This document shows positions 1 through 64,000 of a stretch of 64,000 nt of DNA, in pieces. Origin of the DNA: Brevibacillus laterosporus DSM 25 (lineage in GTDB: Bacteria; Bacillota; Bacilli; Brevibacillales; Brevibacillaceae); assembly GCF_002706795.1 (NCBI RefSeq), contig NZ_CP017705.1, positions 2,170,001-2,234,000 on the forward strand, in the 5' to 3' direction. The notes below the pieces were generated by a model. It searched no databases. It was not told the DNA's origin and saw nothing but the letters and a program-made list of their open reading frames with translations. A program made the translations under genes and the position numbers. Position 1 is the stretch's first letter; every line of letters begins with the position of its first letter.

Positions 1-2382
<2,382 letters not shown>

Positions 2383-2430
2383 TTGCCTTTATGCTGACTT
2401 TTATTATCCAGTTTTCAGGGAATAAAGATA

Positions 2431-2466
2431 GAAGCTAGTTACCATTTATGGATAACTAGCTTTTTT
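2431..2466 (+). terminator. rRNA operon terminator
   Basis: AAGCTAGTTA and TAACTAGCTT form a 10-bp perfect stem with a short loop followed by a run of T. It lies about 50 nt after the 23S 3' end and also separates the rRNA from the convergent yaaC gene. Confidence 0.85.
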
Positions 2467-2480
2467 GATGTGTTAACAGA

Positions 2481-3512
2481 TTACGTAAGAAGCTGTAATT
2501 GCCGGCCTACCATATATGGAAAAAGCTCCATATGATACGTGCAGAACTTATCTATTAATAGTTTTTCAGCATATTGATGTGACAATACTAGTTCTCCCCA
2601 TAATTCACTTTCATAACGACAAAGCATGCTTAGACCATAGAGTAATAAATAATGATTGGCAAATAGGGCGATAGGCTGATTCTGGATATCATTCCAAAGA
2701 TAAAAATTCCTATTTTGGTCTATTGAAAATAGGGGATGTTCCAATAGAGATACTCGGTCATCACACTCAAAAAGACGTATCCGACTAGAGAAAGAAGAAG
2801 CTGGAGGTAGAGTGAACCTAGCTTTATCGGTGTTTTGTCTAAGTGTACAGAAGGAAGGAAAACTTGCGGATGACTCCTGTTTATTAGTAGCTAAAAACAA
2901 CCGATTTAAATAATGTTGCAAGGTTTCATCTGAATAAGAGAGTGCTCCTTCATCTGCTTGAGGGAGAGTAAACACAAATGGTCGCTCTGTCATGATAGAT
3001 ACAGGCACCCAAGGACTTGATAATTGGAAATATTTCATTTCCTCACGAAGATCAGGTAGTGATAAAAATAGATCACCTACTCGATAACGATCGGATATGG
3101 GACTTATAGAAAGAAGCCGACATAGATGGGGAAAGAAACCTTCCTTTTGAGGTTTCATTTCATCATCCAACAAATGATAAGGGTTTTTTTTAACTTTTCG
3201 TGCGGTAACACCATGCTGTAACATGCGACTGTTCTGGGGATAATCTGGATCTTTGGTAAGAATTAGGCCCTTAAGTAAATGAACGCATCCGTAAAACAAT
3301 AGGAGAGGCTTGATTAATAAAGAACTTTTCTCAGCCATCCCATAAAAATGTCTAGCTTGCATCCAAGTGTATAAAAAACGAGTGCTGTTTTGAAAGGCAT
3401 GCTTTTCAGGATTTGGTAAGCCCATTCTTTGATAAGAAGCAGTAAGAAAAGAACGTGAAGTAGGCTCGGTTTCCATAATAGAAAGCTGTTGCCAGACATC
3501 TTGAAGAGACAT
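2481..3512 (-). CDS. yaaC: YaaC family protein
   Basis: 343-residue protein resembling B. subtilis YaaC, whose biochemical function is unknown. The segment LLLFYGCVHLLKGLILTKDP followed by HGVTARK and DEMKPQKEGFFPHL is the recognisable family core. The start codon is preceded on the minus strand by AAAGGGG at good spacing. It is convergent with the rRNA and divergent from guaB, exactly as in B. subtilis, which supports the assignment. No signal peptide or clear membrane segment is seen. Confidence 0.9.
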   Translation of the reverse strand: MSLQDVWQQLSIMETEPTSRSFLTASYQRMGLPNPEKHAFQNSTRFLYTWMQARHFYGMAEKSSLLIKPLLLFYGCVHLLKGLILTKDPDYPQNSRMLQHGVTARKVKKNPYHLLDDEMKPQKEGFFPHLCRLLSISPISDRYRVGDLFLSLPDLREEMKYFQLSSPWVPVSIMTERPFVFTLPQADEGALSYSDETLQHYLNRLFLATNKQESSASFPSFCTLRQNTDKARFTLPPASSFSSRIRLFECDDRVSLLEHPLFSIDQNRNFYLWNDIQNQPIALFANHYLLLYGLSMLCRYESELWGELVLSHQYAEKLLIDKFCTYHMELFPYMVGRQLQLLT

Positions 3513-3623
3513 GGAAAAATTACCCCTTTATTTTCCGAATATTCATTTTTATAAATACTATTCTTATGTAATCTAAGAAACATTTATATTTTCTCCTATA
3601 AAAGCGAACAATATAAGCATTCC

Positions 3624-3653
3624 TTGACATTAAATTGAGCCGTTTGCTACACT
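3624..3653 (+). promoter_or_regulatory. sigma-A promoter of guaB
   Basis: TTGACA at 3624-3629 and TACACT at 3648-3653 with an 18-bp spacer, about 40 nt upstream of the guaB start. Confidence 0.75.
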
Positions 3654-3687
3654 GATGAAAAGATTTTCGGCTGAAAGGGGTCCTTGA

Positions 3688-5151
<1,464 letters not shown>

Positions 5152-5195
5152 GGATAGAGCAACGATAGGTTTACCAAGCTAAAAAGCAAGGTGAG

Positions 5196-5234
5196 ACAAA
5201 AGGGCTTTCCCATTTGGGAGTCCTTTTGTTTTTT
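5196..5234 (+). terminator. guaB terminator
   Basis: ACAAAAGG paired with CCTTTTGT around a loop with extra pairing, followed by TTTTTT. Confidence 0.8.
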
Positions 5235-5426
5235 ATGCTATCTAAGGAATGAAATATACGATGTAAAAGATCGTATTATCACGAAGGGTTGTAGAATCAG
5301 AAGCTACGTCTCCAAAAAAACAAATAAAATCTGTATCAAAACATCCTATTAGAACGTCAGGTTAAAAGAGGGGATTTTCTGTTGGCTAGCATTACCAGCA
5401 ATTTTTCTCATTGAGATGCGTATGGT

Positions 5427-5455
5427 GCTCTTCAAACAACGGCTTTTAGTATGAT
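5427..5455 (+). promoter_or_regulatory. possible dacA promoter
   Basis: TATGAT at 5450-5455 is a good -10, but the hexamer 17 bp upstream (GCTCTT) is poor. The remainder of the 295-nt gap between the guaB terminator and dacA (5235-5529) shows no gene. Confidence 0.3.
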
Positions 5456-5529
5456 AGACTAAAGACTGTGTTCAACAGGAAAAAAGAAAAAAAAGGATAT
5501 TTTTAAAAAGTAGGGGAGTGATTGTAGAC

Positions 5530-6825
5530 ATGATGCAAAAATGGACAGCGAGAGTAAACAAACTTTTATTGGCTGGTGCGATTGGAATGCTATCCATTGT
5601 TGGGGGAGCAATGCAGGCTTCTGCTGCTGACACGCCTGCCAATCTTGATTTAGTGGCGAGTTCAGCAATTCTAGTAGAAGCATCAACGGGAAAGATTTTG
5701 TATAGTAAAAATCCAGACACTCCATTGCCACCAGCTAGTATGACTAAAATGATGACTGAGTATCTGGTATTAGAGGCTATTAAAAAAGGAAAAATTAAAG
5801 AGGATGAACTTGTACCTGTTAGTGACTATGCTTTCTTTATTGCTAAAATAAAGGACTCCTCAGGCGTGTACTTAAATGCTGGGGAAAGTCACAAGGTAAG
5901 TGAACTATATAAAGCCATGGCGATTGCCTCAGCTAACGATGCTACAGCACTGTTAGCAGAAAAGATTGGTGGATCTGAAGCCAATTTTGTAGACATGATG
6001 AATAAAAAAGCCCAAGAGCTGGGGATGAAAAATACGTTTTTTGTTACATCAACTGGTTTGCCTGCTAATGAATTAGGCCCTTTTAAACCAGCCGATACAA
6101 GCAAGGATAATGTGATGTCTGCGCGTGATGCAGCTATCCTGGCAGATCATTTAGTGACTGATTATCCTGAGGCATTAAAAATTTCTAACATACCGCGCTG
6201 GGTGTTCCGTGAGGGTCAAAAAGATGAAATCAAGCTAGCAAACAATAACTGGATGCTTCCAGGTTTGCCAAATGAAACACTTGGGGTAGATGGTCTTAAG
6301 ACTGGTTATACGGATGCAGCAGGCTATTGCTTTACAGGAACAGCTTATCGTGATGGAATGCGCTTAATCACAGTTGTTATGGGAGCTAAAACAAAAACAA
6401 GTCGTTTTGAAGAAACGAAAAAGTTATTAAATTATGGATATAGCACCTACAAAGCTACAGAGAAGCTGGGAAAAGGCGTACCTGTACCAGGATTTGAAAA
6501 TGCACCAGTTAAAAAGGGTGTAGCTCTAGAAGTTCCAGTTATTACCACCAAATCAGTTAATGTTGTGGGTAAAATTGGAGAAGAAGCTAAAGCAACGCCT
6601 CGTGTCGAGTATAAAGTTTTGACGGCTCCTATTAAAAAAGGTGATGTTATTGGTACCGTCCACCTTGATACAGAAGGGAAAAGCGATTATTTGATGCCAA
6701 GTAATCTAAAGGGCGGAGTAGATTTGATAGCTGCTGAAGATGTAGAAGAAGGTAGCTGGATTCGCCTATTCTTTAGAAGTATCTTTGAATTTATCGCTAA
6801 TCTGTTTAAAAGTATTGTTGGCTAA
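5530..6825 (+). CDS. dacA: D-alanyl-D-alanine carboxypeptidase (PBP5 type)
   Basis: Low-molecular-weight penicillin-binding protein that removes the terminal D-Ala from peptidoglycan stem peptides outside the membrane. An N-terminal signal peptide (about residues 1-32, ending near QASA) precedes the serine transpeptidase-like domain. The three active-site motifs are visible: SMTK (Ser70, Lys73), SAND, and KTG in GLKTGYTDAAG. A C-terminal beta-rich domain ends in an amphipathic membrane anchor (IRLFFRSIFEFIANLFKSIVG). A GTG at 5518 lies inside the Shine-Dalgarno TAGGGGAG, so the ATG at 5530 (or 5533) is the likelier start, giving 431 residues. Confidence 0.95.
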   Translation: MMQKWTARVNKLLLAGAIGMLSIVGGAMQASAADTPANLDLVASSAILVEASTGKILYSKNPDTPLPPASMTKMMTEYLVLEAIKKGKIKEDELVPVSDYAFFIAKIKDSSGVYLNAGESHKVSELYKAMAIASANDATALLAEKIGGSEANFVDMMNKKAQELGMKNTFFVTSTGLPANELGPFKPADTSKDNVMSARDAAILADHLVTDYPEALKISNIPRWVFREGQKDEIKLANNNWMLPGLPNETLGVDGLKTGYTDAAGYCFTGTAYRDGMRLITVVMGAKTKTSRFEETKKLLNYGYSTYKATEKLGKGVPVPGFENAPVKKGVALEVPVITTKSVNVVGKIGEEAKATPRVEYKVLTAPIKKGDVIGTVHLDTEGKSDYLMPSNLKGGVDLIAAEDVEEGSWIRLFFRSIFEFIANLFKSIVG

Positions 6826-6890
6826 TGAAGCAGAGGTAGCGTTGCGAGCAATAGAACTTTAAAAGAAGGCAAATATTCTGTCAAGATATG

Positions 6891-6919
6891 TTGTCTACTT
6901 TTTCTGATTGGTTTACAAT
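6891..6919 (+). promoter_or_regulatory. sigma-A promoter of pdxST
   Basis: TTGTCT at 6891-6896 and TACAAT at 6914-6919, spacer 17 bp. Confidence 0.7.
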
Positions 6920-6981
6920 AAAAACAATGTTTCAAATCTAATCCTTTTGTAGGGATGTTCACTTATAGGGGAGGCTCACTG

Positions 6982-7866
6982 ATGGTACAGGTAGGTACAG
7001 ATCGTGTTAAACGTGGAATGGCAGAAATGCAAAAAGGCGGCGTAATTATGGACGTTGTCAACGCTGAGCAAGCTAAGATTGCGGAAGCTGCGGGTGCAGT
7101 AGCCGTTATGGCACTGGAACGCGTTCCATCTGATATTCGTGCGGCCGGTGGCGTAGCGCGCATGGCTGATCTAGGAATTGTAGAGGAAGTATTAAAATCC
7201 GTCACGATTCCTGTAATGGCAAAAGCACGTATTGGTCATTTTGTAGAAGCACGTGTCCTGGAATCTATGGGAGTAGATTATCTTGATGAAAGTGAAGTAC
7301 TTACTCCTGCTGATGACTTGTACCATATTAATAAAAAAGATTTCACAGTGCCATTTGTCTGTGGTGCGCGTGATTTAGGTGAAGCTCTTCGTCGTATCGG
7401 AGAAGGTGCATCTATGATTCGTACAAAAGGGGAGCCAGGAACAGGAAACATTGTTGAGGCTGTTCGCCATATGCGTACGATGCAAGCGCAAATCCGTAAA
7501 GTACAGAGCATGTCTTATGATGAATTAATGGCTGAAGCGAAAAATCTTGGAGCTCCGTATGAATTGTTGGAGCAAATTCACAAAACAGGAAAGCTTCCTG
7601 TTGTAAACTTCGCTGCCGGTGGTGTTGCAACACCAGCTGATGCTGCTTTGATGATGCAACTAGGTGCGGATGGCGTATTCGTAGGTTCCGGTATCTTTAA
7701 ATCCGAGAATCCTGAAAAATTCGCTCGTGCTATTGTAGAAGCAACAACACACTACACTGATTACGAATTGATTGCACGCGTTTCTAAAGACCTTGGTTCT
7801 GCGATGACAGGAATCGAAATTTCTAAGTTGCCGCAAGCTGAGCGCATGCAAGAGCGCGGTTGGTAA
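6982..7866 (+). CDS. pdxS: pyridoxal 5'-phosphate synthase, synthase subunit
   Basis: Lyase subunit of the PdxS-PdxT complex that makes PLP from ribose 5-phosphate, glyceraldehyde 3-phosphate and ammonia. The protein is 294 residues, identical in length to B. subtilis PdxS. The two catalytic lysines are seen in [10 protein letters not shown] and [10 protein letters not shown], and the phosphate-binding [23 protein letters not shown] is intact. The ATG at 6982 follows GGGGAGG at ideal spacing; an upstream in-frame codon at 6955 lacks a binding site. It is co-transcribed with pdxT, one base apart. Confidence 0.98.
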
Positions 7867-7867
7867 T

Positions 7868-8470
7868 ATGAGCAAGCCAAGAATCGGTGTTCTCGCCCTA
7901 CAAGGTGCGGTTGCAGAACATATGCGCATGCTTGAGTTAGCAGGTGCGGAAGCTACCGCAATTAAAAAGGTGGACGAGCTATCTGAGATAGATGGCTTGG
8001 TCATTCCGGGTGGCGAGAGTACAACTATAAGCAAACTCATGCATAAATACGGCTTTATGGACGCTATTCGTCAGTTTGCGAATGAGAAGAAGCCTGTGTT
8101 TGGAACATGTGCAGGTGCTATCTTACTTGCAAATGAAATTGAGTATGCACCAGAAGCTCATCTAGGTTTAATGGAAATGAAAGTGGCGCGAAATGCTTTT
8201 GGACGACAAAAGGAAAGCTTTGAAATCAAGATGCCAATTGCTGGCGTAGCTTCTGACTTTCCAACTGTCTTTATCCGTGCGCCTCTTATCCTAAAAGTCG
8301 GCGATAAAGGCGAAGTGTTAGCGAAACATGAAGAAAATATCGTATCTGCTCGTCAAGGGCAATTTTTAGCGGCATCCTTTCATCCAGAACTAACAGATGA
8401 TTATCGAATGCATAAATATTTTGTAGGCATGGTGAAAGAATATCTAACAACAGGGAAAGCATCCGTATAG
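7868..8470 (+). CDS. pdxT: pyridoxal 5'-phosphate synthase, glutaminase subunit
   Basis: Class I glutamine amidotransferase that feeds ammonia to PdxS. The 200-residue protein has the nucleophile elbow FGTCAGAILLA (Cys near residue 79), the GGESTT oxyanion segment, and the catalytic His-Glu pair in FHPELTDD. It starts one nucleotide after the pdxS stop, so the two are translated from one message. Confidence 0.97.
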   Translation: MSKPRIGVLALQGAVAEHMRMLELAGAEATAIKKVDELSEIDGLVIPGGESTTISKLMHKYGFMDAIRQFANEKKPVFGTCAGAILLANEIEYAPEAHLGLMEMKVARNAFGRQKESFEIKMPIAGVASDFPTVFIRAPLILKVGDKGEVLAKHEENIVSARQGQFLAASFHPELTDDYRMHKYFVGMVKEYLTTGKASV

Positions 8471-8486
8471 GGTGCTTTCTTCTTTT
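8455..8486 (+). terminator. pdxST terminator, overlapping the pdxT stop
   Basis: GAAAGCATCC at 8455-8464 pairs with GGGTGCTTTC at 8470-8479 (one G-T pair), followed by TTCTTTT. The 5' arm encodes the last residues of PdxT. Confidence 0.75.
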
Positions 8487-8527
8487 CAAAATAAAACAGA
8501 GCGTGTAAAATGAACATAGAGCATTGT

Positions 8528-8556
8528 TTGCAATTGATTACATCATGTAGTACATT
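8528..8556 (+). promoter_or_regulatory. promoter of serS leader
   Basis: TTGCAA at 8528-8533 and TACATT at 8551-8556 with a 17-bp spacer, upstream of the T-box leader. Confidence 0.55.
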
Positions 8557-8599
8557 TAATAACAAGAAAAACACCCATAAAGAACATGTTGATAAGAAA

Positions 8600-8845
8600 T
8601 AGTACTCTGTTTTTATTGGTTAAGAGAGTCGATGGTTGGTGCGAATCGACCCAATGGGCAGAAGAATCCATCTTTGAGTGGTAAAGGACATAACTTTGCC
8701 CGGTCGTGCGTACCGTTATTTACGTGGAATGAAGAGGATAAGACTAGCTTGTTTGATTTAGGCGGGCTATATGGCTTATCAATGAGGGTGGCAACGCGGA
8801 GTTAACATTCGTCCCTAGTAGATGGGATGGGTGTTTTTTATTTTG
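8600..8845 (+). promoter_or_regulatory. T-box riboswitch of serS
   Basis: The conserved T-box core AGGGTGGCAACGCGG is at 8785-8799, with the antiterminator/terminator region after it. ACATTCGTCCC can pair with GGGATGGGTGT and is followed by TTTTTT at about 8834-8839. The upstream stem I region (about 8620-8700) contains a UCC that could be the serine specifier codon; I did not fold the RNA to prove it. In this family uncharged cognate tRNA stabilises the antiterminator and allows read-through into the synthetase gene. Confidence 0.88.
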
Positions 8846-8868
8846 TCTAAAATTTGGAGGGGTTTTAC

Positions 8869-10152
8869 ATGTTAGACGTAAAAATACTGCGTCAAGATAT
8901 TGAAGAAGTAAGACGTCGATTGACGCACCGTAACGAGGATATCTCCGCACTGGATCAGTTTGCAGAAGTGGATGAAAAACGTAGACAGCTTATTCAAGAA
9001 GGGGATACGCTAAAAAATAAACGTAATACAGTATCAGAGCAAGTAGCCGTATTAAAGCGTAATAAAGAGAATGCAGATCATCTGATTTCTGAGATGAAGC
9101 AAGTTAATGAACGCATTAAGGCGTTGGATGAAGAACTGCGTGAGTTAGACGAACAGCTAAATATCATTCTATTAAGCCTTCCTAATTTGCCACATGAAAG
9201 CACGCCAATAGGTACAACAGAAGATGATAACGCAGTGCATCGGATGTGGGGAGAAGTTCCAACCTTCAGCTTCGAACCAAAGCCACATTGGGAAGTAGCC
9301 GATGCGTTAGGTATTCTTGATTTTGAAACAGCGTCCAAAGTTACAGGAAGCCGTTTTGTTTTCTATAAAGGCATGGGTGCTCGCTTAGAGCGTGCCCTAA
9401 TGAACTTTATGATGGATCTTCATGCAGACAAGCATGGATACGAAGAAGTATTACCACCATATATGGTTAATCGCGCTAGCATGACCGGGACAGGACAATT
9501 GCCTAAGTTTGAAGAGGATGCTTTTAAGGTAGATGGAGTTGATTATTTCTTGATCCCAACTTCTGAAGTACCTGTTACCAATATGCATCGTGACGAGATT
9601 ATTGACGTCGCTCAACTACCGCTTAAATACAATGCATTCAGTGCATGCTTCCGTTCTGAGGCGGGGTCAGCAGGACGTGATACACGTGGATTAATTCGCC
9701 AGCATCAGTTTAATAAGGTTGAACTTGTGAAGTTCGTGAAACCTGAGGATTCATATGAAGAGCTAGAAAAGCTGGTAAACAATGCGGAAACCGTGTTGCA
9801 AATGCTTGGCTTGCCATACCGTGTCATGAGCATGTGTACAGGTGACCTTGGTTTTACAGCTGCGAAAAAGTACGATTTGGAAGTATGGCTTGCAAGCTAT
9901 AGCACCTACCGTGAGATTTCTTCTTGTTCTAATTTTGAGGATTTCCAAGCTCGTCGTGCAAATATTCGTTTCCGTCGCGATGCAAAAAGCAAACCGGAAT
10001 TCGTGCATACAATGAATGGCTCTGGTTTGGCATTAGGTCGTACAGTAGCAGCTATTCTGGAAAACTTCCAACAAGCAGATGGCTCTGTTGTGATTCCAGA
10101 AGTATTGCGTCCTTACATGGGTGGAGTAGAACGAATTACAGCTAAGAAATAA
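8869..10152 (+). CDS. serS: seryl-tRNA synthetase
   Basis: Charges tRNA-Ser with serine (class II synthetase). The 427-residue protein has an N-terminal two-helix coiled-coil tRNA-binding arm (about residues 25-105) and a catalytic core with motif 2 in [21 protein letters not shown] and motif 3 in [17 protein letters not shown]. The ATG at 8869 follows GGAGGGG at 6 nt. Expression is controlled by the T-box leader immediately upstream. Confidence 0.98.
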
Positions 10153-10200
10153 CAGAGTAGGTACTGTTTAATGGCTGTATAAAACTTCATAGGTAAAAGC

Positions 10201-10243
10201 AAAACTGGTAGTCGTCTATTCAATAGACAGCTACCAGTTTTTT
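10201..10243 (+). terminator. serS terminator
   Basis: AAAACTGGTAG pairs with CTACCAGTTTT around an internal GTCTATTCAATAGAC hairpin, followed by T residues. Confidence 0.8.
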
Positions 10244-10327
10244 ATGGTTTTTAGCATCGTAAAAAGCAATTGGAATAAGAATTTTTATGATAAAAAAGAA
10301 TTTATTGGAAAATAATTTTAAAAAAGA

Positions 10328-10357
10328 TTGTCAATTCAGAACTAACTGTTATATATT
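10328..10357 (+). promoter_or_regulatory. possible promoter of the CxxC mini-protein
   Basis: TTGTCA at 10328-10333 with TATATA or TATATT 16-18 bp downstream. A second -10-like TATAAT lies at 10380-10385 without a good -35. Confidence 0.4.
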
Positions 10358-10417
10358 AATTCATATAAAAGATTATTGTTATAATACAGAATTACTACAG
10401 GATAAGGAGGATGGAAG

Positions 10418-10570
10418 ATGGACTGCTACAAATGCAATGGAAATGGCGAAAATGACTGCCCGCATTGTAAGGGAAAAGGTCATACACACGAAGGGGATTA
10501 CTGTGTCTCATGCCAAGGACATGGTTGTATAAGTTGTTGTACATGTAGTGGATCAGGATTAGTTGAATAA
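10418..10570 (+). CDS. 50-residue DnaJ zinc-finger-like protein
   Basis: The ATG follows GATAAGGAGGATGGAAG, a strong Shine-Dalgarno sequence at good spacing, and the frame closes with TAA at 10568. The product has four CxxC units, three followed by G-x-G: CYKCNGNG, CPHCKGKG, CVSCQGHG and CCTCSGSG. This is the zinc-binding repeat pattern of the DnaJ cysteine-rich domain, which binds two zinc ions, but there is no J-domain or substrate-binding domain. Known proteins with stand-alone repeats of this type are small folding or assembly helpers; the role here is not known. It sits 34 nt ahead of the malate synthase start and may be co-transcribed with it. The longer overlapping frame at 10287-10532 has no binding site and is not real. 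Confidence 0.8.
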   Translation: MDCYKCNGNGENDCPHCKGKGHTHEGDYCVSCQGHGCISCCTCSGSGLVE

Positions 10571-10603
10571 GTGGAGGTAGTTACACGGAGGGGAGTGTTG
10601 AAA

Positions 10604-12217
10604 ATGGAAAGAATTTTGACTGAAATTCAACCGTATCCAGCTGGTGTTCAGATTACTGGAGAGATGAATGAGCGGTATCAAGAAATATTGACACCAGATG
10701 CATTGAGTTTTCTAGCTGATCTATCAAGAACATTTGAGGTGAGACGACAGGAGCTTTTGCTAAAGAGAGAAAAACGACAACAGGAATTTGATCAGGGAAT
10801 GATGCCCCACTTTTTAGAGGAAACCAAAGACATTCGAGAAGCGGATTGGACGATTGCCCCTATTCCTGCTGATTTACAGGATCGTCGGGTTGAAATTACT
10901 GGCCCCACCTCAGATCGGAAAATGGTCATCAACGCTTGTAACTCAGGAGCTAAAGCTTTTATGGCCGATTTTGAAGATGCCAATTCACCTTCTTGGAGAA
11001 ATACGATAGAAGGTCAAATCAACATGAGAGATGTCATTAACCGTACCATTTCCTTTACTAGTAAAGAGGGGAAATCATATCAGCTACATGAGCAGATTAC
11101 TACATTGTTAGTGAGACCACGTGGCTGGCACTTACAAGAGAAGCATATTTATGTAGATGGTCACCCTATGTCAGCTAGTTTTGTGGACTTTGGTCTCTAT
11201 TTTTATCACAATGCCAAAAAGCTATTGGAAATAGGATCGGGTCCTTATTTTTATCTTCCGAAGATAGAAGGGCACGAAGAAGCAAGGCTATGGAATGATG
11301 TTTTCGTATTCGCCCAACAAAGGCTAGGAATTGAACAAGGTACGATTAAGGCAACAGTGCTCATAGAAACGATTCTTGCTAGCTTTGAGATGGATGAAAT
11401 TCTGTATGAACTACGAGATCACAGTGCTGGACTTAACTGTGGACGATGGGATTATATTTTTAGTTTTATCAAAAAATTCCGCAAAAACAAAAGGATAATA
11501 TTCCCTGATCGTGCTCAAGTAACCATGGCTGTTCCTTTTATGAAAGCTTATTGCGATCTAACCATTCAGACATGCCATAAACGAAATGCTCATGCAATGG
11601 GGGGAATGGCAGCACAGATTCCTGTTCGTAATGATGTATTGGCCAATGAAGCTGCCTTCGAGAAGGTAAGGCTGGATAAAGAAAGGGAGGCACTAGCAGG
11701 TCATGATGGTACATGGGTTGCCCATCCTGGTCTTGTGCCAGTTGCAATGAGTGTATTTGATCAAATCATGCCTTCTGCTAATCAACTACATCTAAAGAGA
11801 ACCGACGTACAGGTATGTCCAGCAGACTTATTAGCTGTTCCAGAGGGTACGATTACAGAGCAGGGGTTACGGACAAATATCAGTGTAGCTATTCAATATG
11901 TTGAGGCGTGGCTGAGGGGAATGGGTGCAGTGCCCATTAACAATCTCATGGAGGATGCGGCTACGGCGGAGATATCTCGTGCCCAAGTATGGCAATGGAT
12001 TCGGCATCCCGATGGAATAGTAACAGATGGTCGTAAAATCACATGGGAATGGGTAGAGGAATTGATCCATGAAGAAATCGCTACCTTACAGCAGGAAATC
12101 GGTTCTGAACGCTTTGAGGCAGGGGAGTTTTCAAGAGCAATTGCTTTGTTTAAAGAAGTCGTTCAGGCGGAAAAATTTATGCCTTTCATTACGATACCAG
12201 CGTATGAGCACATCTAA
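10604..12217 (+). CDS. aceB: malate synthase A
   Basis: Condenses glyoxylate with acetyl-CoA to malate, the second glyoxylate-shunt step. 537 residues, typical of the malate synthase A class. The signature [13 protein letters not shown] is present, as are the catalytic-region segments [12 protein letters not shown] and [17 protein letters not shown]. An upstream GTG (10571) would add 11 residues, but the ATG at 10604 follows GGAGGGGAG at about 8 nt and gives a family-like N-terminus. Isocitrate lyase follows after 23 nt, so the two form one operon. Confidence 0.96.
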
Positions 12218-12240
12218 AAAAGGAAGAGGAGTGGGGAGCA

Positions 12241-13524
12241 ATGACCAAATTGAAGCAAATCAAGGAATTGGAACAGTCTTGGGAGTCTAAACGTTGGGAA
12301 GAAATTACGAGACCTTATTCGGCTGAGGAAGTAGTACGCTTACGTGGTTCTATTCAAGTCGAACATACATTGGCAAAGCTGGGAGCAGATCGACTTTGGA
12401 ATCTGCTTCATACCGAGGACTATGTTCATGCACTAGGGGCTTTAACGGGAAATCAAGCGATCCAGCAAGTGAAGGCCGGGTTAAAAGCCATCTATTTAAG
12501 CGGATGGCAAGTCGCTGCTGATGCCAACCTATCTGGTCACATGTATCCCGATCAAAGCTTATATCCAGCTAACAGTGTGCCACAAGTGGTAAAAAGAATT
12601 AATCAAGCCTTCCAGCGGGCAGATCAAATTTCTCATTCGGAAGGAAAAGAAGACATCAACTGGTTTGCACCAATCGTAGCCGATGCGGAAGCTGGGTTTG
12701 GTGGGCCACTTAATGTATTTGAATTAATGAAAGCCATGATTGAGGCGGGCGCTGCAGGTGTTCATTTTGAGGATCAATTAGCTTCTGAGAAAAAATGTGG
12801 TCATATGGGAGGAAAAGTCTTAATTCCTACTCAAGCAGCCGTCAGAAATTTGGTAGCCGCACGATTTGCTGCTGATGTAATGGGGGTGCCAACCATAGTG
12901 GTAGCTCGTACCGATGCCAATGGCGCTTACCTACTTACAAGTGACATTGATCCGAAAGATCAGGAATTTTTGACAGGGGATCGTACAGCGGAAGGATTCT
13001 ATCAAATACGTGGAGGACTAGATGCAGCGATTGCCAGAGGACTAGCATATGCTCCTTATGCAGATCTTATTTGGTGCGAGACGTCAGAGCCTAATTTAGA
13101 AGAAGCTAAACGTTTTGCCGAAGCCATTCATGAGAAATATCCAAACAAATTATTAGCCTATAATTGCTCACCATCCTTCAATTGGAAAAAGAAACTAGAT
13201 GAGGATACCATCGCTTCCTTCCAGCAGGAAATCGGGAAGATGGGGTATAAGTTCCAATTTGTTACCCTGGCTGGTTTCCATGCGCTTAACCACAGTATGT
13301 TTGAGCTAGCTCACGGCTATCGAGATCGAGGAATGGCGGCTTACTCAGAGTTACAGCAAGAAGAGTTTGCTAGTGAGCAAAAGGGGTATACCGCAACAAG
13401 GCATCAACGTGAAGTAGGAACAGGATATTTCGACGAAGTTGCACAAGTCATCTCAGGCGGTAATTCTTCTACGACTGCCTTGCATGGATCAACAGAAGAA
13501 GAACAATTTTCAGGTAGTAGATAG
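12241..13524 (+). CDS. aceA: isocitrate lyase
   Basis: Cleaves isocitrate into succinate and glyoxylate, diverting carbon past the decarboxylation steps of the TCA cycle during growth on acetate or fatty acids. 427 residues, as in the short bacterial class. The signature KKCGHMGGK lies at residues 184-192, with catalytic Cys186. Substrate and Mg-binding segments include [10 protein letters not shown] and [12 protein letters not shown]. It has a strong AGGAGTGGGGAG binding site. B. subtilis lacks this pathway, so the aceBA pair is lineage-specific content at this locus. Confidence 0.97.
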
Positions 13525-13663
13525 GAGAGAGAGTTTGGCTATAATCTAGTACAATGTGGTACAAACAGGCTACATGCATACAGAAAAAAGAGCAGGTTCC
13601 TTTAAAAAGATAACCTGCTCTTTTTCTATTTGGTGGCGGAGATATCCATGTAGACTTATTCAT
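13469..13663 (-). CDS. possible small ORF antisense to aceA 3' end
   Basis: On the minus strand an ATG at 13663 follows AAGGAGGAATTTCCA, a consensus binding site at correct spacing, and opens 64 codons. However, about 40 nt in, the frame runs through the aceA terminator hairpin, which is also followed by T residues in this direction. The frame then reads back into aceA. The sequence is unlike any family I know. It could be a decayed gene start or a short antisense transcript. Low confidence that a protein is made. Confidence 0.2.
13584..13625. terminator. bidirectional terminator after aceA
   Basis: AAAAAGAGCAGGTT pairs with AACCTGCTCTTTTT around a short AT-rich loop; T runs occur on both strands. 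Confidence 0.85.
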
Positions 13664-13843
13664 TGGAAATTCCTCCTTATAATGATCATCTAAATTAACT
13701 CTTGATAATCCCTTTGTTATAGCGACGATGAAGAGGCGTGGATGCTTTCGTTGCGCTGTTTTTAGGGGTGAGTGCTTACTTTTTACCCTACTAATAGATA
13801 GCTGAAACAAGCTAACCGAGAGCGATTCGTTGCAGTTATTTTT

Positions 13844-13869
13844 GTTTCAGTCAAAAAAAGCTAGGGTAA
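13844..13869 (+). promoter_or_regulatory. sigma-B-type promoter of yflT-like gene
   Basis: GTTTCA at 13844-13849, a 14-bp spacer, and GGGTAA at 13864-13869 match the general-stress sigma-B consensus (GTTTAA, 12-15 bp, GGGTAT). It sits about 45 nt before the start codon. The rest of the 391-nt gap after aceA holds only the terminator and the doubtful minus-strand ORF. Confidence 0.7.
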
Positions 13870-13915
13870 GTAAAGGGCAAGCAAGAAACATAAACATTTG
13901 AAGGAGGAATGAACA

Positions 13916-14242
13916 ATGGTACCACAAGTTCATGTAGTAGAAAACGGAGTACAGGTGAAAGAAGTTATTCAACAATTCGACCGTTTGGGATACGCTCCTG
14001 ATCATATTTATGTACTAGCCCATGATGAAAAGCGGACCCATACCCTTGCAGAAACTACAGAAGCGGAGGAAATAGGAGTAAGCGAGGAAGGAGTATTTGG
14101 TAGTATCGCAAATTTATTCCGTTCTCGTGGGGACGAATTGCGCTCTAAAATGGAATCGCTAGGATTGAGTAAATCAGAAGCAGAACGTTATGAGCGTGAA
14201 TTGGACAATGGTCGTGTATTAGTAGTGGCAAAACCAAATTAA
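13916..14242 (+). CDS. YflT-type general stress protein
   Basis: 108-residue cytosolic protein of the general stress protein 17M/YflT family, whose B. subtilis members belong to the sigma-B regulon. Recognisable features are the N-terminal alternating pattern VHVVENGVQVKEVIQQFDRLGY.PDHIYVL, a central GVFGSIANLFRSRGDELRSKMESLGLS segment, and a C-terminal GRVLVVAK strand. The biochemical role is unknown. A sigma-B-like promoter lies directly upstream and the rsbVW-sigB operon directly downstream, consistent with stress control. The start follows GAAGGAGGAATGAACA. Confidence 0.85.
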   Translation: MVPQVHVVENGVQVKEVIQQFDRLGYAPDHIYVLAHDEKRTHTLAETTEAEEIGVSEEGVFGSIANLFRSRGDELRSKMESLGLSKSEAERYERELDNGRVLVVAKPN

Positions 14243-14253
14243 AATAAAGAAGA

Positions 14254-14314
14254 GCCAAAGGATGAAAAACAAAAGGGGAGAGTCACATGGGATGGGTTCT
14301 CCCCATTCTTTGGC
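14254..14314 (+). terminator. long stem-loop after yflT-like gene
   Basis: GCCAAAGGATG at 14254-14264 pairs imperfectly with CATTCTTTGGC at 14304-14314, and an inner GGGGAGA pairs with TCTCCCC. There is no proper T run, so termination is plausible but not certain. Confidence 0.5.
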
Positions 14315-14349
14315 ATCTTCTAGTGATGTATCAAATATTTTTATATTGA
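14287..14349 (+). CDS. possible 20-residue hydrophobic peptide
   Basis: The ATG at 14287 follows AAAAGGGGAGAGTCAC and opens a 20-codon frame rich in W, L, I and V, ending just before the sigma-B-like promoter of rsbV. Its binding site lies in the 5' arm of the GGGGAGA/TCTCCCC hairpin. It may be a chance frame. Confidence 0.2.
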   Translation: MGWVLPILWHLLVMYQIFLY

Positions 14350-14374
14350 TTCAATAACAGATAAATGTGGGTAC
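14349..14374 (+). promoter_or_regulatory. sigma-B-type promoter of the sigB operon
   Basis: ATTCAA at 14349-14354, a 14-bp spacer and GGGTAC at 14369-14374. The spacing equals that of the yflT promoter. Autoregulation by sigma-B from a promoter before rsbV is the known B. subtilis arrangement. Confidence 0.6.
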
Positions 14375-14415
14375 ATGATAAAAGATCAGTTATTAATGCA
14401 GAGGTGATAATGAGA

Positions 14416-14772
14416 ATGAACCCAACGAATGTTTTTGAAATGACACAGCAGGAAACAGAGTCAGGCACAATTGTATTTCTGCAAGGTCAGCTTGATTTAT
14501 CGATGGCTCCTTATTTTCGAACGGTTTTGGAGCCCCTCGCTATACAAAAAGATAAAACATTAACCTTAAATCTACGAGATTTACGATATATCGATAGCAC
14601 AGGGATAGGCATTATTATTTCCTTTCTAAAAATGCGGAATGAAATGGGAACAACTTTGAATGTAGAGGAAGTTTCTCCTAAAACCCAGCGTCTGTTCGAT
14701 ATGATTGGGATTACTAAGTTTTTAATGCCACAAAAGGAATCACGTATGGATAAGACAGGAGGAACGGCATGA
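14416..14772 (+). CDS. rsbV: anti-sigma-B factor antagonist RsbV
   Basis: STAS-domain protein that in its unphosphorylated form binds RsbW and releases sigma-B. The conserved phosphorylation segment RYIDSTGIGIIISFLK is present, with the serine after Asp as the target of RsbW. Several in-frame ATGs exist; the one at 14416 is 9 nt from AGAGGTG, while 14410 is only 3 nt away and 14365 overlaps the -10 element. The 118-residue product is close to the usual length. The stop codon overlaps the rsbW start (ATGA). Confidence 0.92.
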   Translation: MNPTNVFEMTQQETESGTIVFLQGQLDLSMAPYFRTVLEPLAIQKDKTLTLNLRDLRYIDSTGIGIIISFLKMRNEMGTTLNVEEVSPKTQRLFDMIGITKFLMPQKESRMDKTGGTA

Positions 14773-15269
14773 TTGCTCAAAATAAATTAGTCCGTATGAC
14801 CATACCTGCTCATGCTGACTTTATCGATGTAGTTCGGCTCTCTTTATATGGATTAGCAACTAGAATGGGTTTTTCTTTTGAAGATATTGAAGATATGAAG
14901 GTTGCTGTATCTGAAGCTTGTAATAATGTGATTGTTCATGCCTATGAAGGAGTGGAAGATGGTTTTATTGATGTGGCGTTCGAGACAGCTCCTGAGAGTT
15001 TGCGTATTGTCATTAAAGACTATGGGGAGAGCTTTGATTACAAAACGGTGTCTGAAAAAGCGAGCTCTTTACATGATAAAGAAATAGCAGATGTAAAAGC
15101 TGGCGGTTTAGGAATCTACATGATGCAAGCGCTGACGGATGAAGTTGAGGTATCAAATGAAAATGGTACAGAGGTGGTACTTACTAAATGGCTTGGCGGA
15201 AGTCTAGGAGGGAATACGCATGCAGCAGAATCCAATGTTAGCGTCATCTCCCGGGATAGCAGAGAGTGA
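14769..15269 (+). CDS. rsbW: anti-sigma-B factor and serine kinase RsbW
   Basis: GHKL-fold kinase that binds sigma-B and phosphorylates RsbV. Visible motifs are the N box SEACNNVIVHAY, the G1 box DYGESFDY and the G2 box GGLGIYMM. 166 residues. It closely resembles RsbW rather than the paralogue SpoIIAB, especially in the N-terminal IPA....VVRLSLYGLATRMGFSFEDIEDMK segment. It overlaps rsbV by 4 nt and sigB by 50 nt, which implies translational coupling of partner proteins. Confidence 0.93.
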   Translation: MIAQNKLVRMTIPAHADFIDVVRLSLYGLATRMGFSFEDIEDMKVAVSEACNNVIVHAYEGVEDGFIDVAFETAPESLRIVIKDYGESFDYKTVSEKASSLHDKEIADVKAGGLGIYMMQALTDEVEVSNENGTEVVLTKWLGGSLGGNTHAAESNVSVISRDSRE

Positions 15270-16011
15270 TCTAGAAAAGATACGAAGGTATCAGGAAACC
15301 AGCTGCCAAGAACTAGCTACCGATTTGTTAGTTAATTATGACTCTATGATTAAAATGGCGGCTAAAAAGATCTCTCGTAACTGTCGGGATTTTTATGAGG
15401 ATTTATATCAGATTGGGCAGATATCATTACTGCGCTCATTAGAGCAATTTGATGCTAGTTTAGGATTTGCTTTTGAACCTTATGCGATGAAAAGTTTAAT
15501 TGGGCATATGAAGAATTATTTGAGAGATAAATCTTGGTATGTCCAAGTGCCACGTCGAATTAAGGAGAAGGGAGCACGTATTCAACAGGTTATTGATGAG
15601 CTAACCATTACATTGGAGCGTTCTCCAGATGTTCAGGAAATTGCCGATAAAATGGAAATGTCTGTAGAGGAAGCCATTGAGGTATTAGCTGGGCGTGAGT
15701 ATTACCAACTAACATCTCTTGATGCTCCTCTAAGTACAGACGAGGGCGGGTCAACGATTGGGGATTTAGTTAGTTCCCCAGTAGACGATTTTGGAGCGCT
15801 TGAAAATCAGTTAGATTTAGGGGAGGCGATGGAACAATTAAAGGAAGAGGAGCAAAAAGTCATATATTCTGCATACATAGACGGTTTATCTCAGCGAACC
15901 ATTGCTAATGAATTGGGAATTTCACAGATGAGTGTATGTCGTATTCAAAAAAGAGCGGTAAAGAAGCTGCGCGATATTTTATCGACAGGACATATTGTTT
16001 CGAAAAAATAG
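15220..16011 (+). CDS. sigB: RNA polymerase sigma factor SigB
   Basis: General stress sigma factor of the SigB/SigF/SigG group, 263 residues. Region 2 is seen in EDLYQIGQISLLRSLEQFDASLGFAFEPYAMKSLIGHMKNYLRD, region 3 in the segment around VPRRIKEKGARIQQVIDELT, and region 4 helix-turn-helix in SQRTIANELGISQMSVCRIQKRAVKKLRD. The start codon at 15220 follows TAGGAGGG within rsbW. Unlike B. subtilis, no rsbR, rsbS, rsbT, rsbU or rsbX genes flank it, so upstream signalling proteins must lie elsewhere. Confidence 0.93.
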   Translation: MQQNPMLASSPGIAESDLEKIRRYQETSCQELATDLLVNYDSMIKMAAKKISRNCRDFYEDLYQIGQISLLRSLEQFDASLGFAFEPYAMKSLIGHMKNYLRDKSWYVQVPRRIKEKGARIQQVIDELTITLERSPDVQEIADKMEMSVEEAIEVLAGREYYQLTSLDAPLSTDEGGSTIGDLVSSPVDDFGALENQLDLGEAMEQLKEEEQKVIYSAYIDGLSQRTIANELGISQMSVCRIQKRAVKKLRDILSTGHIVSKK

Positions 16012-16016
16012 AGAAG

Positions 16017-16043
16017 ACACGTTATTTGATAGCGTGTTTTTTT
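16017..16043 (+). terminator. sigB operon terminator
   Basis: ACACGTTAT pairs with ATAGCGTGT (9 bp, one G-T pair) followed by seven T. Confidence 0.85.
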
Positions 16044-16064
16044 GTATGGTCTATTTTCTTAACG

Positions 16065-16157
16065 CGAGCTTCTCTCGGCTCATGCTTCGGTACTAGCCAC
16101 TTCTCCTCTAACAGAGATACTTCCCTGAGGAATGGCGAGTGGAGTTACCGAGAAAGC
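16065..16157. other. imperfect long inverted structure upstream of tadA
   Basis: CTTCTCTCGG at 16069-16078 can pair with CCGAGAAAG at 16148-16156, enclosing CCACT/AGTGG and TCTCC/GGA pairs. It is not a recognisable tRNA, although B. subtilis has a tRNA-Ser near tadA. It ends just before the tadA promoter. The function is unknown. Confidence 0.35.
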
Positions 16158-16181
16158 AGTGTGGATCTACCAGAGTGAGGT

Positions 16182-16210
16182 TTGAAGTTAAGTACATCGC
16201 GAGCTATACT
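16182..16210 (+). promoter_or_regulatory. sigma-A promoter of tadA
   Basis: TTGAAG at 16182-16187 and TATACT at 16205-16210, spacer 17 bp. Confidence 0.7.
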
Positions 16211-16250
16211 GAAGAATAATAGAAATGGGTACGGAAAGTAGTGATGATAG

Positions 16251-16751
<501 letters not shown>

Positions 16752-16765
16752 AAACCGCTTTTATC

Positions 16766-17494
16766 TTACTCGTTTTCTTGTCCTTTACGTAAGGAGTTCA
16801 ATTCTTCTTCCGTTAGCTCACGGAATTCACCTAGCTCAAGTGATTCATCGAGTAAGAGAGGACCCATACGCACTCGTTTCAAGTAGACAACTTTAAGGTC
16901 GAAAGCGGCAAACATACGCTTTACCTGATGGTATTTCCCTTCCATGATGGTCACATGAATTTCAGAGATGTCCCCTGATTGGAGGATTTCCAGAGTAGCT
17001 GGCATGGTTTCATAACCATCGTCCAATGTTACACCTTGCTTGAATGCAGCAATATGTTCATCTGTAACGCGTCCCTCAATACGGGCAAAATATTCTTTGT
17101 CCACTTTCTTCTTAGGAGAAAGCAGGCTATGGGAGAGCTGCCCATCGTTGGTTAGAAGGAGAAGACCTTCTGTGTCGATATCGAGACGACCTACAGGGTG
17201 CACTTTGTGTCTCCATTCATCAGGTAACAAATCAACAACCGTTTCATGTAGGGCATCCTCAGTTGCTGAAATAACACCTGCTGGTTTATTAAGCATAACG
17301 AATACCCAACGTTTAAATAGAAGCGGAACACCATCAATTTCTATATGCTGTTGTTCTGGAATAACGTGCATACCAGGATCGGTTGCCACGATACCATCAA
17401 CAGTAACGATGCGCTGTTTGATCAGTTGTTTTACTTCCTTACGAGTTCCTTTTCCTGTGTTAGCTAATATTTTATCTAGACGTTCACGTTTCAT
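16766..17494 (-). CDS. rRNA pseudouridine synthase, RsuA/RluB family
   Basis: Isomerises uridine to pseudouridine in rRNA. The 242-residue protein has an N-terminal S4 RNA-binding domain (MKRERLDKILANTGKGTRKEVKQLI) and a catalytic domain with the family signature GRLDIDTEGLLLLTNDG containing the catalytic Asp. The C-terminal segment GKYHQVKRMFAAFDLKVVYLKRVRMGPL matches the RsuA type, which acts on 16S rRNA, better than RluB, but I cannot settle the target base. B. subtilis has no gene of this kind between tadA and the SRP RNA. Confidence 0.9.
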   Translation of the reverse strand: MKRERLDKILANTGKGTRKEVKQLIKQRIVTVDGIVATDPGMHVIPEQQHIEIDGVPLLFKRWVFVMLNKPAGVISATEDALHETVVDLLPDEWRHKVHPVGRLDIDTEGLLLLTNDGQLSHSLLSPKKKVDKEYFARIEGRVTDEHIAAFKQGVTLDDGYETMPATLEILQSGDISEIHVTIMEGKYHQVKRMFAAFDLKVVYLKRVRMGPLLLDESLELGEFRELTEEELNSLRKGQENE

Positions 17495-17683
17495 TCATTC
17501 AGCCTCACTTTGTTCTTCCTTTCTCCCTATATTGGCTGATCTGATAACGAAAATCAAGGAGACACTCTGGAAATACACTTGCTTGCTTTTTCCTGTGCTG
17601 GATTTGTTTATCGCTTGCTTATCCCAATTCTATTATGGTATGCTTAGTGAGCAAAAGATTTTCAAGTACTTTGTTTATAAAGT

Positions 17684-17956
17684 TTGCCGTGCTAGATGGG
17701 GAGGTTGCGGTGCCCTGTAACCTGCAATCCGCAGTAGCAGGATTGAATTCCTATCAGCGGTCATTTTATGTGAGGTCTGCCTTATACCATCGGTGTTGAG
17801 GATTGGGTCCTATGCAACGTGAACCTATGAACCTGGTCAGGTCCGGAAGGAAGCAGCCATAAGTAGGACCTTGCGTGTGCCGTAGGGTAGCCTGGTCTGA
17901 GTCGATTGTATAAGTAACGCTCGGATGGAATGTATCAATGATAGGTGCACGGCATC
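17684..17956 (+). ncRNA. scr: signal recognition particle RNA (large Bacillus-type scRNA)
   Basis: The universal SRP helix 8 core GGTCAGGTCCGGAAGGAAGCA is at about 17837-17857. The ends TGCCGTGC (17685-17692) and GCACGGCA (17947-17954) pair, and an Alu-like 5' domain (GGTTGCGGTGCCCTGTAACC) is present. The size of about 270 nt matches the large SRP RNA of Bacillus. Together with Ffh it targets nascent membrane and secreted proteins. The location between tadA and dnaX is conserved. The outer ends are set from the pairing and may be off by a few bases. Confidence 0.93.
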
Positions 17957-17970
17957 TATACATATAACTA

Positions 17971-18000
17971 GAACGTCACTTTTGATAAGTGGCGTTTTTT
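17971..18000 (+). terminator. SRP RNA terminator
   Basis: ACGTCACTT pairs with AAGTGGCGT around TTGAT, followed by TTTTTT. Confidence 0.85.
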
Positions 18001-18151
18001 GTTGTTACCTGGCGAAGGCTAGCGATATATTTTGGAGGAAAACTATTCCATACAAGCAGGGGCTTACCATTTTGTTGCCGAATCTGTATTTGAAGTCTAC
18101 TAAAAGTAAAAACCGCTTACTGAAAGTAATGGGGAAGGGGAGAGGCGACAG

Positions 18152-19585
18152 TTGGAGAAAATAATAACGTCACAGAAGTGCCATGCTTTCTCAAGACTAA
18201 AGCAATACTCACAACACATCAAGCACGCTTTACTCATTGTTGATGGACAGGGTCTCATTTTGGAAGTGAGTGAAGCCTTATTACAGGCAACAGGGTTTAG
18301 CTATGAACAGATCATCGCTGCACCATTTCAAAAAGTAATACCGTATATGAATTCTGTGAGTCATCTTTACGATAGTTTATTAGACAAAGAAAAACAGTCG
18401 TTAAAACCAACAGAAATGATTTATCAAGATGTTCAGGGTAAAAAATCAAAAACACCTGTTATGATTACTACTTCTTATAAAAATGAGGAGCCGATTTATT
18501 TTTTCCATTTATTCCAGCTAACCAAAGATTTATCCATATCCCTATCCCAACGTATGGCTAACCAACTCACCTCTGAAATTAATCTGGGTGTCGTCGTTCT
18601 AGATGTTCAGGCTCGATTGGTCGATATAAGTCAAGTAGCCTGTAAAATATTAGGTGTAGAACGAATGCTTGTATTAAATCAGCATATTGATCAGGTTTTT
18701 GCAGGGATTCCTGAGGAGCAGCGACTAGTACAACGAGAGCTTTTAGAGGGGGTAAAATTCCAAAATAAAGCTATGTCTTGGACAAATCAAAAGCAACGTT
18801 ACGAGCTTTTAGTAGACTCTAATACTTTGCATAATGAAGTAGGTCAAATTGTTGGAGCTTATGTTATCTTTAAAGATGTGACCAATATGCGTTCATTGGA
18901 ACAAAAGATTGAGCGGAGTGACCGGCTTGCGATGATCGGACAAATCGCAGCAGGGACTGCTCATGAAATAAGAAATCCGTTAACTTCAATCAAAGGCTTT
19001 TTACAAATGTTTCAGCAATCCTTTAAGGAAAACGGGATGGATAAAGAAAAGACTTTTACTGATATTATGTTAACTGAATTGCATCGGATTAATTCATTAG
19101 TCAGTGAATTTCTGCTTCTGAGCAAACCTCGCGATGTTCAATATCAAATGATCAGTTTACATACTGTCTTTGAAGAAATCATGCCTATCGTCGAGAATGA
19201 AGCTTTGTTGCATGGAATTGAGGTTCGTTACACAGGGACAGAGGCCTTACCGATGGTTGTCGGTGATGCTGAACTATTAAAGCAGGTTTTCTTAAATATC
19301 TGTAAAAATGGAATGGAAGCTATGGGAAATGAAGGAACCCTGACGGTATCATACCATTACGAAGAGGATTCCAACAAGATTAGTCTAAATATTCAAGATA
19401 CAGGACCTGGGATACCTGGATATTTAATTGATAAGATTTTCGATCCTTTTTTCACAACAAAAGATGAAGGGACTGGGCTAGGGTTATCTGTTTGCCAAAA
19501 AATCATTCATGATATTGGAGGACAAATCCGTGTCTCCTCTAAAGGATTTGGAACGACCTTTCACATTTTATTATCATATATGTAA
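18152..19585 (+). CDS. soluble PAS-domain sensor histidine kinase
   Basis: 477 residues without membrane segments. Two PAS domains are recognisable, at about residues 20-130 (HALLIVDGQGLILEVSEALLQATGFS) and about 145-250 (INLGVVVLDVQARLVDISQVACKILGV). They are followed by a HisKA dimerisation domain with phospho-acceptor His in GTAHEIRNPLTSIKGFLQM, and an ATPase domain with N box (QVFLNICKNGMEAM), G1 (DTGPGIP) and G2 (GTGLGLSVC). The domain order is that of KinA/KinE-type sporulation kinases, which phosphorylate Spo0F. There is no response regulator next to it, which also fits an orphan phosphorelay kinase. The start is TTG after GGGGAGAGG. B. subtilis has no kinase between scr and dnaX. Confidence 0.88.
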   Translation: MEKIITSQKCHAFSRLKQYSQHIKHALLIVDGQGLILEVSEALLQATGFSYEQIIAAPFQKVIPYMNSVSHLYDSLLDKEKQSLKPTEMIYQDVQGKKSKTPVMITTSYKNEEPIYFFHLFQLTKDLSISLSQRMANQLTSEINLGVVVLDVQARLVDISQVACKILGVERMLVLNQHIDQVFAGIPEEQRLVQRELLEGVKFQNKAMSWTNQKQRYELLVDSNTLHNEVGQIVGAYVIFKDVTNMRSLEQKIERSDRLAMIGQIAAGTAHEIRNPLTSIKGFLQMFQQSFKENGMDKEKTFTDIMLTELHRINSLVSEFLLLSKPRDVQYQMISLHTVFEEIMPIVENEALLHGIEVRYTGTEALPMVVGDAELLKQVFLNICKNGMEAMGNEGTLTVSYHYEEDSNKISLNIQDTGPGIPGYLIDKIFDPFFTTKDEGTGLGLSVCQKIIHDIGGQIRVSSKGFGTTFHILLSYM

Positions 19586-19588
19586 AAA

Positions 19589-19643
19589 AACATAGCGCTC
19601 GGGGCGTCCTCATGTATAGTGAGATGTATCTGAGTGCTATGTT
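19589..19643. repeat. inverted repeat between kinase gene and dnaX
   Basis: AACATAGCGCTC at 19589-19600 pairs with GAGTGCTATGTT at 19632-19643. There is no T run on the plus strand; on the minus strand it is followed by TTTTTTT, but no minus-strand gene ends there. Confidence 0.6.
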
Positions 19644-19677
19644 ATTTGAGTTCAAATATGGGTTGGCGTAACCAACT

Positions 19678-19707
19678 TTGGAAAAAGGCTATTGCTTATA
19701 GTATAAT
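19678..19707 (+). promoter_or_regulatory. sigma-A promoter of dnaX
   Basis: TTGGAA at 19678-19683 and a perfect TATAAT at 19702-19707 with an 18-bp spacer. Confidence 0.65.
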
Positions 19708-19756
19708 AGATAAGATCAGAAGGTTTGACAAAACAGGTGAGAAGGAGTGAGCAAGG

Positions 19757-21538
19757 ATGGCTTATACAGCGCTATATCGGGTATATAGACCGCAAACCTT
19801 TGGTGATGTGATTGGACAAACTCATGTCACAACTACCTTGCAAAATGCTCTTCGCGAGGGGCGACTTTCGCATGCTTACCTGTTTAATGGACCAAGGGGA
19901 ACAGGGAAGACTAGTGCAGCTAAGATTATGGCAAAAGCAGTAAACTGTCAGAATCCACAGGCTGGTGAACCTTGTAACCAATGTCCAGCATGTATAGCAA
20001 TTACAGAAGGCTCAGTGACCGATGTCTTGGAGATTGACGCTGCATCAAATCGTGGTGTAGAAGAAATTCGAGATATACGTGATAAGGTCAAATTTGCACC
20101 AAGCGAAGTAAAATATAAAGTGTACATTATTGATGAAGTACACATGCTGACAACAGAGGCGTTTAACGCACTGTTAAAAACATTAGAAGAACCACCTGGG
20201 CACGTACTATTCATCTTAGCAACGACCGAGCCACATAAGCTACCAGCAACCATTATTTCCCGTTGTCAGCGCTTTGATTTTCATCGCATATCACTAGCTG
20301 AAATGACCCGCCGTTTACAGCATATATGTGATGCTCAACAAATTGAAGCTGAGGAACAAGCACTCCAGTTGGTTGCTAAAATGGCTGAGGGTGGAATGCG
20401 TGATGCACTTAGCTTGCTAGATCAGGCGATTAGCTATAGCGGGAATCAAGTGAGTGCATCCGATGTGTTAAAGATTACAGGGGCTGTGTCACAAGCTTAT
20501 TTTTCTACTCTTGGTCATATGATTTCTGAACAAAATGTAACTGGGGTAATGGAAGAGCTGGAGAAGATTATGTCTCAGGGAAAAGACCCTGAACAGTTCT
20601 TACAAGATCTATTGTTCTATTTTAGGGATATGTTGTTATATAAAACAGCCCCTAATTTGGAAGAAATTATGGAACGTACACTCATTGATGAAAAATTCCC
20701 AGATGTAGCCAACAGATTTGCTCTGCCTGTTTTATATGAAGTAATAGAGCAGCTTAATCAGGCCTTGACTCAACTTAAATGGTCGACGTTTGCACGAGTT
20801 TTGGTAGAGATGACATTAGTTCGCTTATGCCACCTATCTGCCCCAACTTCCAAAGCTGTTCCTGTATCTACAGGGCAAGAAGTATTGGAGGCTGGTCATG
20901 GAGTAGGTGTGGTATCTGAACCAAACCTTGCTTCTGGAGGGACTGGAGCGGTTTCTAGCCCAGATGTAACTCCTCTCTTAGAGCGTGTAAAAATGCTAGA
21001 AGAGAAACTGAATCAAATTCTACAGGGGAACCTTGTAGGAGGAGGAAAGTCGCCTTCAGAGGATGGGAAACAACGAGAAGTCCGACGGGCTATGCCGGTT
21101 ACAGGCGGCTCGAAGACTTCTATGACAAAGGTACGCGAAACCGTTCGACAAGTGGATGAGGGACTTTCTCAAAAAATTCGTGGTTCGTGGGGCCAAATTT
21201 TATCAGAAGTGAAAAAAGTTCACTATAAATATCATGCATGGGTCGTAAGCGGTCAGCCGACTGTTGCTAGCTCTGATGCTGTTATTGTTACTTTTAAAGG
21301 ATCGATTCATTGTGAAAAAACAATGGAACCAGAGCTAAGAGGTATTGTAGAGCGTGCGTTTCTTACTGTATCAGGTACACCACTCCAGCTTCTATCCATA
21401 ACAGAAGAAGAGTGGGAAAATGTCCGGGGAGAACAAACGCATTCAAATTCCACAGGATCAGATCAGCCTCCAGAGGACCCGTTTATAGCTGAAGCGATTC
21501 GAGTCGCTGGAGAAAGATTGACTCACATTAAGGAATAA
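19757..21538 (+). CDS. dnaX: DNA polymerase III subunits gamma/tau
   Basis: AAA+ subunit of the clamp loader that opens the beta clamp and ties polymerase to helicase. 593 residues. The N-terminal ATPase has Walker [13 protein letters not shown], a zinc knuckle in [16 protein letters not shown], Walker [23 protein letters not shown], and the arginine-finger segment SRCQRFDF. A linker of low complexity (about 370-450) precedes a tau-like C-terminal domain. I see no obvious slippery-sequence frameshift signal. It leads an operon with ybaB and recR, as in other Bacillales. Confidence 0.97.
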
Positions 21539-21572
21539 AGCAGAAAACATATATTTAAAGGAGGAATTACGA

Positions 21573-21884
21573 ATGAAAAACATGCAACAAATGATGAAAC
21601 AAGTAAAAAAAATGCAGGATGAGATGCAAAAAGCACAAGAACAATTGAAAGACAGAGTAGTAGAAGGTACAGCTGGCGGTGGCGCTGTAGTTGTAAAAGC
21701 GAATGGACATAAGCAAGTCATTGATGTAACAATCAATCCAGAAGTAGTTGACCCAGAAGACGTGGAAATGCTGCAAGATCTAGTACTTGCTGCCATTAAC
21801 GATGCTATGAAAAATGTCGATGAAGTAGTTGGAAAAGAAATGGGACGCTTTACTGGCGGTATGAACATTCCTGGATTGTTCTAA
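21573..21884 (+). CDS. yaaK: YbaB/EbfC nucleoid-associated protein
   Basis: 103-residue DNA-binding protein of the YbaB/EbfC family. The N-terminal helix ([25 protein letters not shown]) is followed by a three-strand sheet ([26 protein letters not shown]) and the C-terminal [28 protein letters not shown]. It is linked to dnaX (34 nt) and recR (37 nt), the standard dnaX-ybaB-recR operon. Confidence 0.95.
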
Positions 21885-21921
21885 TTTACCAGCATAAGCT
21901 CCCGTAAAGGAGTAGGTCGTT

Positions 21922-22518
21922 GTGTTTTATCCAGAGCCCGTCTCGAAATTAATAGAAGGTTTTATGAAATTGCCGGGCATTGGACCAAAAACAGCAAGTC
22001 GGTTAGCTTTTCATGTGTTAAGCATGAAGGAAGATGACGTACTTGATTTAGCAAAAGCATTGGTTAACGCCAAACGGCAACTGCACTACTGCTCGGTTTG
22101 TAATAATATCACCGATTCGGACCCATGTCAGATTTGCCGCGATAAAAGCCGTGATGGTTCTATCATCTGTGTAGTTCAAGAACCAAAAGACTTGGTTGCC
22201 ATGGAACGAACCAGAGAATTTACGGGATATTATCATGTTCTGCATGGTGCTATTTCACCTATGGATGGGATTGGTCCTGAAGATATTCATATTCCCGATC
22301 TGCTCAAACGGTTAGGTGATGAACAAGTACAAGAACTGATTTTAGCTACAAACCCTAATATTGAAGGGGAAGCTACAGCAATGTATATTTCCCGTTTAGT
22401 AAAACCTTTTGGCATTCGTGTCACACGTATTGCTCATGGTCTACCTGTAGGTGGGGATTTAGAGTATGCTGATGAAGTAACATTGACCAAAGCGTTAGAA
22501 GGTCGCCGAGAATTATAA
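21922..22518 (+). CDS. recR: recombination mediator RecR
   Basis: Acts with RecO and RecF to load RecA on gapped DNA. 198 residues: an N-terminal helix-hairpin-helix ([20 protein letters not shown]), a four-cysteine zinc finger ([16 protein letters not shown]), and a Toprim domain ([16 protein letters not shown] ... [13 protein letters not shown]). The GTG start follows AAAGGAG at 10 nt. Confidence 0.97.
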
Positions 22519-22530
22519 TAATAGGGATAA

Positions 22531-22559
22531 GAGGTGCATGAGAAATCATGCGCCTTTTT
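22531..22559 (+). terminator. dnaX-ybaB-recR terminator
   Basis: AGGTGCATGA pairs with TCATGCGCCT around GAAA, followed by TTTTT. Confidence 0.85.
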
Positions 22560-22663
22560 GTTATTTGTTATATGAGATAATATAAGATATTTTAAGGTTG
22601 AAATGAAAGAAAGTGCTTTTTCACTAGGACGAGGCATAACCTAAAGAGTAGGAGAGTGAATGA

Positions 22664-23629
22664 ATGCAACCATATATGCAATTGATGCCAACTATAAGAA
22701 GGCACTCTGTAAAATGGGCTTGGATATTAACCTTTCAATATGTTCTGTATATAAGTATTCAATTATCAGCAACATTAATCTTGCGAAGGGCAGACGGTAC
22801 CTGGGAAATCCATATGTTAGCCAATATGGGAACGATACAAGCTTTAGTATTATGGGGGAATATATTTCTTACATTACTGACGAGTACCCTGTTTTTTATT
22901 GCTTTGATTCGAGATCGGCGATTCTCTACTTCGACTAGTCATACACAGGTAAACGGTACAGATTTTATTCATGCAGTCGCATTTATGCAAGTCTTTTATA
23001 ATGCCTCCATTTTCTTATATGGGACGGGGATCGTGACCTATCCACTTTTTACAGTGGGAAGTATAGGAGGACTTTTAGAATCTGCTTCCTTGCAAATTGT
23101 CTTGTGTATGTTTTGTTTTATTTGGTTTCGAGGTCGCTTAGAGTCGATAGGTTTTAAAAATCCGACTGATATAGGAAGAATGTTTTTATTTATTATAGGC
23201 TGTTATTTGGGTATTACATTCCTGCTAAGCTATGTGGTGGCGCCATTGGCTGACCTTTTTCAAATATCATTAAGCTCCGCACGTGAAGAAGGGATCAGCC
23301 GCGAAATAAAAGATGCCAAGCAAAATAGTTTGATAACGATTTTCTTTTCCTTTTTTATGACTGGCTTATTTGTACCGATCGCCGAAGAAATGATGTTTCG
23401 CGGAGTCCTTCAGACTTATTTAGTGAAAAAGTGGGGTGCTCTATGGGGAATTCTGATCGCTAGCTTTTGGTTTGCTATTATTCATATTGATTTAGCTTTG
23501 TTTCTGCCTTTATTCATGATTGGTTTATCGCTTGGAATCGTCCGTCATCGCTTTCACTCACTGTGGGCTTCGATTATATTACATTCAATAAACAATGTAG
23601 TTAGTGTCATTCTTTCTTCTCAATCATAA
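22664..23629 (+). CDS. CPBP family intramembrane metalloprotease
   Basis: 321-residue polytopic membrane protein with about eight hydrophobic segments. The C-terminal half carries the CPBP (CaaX protease and bacteriocin-processing, Abi) motifs: EEMMFRG (EExxxR), then FAIIHI (FxxxH), then ILHSINN (HxxxN/B). These glutamates and histidines form the intramembrane active site in the family. The substrate is unknown. The frame at 22660-22938 is a shadow; the Shine-Dalgarno AGGAGAG serves the ATG at 22664. It replaces no named gene of the B. subtilis order. Confidence 0.87.
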   Translation: MQPYMQLMPTIRRHSVKWAWILTFQYVLYISIQLSATLILRRADGTWEIHMLANMGTIQALVLWGNIFLTLLTSTLFFIALIRDRRFSTSTSHTQVNGTDFIHAVAFMQVFYNASIFLYGTGIVTYPLFTVGSIGGLLESASLQIVLCMFCFIWFRGRLESIGFKNPTDIGRMFLFIIGCYLGITFLLSYVVAPLADLFQISLSSAREEGISREIKDAKQNSLITIFFSFFMTGLFVPIAEEMMFRGVLQTYLVKKWGALWGILIASFWFAIIHIDLALFLPLFMIGLSLGIVRHRFHSLWASIILHSINNVVSVILSSQS

Positions 23630-23661
23630 ACCTCATGAATGAATGGAAGGGGGATTTTTAT

Positions 23662-23898
23662 ATGAAATGGTTGAAAAGGAACGCGAGCATGAAAGAGCAA
23701 CAGGTACATCCTTATCATTTACAGAATGCGATTGCTAGTGCTCTACAGTATTGGCAAAATGCCCAGCGTCATGTGGATTTCTCGGAGGGCGTCCAACAGG
23801 TTGACCATTTTATTTATCAATACCGTCTTGCTGAGAAGCGCTATATGTATTTACTCAAGCAAATACGCCGTCAAAATGAGAAACAAAGAGAAGCGTAG
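23662..23898 (+). CDS. yaaL: DUF2508 family protein YaaL
   Basis: 78-residue helical protein of the YaaL family; function unknown. The conserved core is the central IASALQYWQNAQRHVDFSEGVQQVDHFIYQYRLAEKRYMYLLKQIR. The ATG at 23662 follows AAGGGGGAT; the upstream codon at 23635 is less well placed. Located between recR and bofA as in B. subtilis. Confidence 0.85.
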   Translation: MKWLKRNASMKEQQVHPYHLQNAIASALQYWQNAQRHVDFSEGVQQVDHFIYQYRLAEKRYMYLLKQIRRQNEKQREA

Positions 23899-23915
23899 AG
23901 GGAGAGGATGGGAAA

Positions 23916-24185
23916 ATGAACACGGAAATCATGATAGCTGGGATTATCATTGGGTTCCTGGTTTTGGTGGCGCTTAGTAGATCAGTTTCCCGTCCACTGC
24001 GTTGGACGGGAACTATTGCGCTCAATGTTATTATTGGAGCGATCCTCTTGTACTTCTCTAATTTTTTTGGTGAGATGGCGGGATTTTATGTGCCGATTAA
24101 TCCAGTAACAGCTATTATAGCAGGATTTCTACGAATTCCCGGCTTACTTGCGCTGATCGTCATTCGGCTATTTCTGCTAGGCTAA
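23916..24185 (+). CDS. bofA: sigma-K checkpoint protein BofA
   Basis: Forespore-facing inhibitor that, with SpoIVFA, holds the SpoIVFB protease inactive until the sigma-G signal, so that pro-sigma-K is cut at the right time. 89 residues with two to three hydrophobic stretches. The C-terminal segment (YVPINPVTAIIAGFLRIPGLLALIVI) is the conserved BofA signature. Start follows GGGAGAGGATGGGAAA. Confidence 0.9.
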   Translation: MNTEIMIAGIIIGFLVLVALSRSVSRPLRWTGTIALNVIIGAILLYFSNFFGEMAGFYVPINPVTAIIAGFLRIPGLLALIVIRLFLLG

Positions 24186-24188
24186 ACA

Positions 24189-24713
24189 TTAACTCTTTCC
24201 ATCAGTCATCAGAAACGCAAGGCTTGCTTTTTCATATTTCACATAGGCTTCCCGTGGATGGCGGAATGAAACAAGCAAAGGAATCAGACGTGGAAGTAAA
24301 CTAAACATGGTTATGATTACAAAAAAATGTCCGTAGGGAAAAGACGACCATGGAAAAATAGCTAAACAAGTAAAAAATACACCTAGACAAGTCACTGTCT
24401 CCATTTTTCTGTAATTTGCCAGTGACACCATAAGCGAATGAGTAACGCCCCACCAAGGAGACAACCAAGACAAGCTAGATAGTTGAAATGGCCGGGATAG
24501 AATAGAGGCATACACCCAAAAGGCTGTCATATGTAAAAGTGGGATGAAAATAAGACAACAAAGGAAAAGAATGAAAGAATACCAAGTCAGAGCTTGCCAG
24601 AGGCCCAGAATAAAAGTGGCCGTAATGATCCCAATTAGTTGTAACAGATAACCGCTAATTCCCCAACGAAAACGATATAGTAAGCGATAGCTGTAAATGG
24701 TCTGTTCTTTCAT
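24189..24713 (-). CDS. polytopic membrane protein, unknown function
   Basis: 174 residues with about five hydrophobic segments (for example LLQLIGIITATFILGLW, FILFLCCLIFIPLLHM, VTCLGVFFTCLAIFPW, VIITMFSLLPRLIPLLV). I do not recognise the family; a Yip1-like permease fold is possible but unproven. The ATG at 24713 is preceded on the minus strand by AAGGAGG at 7 nt. It is convergent with bofA with only 3 nt between the stops, and divergent from the phosphatase-fold gene. Confidence 0.75.
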   Translation of the reverse strand: MKEQTIYSYRLLYRFRWGISGYLLQLIGIITATFILGLWQALTWYSFILFLCCLIFIPLLHMTAFWVYASILSRPFQLSSLSWLSPWWGVTHSLMVSLANYRKMETVTCLGVFFTCLAIFPWSSFPYGHFFVIITMFSLLPRLIPLLVSFRHPREAYVKYEKASLAFLMTDGKS

Positions 24714-24781
24714 CAACAGGCCTCCTTTTTGTTCGTTCTATAGTATTATCGGTAGGTTGTATAGATAATTGTATCCTCCAA

Positions 24782-24810
24782 TTGACAGGAAAATATAGGG
24801 TTATTATCAT
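24782..24810 (+). promoter_or_regulatory. sigma-A promoter of the phosphatase-fold gene
   Basis: TTGACA at 24782-24787 and TATCAT at 24805-24810 with a 17-bp spacer, about 40 nt before the chosen start. This points to vegetative expression. Confidence 0.7.
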
Positions 24811-24852
24811 AGGGATTAATTGGTAATGTCAGGAAGACGGAGTGGAGATGCC

Positions 24853-26364
24853 ATGAGTACAGCTTTCAGCAAGGAAAGAATCGCCATGGTCTGCTGGAGT
24901 ATTTTCCGACAGGGAAACATATTTACTCTCCTATTCGTGGTGGTTGCTTTTTTGTGGTTTCATTTCTCTGAATGGTTCGATATGGTGTTTTGGCAAAGCT
25001 TTTTTATATCCCTACTATTATGTTTTCCTATTTTCTTATTATTGTTTTTCTATGAGTACCCCTTACATATACGTTGGTTTTTGCTAGGACCACTGTGTTT
25101 TGCAGGCCTCCTATGGTATAAATCATTATTGCTTAGTATGACTTTATATGCGGTCTGTCTTTATCTACTAGGGGTTACCGTGTTATGGGGTGTTTCCTAT
25201 TTCTATGGAGGTAAGCATATCAGCTTTCCTATCCAATGGATACGCTTTATGAAAAGGCTAACTAGGGCTAGTGATTCAAGCAGTGGTAATATACTTGAAC
25301 AATTGCCCAAAGCCTGGATCTTACTAATAGCGATGCAGGAAGCCTCTGTGGCATGGCAAGAATGGACGGTGAGTGAGAGTATCCTATCTCACTTTGTATT
25401 TGCGTTTGTATTATTTTTTTACAGTTATACGGTTCATCAATTGTTTTTTACATGGAAGCCTGTTGAGAATATTAATAATGCTAATAAGATTACTACACAG
25501 TATGTTTTTCCGGTTGAGCGAGTTTATCTAGTGGTATTGAATGGCTGTAATAAGGAACGATTATTCGAAGCTCACACCCCTTTTCTTGATTGGCTGCAAC
25601 GAACAGGAACTAGTTGGGATAAGGTAGAGAGCGTATATCCGGCTGATACAAAGGCTTGTTTTTGCTCTCTTTTAACAGGAACCTATCCGTCTGAACACCA
25701 GATAAATAGCCATCTCGGTATTCGAAGGACATTGGAGAGAGAGACAATCTTTGATGTTTTACAACAAGCAGGTAAGTTAGGGACGATATTGGCTGAGGAG
25801 AGGATAAGCTGCCTATTTGATGAAAAAGCTCATCATGCTTATGTACAGGAAAGTCAACAGCCTGATAACTATCGAATAGAGCAAGCTATTCAAATCATAG
25901 ATCAAGACAATCCAGAATTTCTTCTTGTGCAAATGACAGATATCTATCAAACAGGGATTGCATGTGGGGTCTCTTGTGACGAATATGTTGAAAAAATAAA
26001 CCAGACAGATCAAATGATCGCGCAGTTCTATCATACATTAGACAAGCTTGGGAAGCTAAATCAAGCCGTATTTATTGTTTGTTCTGATCATGGAGTAGCG
26101 ACAGGAATGGGTGGACGAGTACATCTGAGTCATAAAGAACGATACACCTCTCTTATCATGCATGGAACATCTATTCATCAAGGAAAAATCGTGACTACAA
26201 AGCGTTCGATAGTCTCTGTAGCTGCTACAATTGCTTATCTTTTAGCAGTTCCCTATCCGAAGCAAGCAAAGGGACCTGTTTTGTTAGAAGGGATGATCAC
26301 GTATCAAAACGAAGATCATCAATTCCCCATTTTTGGGAATGATAAATTCGAGCAGATTATATGA
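24853..26364 (+). CDS. membrane-anchored alkaline-phosphatase-fold protein, probably non-catalytic
   Basis: 503 residues. About five to six hydrophobic segments fill residues 15-215, followed by an alkaline phosphatase/sulfatase-superfamily domain from about 225, an order like that of lipoteichoic acid synthases. The nucleophile segment VYPADTKACFCSLLTGTYPSEH (Thr266 in the usual place) and SDHG (Asp415, His416) are kept. Other metal ligands look lost. The first Asp (usual VxxDG) is Asn230 in VVLNG. The usual DxxDHxGH motif reads DIYQTGI at 363-369. The protein may therefore be a pseudoenzyme or use a changed site. ATG at 24853 follows GGAG; 24826 is an alternative. The next gene starts 27 nt downstream. 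Confidence 0.75.
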   Translation: MSTAFSKERIAMVCWSIFRQGNIFTLLFVVVAFLWFHFSEWFDMVFWQSFFISLLLCFPIFLLLFFYEYPLHIRWFLLGPLCFAGLLWYKSLLLSMTLYAVCLYLLGVTVLWGVSYFYGGKHISFPIQWIRFMKRLTRASDSSSGNILEQLPKAWILLIAMQEASVAWQEWTVSESILSHFVFAFVLFFYSYTVHQLFFTWKPVENINNANKITTQYVFPVERVYLVVLNGCNKERLFEAHTPFLDWLQRTGTSWDKVESVYPADTKACFCSLLTGTYPSEHQINSHLGIRRTLERETIFDVLQQAGKLGTILAEERISCLFDEKAHHAYVQESQQPDNYRIEQAIQIIDQDNPEFLLVQMTDIYQTGIACGVSCDEYVEKINQTDQMIAQFYHTLDKLGKLNQAVFIVCSDHGVATGMGGRVHLSHKERYTSLIMHGTSIHQGKIVTTKRSIVSVAATIAYLLAVPYPKQAKGPVLLEGMITYQNEDHQFPIFGNDKFEQII

Positions 26365-26391
26365 TAGGCAAGCGGAAGGAGCAGATCATAC

Positions 26392-27492
26392 GTGAGCCAG
26401 GCAACGCTTGTGTACCTGCACTCGGTAGCTCCCATATCGTTACCTCGGGAATATCTTGAGGTACTAAGCACATGTGAGATAGATATCATTTCTGCAAAGG
26501 AATGGGAGCAGACAAATGATGAAATATCCGGTTGGCTTTTTACTGAAAGCCTGTCCACCCTAGAGTGGCAACAGTTTAAGCGTGATATAACAAGGTGTTT
26601 ACGTAATAAACGCTTAAATAATCGACCCTATCTTGTACTTTTAGCAGGAGATAATCTTTCTGATATTGTGGCGTATGAGTTTATAAAGCGACTACAACCT
26701 TTCAAGGATTCGATTGAAATCATTCGCTTACTGTGCTGGATGGAGCAAAAAAGGGCTATACTCGGTAGCAGTATTTGCGAGTGTCTAGCCGAGAATGATT
26801 TTGCAGTACGAAATTGGCATGATCATTTGCGAAGAGCATTTTCCATACAAGGTTATATTTCATTCGTGTGCAGATATGAAGAAGCAGTTGAAATTGCGTG
26901 GGCACGCCAGATATTTTTGAATCAGAAAACAAGATTTTATCATCGGATAGCCTCCCGATGTGATGAGCTGGGGGCTAGAGCAAATATTGTAGGGCAAGGT
27001 CTGGGCATGGACAGACGAATTGGACAAGAGTGGCTATTCCCAAATGTTTATGATGAGAGGACGTTACAGCAAGAACAAGAATGGCTTGAGCGTGAGTGGA
27101 ATTATTTGTTGCAACAAGTGAGTGTGAAGCGTGTAGCTATTTGGGGGTATTCTCCTATCCCTGGTGATATGCTTGCACAGCTTTCGTGCTTGGAAGTCTC
27201 TTGTTACTTGCAAGCGTGTCAGCAAAAAACGAACAATCTACCTAGCGATTGGCATTATTGCAATACTCCGCTTGAAGCAGCAAAACTGGCTGATGCTCTA
27301 CTCATTCTGAGACATGATCAGGATATTCGAAGTATACGTTTAGACAACTTATACGAAAGTATGGCTAAGCCCAATGTTTTAGACGTAGTGGACTGTTTTC
27401 CATCATATGAAGCAAAACTTGAGAAAATATGCTATCGAACACTTGGTCAAAATCCGAACGTTTGGAATGGAACAGATTATAATGGGATATAA
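26392..27492 (+). CDS. degenerate UDP-glucose dehydrogenase-like protein
   Basis: 366 residues, GTG start. Residues 163-217 (EEAVEIAWARQIFLNQKTRF ... GLGMDRRIGQEWLFP) resemble the central helical domain of UDP-glucose/GDP-mannose 6-dehydrogenases, which typically reads ETAEMIKYA.NAFLATKISF ... GIGLDKRIG. Residues from about 243 (VKRVAIWGYSPIPGDM ... ADALLILRHDQDIRSI ... VLDVVDCF) resemble the UDP-binding domain. The N-terminal third lacks the NAD-binding GxGxxG motif, and the GGSCFPKD segment with the catalytic Cys is replaced by FPNVYDERT. Lys179 is kept. Hence probably non-catalytic. It lies 27 nt after the phosphatase-fold gene, so the two are likely co-transcribed. Confidence 0.7.
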   Translation: MSQATLVYLHSVAPISLPREYLEVLSTCEIDIISAKEWEQTNDEISGWLFTESLSTLEWQQFKRDITRCLRNKRLNNRPYLVLLAGDNLSDIVAYEFIKRLQPFKDSIEIIRLLCWMEQKRAILGSSICECLAENDFAVRNWHDHLRRAFSIQGYISFVCRYEEAVEIAWARQIFLNQKTRFYHRIASRCDELGARANIVGQGLGMDRRIGQEWLFPNVYDERTLQQEQEWLEREWNYLLQQVSVKRVAIWGYSPIPGDMLAQLSCLEVSCYLQACQQKTNNLPSDWHYCNTPLEAAKLADALLILRHDQDIRSIRLDNLYESMAKPNVLDVVDCFPSYEAKLEKICYRTLGQNPNVWNGTDYNGI

Positions 27493-27528
27493 TGGTTGAT
27501 AAGCTTAGCGAAAAGGTAGGTGTCCCAT

Positions 27529-27711
27529 ATGGAAGACCACTCTCATCGCTGCATTATCTGCAATAGGGAACAAGCCGTTGGTATCTCCATTTTCAACCAA
27601 TTCATTTGTTATACATGCGAGCAAGAAATGGTCAAGACCGACGTACGTGACGAACGTTATCCCTTTTATATTAAACAGATGCGGCAGATCTGGTTTAAAA
27701 AGAATGCATAA
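27529..27711 (+). CDS. csfB: anti-sigma factor CsfB (Gin)
   Basis: 60-residue zinc protein that inhibits sigma-G (and sigma-E) in B. subtilis to prevent premature late forespore transcription. Two CxxC pairs are visible (CIIC and CYTC) around the conserved GISIFNQFIC segment. The ATG at 27529 is 8 nt after AAAAGGTAGG; the in-frame GTG at 27520 lies in that binding site. Confidence 0.9.
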   Translation: MEDHSHRCIICNREQAVGISIFNQFICYTCEQEMVKTDVRDERYPFYIKQMRQIWFKKNA

Positions 27712-27718
27712 TAACATG

Positions 27719-27754
27719 AAAAAGAGGCATGTCAATGGGCGATGCCTCTTTTCT
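27719..27754 (+). terminator. csfB terminator
   Basis: AAAGAGGCAT pairs with ATGCCTCTTT around an 11-nt loop, followed by TTTTC. Confidence 0.75.
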
Positions 27755-27819
27755 TATGGGCTTTTGGACTTTTGAACATGGTACAATAGGGGGTACCGAA
27801 ACAAAAGGACGTGAAAAAG

Positions 27820-29304
27820 ATGATGCAAAATCAGGAAGATTTTTGGGAGAGACAGCGCCAAGCTCCGTTGTTTGATGCACTACAGAGGCATGCACGACAA
27901 ACCCCCCATCCTTTTCATGTACCTGGGCATAAGATGGGGAGAAGCTTCGATAAGGAAGCAAGGTCTTTTTTTGAAAAATACTTGTCTATTGATTTAACAG
28001 AGATTACGGGGTTAGATGACTTGCATCAGCCTGAAGATATTATTGCTCAAGCACAGCAGCTGGCTGCAGAGGCATATGGAGCTGAAGACACCAAATTTTT
28101 AGTAGGTGGAACAACCGTAGGTAATTTGGCTACGATCATGTCAATTTGTCGACCTGGAGATAAAATTATTGTTCAGCGTAATTGTCATAAATCGGTTTAC
28201 CATGGATTGATGCTTGCGAAAGCGGAGCCAATTTTTGTTGTTCCTGCGGTCGATGCAGAGACTGGTATTGCAGCAGGTGTGCGACGTGAAGACGTAGAGC
28301 GACTTTTGCTTGAGCATCCAGAATGCAAGGCTGTCTTTCTTACCAATCCGACTTATTATGGAATGGGTATTGATTTAGAAAAGATGGCTACCGTTGTTCA
28401 TCGTTATCATATTCCATTAATCATCGATGAAGCACATGGTGCTCACTATGGTTTCCACCCCGACTTACCTGCCTCAGCCATGCAGAGTGGGGCAGATATT
28501 TCAATTCAGTCTACGCATAAGATGGGAACCGCTTTTACAATGGGATCAATGCTACATGCCCAAGGAGAGCTTGTTGATCGTAGTCGGTTGTATCGTTATC
28601 TGGCGATGCTACAGTCTTCTAGCCCATCTTATCCGCTAATGGCATCTCTTGATTTAGCACGTCGGCATATGGTGCTAGAGGGACAACAAGAGCTGGAGAA
28701 GGCTATTGGGCTTATTGAAAAAACGAAAGAACGCCTTAGCCATTTCGATTGGTTTACAGTAGCTGGGTGGAAAAAACAAACAGGGTACCAGACACTAGAT
28801 CCGCTACGAATTGTAATTAATTTACATTCATCTCAGCTATCAGGGTTTGAATTGCAAACAAAGCTAGAAGAAGCTTATATTTATACAGAGTTAGCGGGAC
28901 TGCATCATCTTTTGCTACTAGGGTCCACAGGCACAACAGAGATGGATTGTAAAAGGTTACTTGCTACTGTGGAGGAGCTGTCAAAACAAGTGAGGGGAGA
29001 AGGTCTGCGTGCTTTTGAAACGGGATTAGTCTCCTCCTGCTTTTTACGTAAAGTAGCTATGAGTATGCATGTAGCTGTAGACGAGGAAGCGGAATCTCTA
29101 CTACTAGAAGAAGCACAGGGACGCATCTGTGCTGAGATGGTTATTCCATATCCACCAGGTATACCTATGATTGTTCCAGGTGAAGTCCTAGATGAACAAG
29201 TGATTTCTCTTTTGCAGGAATTACAGAGAAGAGAGGCTCGCTTTCATGGTGTGAAGGATGCTACTGTAAAAACCATTCAAGTCATAAAAGGTAAACATTG
29301 TTAA
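27820..29304 (+). CDS. yaaO: Orn/Lys/Arg decarboxylase-family PLP enzyme (YaaO-like)
   Basis: 494-residue fold-type I PLP enzyme of the basic amino acid decarboxylase family. The N-terminal [11 protein letters not shown] and [12 protein letters not shown], the cofactor region [30 protein letters not shown], and the Schiff-base lysine in [13 protein letters not shown] are all present. The C-terminal domain with [12 protein letters not shown] is intact. Substrate (lysine, arginine or ornithine) cannot be assigned from sequence alone. The ATG at 27820 is preferred over GTG 27811, which is too close to AAAAGGA. It lies next to tmk as in B. subtilis. Confidence 0.9.
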
Positions 29305-29314
29305 ACGAAGGGGT

Positions 29315-29953
29315 ATGGTGAACGCAGGCATGTTTATTTCATTAGAAGGTGGAGACGGTGCAGGAAAATCCACTGCAATTGCGCTTTTAGAAAAAAGAGT
29401 AACAGAACAGGGATTGGCGGTTTTAGTCACACGTGAACCAGGTGGGGTTGATATCGCTGAACAAATTCGTGAAGTTATATTGAATCGAGAAAATACAAAA
29501 ATGGATGGGCGAACAGAGGCGTTATTATATGCAGCAGCGAGACGCCAGCATCTTGTTGAAAAGGTGATCCCAGCGTTAGAGCAAGGTAAAATTGTACTTT
29601 GCGATCGATTCATTGATAGTAGTTTAGCTTATCAGGGAGTGGCGCGAGGGCTACCTACAGACGAAATATTTGCCATTAATCAATTTGCTATTCAGGATCG
29701 TATGCCTGATCTTACCTTTTATCTTGACGTATCCCCAGAAGTGGGACTAGCTCGAATTGAAGCTAATTCTAATCGGGAAAAAAATCGTCTTGATTTGGAA
29801 AAAGTGTCATTTCACACTCGGGTACGTGAAGGATATGAACTATTGATTACTAAATTCCCAGAACGGATTGTTCGTATTAATGCTGACCAACCAATAGAGC
29901 AGGTAGTAGACGAAATGCTTACTATTATGCAAGAAAAAATAAAAAAAGCATAG
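29315..29953 (+). CDS. tmk: thymidylate kinase
   Basis: Phosphorylates dTMP to dTDP. 212 residues with P-loop [12 protein letters not shown], the DRF/DR(Y)-type motif [13 protein letters not shown], and a LID region around [14 protein letters not shown]. The start is uncertain: ATG 29315 is very close to GAAGGGG, and GTG 29318 is slightly better spaced. It leads the tmk-yaaQ-yaaR-holB-yaaT-yabA cluster, although a terminator and a long gap separate it from yaaQ here. Confidence 0.95.
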
Positions 29954-29969
29954 ACGGATAACCCGAAAC

Positions 29970-30043
29970 AAAGAGCAGACGCATCATACAGTGTTTTCCT
30001 CGCCAGACGGTGAAAAGCAACAATGATGAGAGGCTCTTTTTTT
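29970..30043 (+). terminator. terminator after tmk
   Basis: AAAGAGC...GCTCTTT and CATCAT...ATGATG arms enclose an inner TTTTC...GAAAA stem; seven T follow. Confidence 0.7.
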
Positions 30044-30090
30044 CGTCGTAAGAAAAATTTGTTTGAATGAAAAATAGGTCGTACATGCTG

Positions 30091-30310
30091 TATAATAGGA
30101 AAAAGCACTAAGGAAGATTTCCTTGTGTGAAAGCTACAAAAATTACACCAAGTAGCTGTTTTGACATAACAATAAGGTAAGCCCCTTAAAAATAACAAAT
30201 TACCAGATTTTATTTGATTTTTCCGATTAAGTAATGCACTTTTCTAAAGGAAAGTGGTACCCTTCAATCGAATTATAGCCAGAGTAATTACATGGTGTTA
30301 CTGGTAAGAG
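30091..30310 (+). promoter_or_regulatory. darA promoter and possible structured leader
   Basis: A perfect TATAAT at 30091-30096, with no convincing -35, opens a leader of about 250 nt before darA. The leader contains CACTTTTC/GAAAGTG and CCAGAGTAA/TTACTGG stem-loops near 30237-30256 and 30280-30306. It does not match a riboswitch class that I know. No gene is seen in this gap. Confidence 0.4.
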
Positions 30311-30352
30311 AGCTAAGCACTACAATTGCGAAGCAGAAAGGATGAAATCACT

Positions 30353-30682
30353 ATGAAAATGGTCATCGCTGTTGTGCAGGATAAAGACAGTGGGCGTTTA
30401 TCACAAGCCCTTGTGAAAAAAGGATTCCGTGCTACAAAATTGGCCAGTACAGGAAGCTTTCTCCGCGCTGGGAATACAACGTTTCTTGTAGGGACCGATG
30501 ATGGTCGTGTAACAGAGCTTATTACCATCATTGAACAGAACTGCCAATCCCGCAAACAGATGGTGACCCCTGTGTCGCCACTTGGAAGTGGAGTGGATTC
30601 ATTTTTATCATATCCACTTGAAGTACAAGTGGGGGGCGCAGCCGTATTTGTGATGGACGTAGAGCATTTCCATTCTTTTTAG
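30353..30682 (+). CDS. darA: cyclic-di-AMP receptor, PII-like
   Basis: 109 residues, the same length as B. subtilis DarA (YaaQ), a trimeric PII-like protein that binds c-di-AMP. Conserved segments are MKMVIAVVQDKDSGRLSQAL, GFRATKLASTGSFLRAGNTTFLVG and the C-terminal GGAAVFVMDVEHFHSF. Its downstream target is not well defined even in B. subtilis. The ATG at 30353 follows AAAGGATG at good spacing; the in-frame codon at 30326 does not. Confidence 0.95.
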   Translation: MKMVIAVVQDKDSGRLSQALVKKGFRATKLASTGSFLRAGNTTFLVGTDDGRVTELITIIEQNCQSRKQMVTPVSPLGSGVDSFLSYPLEVQVGGAAVFVMDVEHFHSF

Positions 30683-30715
30683 TTTCGGGTAAAGGTGAGC
30701 GGGAGTGAGGACCAA

Positions 30716-31159
30716 GTGAAAATTGATAATGGCATCAGACCTACATTTGAAGTAAAAGGGATAGGTCAACGCAGAGATGTATCTGTGGAAAAGATGAACT
30801 TTCGAGATATGGTTAAAGGTGAAGGGCAGAGATTGAACGAGGAAAGACTTCAGCTTCTGCTTACTGAAATAGATAAACATGGAGATATTTTGGCTCGCTC
30901 CCGCAATGTACGAGATTACTATTCGTATCGTAATCTTATCAAGCGATTTATGGAGGAAGCCGTTCGGTTTGGAATTACTCTCGACGAGCGTAAAGGAACC
31001 AATCGTCGAGGAAGAGGTCGTATTCATAAAATTATCAAAGAGATTGATGCTGAATTATTGGCATTGGCAGATGATCTATTGAGTGAGCAGGCCCCTCTGA
31101 TAGATATGCTTTCTCGAATTGGAGAAATCAGAGGCATGCTAATTAATTTATATTTTTAG
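30716..31159 (+). CDS. yaaR: YaaR family protein
   Basis: 147-residue helical protein of the YaaR family; function unknown. GTG at 30716 follows GGGAGTGAGG and gives an MKI N-terminus and a length like that of B. subtilis YaaR (146 residues). The C-terminal RNVRDYYSYRNLIKRFMEEAV and ELLALADDLLSEQAPLIDMLSRIGEIRGMLINLYF segments are the family core. Sits between darA and holB as usual. Confidence 0.88.
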   Translation: MKIDNGIRPTFEVKGIGQRRDVSVEKMNFRDMVKGEGQRLNEERLQLLLTEIDKHGDILARSRNVRDYYSYRNLIKRFMEEAVRFGITLDERKGTNRRGRGRIHKIIKEIDAELLALADDLLSEQAPLIDMLSRIGEIRGMLINLYF

Positions 31160-31169
31160 GTGAAAATAA

Positions 31170-32153
31170 ATGAGCTGGAGTAATGTAGCAAAAAAACAAG
31201 AGCGCGTGTCGGAAATCTTAGCTAATAGTATGAAGCATGATCGTTTGGCTCACGCTTATCTATTTACAGGGCCAAAAGGGGTAGGCAAAATGGAAGTGGC
31301 CGAGCACTTGACCAAATCCATTTTTTGCTTAGATCAGCCCGGTGATGCTTGTGGGACATGCTTGAACTGTCAACGTATTCAATCAGGGAATCATCCTGAT
31401 GTGTATCGAATCTCTCCAGATGGAGCATCTGTCAAAATAGAGCAGATAAGAGCCTTGCAAAAAGAAATGAAGATGCGTGCTGTTGAATCGAAGAATAAGG
31501 TTTATATTTTAGAGCATGTAGATAAAATGACAACCCAAGCGGCAAATAGTTTGCTGAAATTTTTAGAAGAACCACCAGTGGGTGTGCTTGCTTTGTTGCT
31601 ATCTGAAAACAGCCATGCTATTTTACCCACAATTTTATCCAGATGCCAGACAGTAGTATTCAACCCTCTACCGGTTGAAATGATAGTGCAATCGCTTGTA
31701 AACGAAGGAATTACGAAGGGCTTAGCCCAAGTTGCTTCCCAAATTACAACAAATCTGGACGATGCCCGGCTATTAAGCCAATCAGAATGGTTTGCACAGC
31801 TTAAAGCTATGGTGATACAATTGGGAAGGGATTTGAAACAACGTGATTCCCAAGCGCTGTTTACGATTCAAGATCAATTTCAACGTAACGATAGATTAAA
31901 AGAAGAACTTCCTCTCTTTCTGGATTTGCTCATCCTTTGGCTGCGAGATATCCTCTATATTCAAGTAGGGCGTAGGGCCAACATCATCAACATAGACCAA
32001 CAGGATGCATTAGAAGAGCAGGCCTTGCAATGGGCGCAAACCGAGATATTGCGAGGAATTGATGTAGCCATGGAGACAAGAAATCGGATAGAGCGTAATG
32101 CTAACCCACAATTAGCGTTAGAGCGACTTGTTCTTCATATCCAGGAGGGATAA
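31170..32153 (+). CDS. holB: DNA polymerase III delta' subunit
   Basis: Clamp-loader subunit, 327 residues. The AAA+ fold has FTGPKGVGKMEVAEHL, a zinc knuckle in CLDQPGDACGTCLNCQ, and the SRC motif in ILSRCQTVVF. The P-loop threonine/serine is replaced by Met (GKME), as expected for a delta' subunit that does not hydrolyse ATP. It starts 10 nt after yaaR and ends 3 nt before yaaT. Confidence 0.95.
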   Translation: MSWSNVAKKQERVSEILANSMKHDRLAHAYLFTGPKGVGKMEVAEHLTKSIFCLDQPGDACGTCLNCQRIQSGNHPDVYRISPDGASVKIEQIRALQKEMKMRAVESKNKVYILEHVDKMTTQAANSLLKFLEEPPVGVLALLLSENSHAILPTILSRCQTVVFNPLPVEMIVQSLVNEGITKGLAQVASQITTNLDDARLLSQSEWFAQLKAMVIQLGRDLKQRDSQALFTIQDQFQRNDRLKEELPLFLDLLILWLRDILYIQVGRRANIINIDQQDALEEQALQWAQTEILRGIDVAMETRNRIERNANPQLALERLVLHIQEG

Positions 32154-32156
32154 ATT

Positions 32157-32972
32157 TTGTACGAGGTGGTCGGAATCCGCTTCAAAAAAGCGGGTAAGAT
32201 ATATTATTTTGATCCTGACGAAATGCAGATAGACAAAGACAGTCACGTGATTGTTGAAACAGCACGGGGTGTTGAGTATGGCAAGGTCGTGATCGGACAA
32301 AAGACAGTGGAGGACTCTGATGTTGTTCTTCCTTTGAAAAAAGTGATTCGAATTGCCGACGACTCAGATGCTAAGCAAGTCGATGAGAATCGATCTGCTG
32401 CAAAAAATGCGTTTCAGGTGTGCCAAACCAAGATTAGAGAACATCAACTGGAAATGAAGCTGGTAGATGTTGAGTATACATTCGACCGAAATAAAATTAT
32501 TTTTTATTTTACGGCGGACGGCCGCGTTGATTTTCGTGAATTAGTGAAGGATTTAGCAGCAGTTTTTCGTACGCGTATTGAATTGCGACAGATTGGTGTT
32601 CGAGATGAAGCTAAGATGCTTGGCGGTATAGGACCTTGTGGTCGAATGCTATGCTGCTCCACCTTTTTGGGTGATTTTGAACCGGTATCCATTAAAATGG
32701 CGAAAGATCAAAATCTCTCGCTTAATCCCGCTAAAATATCCGGTTTGTGTGGACGTCTCATGTGCTGTTTGAAGTATGAAAATGATAATTACGAAACAAC
32801 GAAGGAAGAGATACCTGAACTAAGCTCATGGGTGAAAACACCAATGGGGGATGGCAGAGTTGTAAGCTTGAATATTTTAGGCAGGGTGGCTCAGGTTGAT
32901 CTCCTAGAAGTAGGAAGAGTCATGGAGTTTACTTTTGATGAGATCGTAACAAGTCGACCAGAGATCGGATAG
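32157..32972 (+). CDS. ricT: PSP1-domain protein RicT (YaaT)
   Basis: 271 residues. Part of the RicA-RicF-RicT (Y) complex that binds iron-sulfur clusters and, in B. subtilis, promotes RNase Y-dependent mRNA maturation and stimulates the sporulation phosphorelay. The cysteine set is visible in GGIGPCGRMLCCSTFL and SGLCGRLMCCLKYE. The TTG start is 6 nt after AGGAGGGA. Confidence 0.94.
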   Translation: MYEVVGIRFKKAGKIYYFDPDEMQIDKDSHVIVETARGVEYGKVVIGQKTVEDSDVVLPLKKVIRIADDSDAKQVDENRSAAKNAFQVCQTKIREHQLEMKLVDVEYTFDRNKIIFYFTADGRVDFRELVKDLAAVFRTRIELRQIGVRDEAKMLGGIGPCGRMLCCSTFLGDFEPVSIKMAKDQNLSLNPAKISGLCGRLMCCLKYENDNYETTKEEIPELSSWVKTPMGDGRVVSLNILGRVAQVDLLEVGRVMEFTFDEIVTSRPEIG

Positions 32973-32998
32973 AGGACGGGTAGCGAGAGGTGATGAAG

Positions 32999-33385
32999 TT
33001 GGAGAAACAGGAAATCTTCGCTAAAATCGCGAGCATGGAAGAGAGAGTGGGCGAACTCTATCAGGAGATTGGCAGCCTAAAAGACGTGATCGTCAACCTT
33101 TTGGAAGAGAATGCTCAGCTTCTCATTGAAAATGAACACTTGCGTAACCGATTCCAGAAAAGGGTCGATCAGTCTACTTCCAAAAGGCAAAGTGCTGGCC
33201 AACAAAAAAGGGTAGCAACCAGTCAAAAGATAGTAGGCAATCAAAAAATAGTGGGCGAAGGATACGATAACCTTGCGCGACTATATGCGGAAGGATTTCA
33301 TATTTGCAACGTACATTATGGTAGTATAAGAAAAGAAGGCGATTGCCTGTTCTGCTTATCTTTTTTAAGCGGTGGACACAAGTGA
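32999..33385 (+). CDS. yabA: initiation control protein YabA
   Basis: Negative regulator of replication initiation that bridges DnaA and the DnaN clamp. The N-terminal coiled coil (about residues 1-55) mediates tetramer formation, and the C-terminal zinc domain has HICNVHYG ... CLFCL. TTG at 32999 gives [10 protein letters not shown], which lines up with the B. subtilis N-terminus MDKKELF, and follows GAGAGGTGAT. ATG 32993 or GTG 32990 are alternatives that overlap that binding site. Confidence 0.92.
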
Positions 33386-33395
33386 TACGAAAAAC

Positions 33396-33436
33396 AAAAG
33401 CGACCTGATGTCTATTACACAGACGGGTCGCTTTTT
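33396..33436 (+). terminator. terminator after yabA
   Basis: AAAAGCGACC pairs with GGGTCGCTTTTT; an inner GTCT/AGAC extends the stem. Confidence 0.85.
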
Positions 33437-33488
33437 ACTGATAAATTGATAGTATAGCTACCTTCTGATTGATAAGAGAGGATACAAT

Positions 33489-34256
33489 ATGACAGAAAAA
33501 CAGCAGGTTCCCTTGTATGATACAGAACGGATTGACGATTTGTTAACCTACGAATTAAAAATCATTCAAAGTCATGAAGTGTTTTGCTTTTCTATGGATG
33601 CAGTGTTACTTGCTCGTTTTGCACAGGTACCTAAAAGGGGAAAAGTGTTAGATTTCTGCACAGGTAATGGAGTGCTCCCGCTCTTAATGAGCACAAGGAC
33701 ACCATTTGCCGAATTTGAAGGTATTGAATTACAAGAACGATTGTTTCACATGGCAGACCGTAATGTAATCATGAATGGGTTAGAAAAACGTATTACTATT
33801 CATCATGGTGATGTACGTAAGGCAGTAGAGAGATTTGGAGATAGTAAATATGATCTCATCACCTGTAATCCACCATATATGCCTCCGATCACAGGAGAGG
33901 TAAGTAAAAATGATCATCGTGCCATAGCACGTCACGAAATTCATCTTACATTAGATGATGTACTACGAGTTGGAAGTAGGCTACTGAAGAATGGTGGTAA
34001 GCTGGCATTAGTGCATCGTGCTACTCGTCTGATCGATATTGTTACTGGAATGAGAATGTATGGAATCGAGCCTAAACGTATGCGGTTCGTGCATTCCCGC
34101 CAAGACAGTGAACCTAACATGGTACTTGTGGAAGGGATACGCGGAGGGAAACCGGAGCTTCGTATACAACCTCCACTGATTGTGTATAAGCAGGGGGAAG
34201 AGTATTGCGATGAATTATATGAAATCTATTATGGAAAGCGAGATTCCCTCACATAA
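33489..34256 (+). CDS. yabB: tRNA1(Val) adenine N6-methyltransferase family protein
   Basis: 255-residue class I SAM-dependent methyltransferase. SAM-binding motif I is VLDFCTGNGVLPLL, and the N6-adenine catalytic motif is NPPYMPP. It resembles TrmN6 of tRNA1(Val) and the B. subtilis YabB. Starts an operon with yazA and rsmI, and its end overlaps yazA. Confidence 0.9.
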   Translation: MTEKQQVPLYDTERIDDLLTYELKIIQSHEVFCFSMDAVLLARFAQVPKRGKVLDFCTGNGVLPLLMSTRTPFAEFEGIELQERLFHMADRNVIMNGLEKRITIHHGDVRKAVERFGDSKYDLITCNPPYMPPITGEVSKNDHRAIARHEIHLTLDDVLRVGSRLLKNGGKLALVHRATRLIDIVTGMRMYGIEPKRMRFVHSRQDSEPNMVLVEGIRGGKPELRIQPPLIVYKQGEEYCDELYEIYYGKRDSLT

Positions 34257-34542
34257 AAGTCATTTTGTATATATGTTACAATGTGCAGATGGTTCGTTGT
34301 ATACAGGATACACAACGGAGATACAGCGTAGACTCAAGCAGCATAGAATAGGGAAGGGTGCCAAATATACAAGAGGGCGTTGTCCTATTGAATTGGTGTA
34401 TTGGGAGGAAGGCGCTGATCGATCATGGGGACTTAAAAGGGAAGAACAAATTAAACGTCTTCAACGCTCAGCAAAGGAAAGTTTGATTTTATTTGGCAAT
34501 CCGCCGGTTCAATCTACTTTGATTGATGAAATAACCATTTAG
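34210..34542 (+). CDS. yazA: GIY-YIG nuclease superfamily protein
   Basis: About 110 residues. The GIY-YIG module reads FVYMLQCADGSLYTGYTTEIQRRLKQH, with the downstream Arg and the KYTRGR segment, as in the UPF0213/YazA group; substrate unknown. The start is ambiguous (34210, 34219 or 34231). GGGGGAAGAG at 34193-34203 supports the first. It overlaps yabB by about 47 nt. Confidence 0.88.
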   Translation: MNYMKSIMESEIPSHKSHFVYMLQCADGSLYTGYTTEIQRRLKQHRIGKGAKYTRGRCPIELVYWEEGADRSWGLKREEQIKRLQRSAKESLILFGNPPVQSTLIDEITI

Positions 34543-34554
34543 GAGTTACGATAG

Positions 34555-35433
34555 ATGAATATACAAAAGAGTTTTGCTCAGGACAAAAGCACAGGTATCC
34601 TATATCTGGTGGCAACACCTATCGGAAATTTGGATGATATAACAGTCCGTTCTTTGCAGACATTGCGTGAGGTGGATGTTATTGCTTGTGAGGATACACG
34701 CCAAACCAGAAAGCTCCTTACTCATTTTCAGATAGAAAAACGTACACTTAGCTATCATGAACACAATAAAGCAGCTAGTGGACCCGAATTAATTAACTGG
34801 CTGTTAGATGGAAAAAACATTGCTCTAGTTAGTGATGCCGGATTACCTGCCATTTCCGACCCTGGTGCCGACCTTGTCCGAGAAGCGATTGACGCTGGTT
34901 GTACGGTGGTTCCTATACCTGGTGCTAATGCAGCGTTAACAGGATTGATTGCCTCTGGGTTACCTACTGAAAAATTTGTGTTCTGCGGTTTTTTACCACG
35001 TGATAAAAAGCAGCGTAAGGTAGAACTGGATCGTTTAGCTCTTTACCCAGAAACGTTGCTGTTCTATGAAGCACCCCATCGTATTACGAAAACGTTGGGC
35101 GCTATGCAAGAGGTATTGGGGGATCGTGAGACGGTGCTGGCAAGAGAGCTGACCAAAAGATACGAGGAATTTGCCAGAGGCACGATGTCTGAGCTGATTG
35201 AGTGGCTAGAGCAAGCAGAGATTAGAGGAGAGTTTTGTATAATTGTTTCTGGCTTTGATGGTCAACTTTTAATTGAAGAAGATGCAGAGATTTGGTGGAG
35301 TACCTTCAGTCTCAAAGAACATGTGGATCATTATACAGAACAGGGAATGTCTATTAAAGAAGCGTGTAAAAGAACAGCTGAGGATCGAAAGCTGACACGT
35401 AGAGAAGTATATAATGAATACCACCAAGACTAA
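34555..35433 (+). CDS. rsmI: 16S rRNA 2'-O-ribose C1402 methyltransferase
   Basis: 292 residues, tetrapyrrole-methylase fold. The signature LYLVATPIGNLDDITVRSLQTL is followed by ACEDTRQTRKLL, LVSDAGLPAISDPG and the PIPGANAALTGLIASGLP segment. It methylates the 2'-O of C1402 of 16S rRNA. Third gene of the yabB-yazA-rsmI operon. Confidence 0.96.
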   Translation: MNIQKSFAQDKSTGILYLVATPIGNLDDITVRSLQTLREVDVIACEDTRQTRKLLTHFQIEKRTLSYHEHNKAASGPELINWLLDGKNIALVSDAGLPAISDPGADLVREAIDAGCTVVPIPGANAALTGLIASGLPTEKFVFCGFLPRDKKQRKVELDRLALYPETLLFYEAPHRITKTLGAMQEVLGDRETVLARELTKRYEEFARGTMSELIEWLEQAEIRGEFCIIVSGFDGQLLIEEDAEIWWSTFSLKEHVDHYTEQGMSIKEACKRTAEDRKLTRREVYNEYHQD

Positions 35434-35462
35434 TTGATAAGAATTATGTCAGATATTCAAGA

Positions 35463-35503
35463 AAAAAGGCTACTGCTCTTTATAAAGGAGCAATAGCCTT
35501 TTA
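35463..35503. terminator. bidirectional terminator between rsmI and abrB
   Basis: AAAAGGCTACTGCTC pairs with GAGCAATAGCCTTTT; it lies between two convergent genes, with T residues on both sides. Confidence 0.88.
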
Positions 35504-35506
35504 TTA

Positions 35507-35776
35507 TTATGAATTCGTTTGGGAACTATCGTCAAGCAAGGATGCCATCTCTTGAATACAAGACTTGCTGATCATTTTCCCTTTATAATAAACCAGGTCT
35601 TCAGCGTTTCCTGTGAAGATACAAGCAGGTTCATATTTTTTAAGGATGATGCGTTCTCCGTCAACAAAGATTTCCAGTGCATCCTTCTCTGCAATCCCAA
35701 GTGTACGACGAAGTTCAATTGGAATTACAACACGTCCTAATTCATCTACTTTTCTTACAATACCAGTTGATTTCAT
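35507..35776 (-). CDS. abrB: transition-state regulator AbrB
   Basis: DNA-binding regulator that represses stationary-phase and sporulation genes in exponential growth. The N-terminal SpoVT-AbrB swapped-hairpin domain, MKSTGIVRKVDELGRVVIPIELRRTLGIAEKDALEIFVD, is nearly identical to that of B. subtilis. The C-terminal part is divergent and shorter (89 residues in total). The ATG at 35776 has GAGAGGAGC 10 nt upstream; a TTG at 35785 abuts it. A sigma-A promoter and tandem Spo0A boxes lie upstream. Confidence 0.96.
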   Translation of the reverse strand: MKSTGIVRKVDELGRVVIPIELRRTLGIAEKDALEIFVDGERIILKKYEPACIFTGNAEDLVYYKGKMISKSCIQEMASLLDDSSQTNS

Positions 35777-35853
35777 ACCCTTCAAGCTCCTCTCAAACTC
35801 TTAAAAAAAGTGGGTGGATCCTGTATCGATGAATACCGAATATTTATCTATTA

Positions 35854-35870
35854 ATCGTCAATATTCGACA
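35854..35870 (-). promoter_or_regulatory. tandem Spo0A boxes of abrB
   Basis: On the minus strand TGTCGAA (35870-35864) is followed after 3 bp by TGACGAT (35860-35854), starting about 9 nt after the predicted transcription start. The consensus 0A box is TGTCGAA, and B. subtilis abrB has the same tandem arrangement downstream of its start. Confidence 0.75.
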
Positions 35871-35885
35871 ATTTATTATAAGGTT

Positions 35886-35914
35886 ATGATACCAGTGATT
35901 ACCAAAGGTGTCAA
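35886..35914 (-). promoter_or_regulatory. sigma-A promoter of abrB
   Basis: On the minus strand a perfect TTGACA (35914-35909), 17-bp spacer, and TATCAT (35891-35886). Confidence 0.8.
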
Positions 35915-36096
35915 TGGTATTTTTACATTTATTACAATTTACATGAATAAAACGTGATAATCACGAAATAACAGTAACAATTATATTAAATTAGAGGCTA
36001 AAAACCCCTTTGTATATGAATATGTCAGAAATCTTTTTTCATAAAAGCTGGAAAATGTCATACGACAAATTAACCTAATAATGGATATTAATATAG

Positions 36097-36135
36097 AAAA
36101 ATGTCGAATTATATGCGGAGATTCGACATTTTTTT
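36097..36135. repeat. palindrome with two inverted Spo0A boxes
   Basis: AAAAATGTCGAAT at 36097-36109 and ATTCGACATTTTTTT at 36121-36135 form a 13-bp perfect stem with an 11-nt loop. Each arm contains an exact TGTCGAA. It could be a terminator or a Spo0A operator. Upstream, 35986-36096 is AT-rich and shows no gene. Confidence 0.6.
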
Positions 36136-36163
36136 GGCGAAAAAGAAACCTATCGTAAATCCC

Positions 36164-36192
36164 TTGACATTATGTTTATGAACAGATAATTT
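36164..36192 (+). promoter_or_regulatory. sigma-A promoter of the metS leader
   Basis: Perfect TTGACA at 36164-36169. Candidate -10 elements GATAAT (36185-36190, 15-bp spacer) and TAATTT (36187-36192, 17-bp spacer) overlap. Confidence 0.55.
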
Positions 36193-36226
36193 AGTATACA
36201 ATAGAAGTATCATTTTTATAGTAAAC

Positions 36227-36490
36227 GTTGATGGGAAGAGTACACTTCCAGAGCTTATTTAGAGAGCTGGGGCAGGTGAAAGCCAGTTAAGCGAAAGAAG
36301 TGGAAGATGGTCCTTGAGTTTCGTTCATGAACAGCCATTGTAGGAAATGGCGGATAAGGGGCGACGTATTCCTGCGTTATAGGAGAGTAGCTGTTGACTA
36401 CTTACCGAGTCCGTTTCTGTGAGGAAACGGAGCATTTGGGTGGTACCGCGAGTACAAGACTCGTCCCAATTAGGGGAGGAGTCTTTTTTG
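36227..36490 (+). promoter_or_regulatory. T-box riboswitch of metS
   Basis: The T-box core TGGGTGGTACCGCGA is at 36437-36451. It is followed by a terminator stem, AGACTCGTCCC paired with GGGGAGGAGTCT, and TTTTTT ending near 36489. An ATG near 36305 in the stem I region (GAAGATGGTCC) is a candidate methionine specifier. Confidence 0.88.
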
Positions 36491-36524
36491 TATGCGTAAA
36501 AACATATCTAGGAGGGTGCATGAC

Positions 36525-38558
36525 ATGACGAAAAAGCCAACTTTTTATATTACAACGCCTATTTACTATCCAAGTAATAAGCTACATATCGGGAATGCCT
36601 ACACAACGATTGCTGCAGATGCGATGGCACGTTACAAAAAATTGCGTGGTTACGATGTATACTATCTGACAGGTACAGACGAGCATGGTCAAAAATTGCA
36701 AGAACGTGCTGCTGCAGAAGGATTAGCTCCTTTACAGTTTATTGATCCTGTAGTTGATTGGATTAAAGACTTATGGTTAAAACTAGACATTTCTTATGAT
36801 GATTTTATCCGTACAACAGAGGAACGACATGAAATTATCGTTCAAAAGATATTTAAACGCTTAGTCGATCAAGGTGACATTTATCTAGGCGAATATGAAG
36901 GATACTACTGTGTGCCAGATGAAGCGTTTTGGACAGAAACGCAAGCGAAAACCGATAAAGGCTACTTCTGCCCAGATTGTGGACGTCCTGTTGAGATGGT
37001 AAAGGAAAAGAATTATTTCTTCCGTATGTCTAAGTATCAAGACAGACTACTTGCTCATATTGAGGCAAATCCTGACTTTATCCAGCCTGAATCTCGTCGC
37101 AATGAGATGGTAAATAACTTTTTAAAACCTGGCTTACAGGATTTGAGTGTGTCTCGCAGTACATTTGATTGGGGTGTAAAGGTACCAACAGATCCAGAGC
37201 ATGTGATTTATGTATGGATTGATGCGCTTGCTAACTACATTACAGCGCTTGGTTACTTATCTGACAACGATGAAAAGTACCAACGTTACTGGCCTGCTGA
37301 TGTTCATTTGGTAGGAAAGGATATTCTGCGTTTCCATACGATTTATTGGCCGATTATCTTGATGGCGTTGGATCTTCCATTACCTAAACAAATTTTTGGT
37401 CACGGTTGGTTGTTGATGCCAGATGGTAAGATGTCTAAATCGAAAGGGAATGTTATCGATCCTAAATTCTTAATTGAGCGTTATAGCTCTGATGGGGTTC
37501 GTTACTTCCTGCTTCGTGAGATCGCCTTTGGTCAGGATGGAGTATTTACACCAGAAAGCTTTATACAACGCTTAAATTACGACTTGGCAAACGATCTAGG
37601 TAACTTGGTCAGTCGTACGATTGCTATGATTGAAAAATATTTCGACGGCATCATTCCAAATCCAAGTCAATCAGGGGAATTCGATGATCAATTAATAAAG
37701 CAAGCGCTTGTAACGAAACAGTATGTAGAAGAGCATTTAGACGAGATGCGCTTTAGTAATGCACTGAGCCATCTATGGGATCTAGTGAGCCGCACAAATA
37801 AATATATTGATGAAACACAACCATGGGCTTTGGCTAAATCTGAAGAAAATAAAGAGCGGCTAGCAACTGTCATGTATAATTTAGCGGAAAGTATCCGCAT
37901 TACTTCTATTATGTTGCAACCATTTATGACCAAGACTCCAGCCAAAATTTGGGCTCAACTGGGTGTTGCAGAACAAGAGTCTGTATTGACATGGGAACAA
38001 GCTGGTGAATGGGGAAGATTACCAGTCGGGATAAAGGTAAATCGCGGCGGAGAATTGTTATTCCCACGCCTTGATGTTGAACAGGAGCTATCTTATATTG
38101 ATGCAAGCACAGCAGAAGCTCGCAAGCAGGCAGAAGAGAATAAAAAGAAACAAGATGCATTGAAAGGGGAAGGAAAAGTGAACGAAGAGAAAAAAGAGAC
38201 AGTTGAATCAAAAGAAAAGGCTTCTGAAACAAAAGATTTAATCGGAATTGATGATTTTGCTAAAGTTGAATTACGTGTAGCAGAGGTAAAAGAATGTGCT
38301 GCACATCCAAATGCGGATAAATTATTAATTTTACAAGTTGATTTAGGTGATGAACAACGCCAAATCGTATCAGGAATTGCAAAATACTACAAACCAGAGG
38401 ATTTAGTTGGTAAAAAGGTTATCGTAGTAACAAACTTGAAGCCTGTAAAATTACGTGGAGAAATGTCTCAGGGTATGATTTTAGCTGCTTCTCATGGTGA
38501 CCAATTAACAGTTTCTACTGTTGACGCCAGCATGCCGAATGGTTCTGTTGTAAAATAG
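36525..38558 (+). CDS. metS: methionyl-tRNA synthetase
   Basis: Charges initiator and elongator tRNA-Met. 677 residues: a class I catalytic domain with HIGN (in [10 protein letters not shown]) and GKMSKSKGN, and a C-terminal EMAP-II-like tRNA-binding domain ([31 protein letters not shown]). These are joined by a charged Lys/Glu-rich linker (about residues 535-575). The knuckle region reads CVPD ... CPDC, so the second cysteine of the first pair is Asp. The ATG at 36525 follows GGAGGGTG at 6 nt. Confidence 0.97.
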
Positions 38559-38592
38559 ACTAGCAAGCTAATAGATAAGAAGAATTTTGCTT

Positions 38593-38641
38593 AAAAGCAG
38601 TGCGGGAGCCTTGTGTGGCGTTCGCACTGCTTGCCTTTTTT
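38593..38641 (+). terminator. metS terminator
   Basis: AAGCAGTGC pairs with GCACTGCTT; TTTTTT follows after a short gap. Confidence 0.75.
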
Positions 38642-38702
38642 GAGTCATGATCTCAACGGTAAACGATATCAATACAGGTTATGAAATAAAGGAGGGAAAT
38701 CC

Positions 38703-39482
38703 ATGCTGTTTGATACACATGCACATTTGAATGCGGAACAATTTGATGAAGATCGCGACGACGTAATTGCTCGTGCGCAGGCAAATGGAGTAAGTACGAT
38801 TGTGAACGTTGGTTTTAACCGCGAAACAATCCCTACAACAATGGAGCTTGCTGAGAAGTACGACTTTATTTACGCAGTTGTTGGCTGGCATCCACAAGAT
38901 GCTATTACTATGAAGGAACAAGACCTAGAATGGTTAGAAGAATTGAGTAAGCATCCTAAGGTTGTTGGACTTGGAGAGATGGGTCTGGACTATTATTGGG
39001 ACACGTCACCACGTGATGTACAAGCAGAGGTATTCCGTAAACAGATTCGTCTGGCTCGAAAATTACAAATGCCTATTATTATTCATGACCGAGATGCACA
39101 TCAGGATATTATCGATATCCTGCGAGAAGAAAAAGCAGGAGAAGTAGGTGGCATTATGCATTGCTTCTCTGGTAGTTATGAATTGGCTAAGATGGCTTTA
39201 GATATGAATTTTTATATTTCTTTTGGAGGGCCTCTTACTTTTAAAAATGCAAAAAAACCAAAGGAAGTAGCAGCAAAAATTCCGCTGGAGCGTCTTTTAA
39301 TTGAAACGGACTGCCCATATTTAACACCTCATCCATTTAGAGGTAAGCGAAATGAATCAGCTTATGTCAAATATGTTGCAGAAGAGATGGCTCAGATTCA
39401 TGGATTGCCATATGAGGAATTGGCAAAAATTACGGCTGATAATGCACGTCGTTTGTTTAACATTAGAGAAACTATATTATAA
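38703..39482 (+). CDS. yabD: TatD family metal-dependent DNase/hydrolase
   Basis: 259-residue TIM-barrel metalloenzyme. The HxH metal motif is in FDTHAHLN; the other ligands are in GLGEMGLDYYW, IIHDRDAH, HCFSGS and LIETDCPYLTPHPFRG. TatD proteins have 3'-5' DNase or related activity. Located between metS and yabE as in B. subtilis. Confidence 0.95.
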   Translation: MLFDTHAHLNAEQFDEDRDDVIARAQANGVSTIVNVGFNRETIPTTMELAEKYDFIYAVVGWHPQDAITMKEQDLEWLEELSKHPKVVGLGEMGLDYYWDTSPRDVQAEVFRKQIRLARKLQMPIIIHDRDAHQDIIDILREEKAGEVGGIMHCFSGSYELAKMALDMNFYISFGGPLTFKNAKKPKEVAAKIPLERLLIETDCPYLTPHPFRGKRNESAYVKYVAEEMAQIHGLPYEELAKITADNARRLFNIRETIL

Positions 39483-39495
39483 TGAAGGAACGGGT

Positions 39496-39537
39496 AAGCC
39501 TGATTGATTTCATCTAGAAATTGGTCGGGCTTTTTTT
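39496..39537 (+). terminator. tatD terminator
   Basis: AAGCCTGATTGATTTC pairs fully (with G-T pairs) with GAAATTGGTCGGGCTT around ATCTA; seven T follow. Confidence 0.88.
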
Positions 39538-40139
39538 ATGGGAATGTGTTGTCTCATGGTGGAAAAGTAGCTTTCTAGCAAGTACTTTCTATAGAATGTT
39601 TGGAAAATGTTTTCAAGAAAATTCTCTTATTTTTGTATAAAAAAGTGATATAAATTCAATTGATTAGTATAAGTGAATTTTTAATATATTTAAAACTAAA
39701 AAAGAGAATTTTACCTGTTTATTTTCCATTATTGGTAAACAAAATATAATGTGACCAAATAAAAGCAAGTATATAACAGAAAATATTTTATTGAAATTTC
39801 AAAAAGTATCAATATATATAAACTTTTAATGGGTTTTTATTTTTTTGTTACAGGATTGTCACATGATAGCTAGGCGATGAGTAAAAATTAAATACGTTCT
39901 ATCGATCTGCATATTGACATAACATGTTTTCGTAGGTTCCCTTTCTTACGCTTTTTTTAAAGTGTGTTTCGTGCCCTGTCGAACGAAAGCGAGGAATCGA
40001 CAGAATTGCTCGACAGAAAACTGCTTTCATTCTCCGTGGCTTATTTGGTAAGGTAAAAGACATGTTGAGAGACATAGGAATAGCTGGATTTTTCGTAAAA
40101 AAATCAGCCGCACAATCTGGAGAGGAAAAGGGGGAGAAT
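39538..40139. other. long intergenic region before yabE
   Basis: About 600 nt without a credible gene. It is very AT-rich to about 39890. A 15-17-nt inverted repeat (AAAATTCTCTT at 39618 and AAGAGAATTTT at 39702-39712) encloses about 65 nt. From 39977 there is an exact TGTCGAA and two copies of TCGACAGAA (39997-40005 and 40010-40018), which read TTCTGTCGA on the minus strand. In B. subtilis yabE is regulated by an antisense RNA; I see no certain counterpart here. Confidence 0.5.
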
Positions 40140-40166
40140 TTGACAAAAGAAAAAAAGTGATATAAT
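40140..40166 (+). promoter_or_regulatory. promoter of yabE
   Basis: TTGACA at 40140-40145 and TATAAT at 40161-40166. Both hexamers are perfect, but the spacer is only 15 bp. Confidence 0.6.
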
Positions 40167-40199
40167 ATCCTTCTCAGGCTTAAAAAAGGAGTGTGGGGA

Positions 40200-41243
40200 A
40201 TGGAATTAGGTAAAATCTGGGTACCGCACAATCGATTGTTCCTCTCAATTTTAGGAGCTGCAACCTTTGTGTTGTTATCAGTGGGTATCTACTTCTTTAA
40301 CCTATCTACCCAGCCAAAGCAAGTAACGTTAGTCATTGATGGGGTATCCCAGGAAGTCATGACTACGGCAAAGACGGTTGAGCAATTATTACAAGAAAAA
40401 CAAATTCAACTTACCGATAAAGATAGTATTCAACCAGGCTTGGAGACATCTGTTGAAAAAGCCATGACCGTTGATTTGCAAACGAGCTGGGCAATACCTG
40501 TCCAAATTGCCGGACAGAAGACTATGGTTCATACAACAAAACGTACAGTAGCCGGTGTTTTGGCGGATGCAGGTGTCAAAGTAAGCCAGAAGGATAAAAT
40601 AAATCCATCTGTAGATTCAAAGCTGACGAAAGATACGGAAATTTCTGTCATTAGAGTGGAAGAAAAAGCAGTTCAAGTCAGTAAAGATATCGCTTTTCGA
40701 GAAATACGCCAAAATGACACTTCCCTCAACAAGGGAGAAGTGCGTGAATTAAAAAAAGGTCAAGCTGGGAAAGCTGTACTGCACTATAGTGTAGTACTGG
40801 AGAATGGTAAAGAGGTATCCCGCAAACTGGTGAAAACCGACGTGGTAACAGAAAAACAAGACCGCGTTTTGGCAGTGGGTACGAAGAAACAAGAAGTTAT
40901 GGCGGCTTCCCTACCTTCGCGTGGTGGAAAAAATATTCGCTCAAAACGCGTCTTGAATAATGTAACTCTTACAGCCTATGCTCCGAACGCTGGCGGCGGA
41001 TACGGAAGAACAGCAATGGGTGTAAAAGCTACAGTTGGAAAAACAGTGGCAGTCGATCCCAAATTGGTTCCATTAGGCTGGTGGGTCTATATTGAGGGCA
41101 TCGGTTATCGTCGTGCAGAGGATACCGGAGGAGCCATCAAAGGGCACAAGATGGATGTATATTTGGGTAGCGAATCAGAAGCAATGAGATTCGGTAGAAA
41201 AAAAGGATACAAAGTACATGTAATCGGCCCGAAGTTGCCGTAA
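40200..41243 (+). CDS. yabE: YabE-like cell wall protein with DUF348, G5 and 3D domains
   Basis: 347 residues. An N-terminal membrane anchor or signal (about 13-35) precedes two DUF348 repeats (TLVIDGVSQEVMTTAKTVEQLLQEK; VHTTKRTVAGVLADAG), a G5 domain (about 150-225) and a C-terminal 3D (Asp-Asp-Asp) double-psi-barrel domain with LTAYAP, GKTVAVDPKLVPLG and AEDTGGAIKGHKMDVYLGSESEA. The 3D domain is shared with peptidoglycan lytic enzymes such as MltA and resuscitation-promoting-factor-like proteins. The ATG at 40200 is 8 nt after AAAGGAG. Confidence 0.92.
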   Translation: MELGKIWVPHNRLFLSILGAATFVLLSVGIYFFNLSTQPKQVTLVIDGVSQEVMTTAKTVEQLLQEKQIQLTDKDSIQPGLETSVEKAMTVDLQTSWAIPVQIAGQKTMVHTTKRTVAGVLADAGVKVSQKDKINPSVDSKLTKDTEISVIRVEEKAVQVSKDIAFREIRQNDTSLNKGEVRELKKGQAGKAVLHYSVVLENGKEVSRKLVKTDVVTEKQDRVLAVGTKKQEVMAASLPSRGGKNIRSKRVLNNVTLTAYAPNAGGGYGRTAMGVKATVGKTVAVDPKLVPLGWWVYIEGIGYRRAEDTGGAIKGHKMDVYLGSESEAMRFGRKKGYKVHVIGPKLP

Positions 41244-41261
41244 CAGCTACTTTAGGAAAAA

Positions 41262-41285
41262 GGCAGGAGTCTCTCCTGTCTTTTG
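41262..41285 (+). terminator. yabE terminator
   Basis: GGCAGGAG pairs with CTCCTGTC around TCT, followed by TTTTG. Confidence 0.8.
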
Positions 41286-41425
41286 TTTTGTTAATAAATG
41301 TGGTAAGCTGTTTGAATCTCTATACTTCTTATACGCAAGTAAGCTTGCTTTCGTTTCCTATTTTAGGACAAATAAAAAAATTTTTTTTGCAAGCAAGTAC
41401 ACAAGAACGAAGGATGGATTAACGG

Positions 41426-41983
41426 ATGAAGATCAAAGAGGTTATCGTGGTGGAAGGACGAGACGATACGGCCGCAATTAAGCGGGCAGTCGATGCTGAT
41501 ACCATTGAGACAGGTGGTTCCGCAATCAACGAGGTAACCCTTCGAAAAATAAAGATGGCACAACAGAAACGCGGCGTGATCATATTTACCGATCCAGATT
41601 ATCCGGGTGAACGCATTAGAAAAATTGTTAGTCAATATGTGCCCGGATGTAAGCATGCTTTTATAAAAAAAGAGGATGCTAGAAAAAAGGGAAGAAACCT
41701 GGGTGTGGAGCATGCAACACCGGAAGTAATTAGACAGGCTCTTTCTGATGTAAAAACAGAATTCCTAGAGGGTCAGGGAGAAATTACCTTAGAACACCTC
41801 GTGCAAGCCGGAATGGTAGCGGGAATGGATACAAAGCATCGTCGTACCCGTTTAGGAGAGATATTGGGCATCGGTTACTCTAATGCTAAACAACTGGGTA
41901 AAAGGCTAAACATGTTTCAAATCAGTAAGGCAGAATTTGATGCTGCTGTGAACCAGATTGATTCAGAACAAGGGGGAAGCTAG
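41426..41983 (+). CDS. rnmV: ribonuclease M5
   Basis: Matures the 5S rRNA precursor. 185 residues with an N-terminal Toprim domain: EVIVVEGRDD and FTDPDYPGERIR supply the acidic metal ligands. The C-terminal domain contains TRLGEILGIGYSNAKQLGKRLNMFQIS. It lies 3 nt before ksgA, the conserved rnmV-ksgA pair. An RNase M5 gene implies 5S rRNA genes elsewhere, although none follows the 23S in this window. Confidence 0.95.
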   Translation: MKIKEVIVVEGRDDTAAIKRAVDADTIETGGSAINEVTLRKIKMAQQKRGVIIFTDPDYPGERIRKIVSQYVPGCKHAFIKKEDARKKGRNLGVEHATPEVIRQALSDVKTEFLEGQGEITLEHLVQAGMVAGMDTKHRRTRLGEILGIGYSNAKQLGKRLNMFQISKAEFDAAVNQIDSEQGGS

Positions 41984-41986
41984 TAG

Positions 41987-42865
<879 letters not shown>

Positions 42866-42879
42866 ATAAAATAAGTGTA

Positions 42880-42916
42880 TGCCCTATCCTTCACGAAAAG
42901 GATAGGGCATTTTTTA
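42880..42916 (+). terminator. rnmV-ksgA terminator
   Basis: TGCCCTATCCTT pairs with AAGGATAGGGCA around CACGAA, followed by TTTTTT. Confidence 0.9.
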
Positions 42917-42970
42917 TGGAAGGTGAGATATTTTTCGATGAGAAATGACAAAAATGTCCTAAAAAATTCA

Positions 42971-43040
42971 TTGACAAAAAGCTCATTTGGTTGATATAAT
43001 TTTTCGTTTGTTTGACAAACTAAGGATAGGCTGTTATACT
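42971..43040 (+). promoter_or_regulatory. tandem sigma-A promoters of veg
   Basis: P1: TTGACA 42971-42976 and TATAAT 42995-43000 (18 bp). P2: TTGACA 43012-43017 and TATACT 43035-43040 (17 bp). B. subtilis veg is known for very strong expression. Confidence 0.85.
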
Positions 43041-43067
43041 TGTACATAAGCGAGGTGGATAATTGGA

Positions 43068-43340
43068 ATGGCTAGGAACGCGTTAGTTGATATTAAACGC
43101 AGTTTGGACGGACACATTGGAGAACGTATCATGCTTAAGGCCAATGGCGGTCGTCGTAAGACCGTCGAGCGGACTGGCATCCTAGAAGAGACATACCCCT
43201 CAGTATTTGTAGTTAAGCTTGATGACGACCAGTTATTTGAACGAGTTTCTTACAGCTATGCTGATATTTTGACGGAAACCGTAGAACTAATGGTATGTCG
43301 AGACGATACACACATAAAGATTACCTTTATTCAACAGTAG
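43068..43340 (+). CDS. veg: Veg protein
   Basis: 90-residue protein of the Veg family, implicated in B. subtilis in biofilm gene control and in spore outgrowth. [48 protein letters not shown] is the conserved core; the fold is a small beta barrel. Start follows GAGGTGG. It is preceded by two strong promoters and its stop overlaps a terminator. Confidence 0.95.
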
Positions 43341-43365
43341 AGCCTATGTTCTACTGTTTTGTTTT
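43334..43365 (+). terminator. veg terminator overlapping its stop codon
   Basis: ACAGTAG pairs with CTACTGT, followed by TTTTGTTTT. Confidence 0.7.
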
Positions 43366-43385
43366 ACCCTTTACTGATCATACTA
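43355..43385 (+). promoter_or_regulatory. sigma-G-type promoter of sspF
   Basis: CATACTA at 43379-43385 is a perfect sigma-G -10. The -35 TGTTTT at 43355-43360 (18 bp) is weak and overlaps the veg terminator. Confidence 0.55.
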
Positions 43386-43418
43386 ACTTTGTCAGTAAGT
43401 AAGGGAGGCTGAAGCACG

Positions 43419-43601
43419 ATGAGTCGAAGAAGAGGCATCATGTCCGAGGAGTTCAAAAATGAATTAGCCAAGGAATTGGGCTTTTACGACACCGTCAAAA
43501 GCGAAGGCTGGGGTGGCATTACAACCCGCGATGCTGGTAACATGGTGAAACGAGCAATTCAAATTGCCGAAGAAGCATTAGCTAGACAATCGACAAAATA
43601 A
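43419..43601 (+). CDS. sspF: alpha/beta-type small acid-soluble spore protein SspF
   Basis: 60-residue forespore DNA-binding protein. It matches B. subtilis SspF closely: [26 protein letters not shown] and [24 protein letters not shown], the two alpha/beta SASP signatures. These proteins coat spore DNA and protect it from UV and heat. Start follows AAGGGAGG. A CATACTA element upstream fits forespore expression. Confidence 0.95.
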
Positions 43602-43614
43602 CTTACTGACATCC

Positions 43615-43646
43615 AAAAGCCGTAGGGAATTCCCTCGGCTTTTTTG
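43615..43646 (+). terminator. sspF terminator
   Basis: AAAAGCCGTAGGG pairs with CCCTCGGCTTTT; six T follow. Confidence 0.88.
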
Positions 43647-43739
43647 TTTCTTATTGACTTTCCCACTCGCAAGTGGCAAGCTTATTTCTGCCTGTGATAA
43701 AATCAGAAGAAGAGATTAGGATAAGCTGAGGTGAACACG

Positions 43740-44618
43740 GTGCGAGTTTCAATCAAAGCTCCCGCAAAAATAAATCTTACATTGGACGTACTCTCCAAGC
43801 GACCAGATGGTTATCATGAAGTTGAGATGGTTATGACTACGGTTGACTTGGCCGATCGCGTTGACCTGACATTGTTGGAGTCAAGAGATATCCTAATCGA
43901 TTGTTCCGCAAGCTTTGTTCCAAATGATATGCGAAATCATGCATATAAGGCAGCCAAGCTATTACAAGAGCGTTATTCGGTCAATAAAGGTGTCCATATC
44001 TATATAGACAAACAAATTCCTGTTGCAGCAGGTTTAGCAGGAGGAAGCAGCGATGCAGCTGCAACGCTAAGAGGCTTGAATCGTTTGTGGAATTTGAGGC
44101 TAAGTCTGGATGAATTGGCTTTGATTGGGGAAGAGATCGGTTCTGACGTACCTTTCTGTGTGTACGGAGGGACAGCCCTGGCTAAAGGCCGAGGAGAAAA
44201 ACTCAGACACATGATCAGTCCGACCCCCTGCTGGGTGATATTGGCCAAGCCGCCGATCGGTGTTTCCACAGCAGATGTGTATGGAAACTTGCGGGTCGAT
44301 CAGATTAAGAAGCATCCAAAGACAGAAAAGATGCTACAAGCTATAGGCGAGCAAGATTTTTCTTTAATGGCAAGATCGTTGGGTAATGTCTTGGAAGAGG
44401 TTACACTTACTCGTTATCCTCAAGTCCGTCAAATTAAAGAGCTTATGCTAGAATCAGGGGCAGATGGTGTACTGATGTCAGGAAGTGGACCCACGGTATT
44501 TGCTTTGGTACAAAAAGAAGCTAAGGTGCATCGGATCTATAATGCATTGCGAGGATTTGTCAAAGATGTGTATGCAGTCCGAATGTTAGGCGAAGCAGAG
44601 ATGGAAATACTTGATTAA
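43740..44618 (+). CDS. ispE: 4-diphosphocytidyl-2-C-methyl-D-erythritol kinase
   Basis: GHMP kinase of the MEP isoprenoid pathway. 292 residues with [12 protein letters not shown], the ATP-binding motif [21 protein letters not shown], and the C-terminal [11 protein letters not shown]. The GTG at 43740 gives [13 protein letters not shown] as in B. subtilis and follows GAGGTGA; the GTG at 43731 lies within that binding site. Confidence 0.96.
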
Positions 44619-44680
44619 ACACGTACATTAATGTTACATTATGGTAATAATATACGGCTTTTTGTTTGGAGGAAGAATTG

Positions 44681-45511
44681 ATGAGAAAATTGCGCAGAAG
44701 CGCGAGGTTAGTGGACATGACACAACATCTGTTAGCTCATCCACACACATTGATTCCCCTGACATATTTCTCAGAAGAATATGGTTCGGCCAAGTCCTCT
44801 ATCAGTGAAGACTTGTCCATTATCAAAGAAGCATTTGAGTCTCAGGGAATCGGTGACCTACGTACGTTAGCAGGTGCGGCTGGAGGAGTTAAATACATCC
44901 CACGAACCACTCATGAACATGCCGCAGCGTTTATGGAAACATTGATTATGGAATTGGCTAAACCTGAGCGTTTATTGCCAGGCGGATATTTGTATATGTC
45001 TGATATTCTTGGCGATCCTAAAACCTTAAATCATATTGGAAAGTTACTTGCCTCGGCTTTTCGTCAAAGTGATGTAGACGTAGTAATGACGGTAGAAGCA
45101 AAGGGTATTCCGCTTGCTTATGCGACCGCAAGCTTTTTGAATGTCCCTGTGGTGGTGGTAAGAAGAAACAATATGGTAACAGAGGGCTCAGTAGTAAGTA
45201 TTAATTACGTATCTGGTTCCAGTAAACGCATTCAGACGATGTCTCTTGCCAGACGTGCACTCCCAGAACAGTCTCGTGTCCTAATTGTGGATGATTTCAT
45301 GAAAGCAGGTGGAACCATTCAAGGTATGATGGACCTGTTGCAGGAGTTCAAGGCTACGGTTGTGGGTTGTGGCGTGTTTGTAGAAACAGCAGATGATGAG
45401 GATCGCTTAATTGAAGATTATATTTCACTTGCTAAGCTACAAGAAGTAGATGTCAAAGAAAAACAAATAATGATTGAACTAGGTAGTTATTTTTCCAATA
45501 AAGAAGAATAA
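44681..45511 (+). CDS. purR: purine operon repressor PurR
   Basis: PRPP-responsive repressor of purine biosynthesis genes. 276 residues: an N-terminal winged helix (RRSARLVDMTQHLLAHPHTLIPLTYFSEEYGSAKSSISEDL) and a phosphoribosyltransferase-like domain with the PRPP motif RVLIVDDFMKAGGTIQGM. ATG at 44681 follows TGGAGGA. The B. subtilis neighbour yabJ is absent. Confidence 0.97.
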   Translation: MRKLRRSARLVDMTQHLLAHPHTLIPLTYFSEEYGSAKSSISEDLSIIKEAFESQGIGDLRTLAGAAGGVKYIPRTTHEHAAAFMETLIMELAKPERLLPGGYLYMSDILGDPKTLNHIGKLLASAFRQSDVDVVMTVEAKGIPLAYATASFLNVPVVVVRRNNMVTEGSVVSINYVSGSSKRIQTMSLARRALPEQSRVLIVDDFMKAGGTIQGMMDLLQEFKATVVGCGVFVETADDEDRLIEDYISLAKLQEVDVKEKQIMIELGSYFSNKEE

Positions 45512-45525
45512 TACACTAGATGTAA

Positions 45526-45562
45526 TGGGTCCTTATAGCTTAGCTATGAATGGGACCCTTTT
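45526..45562 (+). terminator. purR terminator
   Basis: GGGTCC pairs with GGGACCC (inner TAGC/GCTA), followed by TTTTC. Confidence 0.75.
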
Positions 45563-45621
45563 CTATATCAAAATAAAGAAAAGACAGATAAAAATATTTT
45601 TTACAATTTTTCGGAAAAAAA

Positions 45622-45651
45622 GCAGGAATATTTAACCATCACGTTGAAAAT
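45622..45651 (+). promoter_or_regulatory. sigma-H-type promoter of spoVG
   Basis: GCAGGAATA around 45622-45630 and TTGAAAAT at 45644-45651 match the sigma-H pattern (AGGAwww ... GAAT) and align with the B. subtilis spoVG promoter core GCAGGATTT. Confidence 0.65.
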
Positions 45652-45669
45652 ATACGCTATCCGACATAG

Positions 45670-45975
<306 letters not shown>

Positions 45976-45987
45976 TGAAAAAGAGCT

Positions 45988-46014
45988 GGCATTCGCCCTG
46001 TATCGGTGAATGCC
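45988..46014 (+). terminator. stem-loop just after spoVG
   Basis: GGCATTC pairs with GAATGCC; weak T run (TAGGCATTTT). It may act together with the next hairpin. Confidence 0.45.
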
Positions 46015-46062
46015 TAGGCATTTTACAAACGTCCTAATTCTGAAATTAATGAAAAATGAAAT

Positions 46063-46100
46063 AAAAGGGCACCTGTTTTTAGGTGCTTTTTTATTTTTTT
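46063..46100. terminator. terminator between spoVG and the GTPase gene
   Basis: GCACCT pairs with AGGTGC around TGTTTTT, with T runs on the plus strand (TTTTTTATTTTTTT) and A/T-rich flanks on the minus side. Confidence 0.7.
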
Positions 46101-46120
46101 CGGCATAACTGGTTCATTTA

Positions 46121-47137
46121 TTAAGTGCGGTAACATTTTTCTAGGGCTTCTATAATATTGTCTTTATCAAACCCCTCTCCAATGAAGACGGCCACCATTT
46201 TTGGCCCGAAATTGGTAAAAGGAAATAAGTGTACCTGTGTTTGAGTTTGCTGGAAAGAAATTAGGTCATCTTGTCCAATAAATTGCACGTATCCTTTGGC
46301 GCGGTAGATTGTTTTGGGAAGATCGTACAGAAAGTCTTCAAAGGCTTCAGCGTCAACTGGACCCCTGAAATGGTATGAAAATGTATCAATAGAATGAAAA
46401 AGGGAAGGCTGGTTTGGTTTAAATCCTAATGTTTGTTTTAATTTATCTAATGGAGAAAATCGGCCAATCGTTTTTTGAACAGGAATAGAGGGGGATACAT
46501 TTGACATTTCCCTACTTTGAGCAAGCCGTTTTACTTGTAGCAGCTTCTCCAAATCCATTTCTGTACGTATCGTCACATGTATAGGAGCATGGGCGTTTGC
46601 CTCCTGAAGCTTTGCTTTTACTTTTGTTAATATATCTTCTTCCACTAAGTCAACTTTGTTTATGATTAATAGGTCAGCATATTTAACCTGATTCCGAATC
46701 GTTTTAATTAAAGCTCCACCGGCTTGAAAAAAAGAAGTCAGCTCTAGATACCTCGAAGCATCTATGACACTGATAATTCCTTTTAAATTCATTTTGTCAT
46801 AAAGCTCGGGATGCGTCATGGCATCAACTACTTCAATGGGATCGGCTACACCTGTTGTTTCAATGATGAGGTGCTCTGGTTTTATATTTTGCATGATTTC
46901 CTTGAGATTTTCTGTCAGCTCTCCGCGAATGGAGCAACAGATGCAACCATTTAGCATTTTTTTTACTGGAAAACCAAATCCCTCGACTTGCTCCCCATCT
47001 ACATCTTCTTCTCCCATTTCGTTCATCATGACAACAACATTACTGCTCTGATCACGCAGATAGGCTAGCAGTTGTTGTAGCAGAGTCGTCTTTCCGCTAC
47101 CCAGATAACCTGTCAATATATATACATCTGTACTCAT
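46121..47137 (-). CDS. COG0523 (CobW-like) GTP-dependent metallochaperone
   Basis: 338 residues. P-loop GYLGSGKTTLL, the metal-binding CxCC in NGCICCSIRGEL, ETTGVADP (Walker B region), NKVDL (guanine specificity) and a C-terminal CobW_C domain (YHFRGPVDAEAFEDFLYDL ... AKGYVQF). Members deliver zinc or other metals to client enzymes. I see no Zur box upstream, so metal regulation is not evident. A strong AAGGAGGATGAA precedes the ATG. It is not part of the B. subtilis order at this site and lies against the direction of its neighbours. Confidence 0.9.
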   Translation of the reverse strand: MSTDVYILTGYLGSGKTTLLQQLLAYLRDQSSNVVVMMNEMGEEDVDGEQVEGFGFPVKKMLNGCICCSIRGELTENLKEIMQNIKPEHLIIETTGVADPIEVVDAMTHPELYDKMNLKGIISVIDASRYLELTSFFQAGGALIKTIRNQVKYADLLIINKVDLVEEDILTKVKAKLQEANAHAPIHVTIRTEMDLEKLLQVKRLAQSREMSNVSPSIPVQKTIGRFSPLDKLKQTLGFKPNQPSLFHSIDTFSYHFRGPVDAEAFEDFLYDLPKTIYRAKGYVQFIGQDDLISFQQTQTQVHLFPFTNFGPKMVAVFIGEGFDKDNIIEALEKCYRT

Positions 47138-47220
47138 TTCATCCTCCTTGTATTTTGAATAAAATAGAGTATGTTACTTAAATAGTAGTTGTTTTATGGA
47201 GAGTTATCAAATAGGAAAAG

Positions 47221-47272
47221 TTTCATCATGTCTTGAAATGAACACCTATTTTAAGATATAGTCATGATGGAA
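47221..47272 (+). promoter_or_regulatory. glmU promoter flanked by an inverted repeat
   Basis: TTGAAA at 47233-47238 and TATAGT at 47257-47262 with an 18-bp spacer. TTTCATCATG (47221-47230) and CATGATGGAA (47263-47272) form a 10-bp inverted repeat with one mismatch around the promoter. Confidence 0.6.
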
Positions 47273-47295
47273 CTTCAGTATGTTGGAGGGTTAAC

Positions 47296-48675
47296 ATGTC
47301 TATTATACATGCGGTAATTCTTGCTGCTGGTCAGGGAACACGTATGAAATCCAAATTGTATAAAGTACTGCATCCTGTATGCGGCAAGCCAATGGTTCAG
47401 CATGTTGTGGATACTTTGGCTTCCATGCAAGTAAACGATGTGGTTGTAGTAGTAGGACACGGAGCTGATAAAGTTCGTGATACGCTACAAGACCGTGTTC
47501 AATACGCCATGCAAGCAGAACAATTGGGAACAGCTCATGCAGCTTTGCAAGCCAAGGATTTCTTAAAGGACCAAGAAGGAACGACCCTGCTTTTATATGG
47601 GGACGTGCCATTGCTCTCAAAGGAAACACTTGCCAAGCTATTGGCTTATCATGAAGAGCAGAACGCTGCTGCTACCGTTTTAACCGCTTTAATGGCCGAT
47701 CCAACTGGATATGGTCGTATTGTTCGAAATGAAAGAAATGAAGTGTTACGGATCGTTGAGCATAAGGATGCGACGGACGAGGAACGTAACATTGCAGAAA
47801 TTAACACAGGTATTTATTGCTTTGATAATCGTAAGCTTTGGGAAACATTATCCAAAGTGAAAAATGATAATGCTCAGAGTGAATACTATATCACCGATTG
47901 TGTGGGTATTCTACGAGAAGCGGGCGAGAAAGTATCGGCTTATGCTGCCCAAGACCCCGATGAGACTATGGGGGTTAACGATCGCGTTCAGCTTTCTGAG
48001 GCAGAAGCTTATATGCGTAAACGCATTGCTATTGAACACATGAAGAACGGTGTTACTATCATTGATCCAGCTTCTACCTATATTGAAGCAGATGTAGTGA
48101 TTGGAGCCGATACAATAATTGAACCGAATTCCTATTTGCGAGGAAAAACGGTTATTGGCACAGACTGCAAAATTGGCCCACAGACTGAACTAACCAATAT
48201 GCAAGTGGCGGATAGTGTAAGTATCTCTTATTCCGTACTAGTGGACAGCCAAGTGGATGAACAGGCTACAATTGGTCCGTTTGCGTATGTACGACCTCAG
48301 ACACATATTGGCTCTCGGGTAAAAATTGGAGATTTTGTGGAGCTGAAAAATGCTAAAATTGGTGCAGGAAGTAAAGTTCCTCATCTCAGCTATCTAGGAG
48401 ATGCAGAGATTGGTCAAGGTGTTAATGTTGGATGCGGAACAATCTCCGTGAATTATGATGGAGCGAAGAAGCATAAGACGATAGTAGGCGATCGATCCTT
48501 CATCGGATGCAACTCAAACTTAGTTGCACCTGTGACGGTAGGTCATGATGCTTACGTTGCTGCCGGTTCGACCATTAATCAAGATGTACCAGATGGAGCG
48601 TTTGCCATTGCGCGTGAACGCCAAACCAATAAACTGGACTACGCGGTAAAACTACCACGTAAACAAAGCGAATAA
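47296..48675 (+). CDS. glmU: bifunctional UDP-N-acetylglucosamine pyrophosphorylase / glucosamine-1-phosphate acetyltransferase
   Basis: Makes UDP-GlcNAc for peptidoglycan and teichoic acids. 459 residues: an N-terminal uridyltransferase domain with LAAGQGTRMKSKLYKVLHPVCGKPM and YGDVPLL, and a C-terminal left-handed beta helix of hexapeptide repeats (about 250-435) with NYDGAKKHKT. Operon head of glmU-prs (24-nt gap). Start follows TTGGAGGG. Confidence 0.98.
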   Translation: MSIIHAVILAAGQGTRMKSKLYKVLHPVCGKPMVQHVVDTLASMQVNDVVVVVGHGADKVRDTLQDRVQYAMQAEQLGTAHAALQAKDFLKDQEGTTLLLYGDVPLLSKETLAKLLAYHEEQNAAATVLTALMADPTGYGRIVRNERNEVLRIVEHKDATDEERNIAEINTGIYCFDNRKLWETLSKVKNDNAQSEYYITDCVGILREAGEKVSAYAAQDPDETMGVNDRVQLSEAEAYMRKRIAIEHMKNGVTIIDPASTYIEADVVIGADTIIEPNSYLRGKTVIGTDCKIGPQTELTNMQVADSVSISYSVLVDSQVDEQATIGPFAYVRPQTHIGSRVKIGDFVELKNAKIGAGSKVPHLSYLGDAEIGQGVNVGCGTISVNYDGAKKHKTIVGDRSFIGCNSNLVAPVTVGHDAYVAAGSTINQDVPDGAFAIARERQTNKLDYAVKLPRKQSE

Positions 48676-48699
48676 GAATAACGGGAGGCTTTTAACAAG

Positions 48700-49650
48700 A
48701 TGGCTAATTATCGTGACCCGAAGCTGAAGGTTTTCACTTGCAGTGCCAATCCTAAATTGGCTCAGGAGATTGCTGAACATATCGGCTTAAACGTGGGCAA
48801 CATGGAGACAGCAAGATTCAGCGACGGTGAGTGCCAAATCAAGCTAAATGAGAGTGTGCGTGGATCAGACGTATTCATTATCCAACCTACTTGCGCACCA
48901 GTTAACGAACACTTGATGGAGTTACTGGTTATGGTCGACGCTCTAAAACGTGCTTCTGCCAAAAGCATTAACGTTGTGATTCCGTATTATGGATATGCAA
49001 GACAAGATCGCAAAGCGCGTTCTCGTGATCCAATCACAGCGAAATTAGTGGCAAATCTTATCGAAACAGCAGGGGCGCAGCGTGTGATTACAATGGACTT
49101 ACACGCAACGCAAATTCAAGGTTTCTTTGATATCCCTGTAGATCATCTGTTGGGAGTCCCAATCTTGGCTAAATATTTCCAAGAGAAAAATCTCTCAGAC
49201 GTTGTTGTTGTATCACCAGATCACGGAGGAGTTACACGTGCTCGTAAACTGGCTGAACGATTAGAAGCCCCAATTGCCATCATTGATAAACGCCGTCCTG
49301 AACCAAACGTAGCTGAGGTTATGAATATTGTTGGTAACATTGAAGGTAAAACAGCTATCATCATTGACGATATCATTGACACAGCCGGAACGATTACTTT
49401 AGCTGCTAATGCATTGGTAGATGCAGGTGCTCGTGAAGTGTATGCTTGCTGCACACATCCTGTACTCTCTGGTCCTGCTATAGAGCGTATCCAAAATTCC
49501 ATGATTAAGGAATTGATTGTCACAAACACGATTCCTTTAGATTCAGACAAATTAATTGATAAGGTGAAGGTATTGTCTGTGGCTCCATTGATTGGAGAAG
49601 CGATTATCCGTGTTCACGAAGAATTGTCAATTAGTAAATTGTTCGATTAA
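48700..49650 (+). CDS. prs: ribose-phosphate pyrophosphokinase
   Basis: Makes PRPP from ribose 5-phosphate and ATP; PRPP is also the ligand of PurR encoded nearby. 316 residues with the KPRPP-type motifs [53 protein letters not shown] and the PRPP loop [12 protein letters not shown]. Confidence 0.98.
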
Positions 49651-49674
49651 AATTACAGTATAGTTGATAAACAC

Positions 49675-49733
49675 AACCTCCTCTGGACAAGCTAGAACTG
49701 TCTTAGATCTACTTGGTCAGAGGAGGTTTTTTT
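49675..49733 (+). terminator. terminator-like hairpin overlapping the ctc ribosome binding site
   Basis: AACCTCCTCTG at 49675-49685 pairs perfectly with CAGAGGAGGTT at 49718-49728, and seven T (49727-49733) lead directly to the ctc ATG. The AGGAGG in the 3' arm is the ctc Shine-Dalgarno. It can end prs transcripts and also mask ctc translation. Confidence 0.8.
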
Positions 49734-50357
49734 ATGGTAGCAATTAAAGCAGAGGTACGTACAGCTCAAGATAGAACTACAGCTAAAGCGATTCGTCGCG
49801 CGGGCTGGGTTCCTGCTATGTTATACGGAACAGATGTAGGGAATAAGGAAGTAAAGATACTTGCGCTTGAGCTGGATCAAGCCTTACGTGAGCAAAACAC
49901 CAACGTTCCCTTTACGTTACAAGTAGATGGAAAAGAATATGATGTGATGGTGTATGAGCTTCAGAGACATCCGGTTCAAGGTAGAATTTTGCATGCTGAC
50001 TTTAAACAGATTGACATGAAAGAAAAAATTCATACGTCTGTGCCTATTACTATGACGGGAGATCCTGAATTAGGAGTTGCTACATTGGTACGTCATAGTG
50101 TAGAGATTTCTTGTTTACCTACAGATATTCCAGCAACACTATCTGTAGATACAGATGGACTACATATAGGAGATGTTGTACTTGTTAAAGATTTGCAAAT
50201 ACCTCCAAACGTAGAAGTGCATCTTGATGAGCTGGAAGTAGTAATTAGCGTACTCCCACCAAAAGCAAAATCGGATGAATCAATTGAAGCTCAGCAAAGC
50301 GCTATGGAAGTTGCAGAACAAGCAAAAGCTCCTGTAGCCGAAGCGGAAAAAGTATAA
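49734..50357 (+). CDS. ctc: 50S ribosomal protein bL25, Ctc-type
   Basis: 207-residue two-domain bL25 (TL5/Ctc) protein that binds 5S rRNA. The N-terminal L25 domain (IKAEVRTAQDRTTAKAIRRAGWVPAMLYGTDVGNKEV) precedes a C-terminal Ctc domain (about 95-185) and a short Ala/Glu-rich tail. B. subtilis ctc is a sigma-B-controlled stress gene; I see no sigma-B promoter here. Instead, its AGGAGG lies in the 3' arm of a terminator hairpin. ATG at 49734 is 7 nt from AGGAGG. Confidence 0.95.
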   Translation: MVAIKAEVRTAQDRTTAKAIRRAGWVPAMLYGTDVGNKEVKILALELDQALREQNTNVPFTLQVDGKEYDVMVYELQRHPVQGRILHADFKQIDMKEKIHTSVPITMTGDPELGVATLVRHSVEISCLPTDIPATLSVDTDGLHIGDVVLVKDLQIPPNVEVHLDELEVVISVLPPKAKSDESIEAQQSAMEVAEQAKAPVAEAEKV

Positions 50358-50362
50358 CCAGT

Positions 50363-50392
50363 GACCTCCCAATCCATTTGGGAGGCTCTTTC
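50363..50392 (+). terminator. ctc terminator
   Basis: CCTCCCAA pairs with TTGGGAGG; weak T run CTCTTTCT. Confidence 0.65.
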
Positions 50393-50507
50393 TATGTATG
50401 GGCATGCCGGTTTTTGACGGAAGAAGTCGACTTCCCTTTCTTTTTAAAAGGCTTACATTCATGTACAATAGAAATAAGTAGGTTATTTTGCTTTGGAGGT
50501 AATTTCA

Positions 50508-51080
50508 TTGAAAGTCATCATTGGGTTAGGGAACCCTGGTAAACAATATGAGGATACCAGACATAATGTAGGGTTTCTTGCAATAGATACATTAAGTAAA
50601 GAATTACAAATTCCGTTAACCACGATGAAATTTCGTGGCATTATAGGAGAGGGAAATGTACAAGGAGAAAAGGTTTTACTAGTAAAACCACAAACCTACA
50701 TGAACCTATCTGGAGAAACGGTAGGACAAATCGTTTCTTTTTATAAACTGACGGCACAGGATATAGTTGTCATCTATGATGATCTTGACTTACCGGTAGG
50801 CAAGCTGAGACTGCGGGAAAAGGGTAGTGCAGGAGGACATAACGGAATTAAATCTATTATTGCACATTTAGGTACCCAAGATTTTAGCCGCATCAAAATT
50901 GGTATTGATCGTCCTGAGCCAGGCAAAAGTGTGAGTGACTATGTGTTACACTCATTTCCAAAAAGTGATTGGCCGCATATCCAGGATGCAATTCAATCAG
51001 CAGCAAAAGCCAGTGAGGATTGGATCAAGGGTGATAGCTTCCTGACAGTTATGAACCACTATAATCCAACACGTGGGTAG
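50508..51080 (+). CDS. pth: peptidyl-tRNA hydrolase
   Basis: Releases peptides from peptidyl-tRNA dropped by ribosomes. 190 residues with the hallmark KVIIGLGNPGKQYEDTRHNVGF (catalytic His), YMNLSGE, YDDLDLPVGKLRLREKGSAGGHNGIKSI. TTG at 50508 is 7 nt after TTTGGAGGT and gives the typical N-terminus; a TTG at 50493 lies inside that binding site. Confidence 0.96.
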   Translation: MKVIIGLGNPGKQYEDTRHNVGFLAIDTLSKELQIPLTTMKFRGIIGEGNVQGEKVLLVKPQTYMNLSGETVGQIVSFYKLTAQDIVVIYDDLDLPVGKLRLREKGSAGGHNGIKSIIAHLGTQDFSRIKIGIDRPEPGKSVSDYVLHSFPKSDWPHIQDAIQSAAKASEDWIKGDSFLTVMNHYNPTRG

Positions 51081-51085
51081 GTACA

Positions 51086-51115
51086 GTATCGAATAGCTAT
51101 AAGATGCCCATACTA
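51086..51115 (+). promoter_or_regulatory. sigma-G/F-type promoter of fin
   Basis: GTATC at 51086-51090 and CATACTA at 51109-51115 with an 18-bp spacer. It overlaps the start of a hairpin, CTAAGTG (51113-51119) with CACTTAG (51139-51145). Confidence 0.6.
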
Positions 51116-51156
51116 AGTGGAAGAAAGTACTATATTTTCACTTAGGGGGTAATCAT

Positions 51157-51387
51157 ATGAGTTACCGCTATGTATGTCGTTGTTGTGGAATGAAAGTGGG
51201 AGAAATTCAGCAATCGGATGTATCCGAATGGCAGCTAGGCTTTCAATTCTTGACCCAACAAGAGCGCCAACATATAATATCCAAGGATGAGATAGGGAAT
51301 ACAGTTGTTCGCGTTGTTTGTGATTATTGTAAAGAAGCCCTTGATCAAAATCCTGATCTGTCCGTTGTAGGTAATCCACTACAGTAG
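51157..51387 (+). CDS. fin: anti-sigma-F factor Fin
   Basis: 76-residue zinc-ribbon-like protein (YabK in B. subtilis) that helps shut off sigma-F so that sigma-G can take over core polymerase in the forespore. CRCC (near residues 8-11) and CDYC (near residues 54-57) form the metal site. The GGGGG before the ATG is beside a hairpin arm. A sigma-G/F-type promoter precedes it. Confidence 0.93.
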   Translation: MSYRYVCRCCGMKVGEIQQSDVSEWQLGFQFLTQQERQHIISKDEIGNTVVRVVCDYCKEALDQNPDLSVVGNPLQ

Positions 51388-51442
51388 CAACTATTTTTCT
51401 TGTGAATTTTTACCTTTTCAAAATGACAAGGCATGCAAATTT

Positions 51443-51490
51443 AGGTAGTCTTAGCTTTTTGGGTAGCTAAGGCTACCTGTGGATTTTTAT
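51443..51490 (+). terminator. terminator after fin
   Basis: AGGTAG..TTAGCT pairs with AGCTAA..CTACCT; the T run (GGATTTTT) starts a few nt late. Confidence 0.6.
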
Positions 51491-51612
51491 CGATTGAATA
51501 AATAAATAACTTTTTTGTACAAACTGCGATGTGGGAAGGTTGATCTGCGCCGCAGTTTTAGTGCTGTAACCTATGTAGTAATAGGAGAGTAAGGTTGGAG
51601 AGGAGATTAGGG

Positions 51613-54600
51613 ATGCAAGTCATCATTAATCGTATAAAAGAAGATTCCAATTTCGGAACCATTCTTGCTGGTTTGTCACAAGGTTTACACGAACAGTTGA
51701 TGGCCGGATTATCTGGTTCCGCGCGTCATATTTTTATGGCAGCTGTTTATCAAGAGAGTAAGCGCCCCTTGTGTGTTGTGACGCATAATATGTTTCAAGC
51801 GCAAAAAGTGTATGAGGACGTAGCAGAACTCCTTTCCCCAGAAGAAGTCATGCTTTATCCGGGTAATGAGCTGATTGGGTCAGAGATGGCAATTGCGAGT
51901 CCAGAGACATTAGCACAACGTATTCAAGTATTTAACCGTTTAGCGAATGGCTTCACGGGTATTTTGGTTGTTCCTTTTGCAGGCATTCGCCGCTTAACTG
52001 TGCCTCACGAAGTATGGAAAGAGGCTCAAATGACTGTCAGTCGTGGAGGAACACTAGATTTACATGACTTTTTAGAGAGAATGGTCGAATTAGGCTATGA
52101 ACGCGTTGAGATGGTTGAGCGTAAAGGTGAATTAAGTATTCGTGGTGGAATCGTTGACTTATTTCCTATTGATTCGGACTGGCCGATTCGAATTGAACTC
52201 TTTGATGAAGAGATTGATTCTATACGAACATTTGATATGGGTACTCAGCGTTCTCAAGAACATTTGGAACAATATGTGATTGGCCCGGTAAAAGAGACGA
52301 TCGTTTTTTCATCAAAATTAGTTGAGAGTGCTACTCACTTAGAGAAAAAACTAGGTGAAACATTAGGTAACACTAAGGATGAAGTTGTAAAAGAAAGATT
52401 GATGGAGCAAATAGGACGCGATATTGAAATCATGCGCCAAGGTAGCCGACCAGCAAATTTATACAGTTATTTATCCGTCCTATATCCTGAGATGGAAACC
52501 ATCCTGGATTATCTACCTTCTGATACGTTATTGATTATTGATGAACCGTCCCGTGTTATTGATACTGCGGTTCAACTGCAAAAGGACGAATCAGAGTGGG
52601 TCACTGGTCGTATTGAGCAAGGCGATTTTATGTCAAATCTTATTCTGTCGCGGTCGTATGATGAGCTAATTCATGAGCAGAAGAGACAGATTGTTTATTT
52701 GTCGCTATTTTTACGTCAAACCCCAAAAACGCATCCACAAAATATCGTCAACATGAACTGTCGTACGATGCAAAATTTTCATGGGCAAATGAACGTATTA
52801 AAAAGCGAGCTACAACGATGGATAAAGGGTCAACATCAAATCATCTTTGCTGCTGCCGATGCGGAGCGTGCCAAGCGTTTGGAACGAGTATTAGATGATT
52901 ATGAGATGGAAGCTGATTTGCTGCTAGAAGAGGTACGAACAATTCCTCCAGGCCGACCTACTATTATTATTGGAAATATTCAAAGCGGTTTTGAGATGCC
53001 ATTAAGCAAAATGGTTGTTGTTACGGAAGGGGAAGTCTTTACAGCAAAACAGCGCAAAGCTCGCAAAGTAAATCAAAACATGAGCAATGCCGAGCGCATC
53101 AAGAACTACATGGAATTAAAGCCTGGTGACTTTGTTGTACATATTAATCATGGGATTGGTAAATATCTAGGAATTGAAACAAAGGAAATCCTAGGTATTC
53201 ATAAGGATTATTTACATGTACAGTACGCAGGCGGAGATAGTTTGTTTGTACCAATTGATCAAATCGATCATGTACAAAAGTATGTGGGCAGTGAAGAAGC
53301 TCAGCCTAAAATTTATAATTTAGGTGGGAATGAATGGAAACGTGTTAAGAGCAAGGTAGAAACATCGGTAAAAGATATCGCCGAGGATCTAATCAAGCTG
53401 TATGCGCAACGAGAACAAGCTGTAGGCTATAGCTTTAACAAGGACAGCTTGGAGCAAAGAGAATTTGAGGCTATGTTCCCGTATCAGGAGACTGTGGATC
53501 AATTGCGTGCTATCACAGAAGTGAAAGCTGACATGGAAAGCAAGCGCCCTATGGATCGATTGGTTTGCGGGGATGTAGGGTATGGAAAGACAGAAGTAGC
53601 GATACGTGCCGCTTTTAAATCGGTTATGGACGGAAAACAGGTAGCTCTACTTGTACCGACCACAATTCTAGCTCAACAGCATTTTGAAACTTTTAAAGAG
53701 CGTTTCTCTGATTTTCCGATCAGAGTGGAGGTTTTGAGCCGTTTTCGTTCTCGAAAGGAACAAAATGCAACAATGAAGGGTCTAAAAGAAGGAACGGTAG
53801 ATGTGGTGATCGGTACGCATCGATTGCTGTCGAAGGATATTTTATTCCGCGACCTAGGGTTATTGATTGTCGATGAGGAGCAGCGCTTTGGTGTAAGCCA
53901 TAAAGAAAAATTGAAGCAATTAAAAACCAATGTAGATGTACTAACGCTTACAGCTACTCCTATTCCGCGTACGCTTCATATGTCCATGCTAGGAGTACGT
54001 GATTTATCTGTCATTGAGACACCGCCAGAAAATCGCTTTCCTGTACAAACCTATGTATTAGATTATAGTCCAGCTCTGGTTCGAGAAGCGATTGAACGAG
54101 AACTGGCCCGTGAAGGACAGGTATTCTTCCTTTACAATCAGGTACAAGGTATTGAACAAATGGCTGAGCATATTTCTGCTCTAGTTCCTGATGCTAGGGT
54201 AGCGGTTGCTCATGGACAAATGAATGAAAGTGAGCTAGAAAGAATTATTCTCGATTTCTTAGACGGGAATTATGATGTGCTGGTAAGTACAACGATCATT
54301 GAAACTGGTGTCGATATCCCAAACGTTAATACGTTAATCATCTATAATGCAGACAGAATGGGACTGTCTCAGCTGTATCAGCTACGTGGGCGCGTAGGTC
54401 GTTCTAATCGAATTGCCTATGCTTACTTCACATACCAACGTGACAAGGTATTGACAGAGGTAGCTGAGAAACGGTTACAGGCTATTAAAGAATTCACTGA
54501 GCTTGGATCTGGTTTTAAAATTGCCATGCGAGATTTATCTATTCGTGGGGCAGGTAATTTATTGGGAGCAGAGCAACATGGCTTCATTAATACTGTCGGA

Positions 54601-55179
54601 TTTGATTTGTATACACAAATGCTTAAGGAAGCGATTGATGATTTACGTGGTGAAGTAAGGACAGAAGAGATTGCCCCTGTTCCACCAGTCGAAATCAATT
54701 TACAAGTTGATGCGTACCTACCTTCTGATTACATTACTGATAGTCGTCAGAAGATCGAGATGTACAAAAAATTTGTAGCAACCTCAACAATCGAGGAGCT
54801 GGATGATCTTGCTGATGAGTTGATCGACCGTTTTGGTAATATCCCATATCCAGTGGACAACTTGCTGATGATTTCACGTTTACGTATTCAAGCGATGGTA
54901 CATCATATTGTTGAGATTAGTCAGAAAGATCCTGATGTTATTAAAATCATTTTGGCAGAACAGCAAACCTCTAACATTGATGGTGGAGCTTTATTTGGCT
55001 TGTCTAGTAAATATGATCGACGTATTGGGCTTTCAACGACCCCAGGTGGACAACAGATCATCGTAACTGTTAAAGTTAAGGGGTTAAAGATTGAGGCTGG
55101 GGTCAAGATGGTAATAGACTTAATTAACGACTTCCATCTGATTGAAAAGAGTAAGAGTCCTGATCCCTCATTACACTAA
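51613..55179 (+). CDS. mfd: transcription-repair coupling factor
   Basis: Removes RNA polymerase stalled at DNA lesions and recruits UvrA. 1188 residues (B. subtilis 1177). UvrB-like N-terminal region (RGGIVDLFPIDSDWPIRIELFDEEIDSIRTFD), RNA-polymerase-interaction domain (PGDFVVHINHGIGKYLGIE), then a RecG-like helicase with Walker A GDVGYGKTEVAIRA, DEEQ box (VDEEQRFGVSHKE), TATPIPRTL and QLRGRVGRS. ATG 51613 follows GAGAGGAG; a TTG at 51595 is an alternative start with its own AGGAGAG. Confidence 0.97.
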   Translation: MQVIINRIKEDSNFGTILAGLSQGLHEQLMAGLSGSARHIFMAAVYQESKRPLCVVTHNMFQAQKVYEDVAELLSPEEVMLYPGNELIGSEMAIASPETLAQRIQVFNRLANGFTGILVVPFAGIRRLTVPHEVWKEAQMTVSRGGTLDLHDFLERMVELGYERVEMVERKGELSIRGGIVDLFPIDSDWPIRIELFDEEIDSIRTFDMGTQRSQEHLEQYVIGPVKETIVFSSKLVESATHLEKKLGETLGNTKDEVVKERLMEQIGRDIEIMRQGSRPANLYSYLSVLYPEMETILDYLPSDTLLIIDEPSRVIDTAVQLQKDESEWVTGRIEQGDFMSNLILSRSYDELIHEQKRQIVYLSLFLRQTPKTHPQNIVNMNCRTMQNFHGQMNVLKSELQRWIKGQHQIIFAAADAERAKRLERVLDDYEMEADLLLEEVRTIPPGRPTIIIGNIQSGFEMPLSKMVVVTEGEVFTAKQRKARKVNQNMSNAERIKNYMELKPGDFVVHINHGIGKYLGIETKEILGIHKDYLHVQYAGGDSLFVPIDQIDHVQKYVGSEEAQPKIYNLGGNEWKRVKSKVETSVKDIAEDLIKLYAQREQAVGYSFNKDSLEQREFEAMFPYQETVDQLRAITEVKADMESKRPMDRLVCGDVGYGKTEVAIRAAFKSVMDGKQVALLVPTTILAQQHFETFKERFSDFPIRVEVLSRFRSRKEQNATMKGLKEGTVDVVIGTHRLLSKDILFRDLGLLIVDEEQRFGVSHKEKLKQLKTNVDVLTLTATPIPRTLHMSMLGVRDLSVIETPPENRFPVQTYVLDYSPALVREAIERELAREGQVFFLYNQVQGIEQMAEHISALVPDARVAVAHGQMNESELERIILDFLDGNYDVLVSTTIIETGVDIPNVNTLIIYNADRMGLSQLYQLRGRVGRSNRIAYAYFTYQRDKVLTEVAEKRLQAIKEFTELGSGFKIAMRDLSIRGAGNLLGAEQHGFINTVGFDLYTQMLKEAIDDLRGEVRTEEIAPVPPVEINLQVDAYLPSDYITDSRQKIEMYKKFVATSTIEELDDLADELIDRFGNIPYPVDNLLMISRLRIQAMVHHIVEISQKDPDVIKIILAEQQTSNIDGGALFGLSSKYDRRIGLSTTPGGQQIIVTVKVKGLKIEAGVKMVIDLINDFHLIEKSKSPDPSLH

Positions 55180-55221
55180 ATCCACAAGGTGCTAAAGGTG
55201 CCGAGAAGGGAGTTTTGTTTC

Positions 55222-56325
55222 ATGAAAAAAACAACATTTACGAAGGGTAAACGTGTGTTGGCCCTACTTTCCACCACGGCATTAACGCTAGCGATTCTGA
55301 GTGGCTGCGGAACGACTAATAAGGCTGAAACAGCCCAACCAGCTAAACCGGGGGCGGAACAACCGGCTGATACGGAAGATACCCTGGCACAATTCCCGCC
55401 AGTTAAATTGCCTTTTACAGTTGATCCGAATGCTTCTATTTTTGAATATCAGGGTGGGAAGCTAACAGGTCAGGAGTTTGAGGACTTCTTGCGTGCACTT
55501 GGCTTCATGAATCCTCCGCAAGCCTATGCCATTGGAGTTTCCACACAAGAGATGATAGATAACTATGCTCGTCAATACCTAGCTACTAAGCTAAAAGCGG
55601 AAAAGGCTGACGAGGCGATTAAGAAAACAGCAGCTACAGAAGCGGATAAATCTTTTGAATCGCTAAAAGGCCAGTATATTCAAGTTCTTGGTAGCGAGGA
55701 TAAATTTAATCAATTGATGAAGAATCATAACATCACAAAGGAAGCGATTGTTAAACAGCTAGCAAGTATTAATGCTTCTGTGAAGGTTATGGAAAGTGAA
55801 GTAAAAGATGCAGATTTGAAGAAAGAATATGATACAGCAGATAAATCTGCGTATACAACAGCTTCTGTACGTCATATTTTGGTTAAATTCGAGAACCGTA
55901 AGCCAGAGGAAGCAGACAAGTTGGCAAAAGATTATCTTGCCCGTTTGAAAAAAGGGGAGGACTTTGCTACTCTTGCAAAACAAGTGTCTGAGGACGAAGG
56001 TAGTAAAGCAAACGGTGGATTGTATGCAAATGCTGACGTAAACAACTGGGTGCCAGAATTTAAGAAGGCAGCTCTAACTCAAAAGATTGGAGTGCTCAGT
56101 GAACCAGCAGTAAAGACTGAATATGGCTATCACATTGTTAAAGTAGAAGATCGTAAAGTAAAAACATTTGATGAAGTAAAAGATCAGTTGAAGCAGCAAG
56201 TTTTGGAGAAGAAGTTTGAGCAATATGTTACCAAGGATCTGGACGCGATTATTACGAAAAAATCTCTTCCAGAGGTAAAAGCACCAGCTACTCCAGCTCC
56301 AACCCCTGCTCCTGAAACAAAATAG
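55222..56325 (+). CDS. PrsA/SurA-like peptidyl-prolyl isomerase lipoprotein
   Basis: 367 residues. Signal peptide with lipobox ILSGC (lipid-modified Cys near residue 30), then a Pro/Ala-rich spacer, a SurA-N-like helical region (about 75-200), and a parvulin domain with VRHILVKFENRKPEEADKLAKDYLARLKKGEDFATLAKQ, GSKANGGLY and TEYGYHIVKVEDRK. It ends in a PAPTPAPETK tail. A foldase for secreted proteins at the outer membrane face. B. subtilis has no such gene between mfd and spoVT. ATG 55222 follows AAGGGAG. Confidence 0.92.
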   Translation: MKKTTFTKGKRVLALLSTTALTLAILSGCGTTNKAETAQPAKPGAEQPADTEDTLAQFPPVKLPFTVDPNASIFEYQGGKLTGQEFEDFLRALGFMNPPQAYAIGVSTQEMIDNYARQYLATKLKAEKADEAIKKTAATEADKSFESLKGQYIQVLGSEDKFNQLMKNHNITKEAIVKQLASINASVKVMESEVKDADLKKEYDTADKSAYTTASVRHILVKFENRKPEEADKLAKDYLARLKKGEDFATLAKQVSEDEGSKANGGLYANADVNNWVPEFKKAALTQKIGVLSEPAVKTEYGYHIVKVEDRKVKTFDEVKDQLKQQVLEKKFEQYVTKDLDAIITKKSLPEVKAPATPAPTPAPETK

Positions 56326-56336
56326 CATAGATAAAG

Positions 56337-56406
56337 AGTGGCTCCTTTTGTAATCAAACGAACTGTGTTTACAGTTTGTGGTCGATTGCAGGAGGAGCTT
56401 TTTTTT
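56337..56406 (+). terminator. terminator after the foldase gene
   Basis: GGCTCCT pairs with AGGAGC(T), with an inner AACTGT/ACAGTT hairpin; eight T follow. Confidence 0.8.
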
Positions 56407-56487
56407 ATTGTGTAAATGTCGGTGCAAGTGAAATTCATCAAAGGGTTACCTTGAAATAAAAAAGGCTGGTTTAATTTTGTTTTGATC

Positions 56488-56516
56488 GCATATTCTTCTT
56501 GCCAAGGCAAATACTA
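56488..56516 (+). promoter_or_regulatory. sigma-G-type promoter of spoVT
   Basis: GCATA at 56488-56492 and AATACTA at 56510-56516, spacer 17 bp, fit the sigma-G pattern. spoVT is a sigma-G gene in B. subtilis. The leader between it and the start (about 160 nt) holds no gene. Confidence 0.6.
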
Positions 56517-56677
56517 TTATCACTCGCTACCGCCCGGGGGAGAGTACAAAGCAAGGCTTATTGGTAACAAATACAAATACAAGATATTAGTAAAAAGCGA
56601 GAAGATAGGAAATCATAGGAGTAAATCCTCAAAAAACCACAAAATCAGTCTTCTCAAGAAAGCGAGGCAACAAGATT

Positions 56678-57217
56678 ATGAAGGCAACTGGAATTGTTCG
56701 TCGTATAGACGACCTCGGACGGGTCGTAATCCCGAAGGAAATCCGTCGCACACTTCGTATTCGTGAGGGGGATCCACTTGAGATTTTTGTCGATCGTGAT
56801 GGGGAAGTAATCCTTAAAAAATATTCTCCAATTGGAGAATTAGCTGATTTTGCTAAGGAATATGCTGACTCTTTATACGAAAGCTTAAATCATATTGTCA
56901 TTATTTCCGATCGAGATACGGTCATTGCAGTAGCTGGTGCTTCCAAGAAAGAATACTTGGAAAAACCGATTGGTAGTCTAGTAGAAAAATCGTTGGAAGA
57001 GCGTAAGAGTAGGGTAGAAAAAAATTCTGGTCAATATGAATTATGTCGTGATATGCCGGAACAATACTCATCTTATGTAGTGGCTCCTATCGTTGCAGGT
57101 GGGGACCCGATTGGTGCAGTGATCCTGGTCAACAAAGCAGAAGCTAAAATGGGCGATTTAGAGCTGAAAATGGCAGAAACAGCCGCTGGATTCTTAGCCA
57201 AACAAATGGAACAATAA
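56678..57217 (+). CDS. spoVT: stage V sporulation regulator SpoVT
   Basis: Forespore regulator that adjusts sigma-G-dependent genes. 179 residues: an N-terminal AbrB-like domain MKATGIVRRIDDLGRVVIPKEIRRTLRIREGDPLEIFVD, and a C-terminal GAF-like domain (about 60-175, HIVIISDRDTVIAVAGASKKEYL ... PIGAVILVNKAEAKMGDLELKMAETAAGFLAKQME). Paralogous to AbrB encoded 21 kb away. Confidence 0.97.
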   Translation: MKATGIVRRIDDLGRVVIPKEIRRTLRIREGDPLEIFVDRDGEVILKKYSPIGELADFAKEYADSLYESLNHIVIISDRDTVIAVAGASKKEYLEKPIGSLVEKSLEERKSRVEKNSGQYELCRDMPEQYSSYVVAPIVAGGDPIGAVILVNKAEAKMGDLELKMAETAAGFLAKQMEQ

Positions 57218-57232
57218 TAGTGATTAAATAAC

Positions 57233-57282
57233 GAAAGTCAAAAAAACAAGCCTCTTGTGTAAGGCTTGTTTTTTTTGACTTT
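57233..57282 (+). terminator. spoVT terminator
   Basis: A 20-bp near-perfect stem, GAAAGTCAAAAAAACAAGCC with GGCTTGTTTTTTTTGACTTTC, whose 3' arm contains the T run. Confidence 0.85.
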
Positions 57283-57329
57283 CTCTACTACATGCAAGTA
57301 AACCACGAAGAATGCACATCTCATCCCCC

Positions 57330-57360
57330 TTGATTACTCACTTCCTCTGTGTGGTATAAT
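57330..57360 (+). promoter_or_regulatory. promoter of yabM
   Basis: TATAAT at 57355-57360 preceded by TGG (extended -10) with TTGATT at 57330-57335; the spacer is 19 bp. Confidence 0.55.
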
Positions 57361-57412
57361 GGACAAAGTTTCTGAACGTAGACTTTTTTGTAAGAGGAGA
57401 AATAGATACTGT

Positions 57413-59062
57413 ATGGCAGGAGAGAGAAGTGCAAATCATTTTGTCAAAGGTGCTGCTATTCTAGGTATTGCCGGCTTGCTCTCCAAGGTTCTCGGAGCGA
57501 TCTATCGCATACCTTATCAAAATATCACAGGTGATGTTGGGTTATATGTGTACATGCAGGTGTATCCGTTGTACACAGCCTTATTGATTTTGGCAACAGC
57601 GGGTTTTCCTATCGCCATTTCCAAAATCGTCTCAGAACGATTAGCAGTCGAGGACCATCTGGGTGCACGAAAGGCTTTCCGTGTAGCCAGCGTTTCACTA
57701 GGAATACTAGGAGTATTCTTTTTTCTCCTTTTGTATCTAGGTGCTCCTGCATTAGCCCGATTTATGGGCGATGAACAGCTGACATTACCGCTACGAGCAG
57801 TAGCATGGTCTTTACCATTAGTCCCGTTGGTGTCCATATTGCGTGGATATTTTCAAGGACAACAAGACATGGTACCCACAGGTGTTTCACAGGTAGTCGA
57901 ACAGATTATTCGTGTAATCGTTATTTTAGTCTCTGCTTACTGGATGATGAGTGCCTATCAGGACGCTTATCTTGCAGGTACAGGAGCAGTATTTGCTGCT
58001 TTTCCTGGGGCGTTAGCAGCCTTTTTGGTTCTGTACTATTATTATCGAAAATCCAGACGGTACCATCGACGCAGAGGATATCGTAAACAATTGCGTGCTC
58101 AACAACTTACAGATACAGTAACGAACAAGCAAGTGTTGATCAGTATTCTACGTTATGCAATTCCTATCTGCATCGGTGCTCTGGTGTTGCCGATGATTCC
58201 ATTAATTGATTCGGTGACTGTTTCTAATTTACTTCAATGGAACGGATATGAACTTGATATAGCAAAAGAATTAAAAGGAATATATGATCGTGGACAACCA
58301 CTCATTCAATTTGGAACGTTTTTTGCCACATCACTTTCCTTGGCGTTAGTGCCTGCTATTAGCGAGGCTGTAGCACAAAAACAGGATAAAATGATCATCA
58401 ATCGTACAGATATGGCCCTACGCTTAACCCTGATGCTTGGATTACCAGCTTCTATTGGGCTCGCTTTATTAGCCGAACCAGTCAATATCATGGTATACGG
58501 AAATGATAAAGGAACGTGGTCACTTGCTATTCAAGCTTTTGTCATTGTATTTGCGACATTAAGTATCGCTACCTCTGGCATTTTGCAAGGATTGGGACAT
58601 GTTAAATTACCAGCTAGACACTTGATGATTGGTGTACTGGTAAAATTGTTGGCTAATCTTGCCTTGACGCCTTTATGGGGCATACAGGGTGCGGCAGTAG
58701 CTACAGTCTTTGCCTATGTGACCTCAATGGGATTAAACATGAGATCTATTCGCCACTATTTGGAGCTTTCCTTTAACCTAAAAGAAATGCTGACCAAACC
58801 TTTAATAAGTGTGGCTCTTATGTCAATCATGGTCTTAATCGTTCAAGGCTTGATGAATGTAATTGTGGGTTCTCTGATCGATAGTGAGCGTTTCGTTCAA
58901 ACGATCGTCGGTGTTTCTGCAGTTACCGTGGGATTAGTAGTGTATATGCTTTCTCTGTTATATACAGGTGGTATCAAGCGTGAAGAGATCTTGTATTTGC
59001 CAAGAGGAAAGAGATTAGTCTCTCTTTTAGAGCGATATAAGCTTTTGCAGATTCAAAAATAG
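57413..59062 (+). CDS. yabM: MOP-superfamily polysaccharide/lipid flippase-like protein
   Basis: 549 residues with about 14 membrane segments. Resembles the SpoVB/YabM group of the MATE/MVF/PST exporter superfamily (FVKGAAILGIAGLLSKVLGAIYRIPYQNITGDVGLYVYMQVYPLY). In B. subtilis the relatives are linked to lipid II or envelope polymer flipping; the substrate here is unknown. The upstream in-frame ATG at 57359 lies in the -10 element, so 57413 is used, although AAGAGGAG is somewhat far (14 nt). Confidence 0.9.
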   Translation: MAGERSANHFVKGAAILGIAGLLSKVLGAIYRIPYQNITGDVGLYVYMQVYPLYTALLILATAGFPIAISKIVSERLAVEDHLGARKAFRVASVSLGILGVFFFLLLYLGAPALARFMGDEQLTLPLRAVAWSLPLVPLVSILRGYFQGQQDMVPTGVSQVVEQIIRVIVILVSAYWMMSAYQDAYLAGTGAVFAAFPGALAAFLVLYYYYRKSRRYHRRRGYRKQLRAQQLTDTVTNKQVLISILRYAIPICIGALVLPMIPLIDSVTVSNLLQWNGYELDIAKELKGIYDRGQPLIQFGTFFATSLSLALVPAISEAVAQKQDKMIINRTDMALRLTLMLGLPASIGLALLAEPVNIMVYGNDKGTWSLAIQAFVIVFATLSIATSGILQGLGHVKLPARHLMIGVLVKLLANLALTPLWGIQGAAVATVFAYVTSMGLNMRSIRHYLELSFNLKEMLTKPLISVALMSIMVLIVQGLMNVIVGSLIDSERFVQTIVGVSAVTVGLVVYMLSLLYTGGIKREEILYLPRGKRLVSLLERYKLLQIQK

Positions 59063-59094
59063 ACAGGGATTAAAGGAACGGAGGAATTTCCTAC

Positions 59095-60561
59095 ATGGTG
59101 AATACCATTTATGTTGTAGGACTTGGGGCAGGTAATCTAGACCAAATGCCTCTGGGTATGTATAAACGCTTAAAACAGACGAAGCATTTGTATGTCCGTA
59201 CAGCTGATCATCCAGTATTGGATCAATTGGCTGAAGAAGGGCTTACTTACACGTCCTTTGATTCTATTTATGAAAAACATGATTCATTTGAACAGGTATA
59301 TCAAGAGATTGCTGGGCAACTGTTATCCAAGGTTAAAGCAGAAGGTGAAGTAACCTACGCCGTTCCTGGACATCCTTTAGTAGCAGAACGGACGGTGCAA
59401 CTGCTACTAAGTCATGCGGTAGAGGAGCAAGTAGAGGTAAAGATATTAGGTGGACAAAGCTTCTTAGATCCGCTGTTCGCTCGCCTTGCTATTGATCCAA
59501 TCGAAGGTTTTACTTTGTTAGACGCGACAAGCATGACAGCAGATCAAGTAAATCCAGGGCTACATACCGTTATTGCCCAGGTCTACGATCAAATGTCTGC
59601 TTCAGACGCGAAGCTTACCTTAATGGAAGTACTACCAGACGAATATGAGGTTATCGTCGCTACAGCGGTTGGGATAGAAGGTAAAGAGATTGTGGAGCGT
59701 CTACCATTATACGATTTAGATCGAGTGGAGCATCTGGGTAATCTAAGCCTAATCTATGTTCCCCCTACCGTAGAAGAGTCAGTAAAGCAACGTCAATTCT
59801 CCTATTTAAAAGAAGTGATTGCAACTTTGCGTGGACCAGAAGGTTGTCCATGGGATCGTAAGCAGACTCACCAAAGCTTGCGCCGTTATTTGTTAGAAGA
59901 AACCTATGAAACAGTAGAAGCGATCGATCAGGATGATGTGGATGCGCTTTGCGAGGAATTAGGGGACGTGCTCTTACAGATCATGCTTCATGCACAGATT
60001 GCTTCAGAGGAGGGCTACTTCACAATTGAAGATATCATTTCCACTCTGACTGCTAAAATGATTCGACGTCATCCGCATGTATTTGGTGAATCGGAAGTAG
60101 CTGATGCCGATGCAGTAGTGGTCAATTGGGAGCAGATAAAGGCCCAAGAGAAAGCGGAGAAGGGGGTTGTACCTGAAACTTCTTCCTTGCTGGATTCTCT
60201 ACCAAAGGATTTACCGGCGATTTTATCAGCTGTCAAAATTCAAAAGAAGGCAGCGGAAGTTGGGTTCGATTGGGACGAAGTGAAAGATGTATATGCTAAA
60301 ATTGAAGAAGAGTACAAGGAGGTACAGCAAGCAACTCCAGAGGAACAAACAGGTGAATTGGGGGATTTGCTCTTTGCTGTAATCAACCTAGCCCGCTTCA
60401 TGAAGGTTGACCCTGAACAGGCTTTAGCGCTAACTAATCTTAAATTTAAGCGTAGATTTCATTATATTGAACAAAAGCTACATGAAAATAACAAGCAATT
60501 TGCTGATACAACGTTAGAAGAGCTGGATCGTTATTGGAATGAGGCCAAAGCTCAAGAGTAG
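59095..60561 (+). CDS. yabN: SAM-methyltransferase / MazG nucleotide pyrophosphohydrolase fusion
   Basis: 488 residues. The N-terminal tetrapyrrole-methylase-like domain (about 1-220: IYVVGLGAGNLDQMPLG ... VPGHPLVAERTVQLLL) is fused to two MazG repeats (LRGPEGCPWDRKQTHQSLRRYLLEETYE with EELGDVLLQIMLHAQIA; and the second with GELGDLLFAVINLARF). The MazG part hydrolyses NTPs to NMP and pyrophosphate. Conserved yabM-yabN-yabO order. Confidence 0.95.
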   Translation: MVNTIYVVGLGAGNLDQMPLGMYKRLKQTKHLYVRTADHPVLDQLAEEGLTYTSFDSIYEKHDSFEQVYQEIAGQLLSKVKAEGEVTYAVPGHPLVAERTVQLLLSHAVEEQVEVKILGGQSFLDPLFARLAIDPIEGFTLLDATSMTADQVNPGLHTVIAQVYDQMSASDAKLTLMEVLPDEYEVIVATAVGIEGKEIVERLPLYDLDRVEHLGNLSLIYVPPTVEESVKQRQFSYLKEVIATLRGPEGCPWDRKQTHQSLRRYLLEETYETVEAIDQDDVDALCEELGDVLLQIMLHAQIASEEGYFTIEDIISTLTAKMIRRHPHVFGESEVADADAVVVNWEQIKAQEKAEKGVVPETSSLLDSLPKDLPAILSAVKIQKKAAEVGFDWDEVKDVYAKIEEEYKEVQQATPEEQTGELGDLLFAVINLARFMKVDPEQALALTNLKFKRRFHYIEQKLHENNKQFADTTLEELDRYWNEAKAQE

Positions 60562-60588
60562 TCAAAGCTACATAGAGGAGGAATACTT

Positions 60589-60882
60589 ATGCGTCTTGAT
60601 AAATTTCTAAAGGTGTCCCGTTTAATTAAACGACGTACTTTAGCTAAGGATGTTTGTGATCAGGGACGTGTCGAAATTAATGAACGTACTGCAAAAGCGT
60701 CCAGCAATATAAAAGTGGGCGATTCTATCTCCATTCGTTTTGGACAAAAGATCGTTACGGTAAAAGTTGAAGAAATTAAAGAAAACGCGCGTAAGGATGA
60801 GGCCGCTTCCCTTTACACAGTAATTGGTGAAGTACCTGTGCCACGTGATGAAAAAGAAGAAGATGAATACCTAAGAGCGTAA
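60589..60882 (+). CDS. yabO: S4-domain RNA-binding protein RqcP
   Basis: 97 residues (B. subtilis YabO/RqcP 86). The S4 domain MRLDKFLKVSRLIKRRTLAKDVCDQGRVEINERTAKASSNIKVGD is nearly complete. RqcP acts with RqcH in ribosome-associated quality control, adding alanine tails to stalled peptides. Start follows GAGGAGGAATACTT. Confidence 0.94.
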   Translation: MRLDKFLKVSRLIKRRTLAKDVCDQGRVEINERTAKASSNIKVGDSISIRFGQKIVTVKVEEIKENARKDEAASLYTVIGEVPVPRDEKEEDEYLRA

Positions 60883-60905
60883 GCAATAGTTCTAAAAGGA
60901 CATCC

Positions 60906-60990
60906 CCCTCCATATCTTGGTACAAAGAGGAACATTTTGTTCCCAGCGTTTTGGATCGTACTCCAGACCACCAAGATAGGGAGGGTTTTT
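60906..60990 (+). terminator. terminator-like hairpin overlapping the yabP ribosome binding site
   Basis: CCCTCCATATCTTGG at 60906-60920 pairs (one mismatch) with CCAAGATAGGGAGGG at 60971-60985, followed by TTTTT. The 3' arm contains GGGAGGG, the yabP Shine-Dalgarno. An inner GGAAC/GTTCC hairpin is also present. Confidence 0.75.
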
Positions 60991-60992
60991 AT

Positions 60993-61277
60993 ATGATCGA
61001 ACCAAATAAACGACCTCGCCATGAAATTGTCATGATCAATCGGCGTAGTTTGGCTATATCCGGGGTAAAAAAGGTAGAAAGCTTTGATAGTGAAGAATTT
61101 CTGTTAGAAACAGAAGGTGGTTTTCTTACTATACGCGGCCAGAATCTTCATATGAAAAACCTGAGTCTTGAAACCGGAGAAGTGGCCATTGAGGGTTTCG
61201 TCCATGACATGGGGTATATAGAACAGGGGCAGGCCGGAGATCGATCGAAAGGATTTTTCGGCAAATTATTTAAGTGA
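60993..61277 (+). CDS. yabP: sporulation protein YabP
   Basis: 94 residues, YabP/YqfC family. HEIVMINRRSLAISGVKKVESFDSEEFLLETEGGFLTIRGQNLHMKNLSLETGEVAIEGFVHDMGY is the conserved beta-rich region. Expressed in the mother cell in B. subtilis and needed for sporulation with YabQ. ATG at 60993 is 7 nt after GGGAGGG. The stop overlaps the yabQ start. Confidence 0.93.
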   Translation: MIEPNKRPRHEIVMINRRSLAISGVKKVESFDSEEFLLETEGGFLTIRGQNLHMKNLSLETGEVAIEGFVHDMGYIEQGQAGDRSKGFFGKLFK

Positions 61278-61843
61278 GTATCAGTATTCAGTTTCAGACT
61301 ATGGCTTTCATGTCCCTGTGCGGAATTTGTATGGGGATGGGGTTTGATACGTACCATGTCATAAAAGGCAAAGGCCGCTTCCCACTTTGGATCGTTTTCA
61401 TATTAGATATGTTATTTTGGTTAAGTAGTGTGGGAATTGTTTTTTATGTGCTGGTATGGGTTAACGATGGGATAGTGAGATTTCCGATATATCTAGGTAT
61501 TATTATAGGAGCATGGCTCTATTTCCTTATAGGTAGTAAGGTTTATATCAGATTTTTGTTAACTGTGCTAAAATGGAGTATAGGGGTATTTCAGATCAGT
61601 GTTAAAATTATTGACTTTCTATTGATTAAACCAATAGAGATAATTTTTCATTTTATCTGGGTTATTGTTGGGTTCCTTTTTACTGTACTGGCAAAGATAG
61701 GATTGTTCATTTGGCGAATCATTTCTTGGCCATTGTCACCATTTGTTCCATGGAGTCGTAACTTGTGGAAAAGTATTAGGGGCAAGATGGCAGGAGCAAA
61801 GGAAGTACTGAAGAAATGGTTTACCAAGGAAAACAAAGAGTAG
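61274..61843 (+). CDS. yabQ: spore cortex membrane protein YabQ
   Basis: 189 residues with four to five hydrophobic segments (MAFMSLCGICMGMGFDTY; FPLWIVFILDMLFWLSSVGIVFYVLVW; IYLGIIIGAWLYFLIGSKVYI; IIFHFIWVIVGFLFTVLAKIGLFI) and a basic tail. B. subtilis YabQ is needed for spore cortex formation. GTG start overlaps the yabP stop by 4 nt, with no clear binding site, so translation is probably coupled. Confidence 0.9.
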   Translation: MSISIQFQTMAFMSLCGICMGMGFDTYHVIKGKGRFPLWIVFILDMLFWLSSVGIVFYVLVWVNDGIVRFPIYLGIIIGAWLYFLIGSKVYIRFLLTVLKWSIGVFQISVKIIDFLLIKPIEIIFHFIWVIVGFLFTVLAKIGLFIWRIISWPLSPFVPWSRNLWKSIRGKMAGAKEVLKKWFTKENKE

Positions 61844-61869
61844 AAAGGTAGCAAAGGTGGAGAGCAGAC

Positions 61870-62181
61870 ATGGCCAAAGAACGTCCCTCTCAATCGAATA
61901 ATCTAGGTCGTAAGCGCAGACTTCGCTTTATTATGTTCTTCGTGTTCTGCTTCCTTATCTGGACGTGCTATACGGCATATCTTCAAAGCTCTGTTATTGC
62001 TGAGACGGAAGAACAAGTAGAAGCGCTACAAAAACAGGCAGAGGAAGTAAAAGGACAACAAGAAGAGCTAACCAAGAAGATGAAACGATTGGATGATCCA
62101 GAATACATCGCAGAGCTTGCACGCAAAAATAATTTTATGTCCAAGCCGGGTGAGATCATCTTTTTGATCCCTGATAATTAA
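61870..62181 (+). CDS. divIC: cell division protein DivIC
   Basis: 103-residue bitopic divisome protein of the FtsB/DivIC family that joins FtsL and DivIB. One membrane segment (about residues 21-38, FIMFFVFCFLIWTCYTAYL) is followed by a coiled coil (about 45-75) and the conserved DDPEYIAELARKNNFMSKPGEIIFLIP tail. In B. subtilis yabR follows; here it is absent. Confidence 0.93.
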   Translation: MAKERPSQSNNLGRKRRLRFIMFFVFCFLIWTCYTAYLQSSVIAETEEQVEALQKQAEEVKGQQEELTKKMKRLDDPEYIAELARKNNFMSKPGEIIFLIPDN

Positions 62182-62309
62182 GCCATTTGGATCTAGCTAA
62201 AATAAATTTACGAAAACGTGCAATAGATTTTAAAAACAGGAAGGTCATTTTAATTAAATGGCGAATATAATATAACAAGCCCGTTTCGCCGAGCGCGAAT
62301 CACCTGATG

Positions 62310-62343
62310 GCCGACGTTGAACGCAAGACGTCGGTTTTTTTTA
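62310..62343 (+). terminator. terminator after divIC
   Basis: CCGACGT pairs with ACGTCGG around TGAACGCAAG, followed by eight T. 62182-62309 shows no gene and no tRNA. Confidence 0.85.
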
Positions 62344-62479
62344 TTCCGATTCTTTTGTGATTTAAAGCGATAAAGTAAATATCTTCTATTCAATCCTCGA
62401 CAGGTACCCCAATCAATTCGTATCGTCTTCAGCATAAATCCATGAACGATCAAACAAATAAACGAGATACGTTTAAATT

Positions 62480-62545
62480 TGTCGGACGATTTTAGGAATA
62501 TGCCTCTATCGTTTGACAAAATTTACAGCAGTCCATTCGTATAAT
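62480..62545 (+). promoter_or_regulatory. Spo0A-activated promoter of spoIIE
   Basis: TTGACA at 62513-62518 and TATAAT at 62540-62545 are perfect hexamers separated by 21 bp, the same abnormal spacing as the B. subtilis spoIIE promoter, which needs Spo0A~P. A near-consensus 0A box TGTCGGA lies at 62480-62486, and TTTGACAAA overlaps the -35. Confidence 0.75.
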
Positions 62546-62581
62546 TGGGTACACAAAACTCAAAACGGGTGGTGCTAGTAT

Positions 62582-64000
62582 ATGTTCAATAAAAGCCAAG
62601 TAGTTTCTCCAAATGCTAATCTCTTTACTCAACAGCTATCTAATCAAGTATCTCAGACTATGGGGAGGTTCGGTGATAAAGCTGCTGCCTTTCTAAAAAA
62701 ATGGCATATTCTTACACTTACTATGGGTTTTTTATTAGGAAGAGCTCTTATTCTTGATGAATTATCACCATTTGTTGTTCCTTACTTCATAGTGATGTAC
62801 TTTCTCCGTCGAGATACATTGCTAGCTAGTGCATTGGGAATGCTGGTAGGCTCATTAGCTCATTCAATTCCTCTAGGTATGCAGACGTTACTGAGTATCA
62901 TACTTGCTGCTGGTGTGTGCCGTATCTCGGAGAAATGGAAACGAAAAGACTTTTCCTATACCCCATTTATGGTGGTAGGAACCGTATTTGCTAGCCATCT
63001 ATTATGTAAGGTTATTCAGAATCAGGTAAACACATACAGTGTGACTATGATTGCGGTTGAAGCAATTCTTAGTTTTGTTTTGACACTTATCTTTATTCAG
63101 TCCTTATCCATCATTCACATAAATAAACCATTTGAACCTTTAAAGACAGAAGAAATTATATGCCTTGTCATTTTATTAGCTTCTTTAATGACGGGAACAG
63201 TAGGCTGGGTTATACAGGGGGTTTCCATGGAACATATCCTGTCCCGTTATCTTCTATTATTATTCGCTTTTGTTGGAGGAGGGACGGTCGGGGCCGCAGT
63301 GGGGGTGGTTACCGGGCTCATTCTCAGTTTGGCTGATGTGAGTGCCTTACAACAAATTAGTTTACTCGCTTTCGCAGGTTTACTAGCGGGGCTATTAAAG
63401 GAAGGAAAGAAAATTGGTGTAGTAGCAGGACTCTTAATCGGAACTTCCATTCTGGGAATCTATGGTGGTGCCGAAAGTGGATTATATCTCTCTTTAATCG
63501 AGACCTCGATTGCCGCTTTCCTCTTTTTATTAACGCCAGCTTTTATTTGGAAAAGAGTAGCCAGCTTCATTCCGGGGACTTCGGAACACATACAATCTCA
63601 CCAGGAATATATGCGGCGCATACGTGACATGACAGCAGGTAAAATTCAGCAGTTTTCCGATTTGTTTATTGAGTTATCCCATTCATTCGCTCAAACAGCT
63701 GAAACAAAAAATAGAGTTGAGGAGGAAGAGATAGATCTTTATTTAAGTAAAGTGACGGAGAGGACATGCCAGCTTTGCTGGAAGAAAGAGCAGTGCTGGG
63801 AGCGAGATACTCAAATGACCTACGAAGCGATGAGTAACATGCTTATTACGGTATTCGAGCATGGGACAATGCAAGGAGCAACTATACCAAAGGAGTGGGA
63901 AAAGAAATGCGTGAAAACAGAAAAGGTAATCCAACATATGGAGCAAGAGTACCACCAGATGATTGAACATAATCAATTAAAAAAACAAATTCAAGATAGT
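62582..64000 (+). CDS. spoIIE: stage II sporulation protein E, 5' part
   Basis: Open to the end of the window: 473 codons of a protein usually about 820 residues. The N-terminal part (about residues 40-310) has roughly ten membrane segments, followed by the start of the central FtsZ-interacting and regulatory domain (HQEYMRRIRDMTAGKIQQFSDLF; CQLCWKKEQCW). The C-terminal PP2C phosphatase, which dephosphorylates SpoIIAA to activate sigma-F, lies beyond the window. Start follows GGGTGGT. Confidence 0.93.
   Translation, partial: MFNKSQVVSPNANLFTQQLSNQVSQTMGRFGDKAAAFLKKWHILTLTMGFLLGRALILDELSPFVVPYFIVMYFLRRDTLLASALGMLVGSLAHSIPLGMQTLLSIILAAGVCRISEKWKRKDFSYTPFMVVGTVFASHLLCKVIQNQVNTYSVTMIAVEAILSFVLTLIFIQSLSIIHINKPFEPLKTEEIICLVILLASLMTGTVGWVIQGVSMEHILSRYLLLLFAFVGGGTVGAAVGVVTGLILSLADVSALQQISLLAFAGLLAGLLKEGKKIGVVAGLLIGTSILGIYGGAESGLYLSLIETSIAAFLFLLTPAFIWKRVASFIPGTSEHIQSHQEYMRRIRDMTAGKIQQFSDLFIELSHSFAQTAETKNRVEEEEIDLYLSKVTERTCQLCWKKEQCWERDTQMTYEAMSNMLITVFEHGTMQGATIPKEWEKKCVKTEKVIQHMEQEYHQMIEHNQLKKQIQDS

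Follow-up and report, generated by a model that had tools for sequence, protein, structure and literature searches.

Directly upstream of csfB in Brevibacillus laterosporus DSM 25 lies an open reading frame that resembles a UDP-glucose dehydrogenase (UGDH) and lacks the residues on which such enzymes depend, and the question raised by this locus is why such a gene has been kept. Here we show that it is the non-catalytic remnant of the UGDH of a glycan operon between bofA and csfB, that its active-site motifs are lost, and that it holds the same chromosomal position across a bacterial family and remains under purifying selection. The reading that we favour, with a probability of roughly 0.6, is that of a conserved UGDH-derived pseudoenzyme, in which NAD binding, catalysis and the gripping of UDP have been lost, the central and C-terminal domains are held by selection, and a dimeric structural or regulatory role may have taken over. 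A search of the open-licence literature found no paper on a UGDH-derived pseudoenzyme or on the bofA-csfB UGDH locus. The features discussed below are collected in Table 1; the window is the whole 64,000-nucleotide stretch that was analysed (contig NZ_CP017705.1, positions 2,170,001 to 2,234,000).

Table 1. Features of the locus, in window coordinates
Feature	Position	Strand	Remarks
Predicted UGDH-derived pseudoenzyme gene	26392..27492	+	GTG start, 366 aa, Brevibacillus laterosporus group
N-terminal Rossmann (NAD) domain remnant, aa 1-120	26392..26751	+	From AF2 secondary structure; lacks GxGxxG, VGTP and catalytic T/E; wholly missing in some orthologues
Central helical domain, aa 121-245	26752..27126	+	PF00984 match aa 171-219; most constrained third
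K179, UGDH catalytic-lysine position	26926..26928	+	Invariant, 30/30
GMDRRIG (aa 205-211), UGDH central-domain motif kept	27004..27024	+	GGSCFPKD loop expected next is deleted
C-terminal "UDP-binding" domain, aa 246-352	27127..27447	+	PF03720 match aa 278-336; lacks FK motif and DxRN arginine
C-terminal tail, aa 353-366	27448..27489	+	Disordered in model (pLDDT <50 for 355-366); codons 355-358 conserved as DNA family-wide
SigmaF/sigmaG-type promoter-like element of csfB	27465..27498	+	GAATG-N15-GGATATAATG, over 3' end of UGDH-like gene
csfB (Gin, anti-sigmaG/sigmaE)	27529..27711	+	PF10764 E=2.3e-18; constant downstream neighbour
Membrane phosphodiesterase (alkaline-phosphatase superfamily)	24820..26364	+	Likely start ATG 24853; metal ligands missing
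SigmaA-like promoter before pde-ugd pair	24782..24810	+	TTGACA-N17-TATCAT

The frame is intact, as the first-pass annotation of this DNA had stated: it is open throughout and sits in a stop-to-stop frame of only 374 codons, and therefore no N-terminus with an NAD loop is concealed before the chosen start. Taken alone, the window protein scored below Pfam's cut-off for both PF03720 (E=3.1e-5) and PF00984 (E=1.1e-3) and had no match to PF03721 in this search; it matched the TuaD model NF047673 at E=7e-12, best over aa 162-215, and the UGDH structure PDB 4a7p at 7.5e-9. Once an alignment of 30 orthologues was used as a profile, the match to 4a7p was significant (2.2e-24) and covered both the central and the C-terminal domains. 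The best 50 Foldseek matches in the PDB to an AF2 model of the protein (pLDDT 81, pTM 0.74) were exclusively UGDHs (E about 1e-12, TMq 0.48-0.58), and profile and model together extend the homology over three domains. The gene is thus confirmed as a genuine, diverged UGDH relative, and the earlier assignment of its central and C-terminal parts to the UGDH pattern is borne out. Two further UGDHs, both canonical, are encoded elsewhere in the same genome.

Motifs were read from an alignment to canonical and intact UGDHs, with family counts taken among 30 Brevibacillaceae; the roles of the Thr, Glu, Cys, Lys, FK and DxRN positions we take to be those of established UGDH enzymology. The glycine positions of GxGxxG are occupied by A13, I15 and P18, leaving no dinucleotide-binding loop; VGTP is absent, the catalytic Thr of STVPVG is replaced by N88, and the Glu of PEFLxEG is deleted. 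The catalytic Cys of GGxCxPKD falls in a gap in 30/30 members, and no replacement nucleophile exists in the catalytic loop because the loop itself is deleted in all of them. Contacts to UDP are likewise gone, with the FK pair of FKPxTDD deleted in 30/30 and the DxRN Arg replaced by V333. The missing glycine motif and catalytic segment reported in the first-pass annotation were therefore real, and the survey of homologues makes the loop's loss a property of the whole family; beyond it, the catalytic residues are lost in every csfB-linked copy read except one (L087). What is kept in 30/30 is the catalytic-lysine position, K179, and the GxDxR(I/V)G positions G205, D207, R209 and G211, with C160, C190 and C335 nearly invariant in the orthologue alignment. 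GxDxRIG and the lysine are not kept in every other family (UGD80, UGD84), and therefore no one residue signature spans all orthologues.

In the model, the N-terminal part retains alternating strands and helices, and therefore the glycine loop has been lost but the fold has not. Orthologues at four loci (L005, L081, L104, L107) have no N-terminal domain at all, so that the unit kept is the central and C-terminal domains, of which the central helical domain forms the dimer interface in UGDHs. The window protein thus has in common with TuaD, Ugd and the structures 4a7p, 3gg2 and 2q3e a three-domain fold in the model, the GMDxRIG motif and the fold of the C-terminal domain; unlike TuaD and Ugd, which have 440-450 aa, it lacks the NAD loop, the catalytic Cys loop and the UDP-gripping residues, at a length of 366 aa. 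Without NAD motif and catalytic Cys it is predicted not to be a dehydrogenase and would be best filed as a UGDH-derived pseudoenzyme rather than as a UGDH; with enzyme-derived pseudoenzymes in general it shares lost catalytic residues together with a preserved fold and continued selection. Such genes may receive a nucleotide sugar dehydrogenase label by similarity, without having the residues that this activity needs.

An orthologue is present in 40/40 genomes of the family searched, including a B. laterosporus record at 78% identity (L001), and the main matches have no internal stops; one of the 40 (G001, locus L005) has a shortened copy of 276 aa with its first part missing. Within the B. 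laterosporus group, dN/dS of the gene is 0.23-0.27 (Nei-Gojobori), compared with 0-0.08 for recR, csfB, speA and tmk by the same method. By thirds it is 0.28-0.41 at the N-terminus, 0.08-0.24 in the middle and 0.12-0.39 at the C-terminus, and bootstrapping of the thirds (300 replicates) gave a ratio of 1 or more no more than 14 times. All thirds are therefore under purifying selection at the protein level (0.08-0.41), strongest in the central domain, at values several times those of the four reference genes, which also fits slow relaxation. Together with the 40/40 occurrence, these ratios rule out a local pseudogene.

The gene stands after bofA and directly before csfB in all 20 family loci read. 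There, speA follows csfB in every locus whose contig extends that far (L041 ends after csfB), and recR precedes in 19 of the 20, the remaining one (L055) beginning at cpbp. A wider survey, consisting of a class-wide search, a csfB survey and the reading of 60 further csfB loci, found that four more Bacilli families (f8, f12, f21, f27) have a UGDH-like ORF immediately before csfB, in the recR-bofA ... csfB position; most other families surveyed, including the large f4 and f7, lack it there. This synteny across families argues for vertical descent and against a phage or mobile origin, and a search of viral contigs with the neighbouring phosphodiesterase gave no match. Retention beside csfB throughout the loci examined, and in 40/40 genomes, despite the loss of the active parts suggests a second, non-enzymatic job. 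Any link of the gene to sporulation would, as judged from sequence, consist in this fixed position next to csfB and nothing beyond.

The origin of the gene is revealed by the exceptional locus in another Bacilli family, L087, where an intact UGDH (6139-7461; PF03721 4e-37) occupies the identical position and is orthologous by synteny and tree. Unlike the window protein, it has GGGYVG, the catalytic T and E, GGPCLPKD and FK, and it lies in a five-gene glycan operon in the order PMT-like membrane protein, LPG_synthase_TM protein, Phosphodiest protein, GT2 and UGDH, followed by csfB. Intermediate stages survive elsewhere: L086 keeps most of the operon with a decayed UGDH that includes a remnant of the N-domain, L082 and L085 have lost this domain, and in L080, L083 and L084 the C-domain match alone is left, Pfam scores dropping stepwise from orthologue to orthologue. 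Among the 20 Brevibacillaceae loci, flippase, phosphodiesterase and GT2 are still present in four (L042, L047, L053, L055), three of which also have an epimerase; the window locus keeps the phosphodiesterase and ugd only. In the gene tree all csfB-linked copies fall on one side and canonical UGDHs on the other, with 100/100 support. Living intermediates from an intact enzyme to a two-domain core at one fixed locus are unusual, and the series allows one to ask what a metabolic enzyme does beyond catalysis. As a separate observation, the ugd ORF of L048 (3813-5063, minus strand) starts in sequence left over from a GT2 glycosyltransferase gene.

We accordingly envisage an ancestral UGDH belonging to an old glycan-assembly operon between bofA and csfB, which would have comprised a PMT-like membrane glycosyltransferase, a flippase-like LPG_synthase_TM protein, an alkaline-phosphatase-type phosphodiesterase, a GT2 and the UGDH. 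NAD binding, catalysis and UDP gripping would have been lost while selection retained the central helical and C-terminal domains, through which the remnant may work as a dimer or scaffold in a structural or regulatory role. How often catalysis was lost bears on this history. A single loss is not rejected against the gene tree (AU p=0.36); given vertical descent, several losses are indicated because an intact copy (G198) and a degenerate one (G178) occur in the same genus. We suggest, tentatively and with considerable doubt, that the operon UGDH was bifunctional, that catalysis was lost more than once (in G178 as against intact G198, and in four other families), and that the second role kept the gene, giving rise to a pseudoenzyme family of spore-forming Bacilli.

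The 3' end of the gene likely doubles as the csfB promoter, judging from nucleotide conservation. A sigmaF/sigmaG-type pattern falls exactly at 27465-27493 and is, by itself, no rarer than chance in the 64 kb, so that conservation carries the claim. Across 30 genomes the codon run ACG AAC GTT TGG shows zero synonymous variation, whereas conserved residues elsewhere in the gene use their commonest codon at a mean fraction of 0.50; the conserved DNA block does not end with the stop codons, which lie in different frames, but continues into TATAATGGGGTATAATGG. N356 (invariant) and W358 (29/30) lie within this run and were set aside as candidate functional residues, their codons being fixed as DNA. 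At the equivalent place in other families, G(T/C)(A/T)T(A/G)-N14-16-GGnnAnn(A/T) occurs in 9 of 14 loci (base-shuffled sequence gave 0.4 on average), and this element is similar to the sigmaF promoter of csfB in B. subtilis, with GTATA and GGGGAGGCTA (PMC4383634). Immediately ahead of the UGDH-like gene, neither a regex scan nor visual alignment of the upstream sequences revealed a consistent sporulation promoter, and an Rfam search of window positions 20000-34000 gave nothing at the gathering threshold. Because the gene adjoins csfB and overlaps its likely promoter, any deletion of the gene has to leave that promoter intact if its effects are not to be misread as sporulation phenotypes.

The upstream phosphodiesterase is degenerate as well, if its motifs have the roles presumed from the alkaline-phosphatase superfamily. 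In the window it reads VVLNGC for VVIDGC in the first metal motif (N for D), DIYQTGI for STDQTGH (Y and I) and GGRVH for GGHGH (R); both close relatives carry the same changes, save for an M in L040 at the place of the window's I. The nucleophile Thr is kept in all three, and the metal-binding D and H positions are kept in seven more distant relatives. Its dN/dS is 0.16-0.21, and thus two neighbouring degenerate enzymes persist under selection. The sigmaA-like site before the pair would allow vegetative expression, and the two genes are probably expressed together from it; the three close relatives have the identical first hexamer, and the second reads TATGAT in L001 but TATCAT in the other two, although this region is no richer in promoter-like sites than shuffled sequence is. 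The idea that the UGDH-like protein partners its neighbour does not generalise, since the phosphodiesterase is missing from most genomes that keep the gene, which rules it out as an obligatory partner; the constant neighbour is csfB.

Other explanations were weighed against that of a conserved pseudoenzyme. The remnant might use the former dimer interface to bind one of the cell's own canonical UGDHs and modulate that enzyme's activity, with R209 filling out the active site of the partner. In UGDHs the equivalent Arg extends into the active site of the adjacent subunit, and it is the central domain that is most constrained, with K179 and G205/D207/R209/G211 invariant; a canonical UGDH co-occurs in all genomes checked, which is weak evidence because UGDHs are common anyway. 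The UGDH-like gene shows no linkage to a canonical UGDH gene, however, and UGD83 and UGD84 have lost some or all of the R/D/G positions; we regard such pairing as unlikely. That the protein became a nucleotide-sugar sensor, still binding a UDP-sugar and signalling to a partner, had been suggested in the first-pass annotation. In 27 of the 30 members the C-terminal domain does match the UDP-binding domain family, but this reading is weakened because the contacts that would hold UDP (Gly-rich loop, F-K pair, DxRN Arg of the C-domain and catalytic loop) are gone, and it now appears very improbable.

A decaying relic, retained mainly for the csfB promoter in its 3' end, would account for the invariant codon run and for the conserved DNA block that ignores stop codons. 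Yet a promoter alone would not hold 330 codons open, and with selection acting on all three thirds and frames open in 40/40 main matches we give this explanation a low probability. A new reaction on the old scaffold would be in keeping with invariant K179 and the three nearly invariant cysteines; set against the deletion of catalytic and cofactor loops and a dispensable N-domain, it is the kind of change that we consider highly implausible. The reading as a conserved pseudoenzyme accommodates selection on the protein together with a 3' end that may serve also as the csfB promoter.

Several neighbouring genes deserve mention in their own right. A CPBP (Rce1-like) intramembrane protease gene at window positions 22664-23629, between recR and yaaL, is conserved in the family. 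A membrane-like protein with no Pfam match (24189-24716, minus strand), encoded in the opposite orientation in the interval from bofA to the UGDH-like gene, is present in nearly all relatives and in other Bacilli families; in L048 an FMN oxidoreductase gene lies between it and the UGDH-like ORF. Downstream of the degenerate UGDH in L085, two csfB-like copies stand in tandem (5677-5953).
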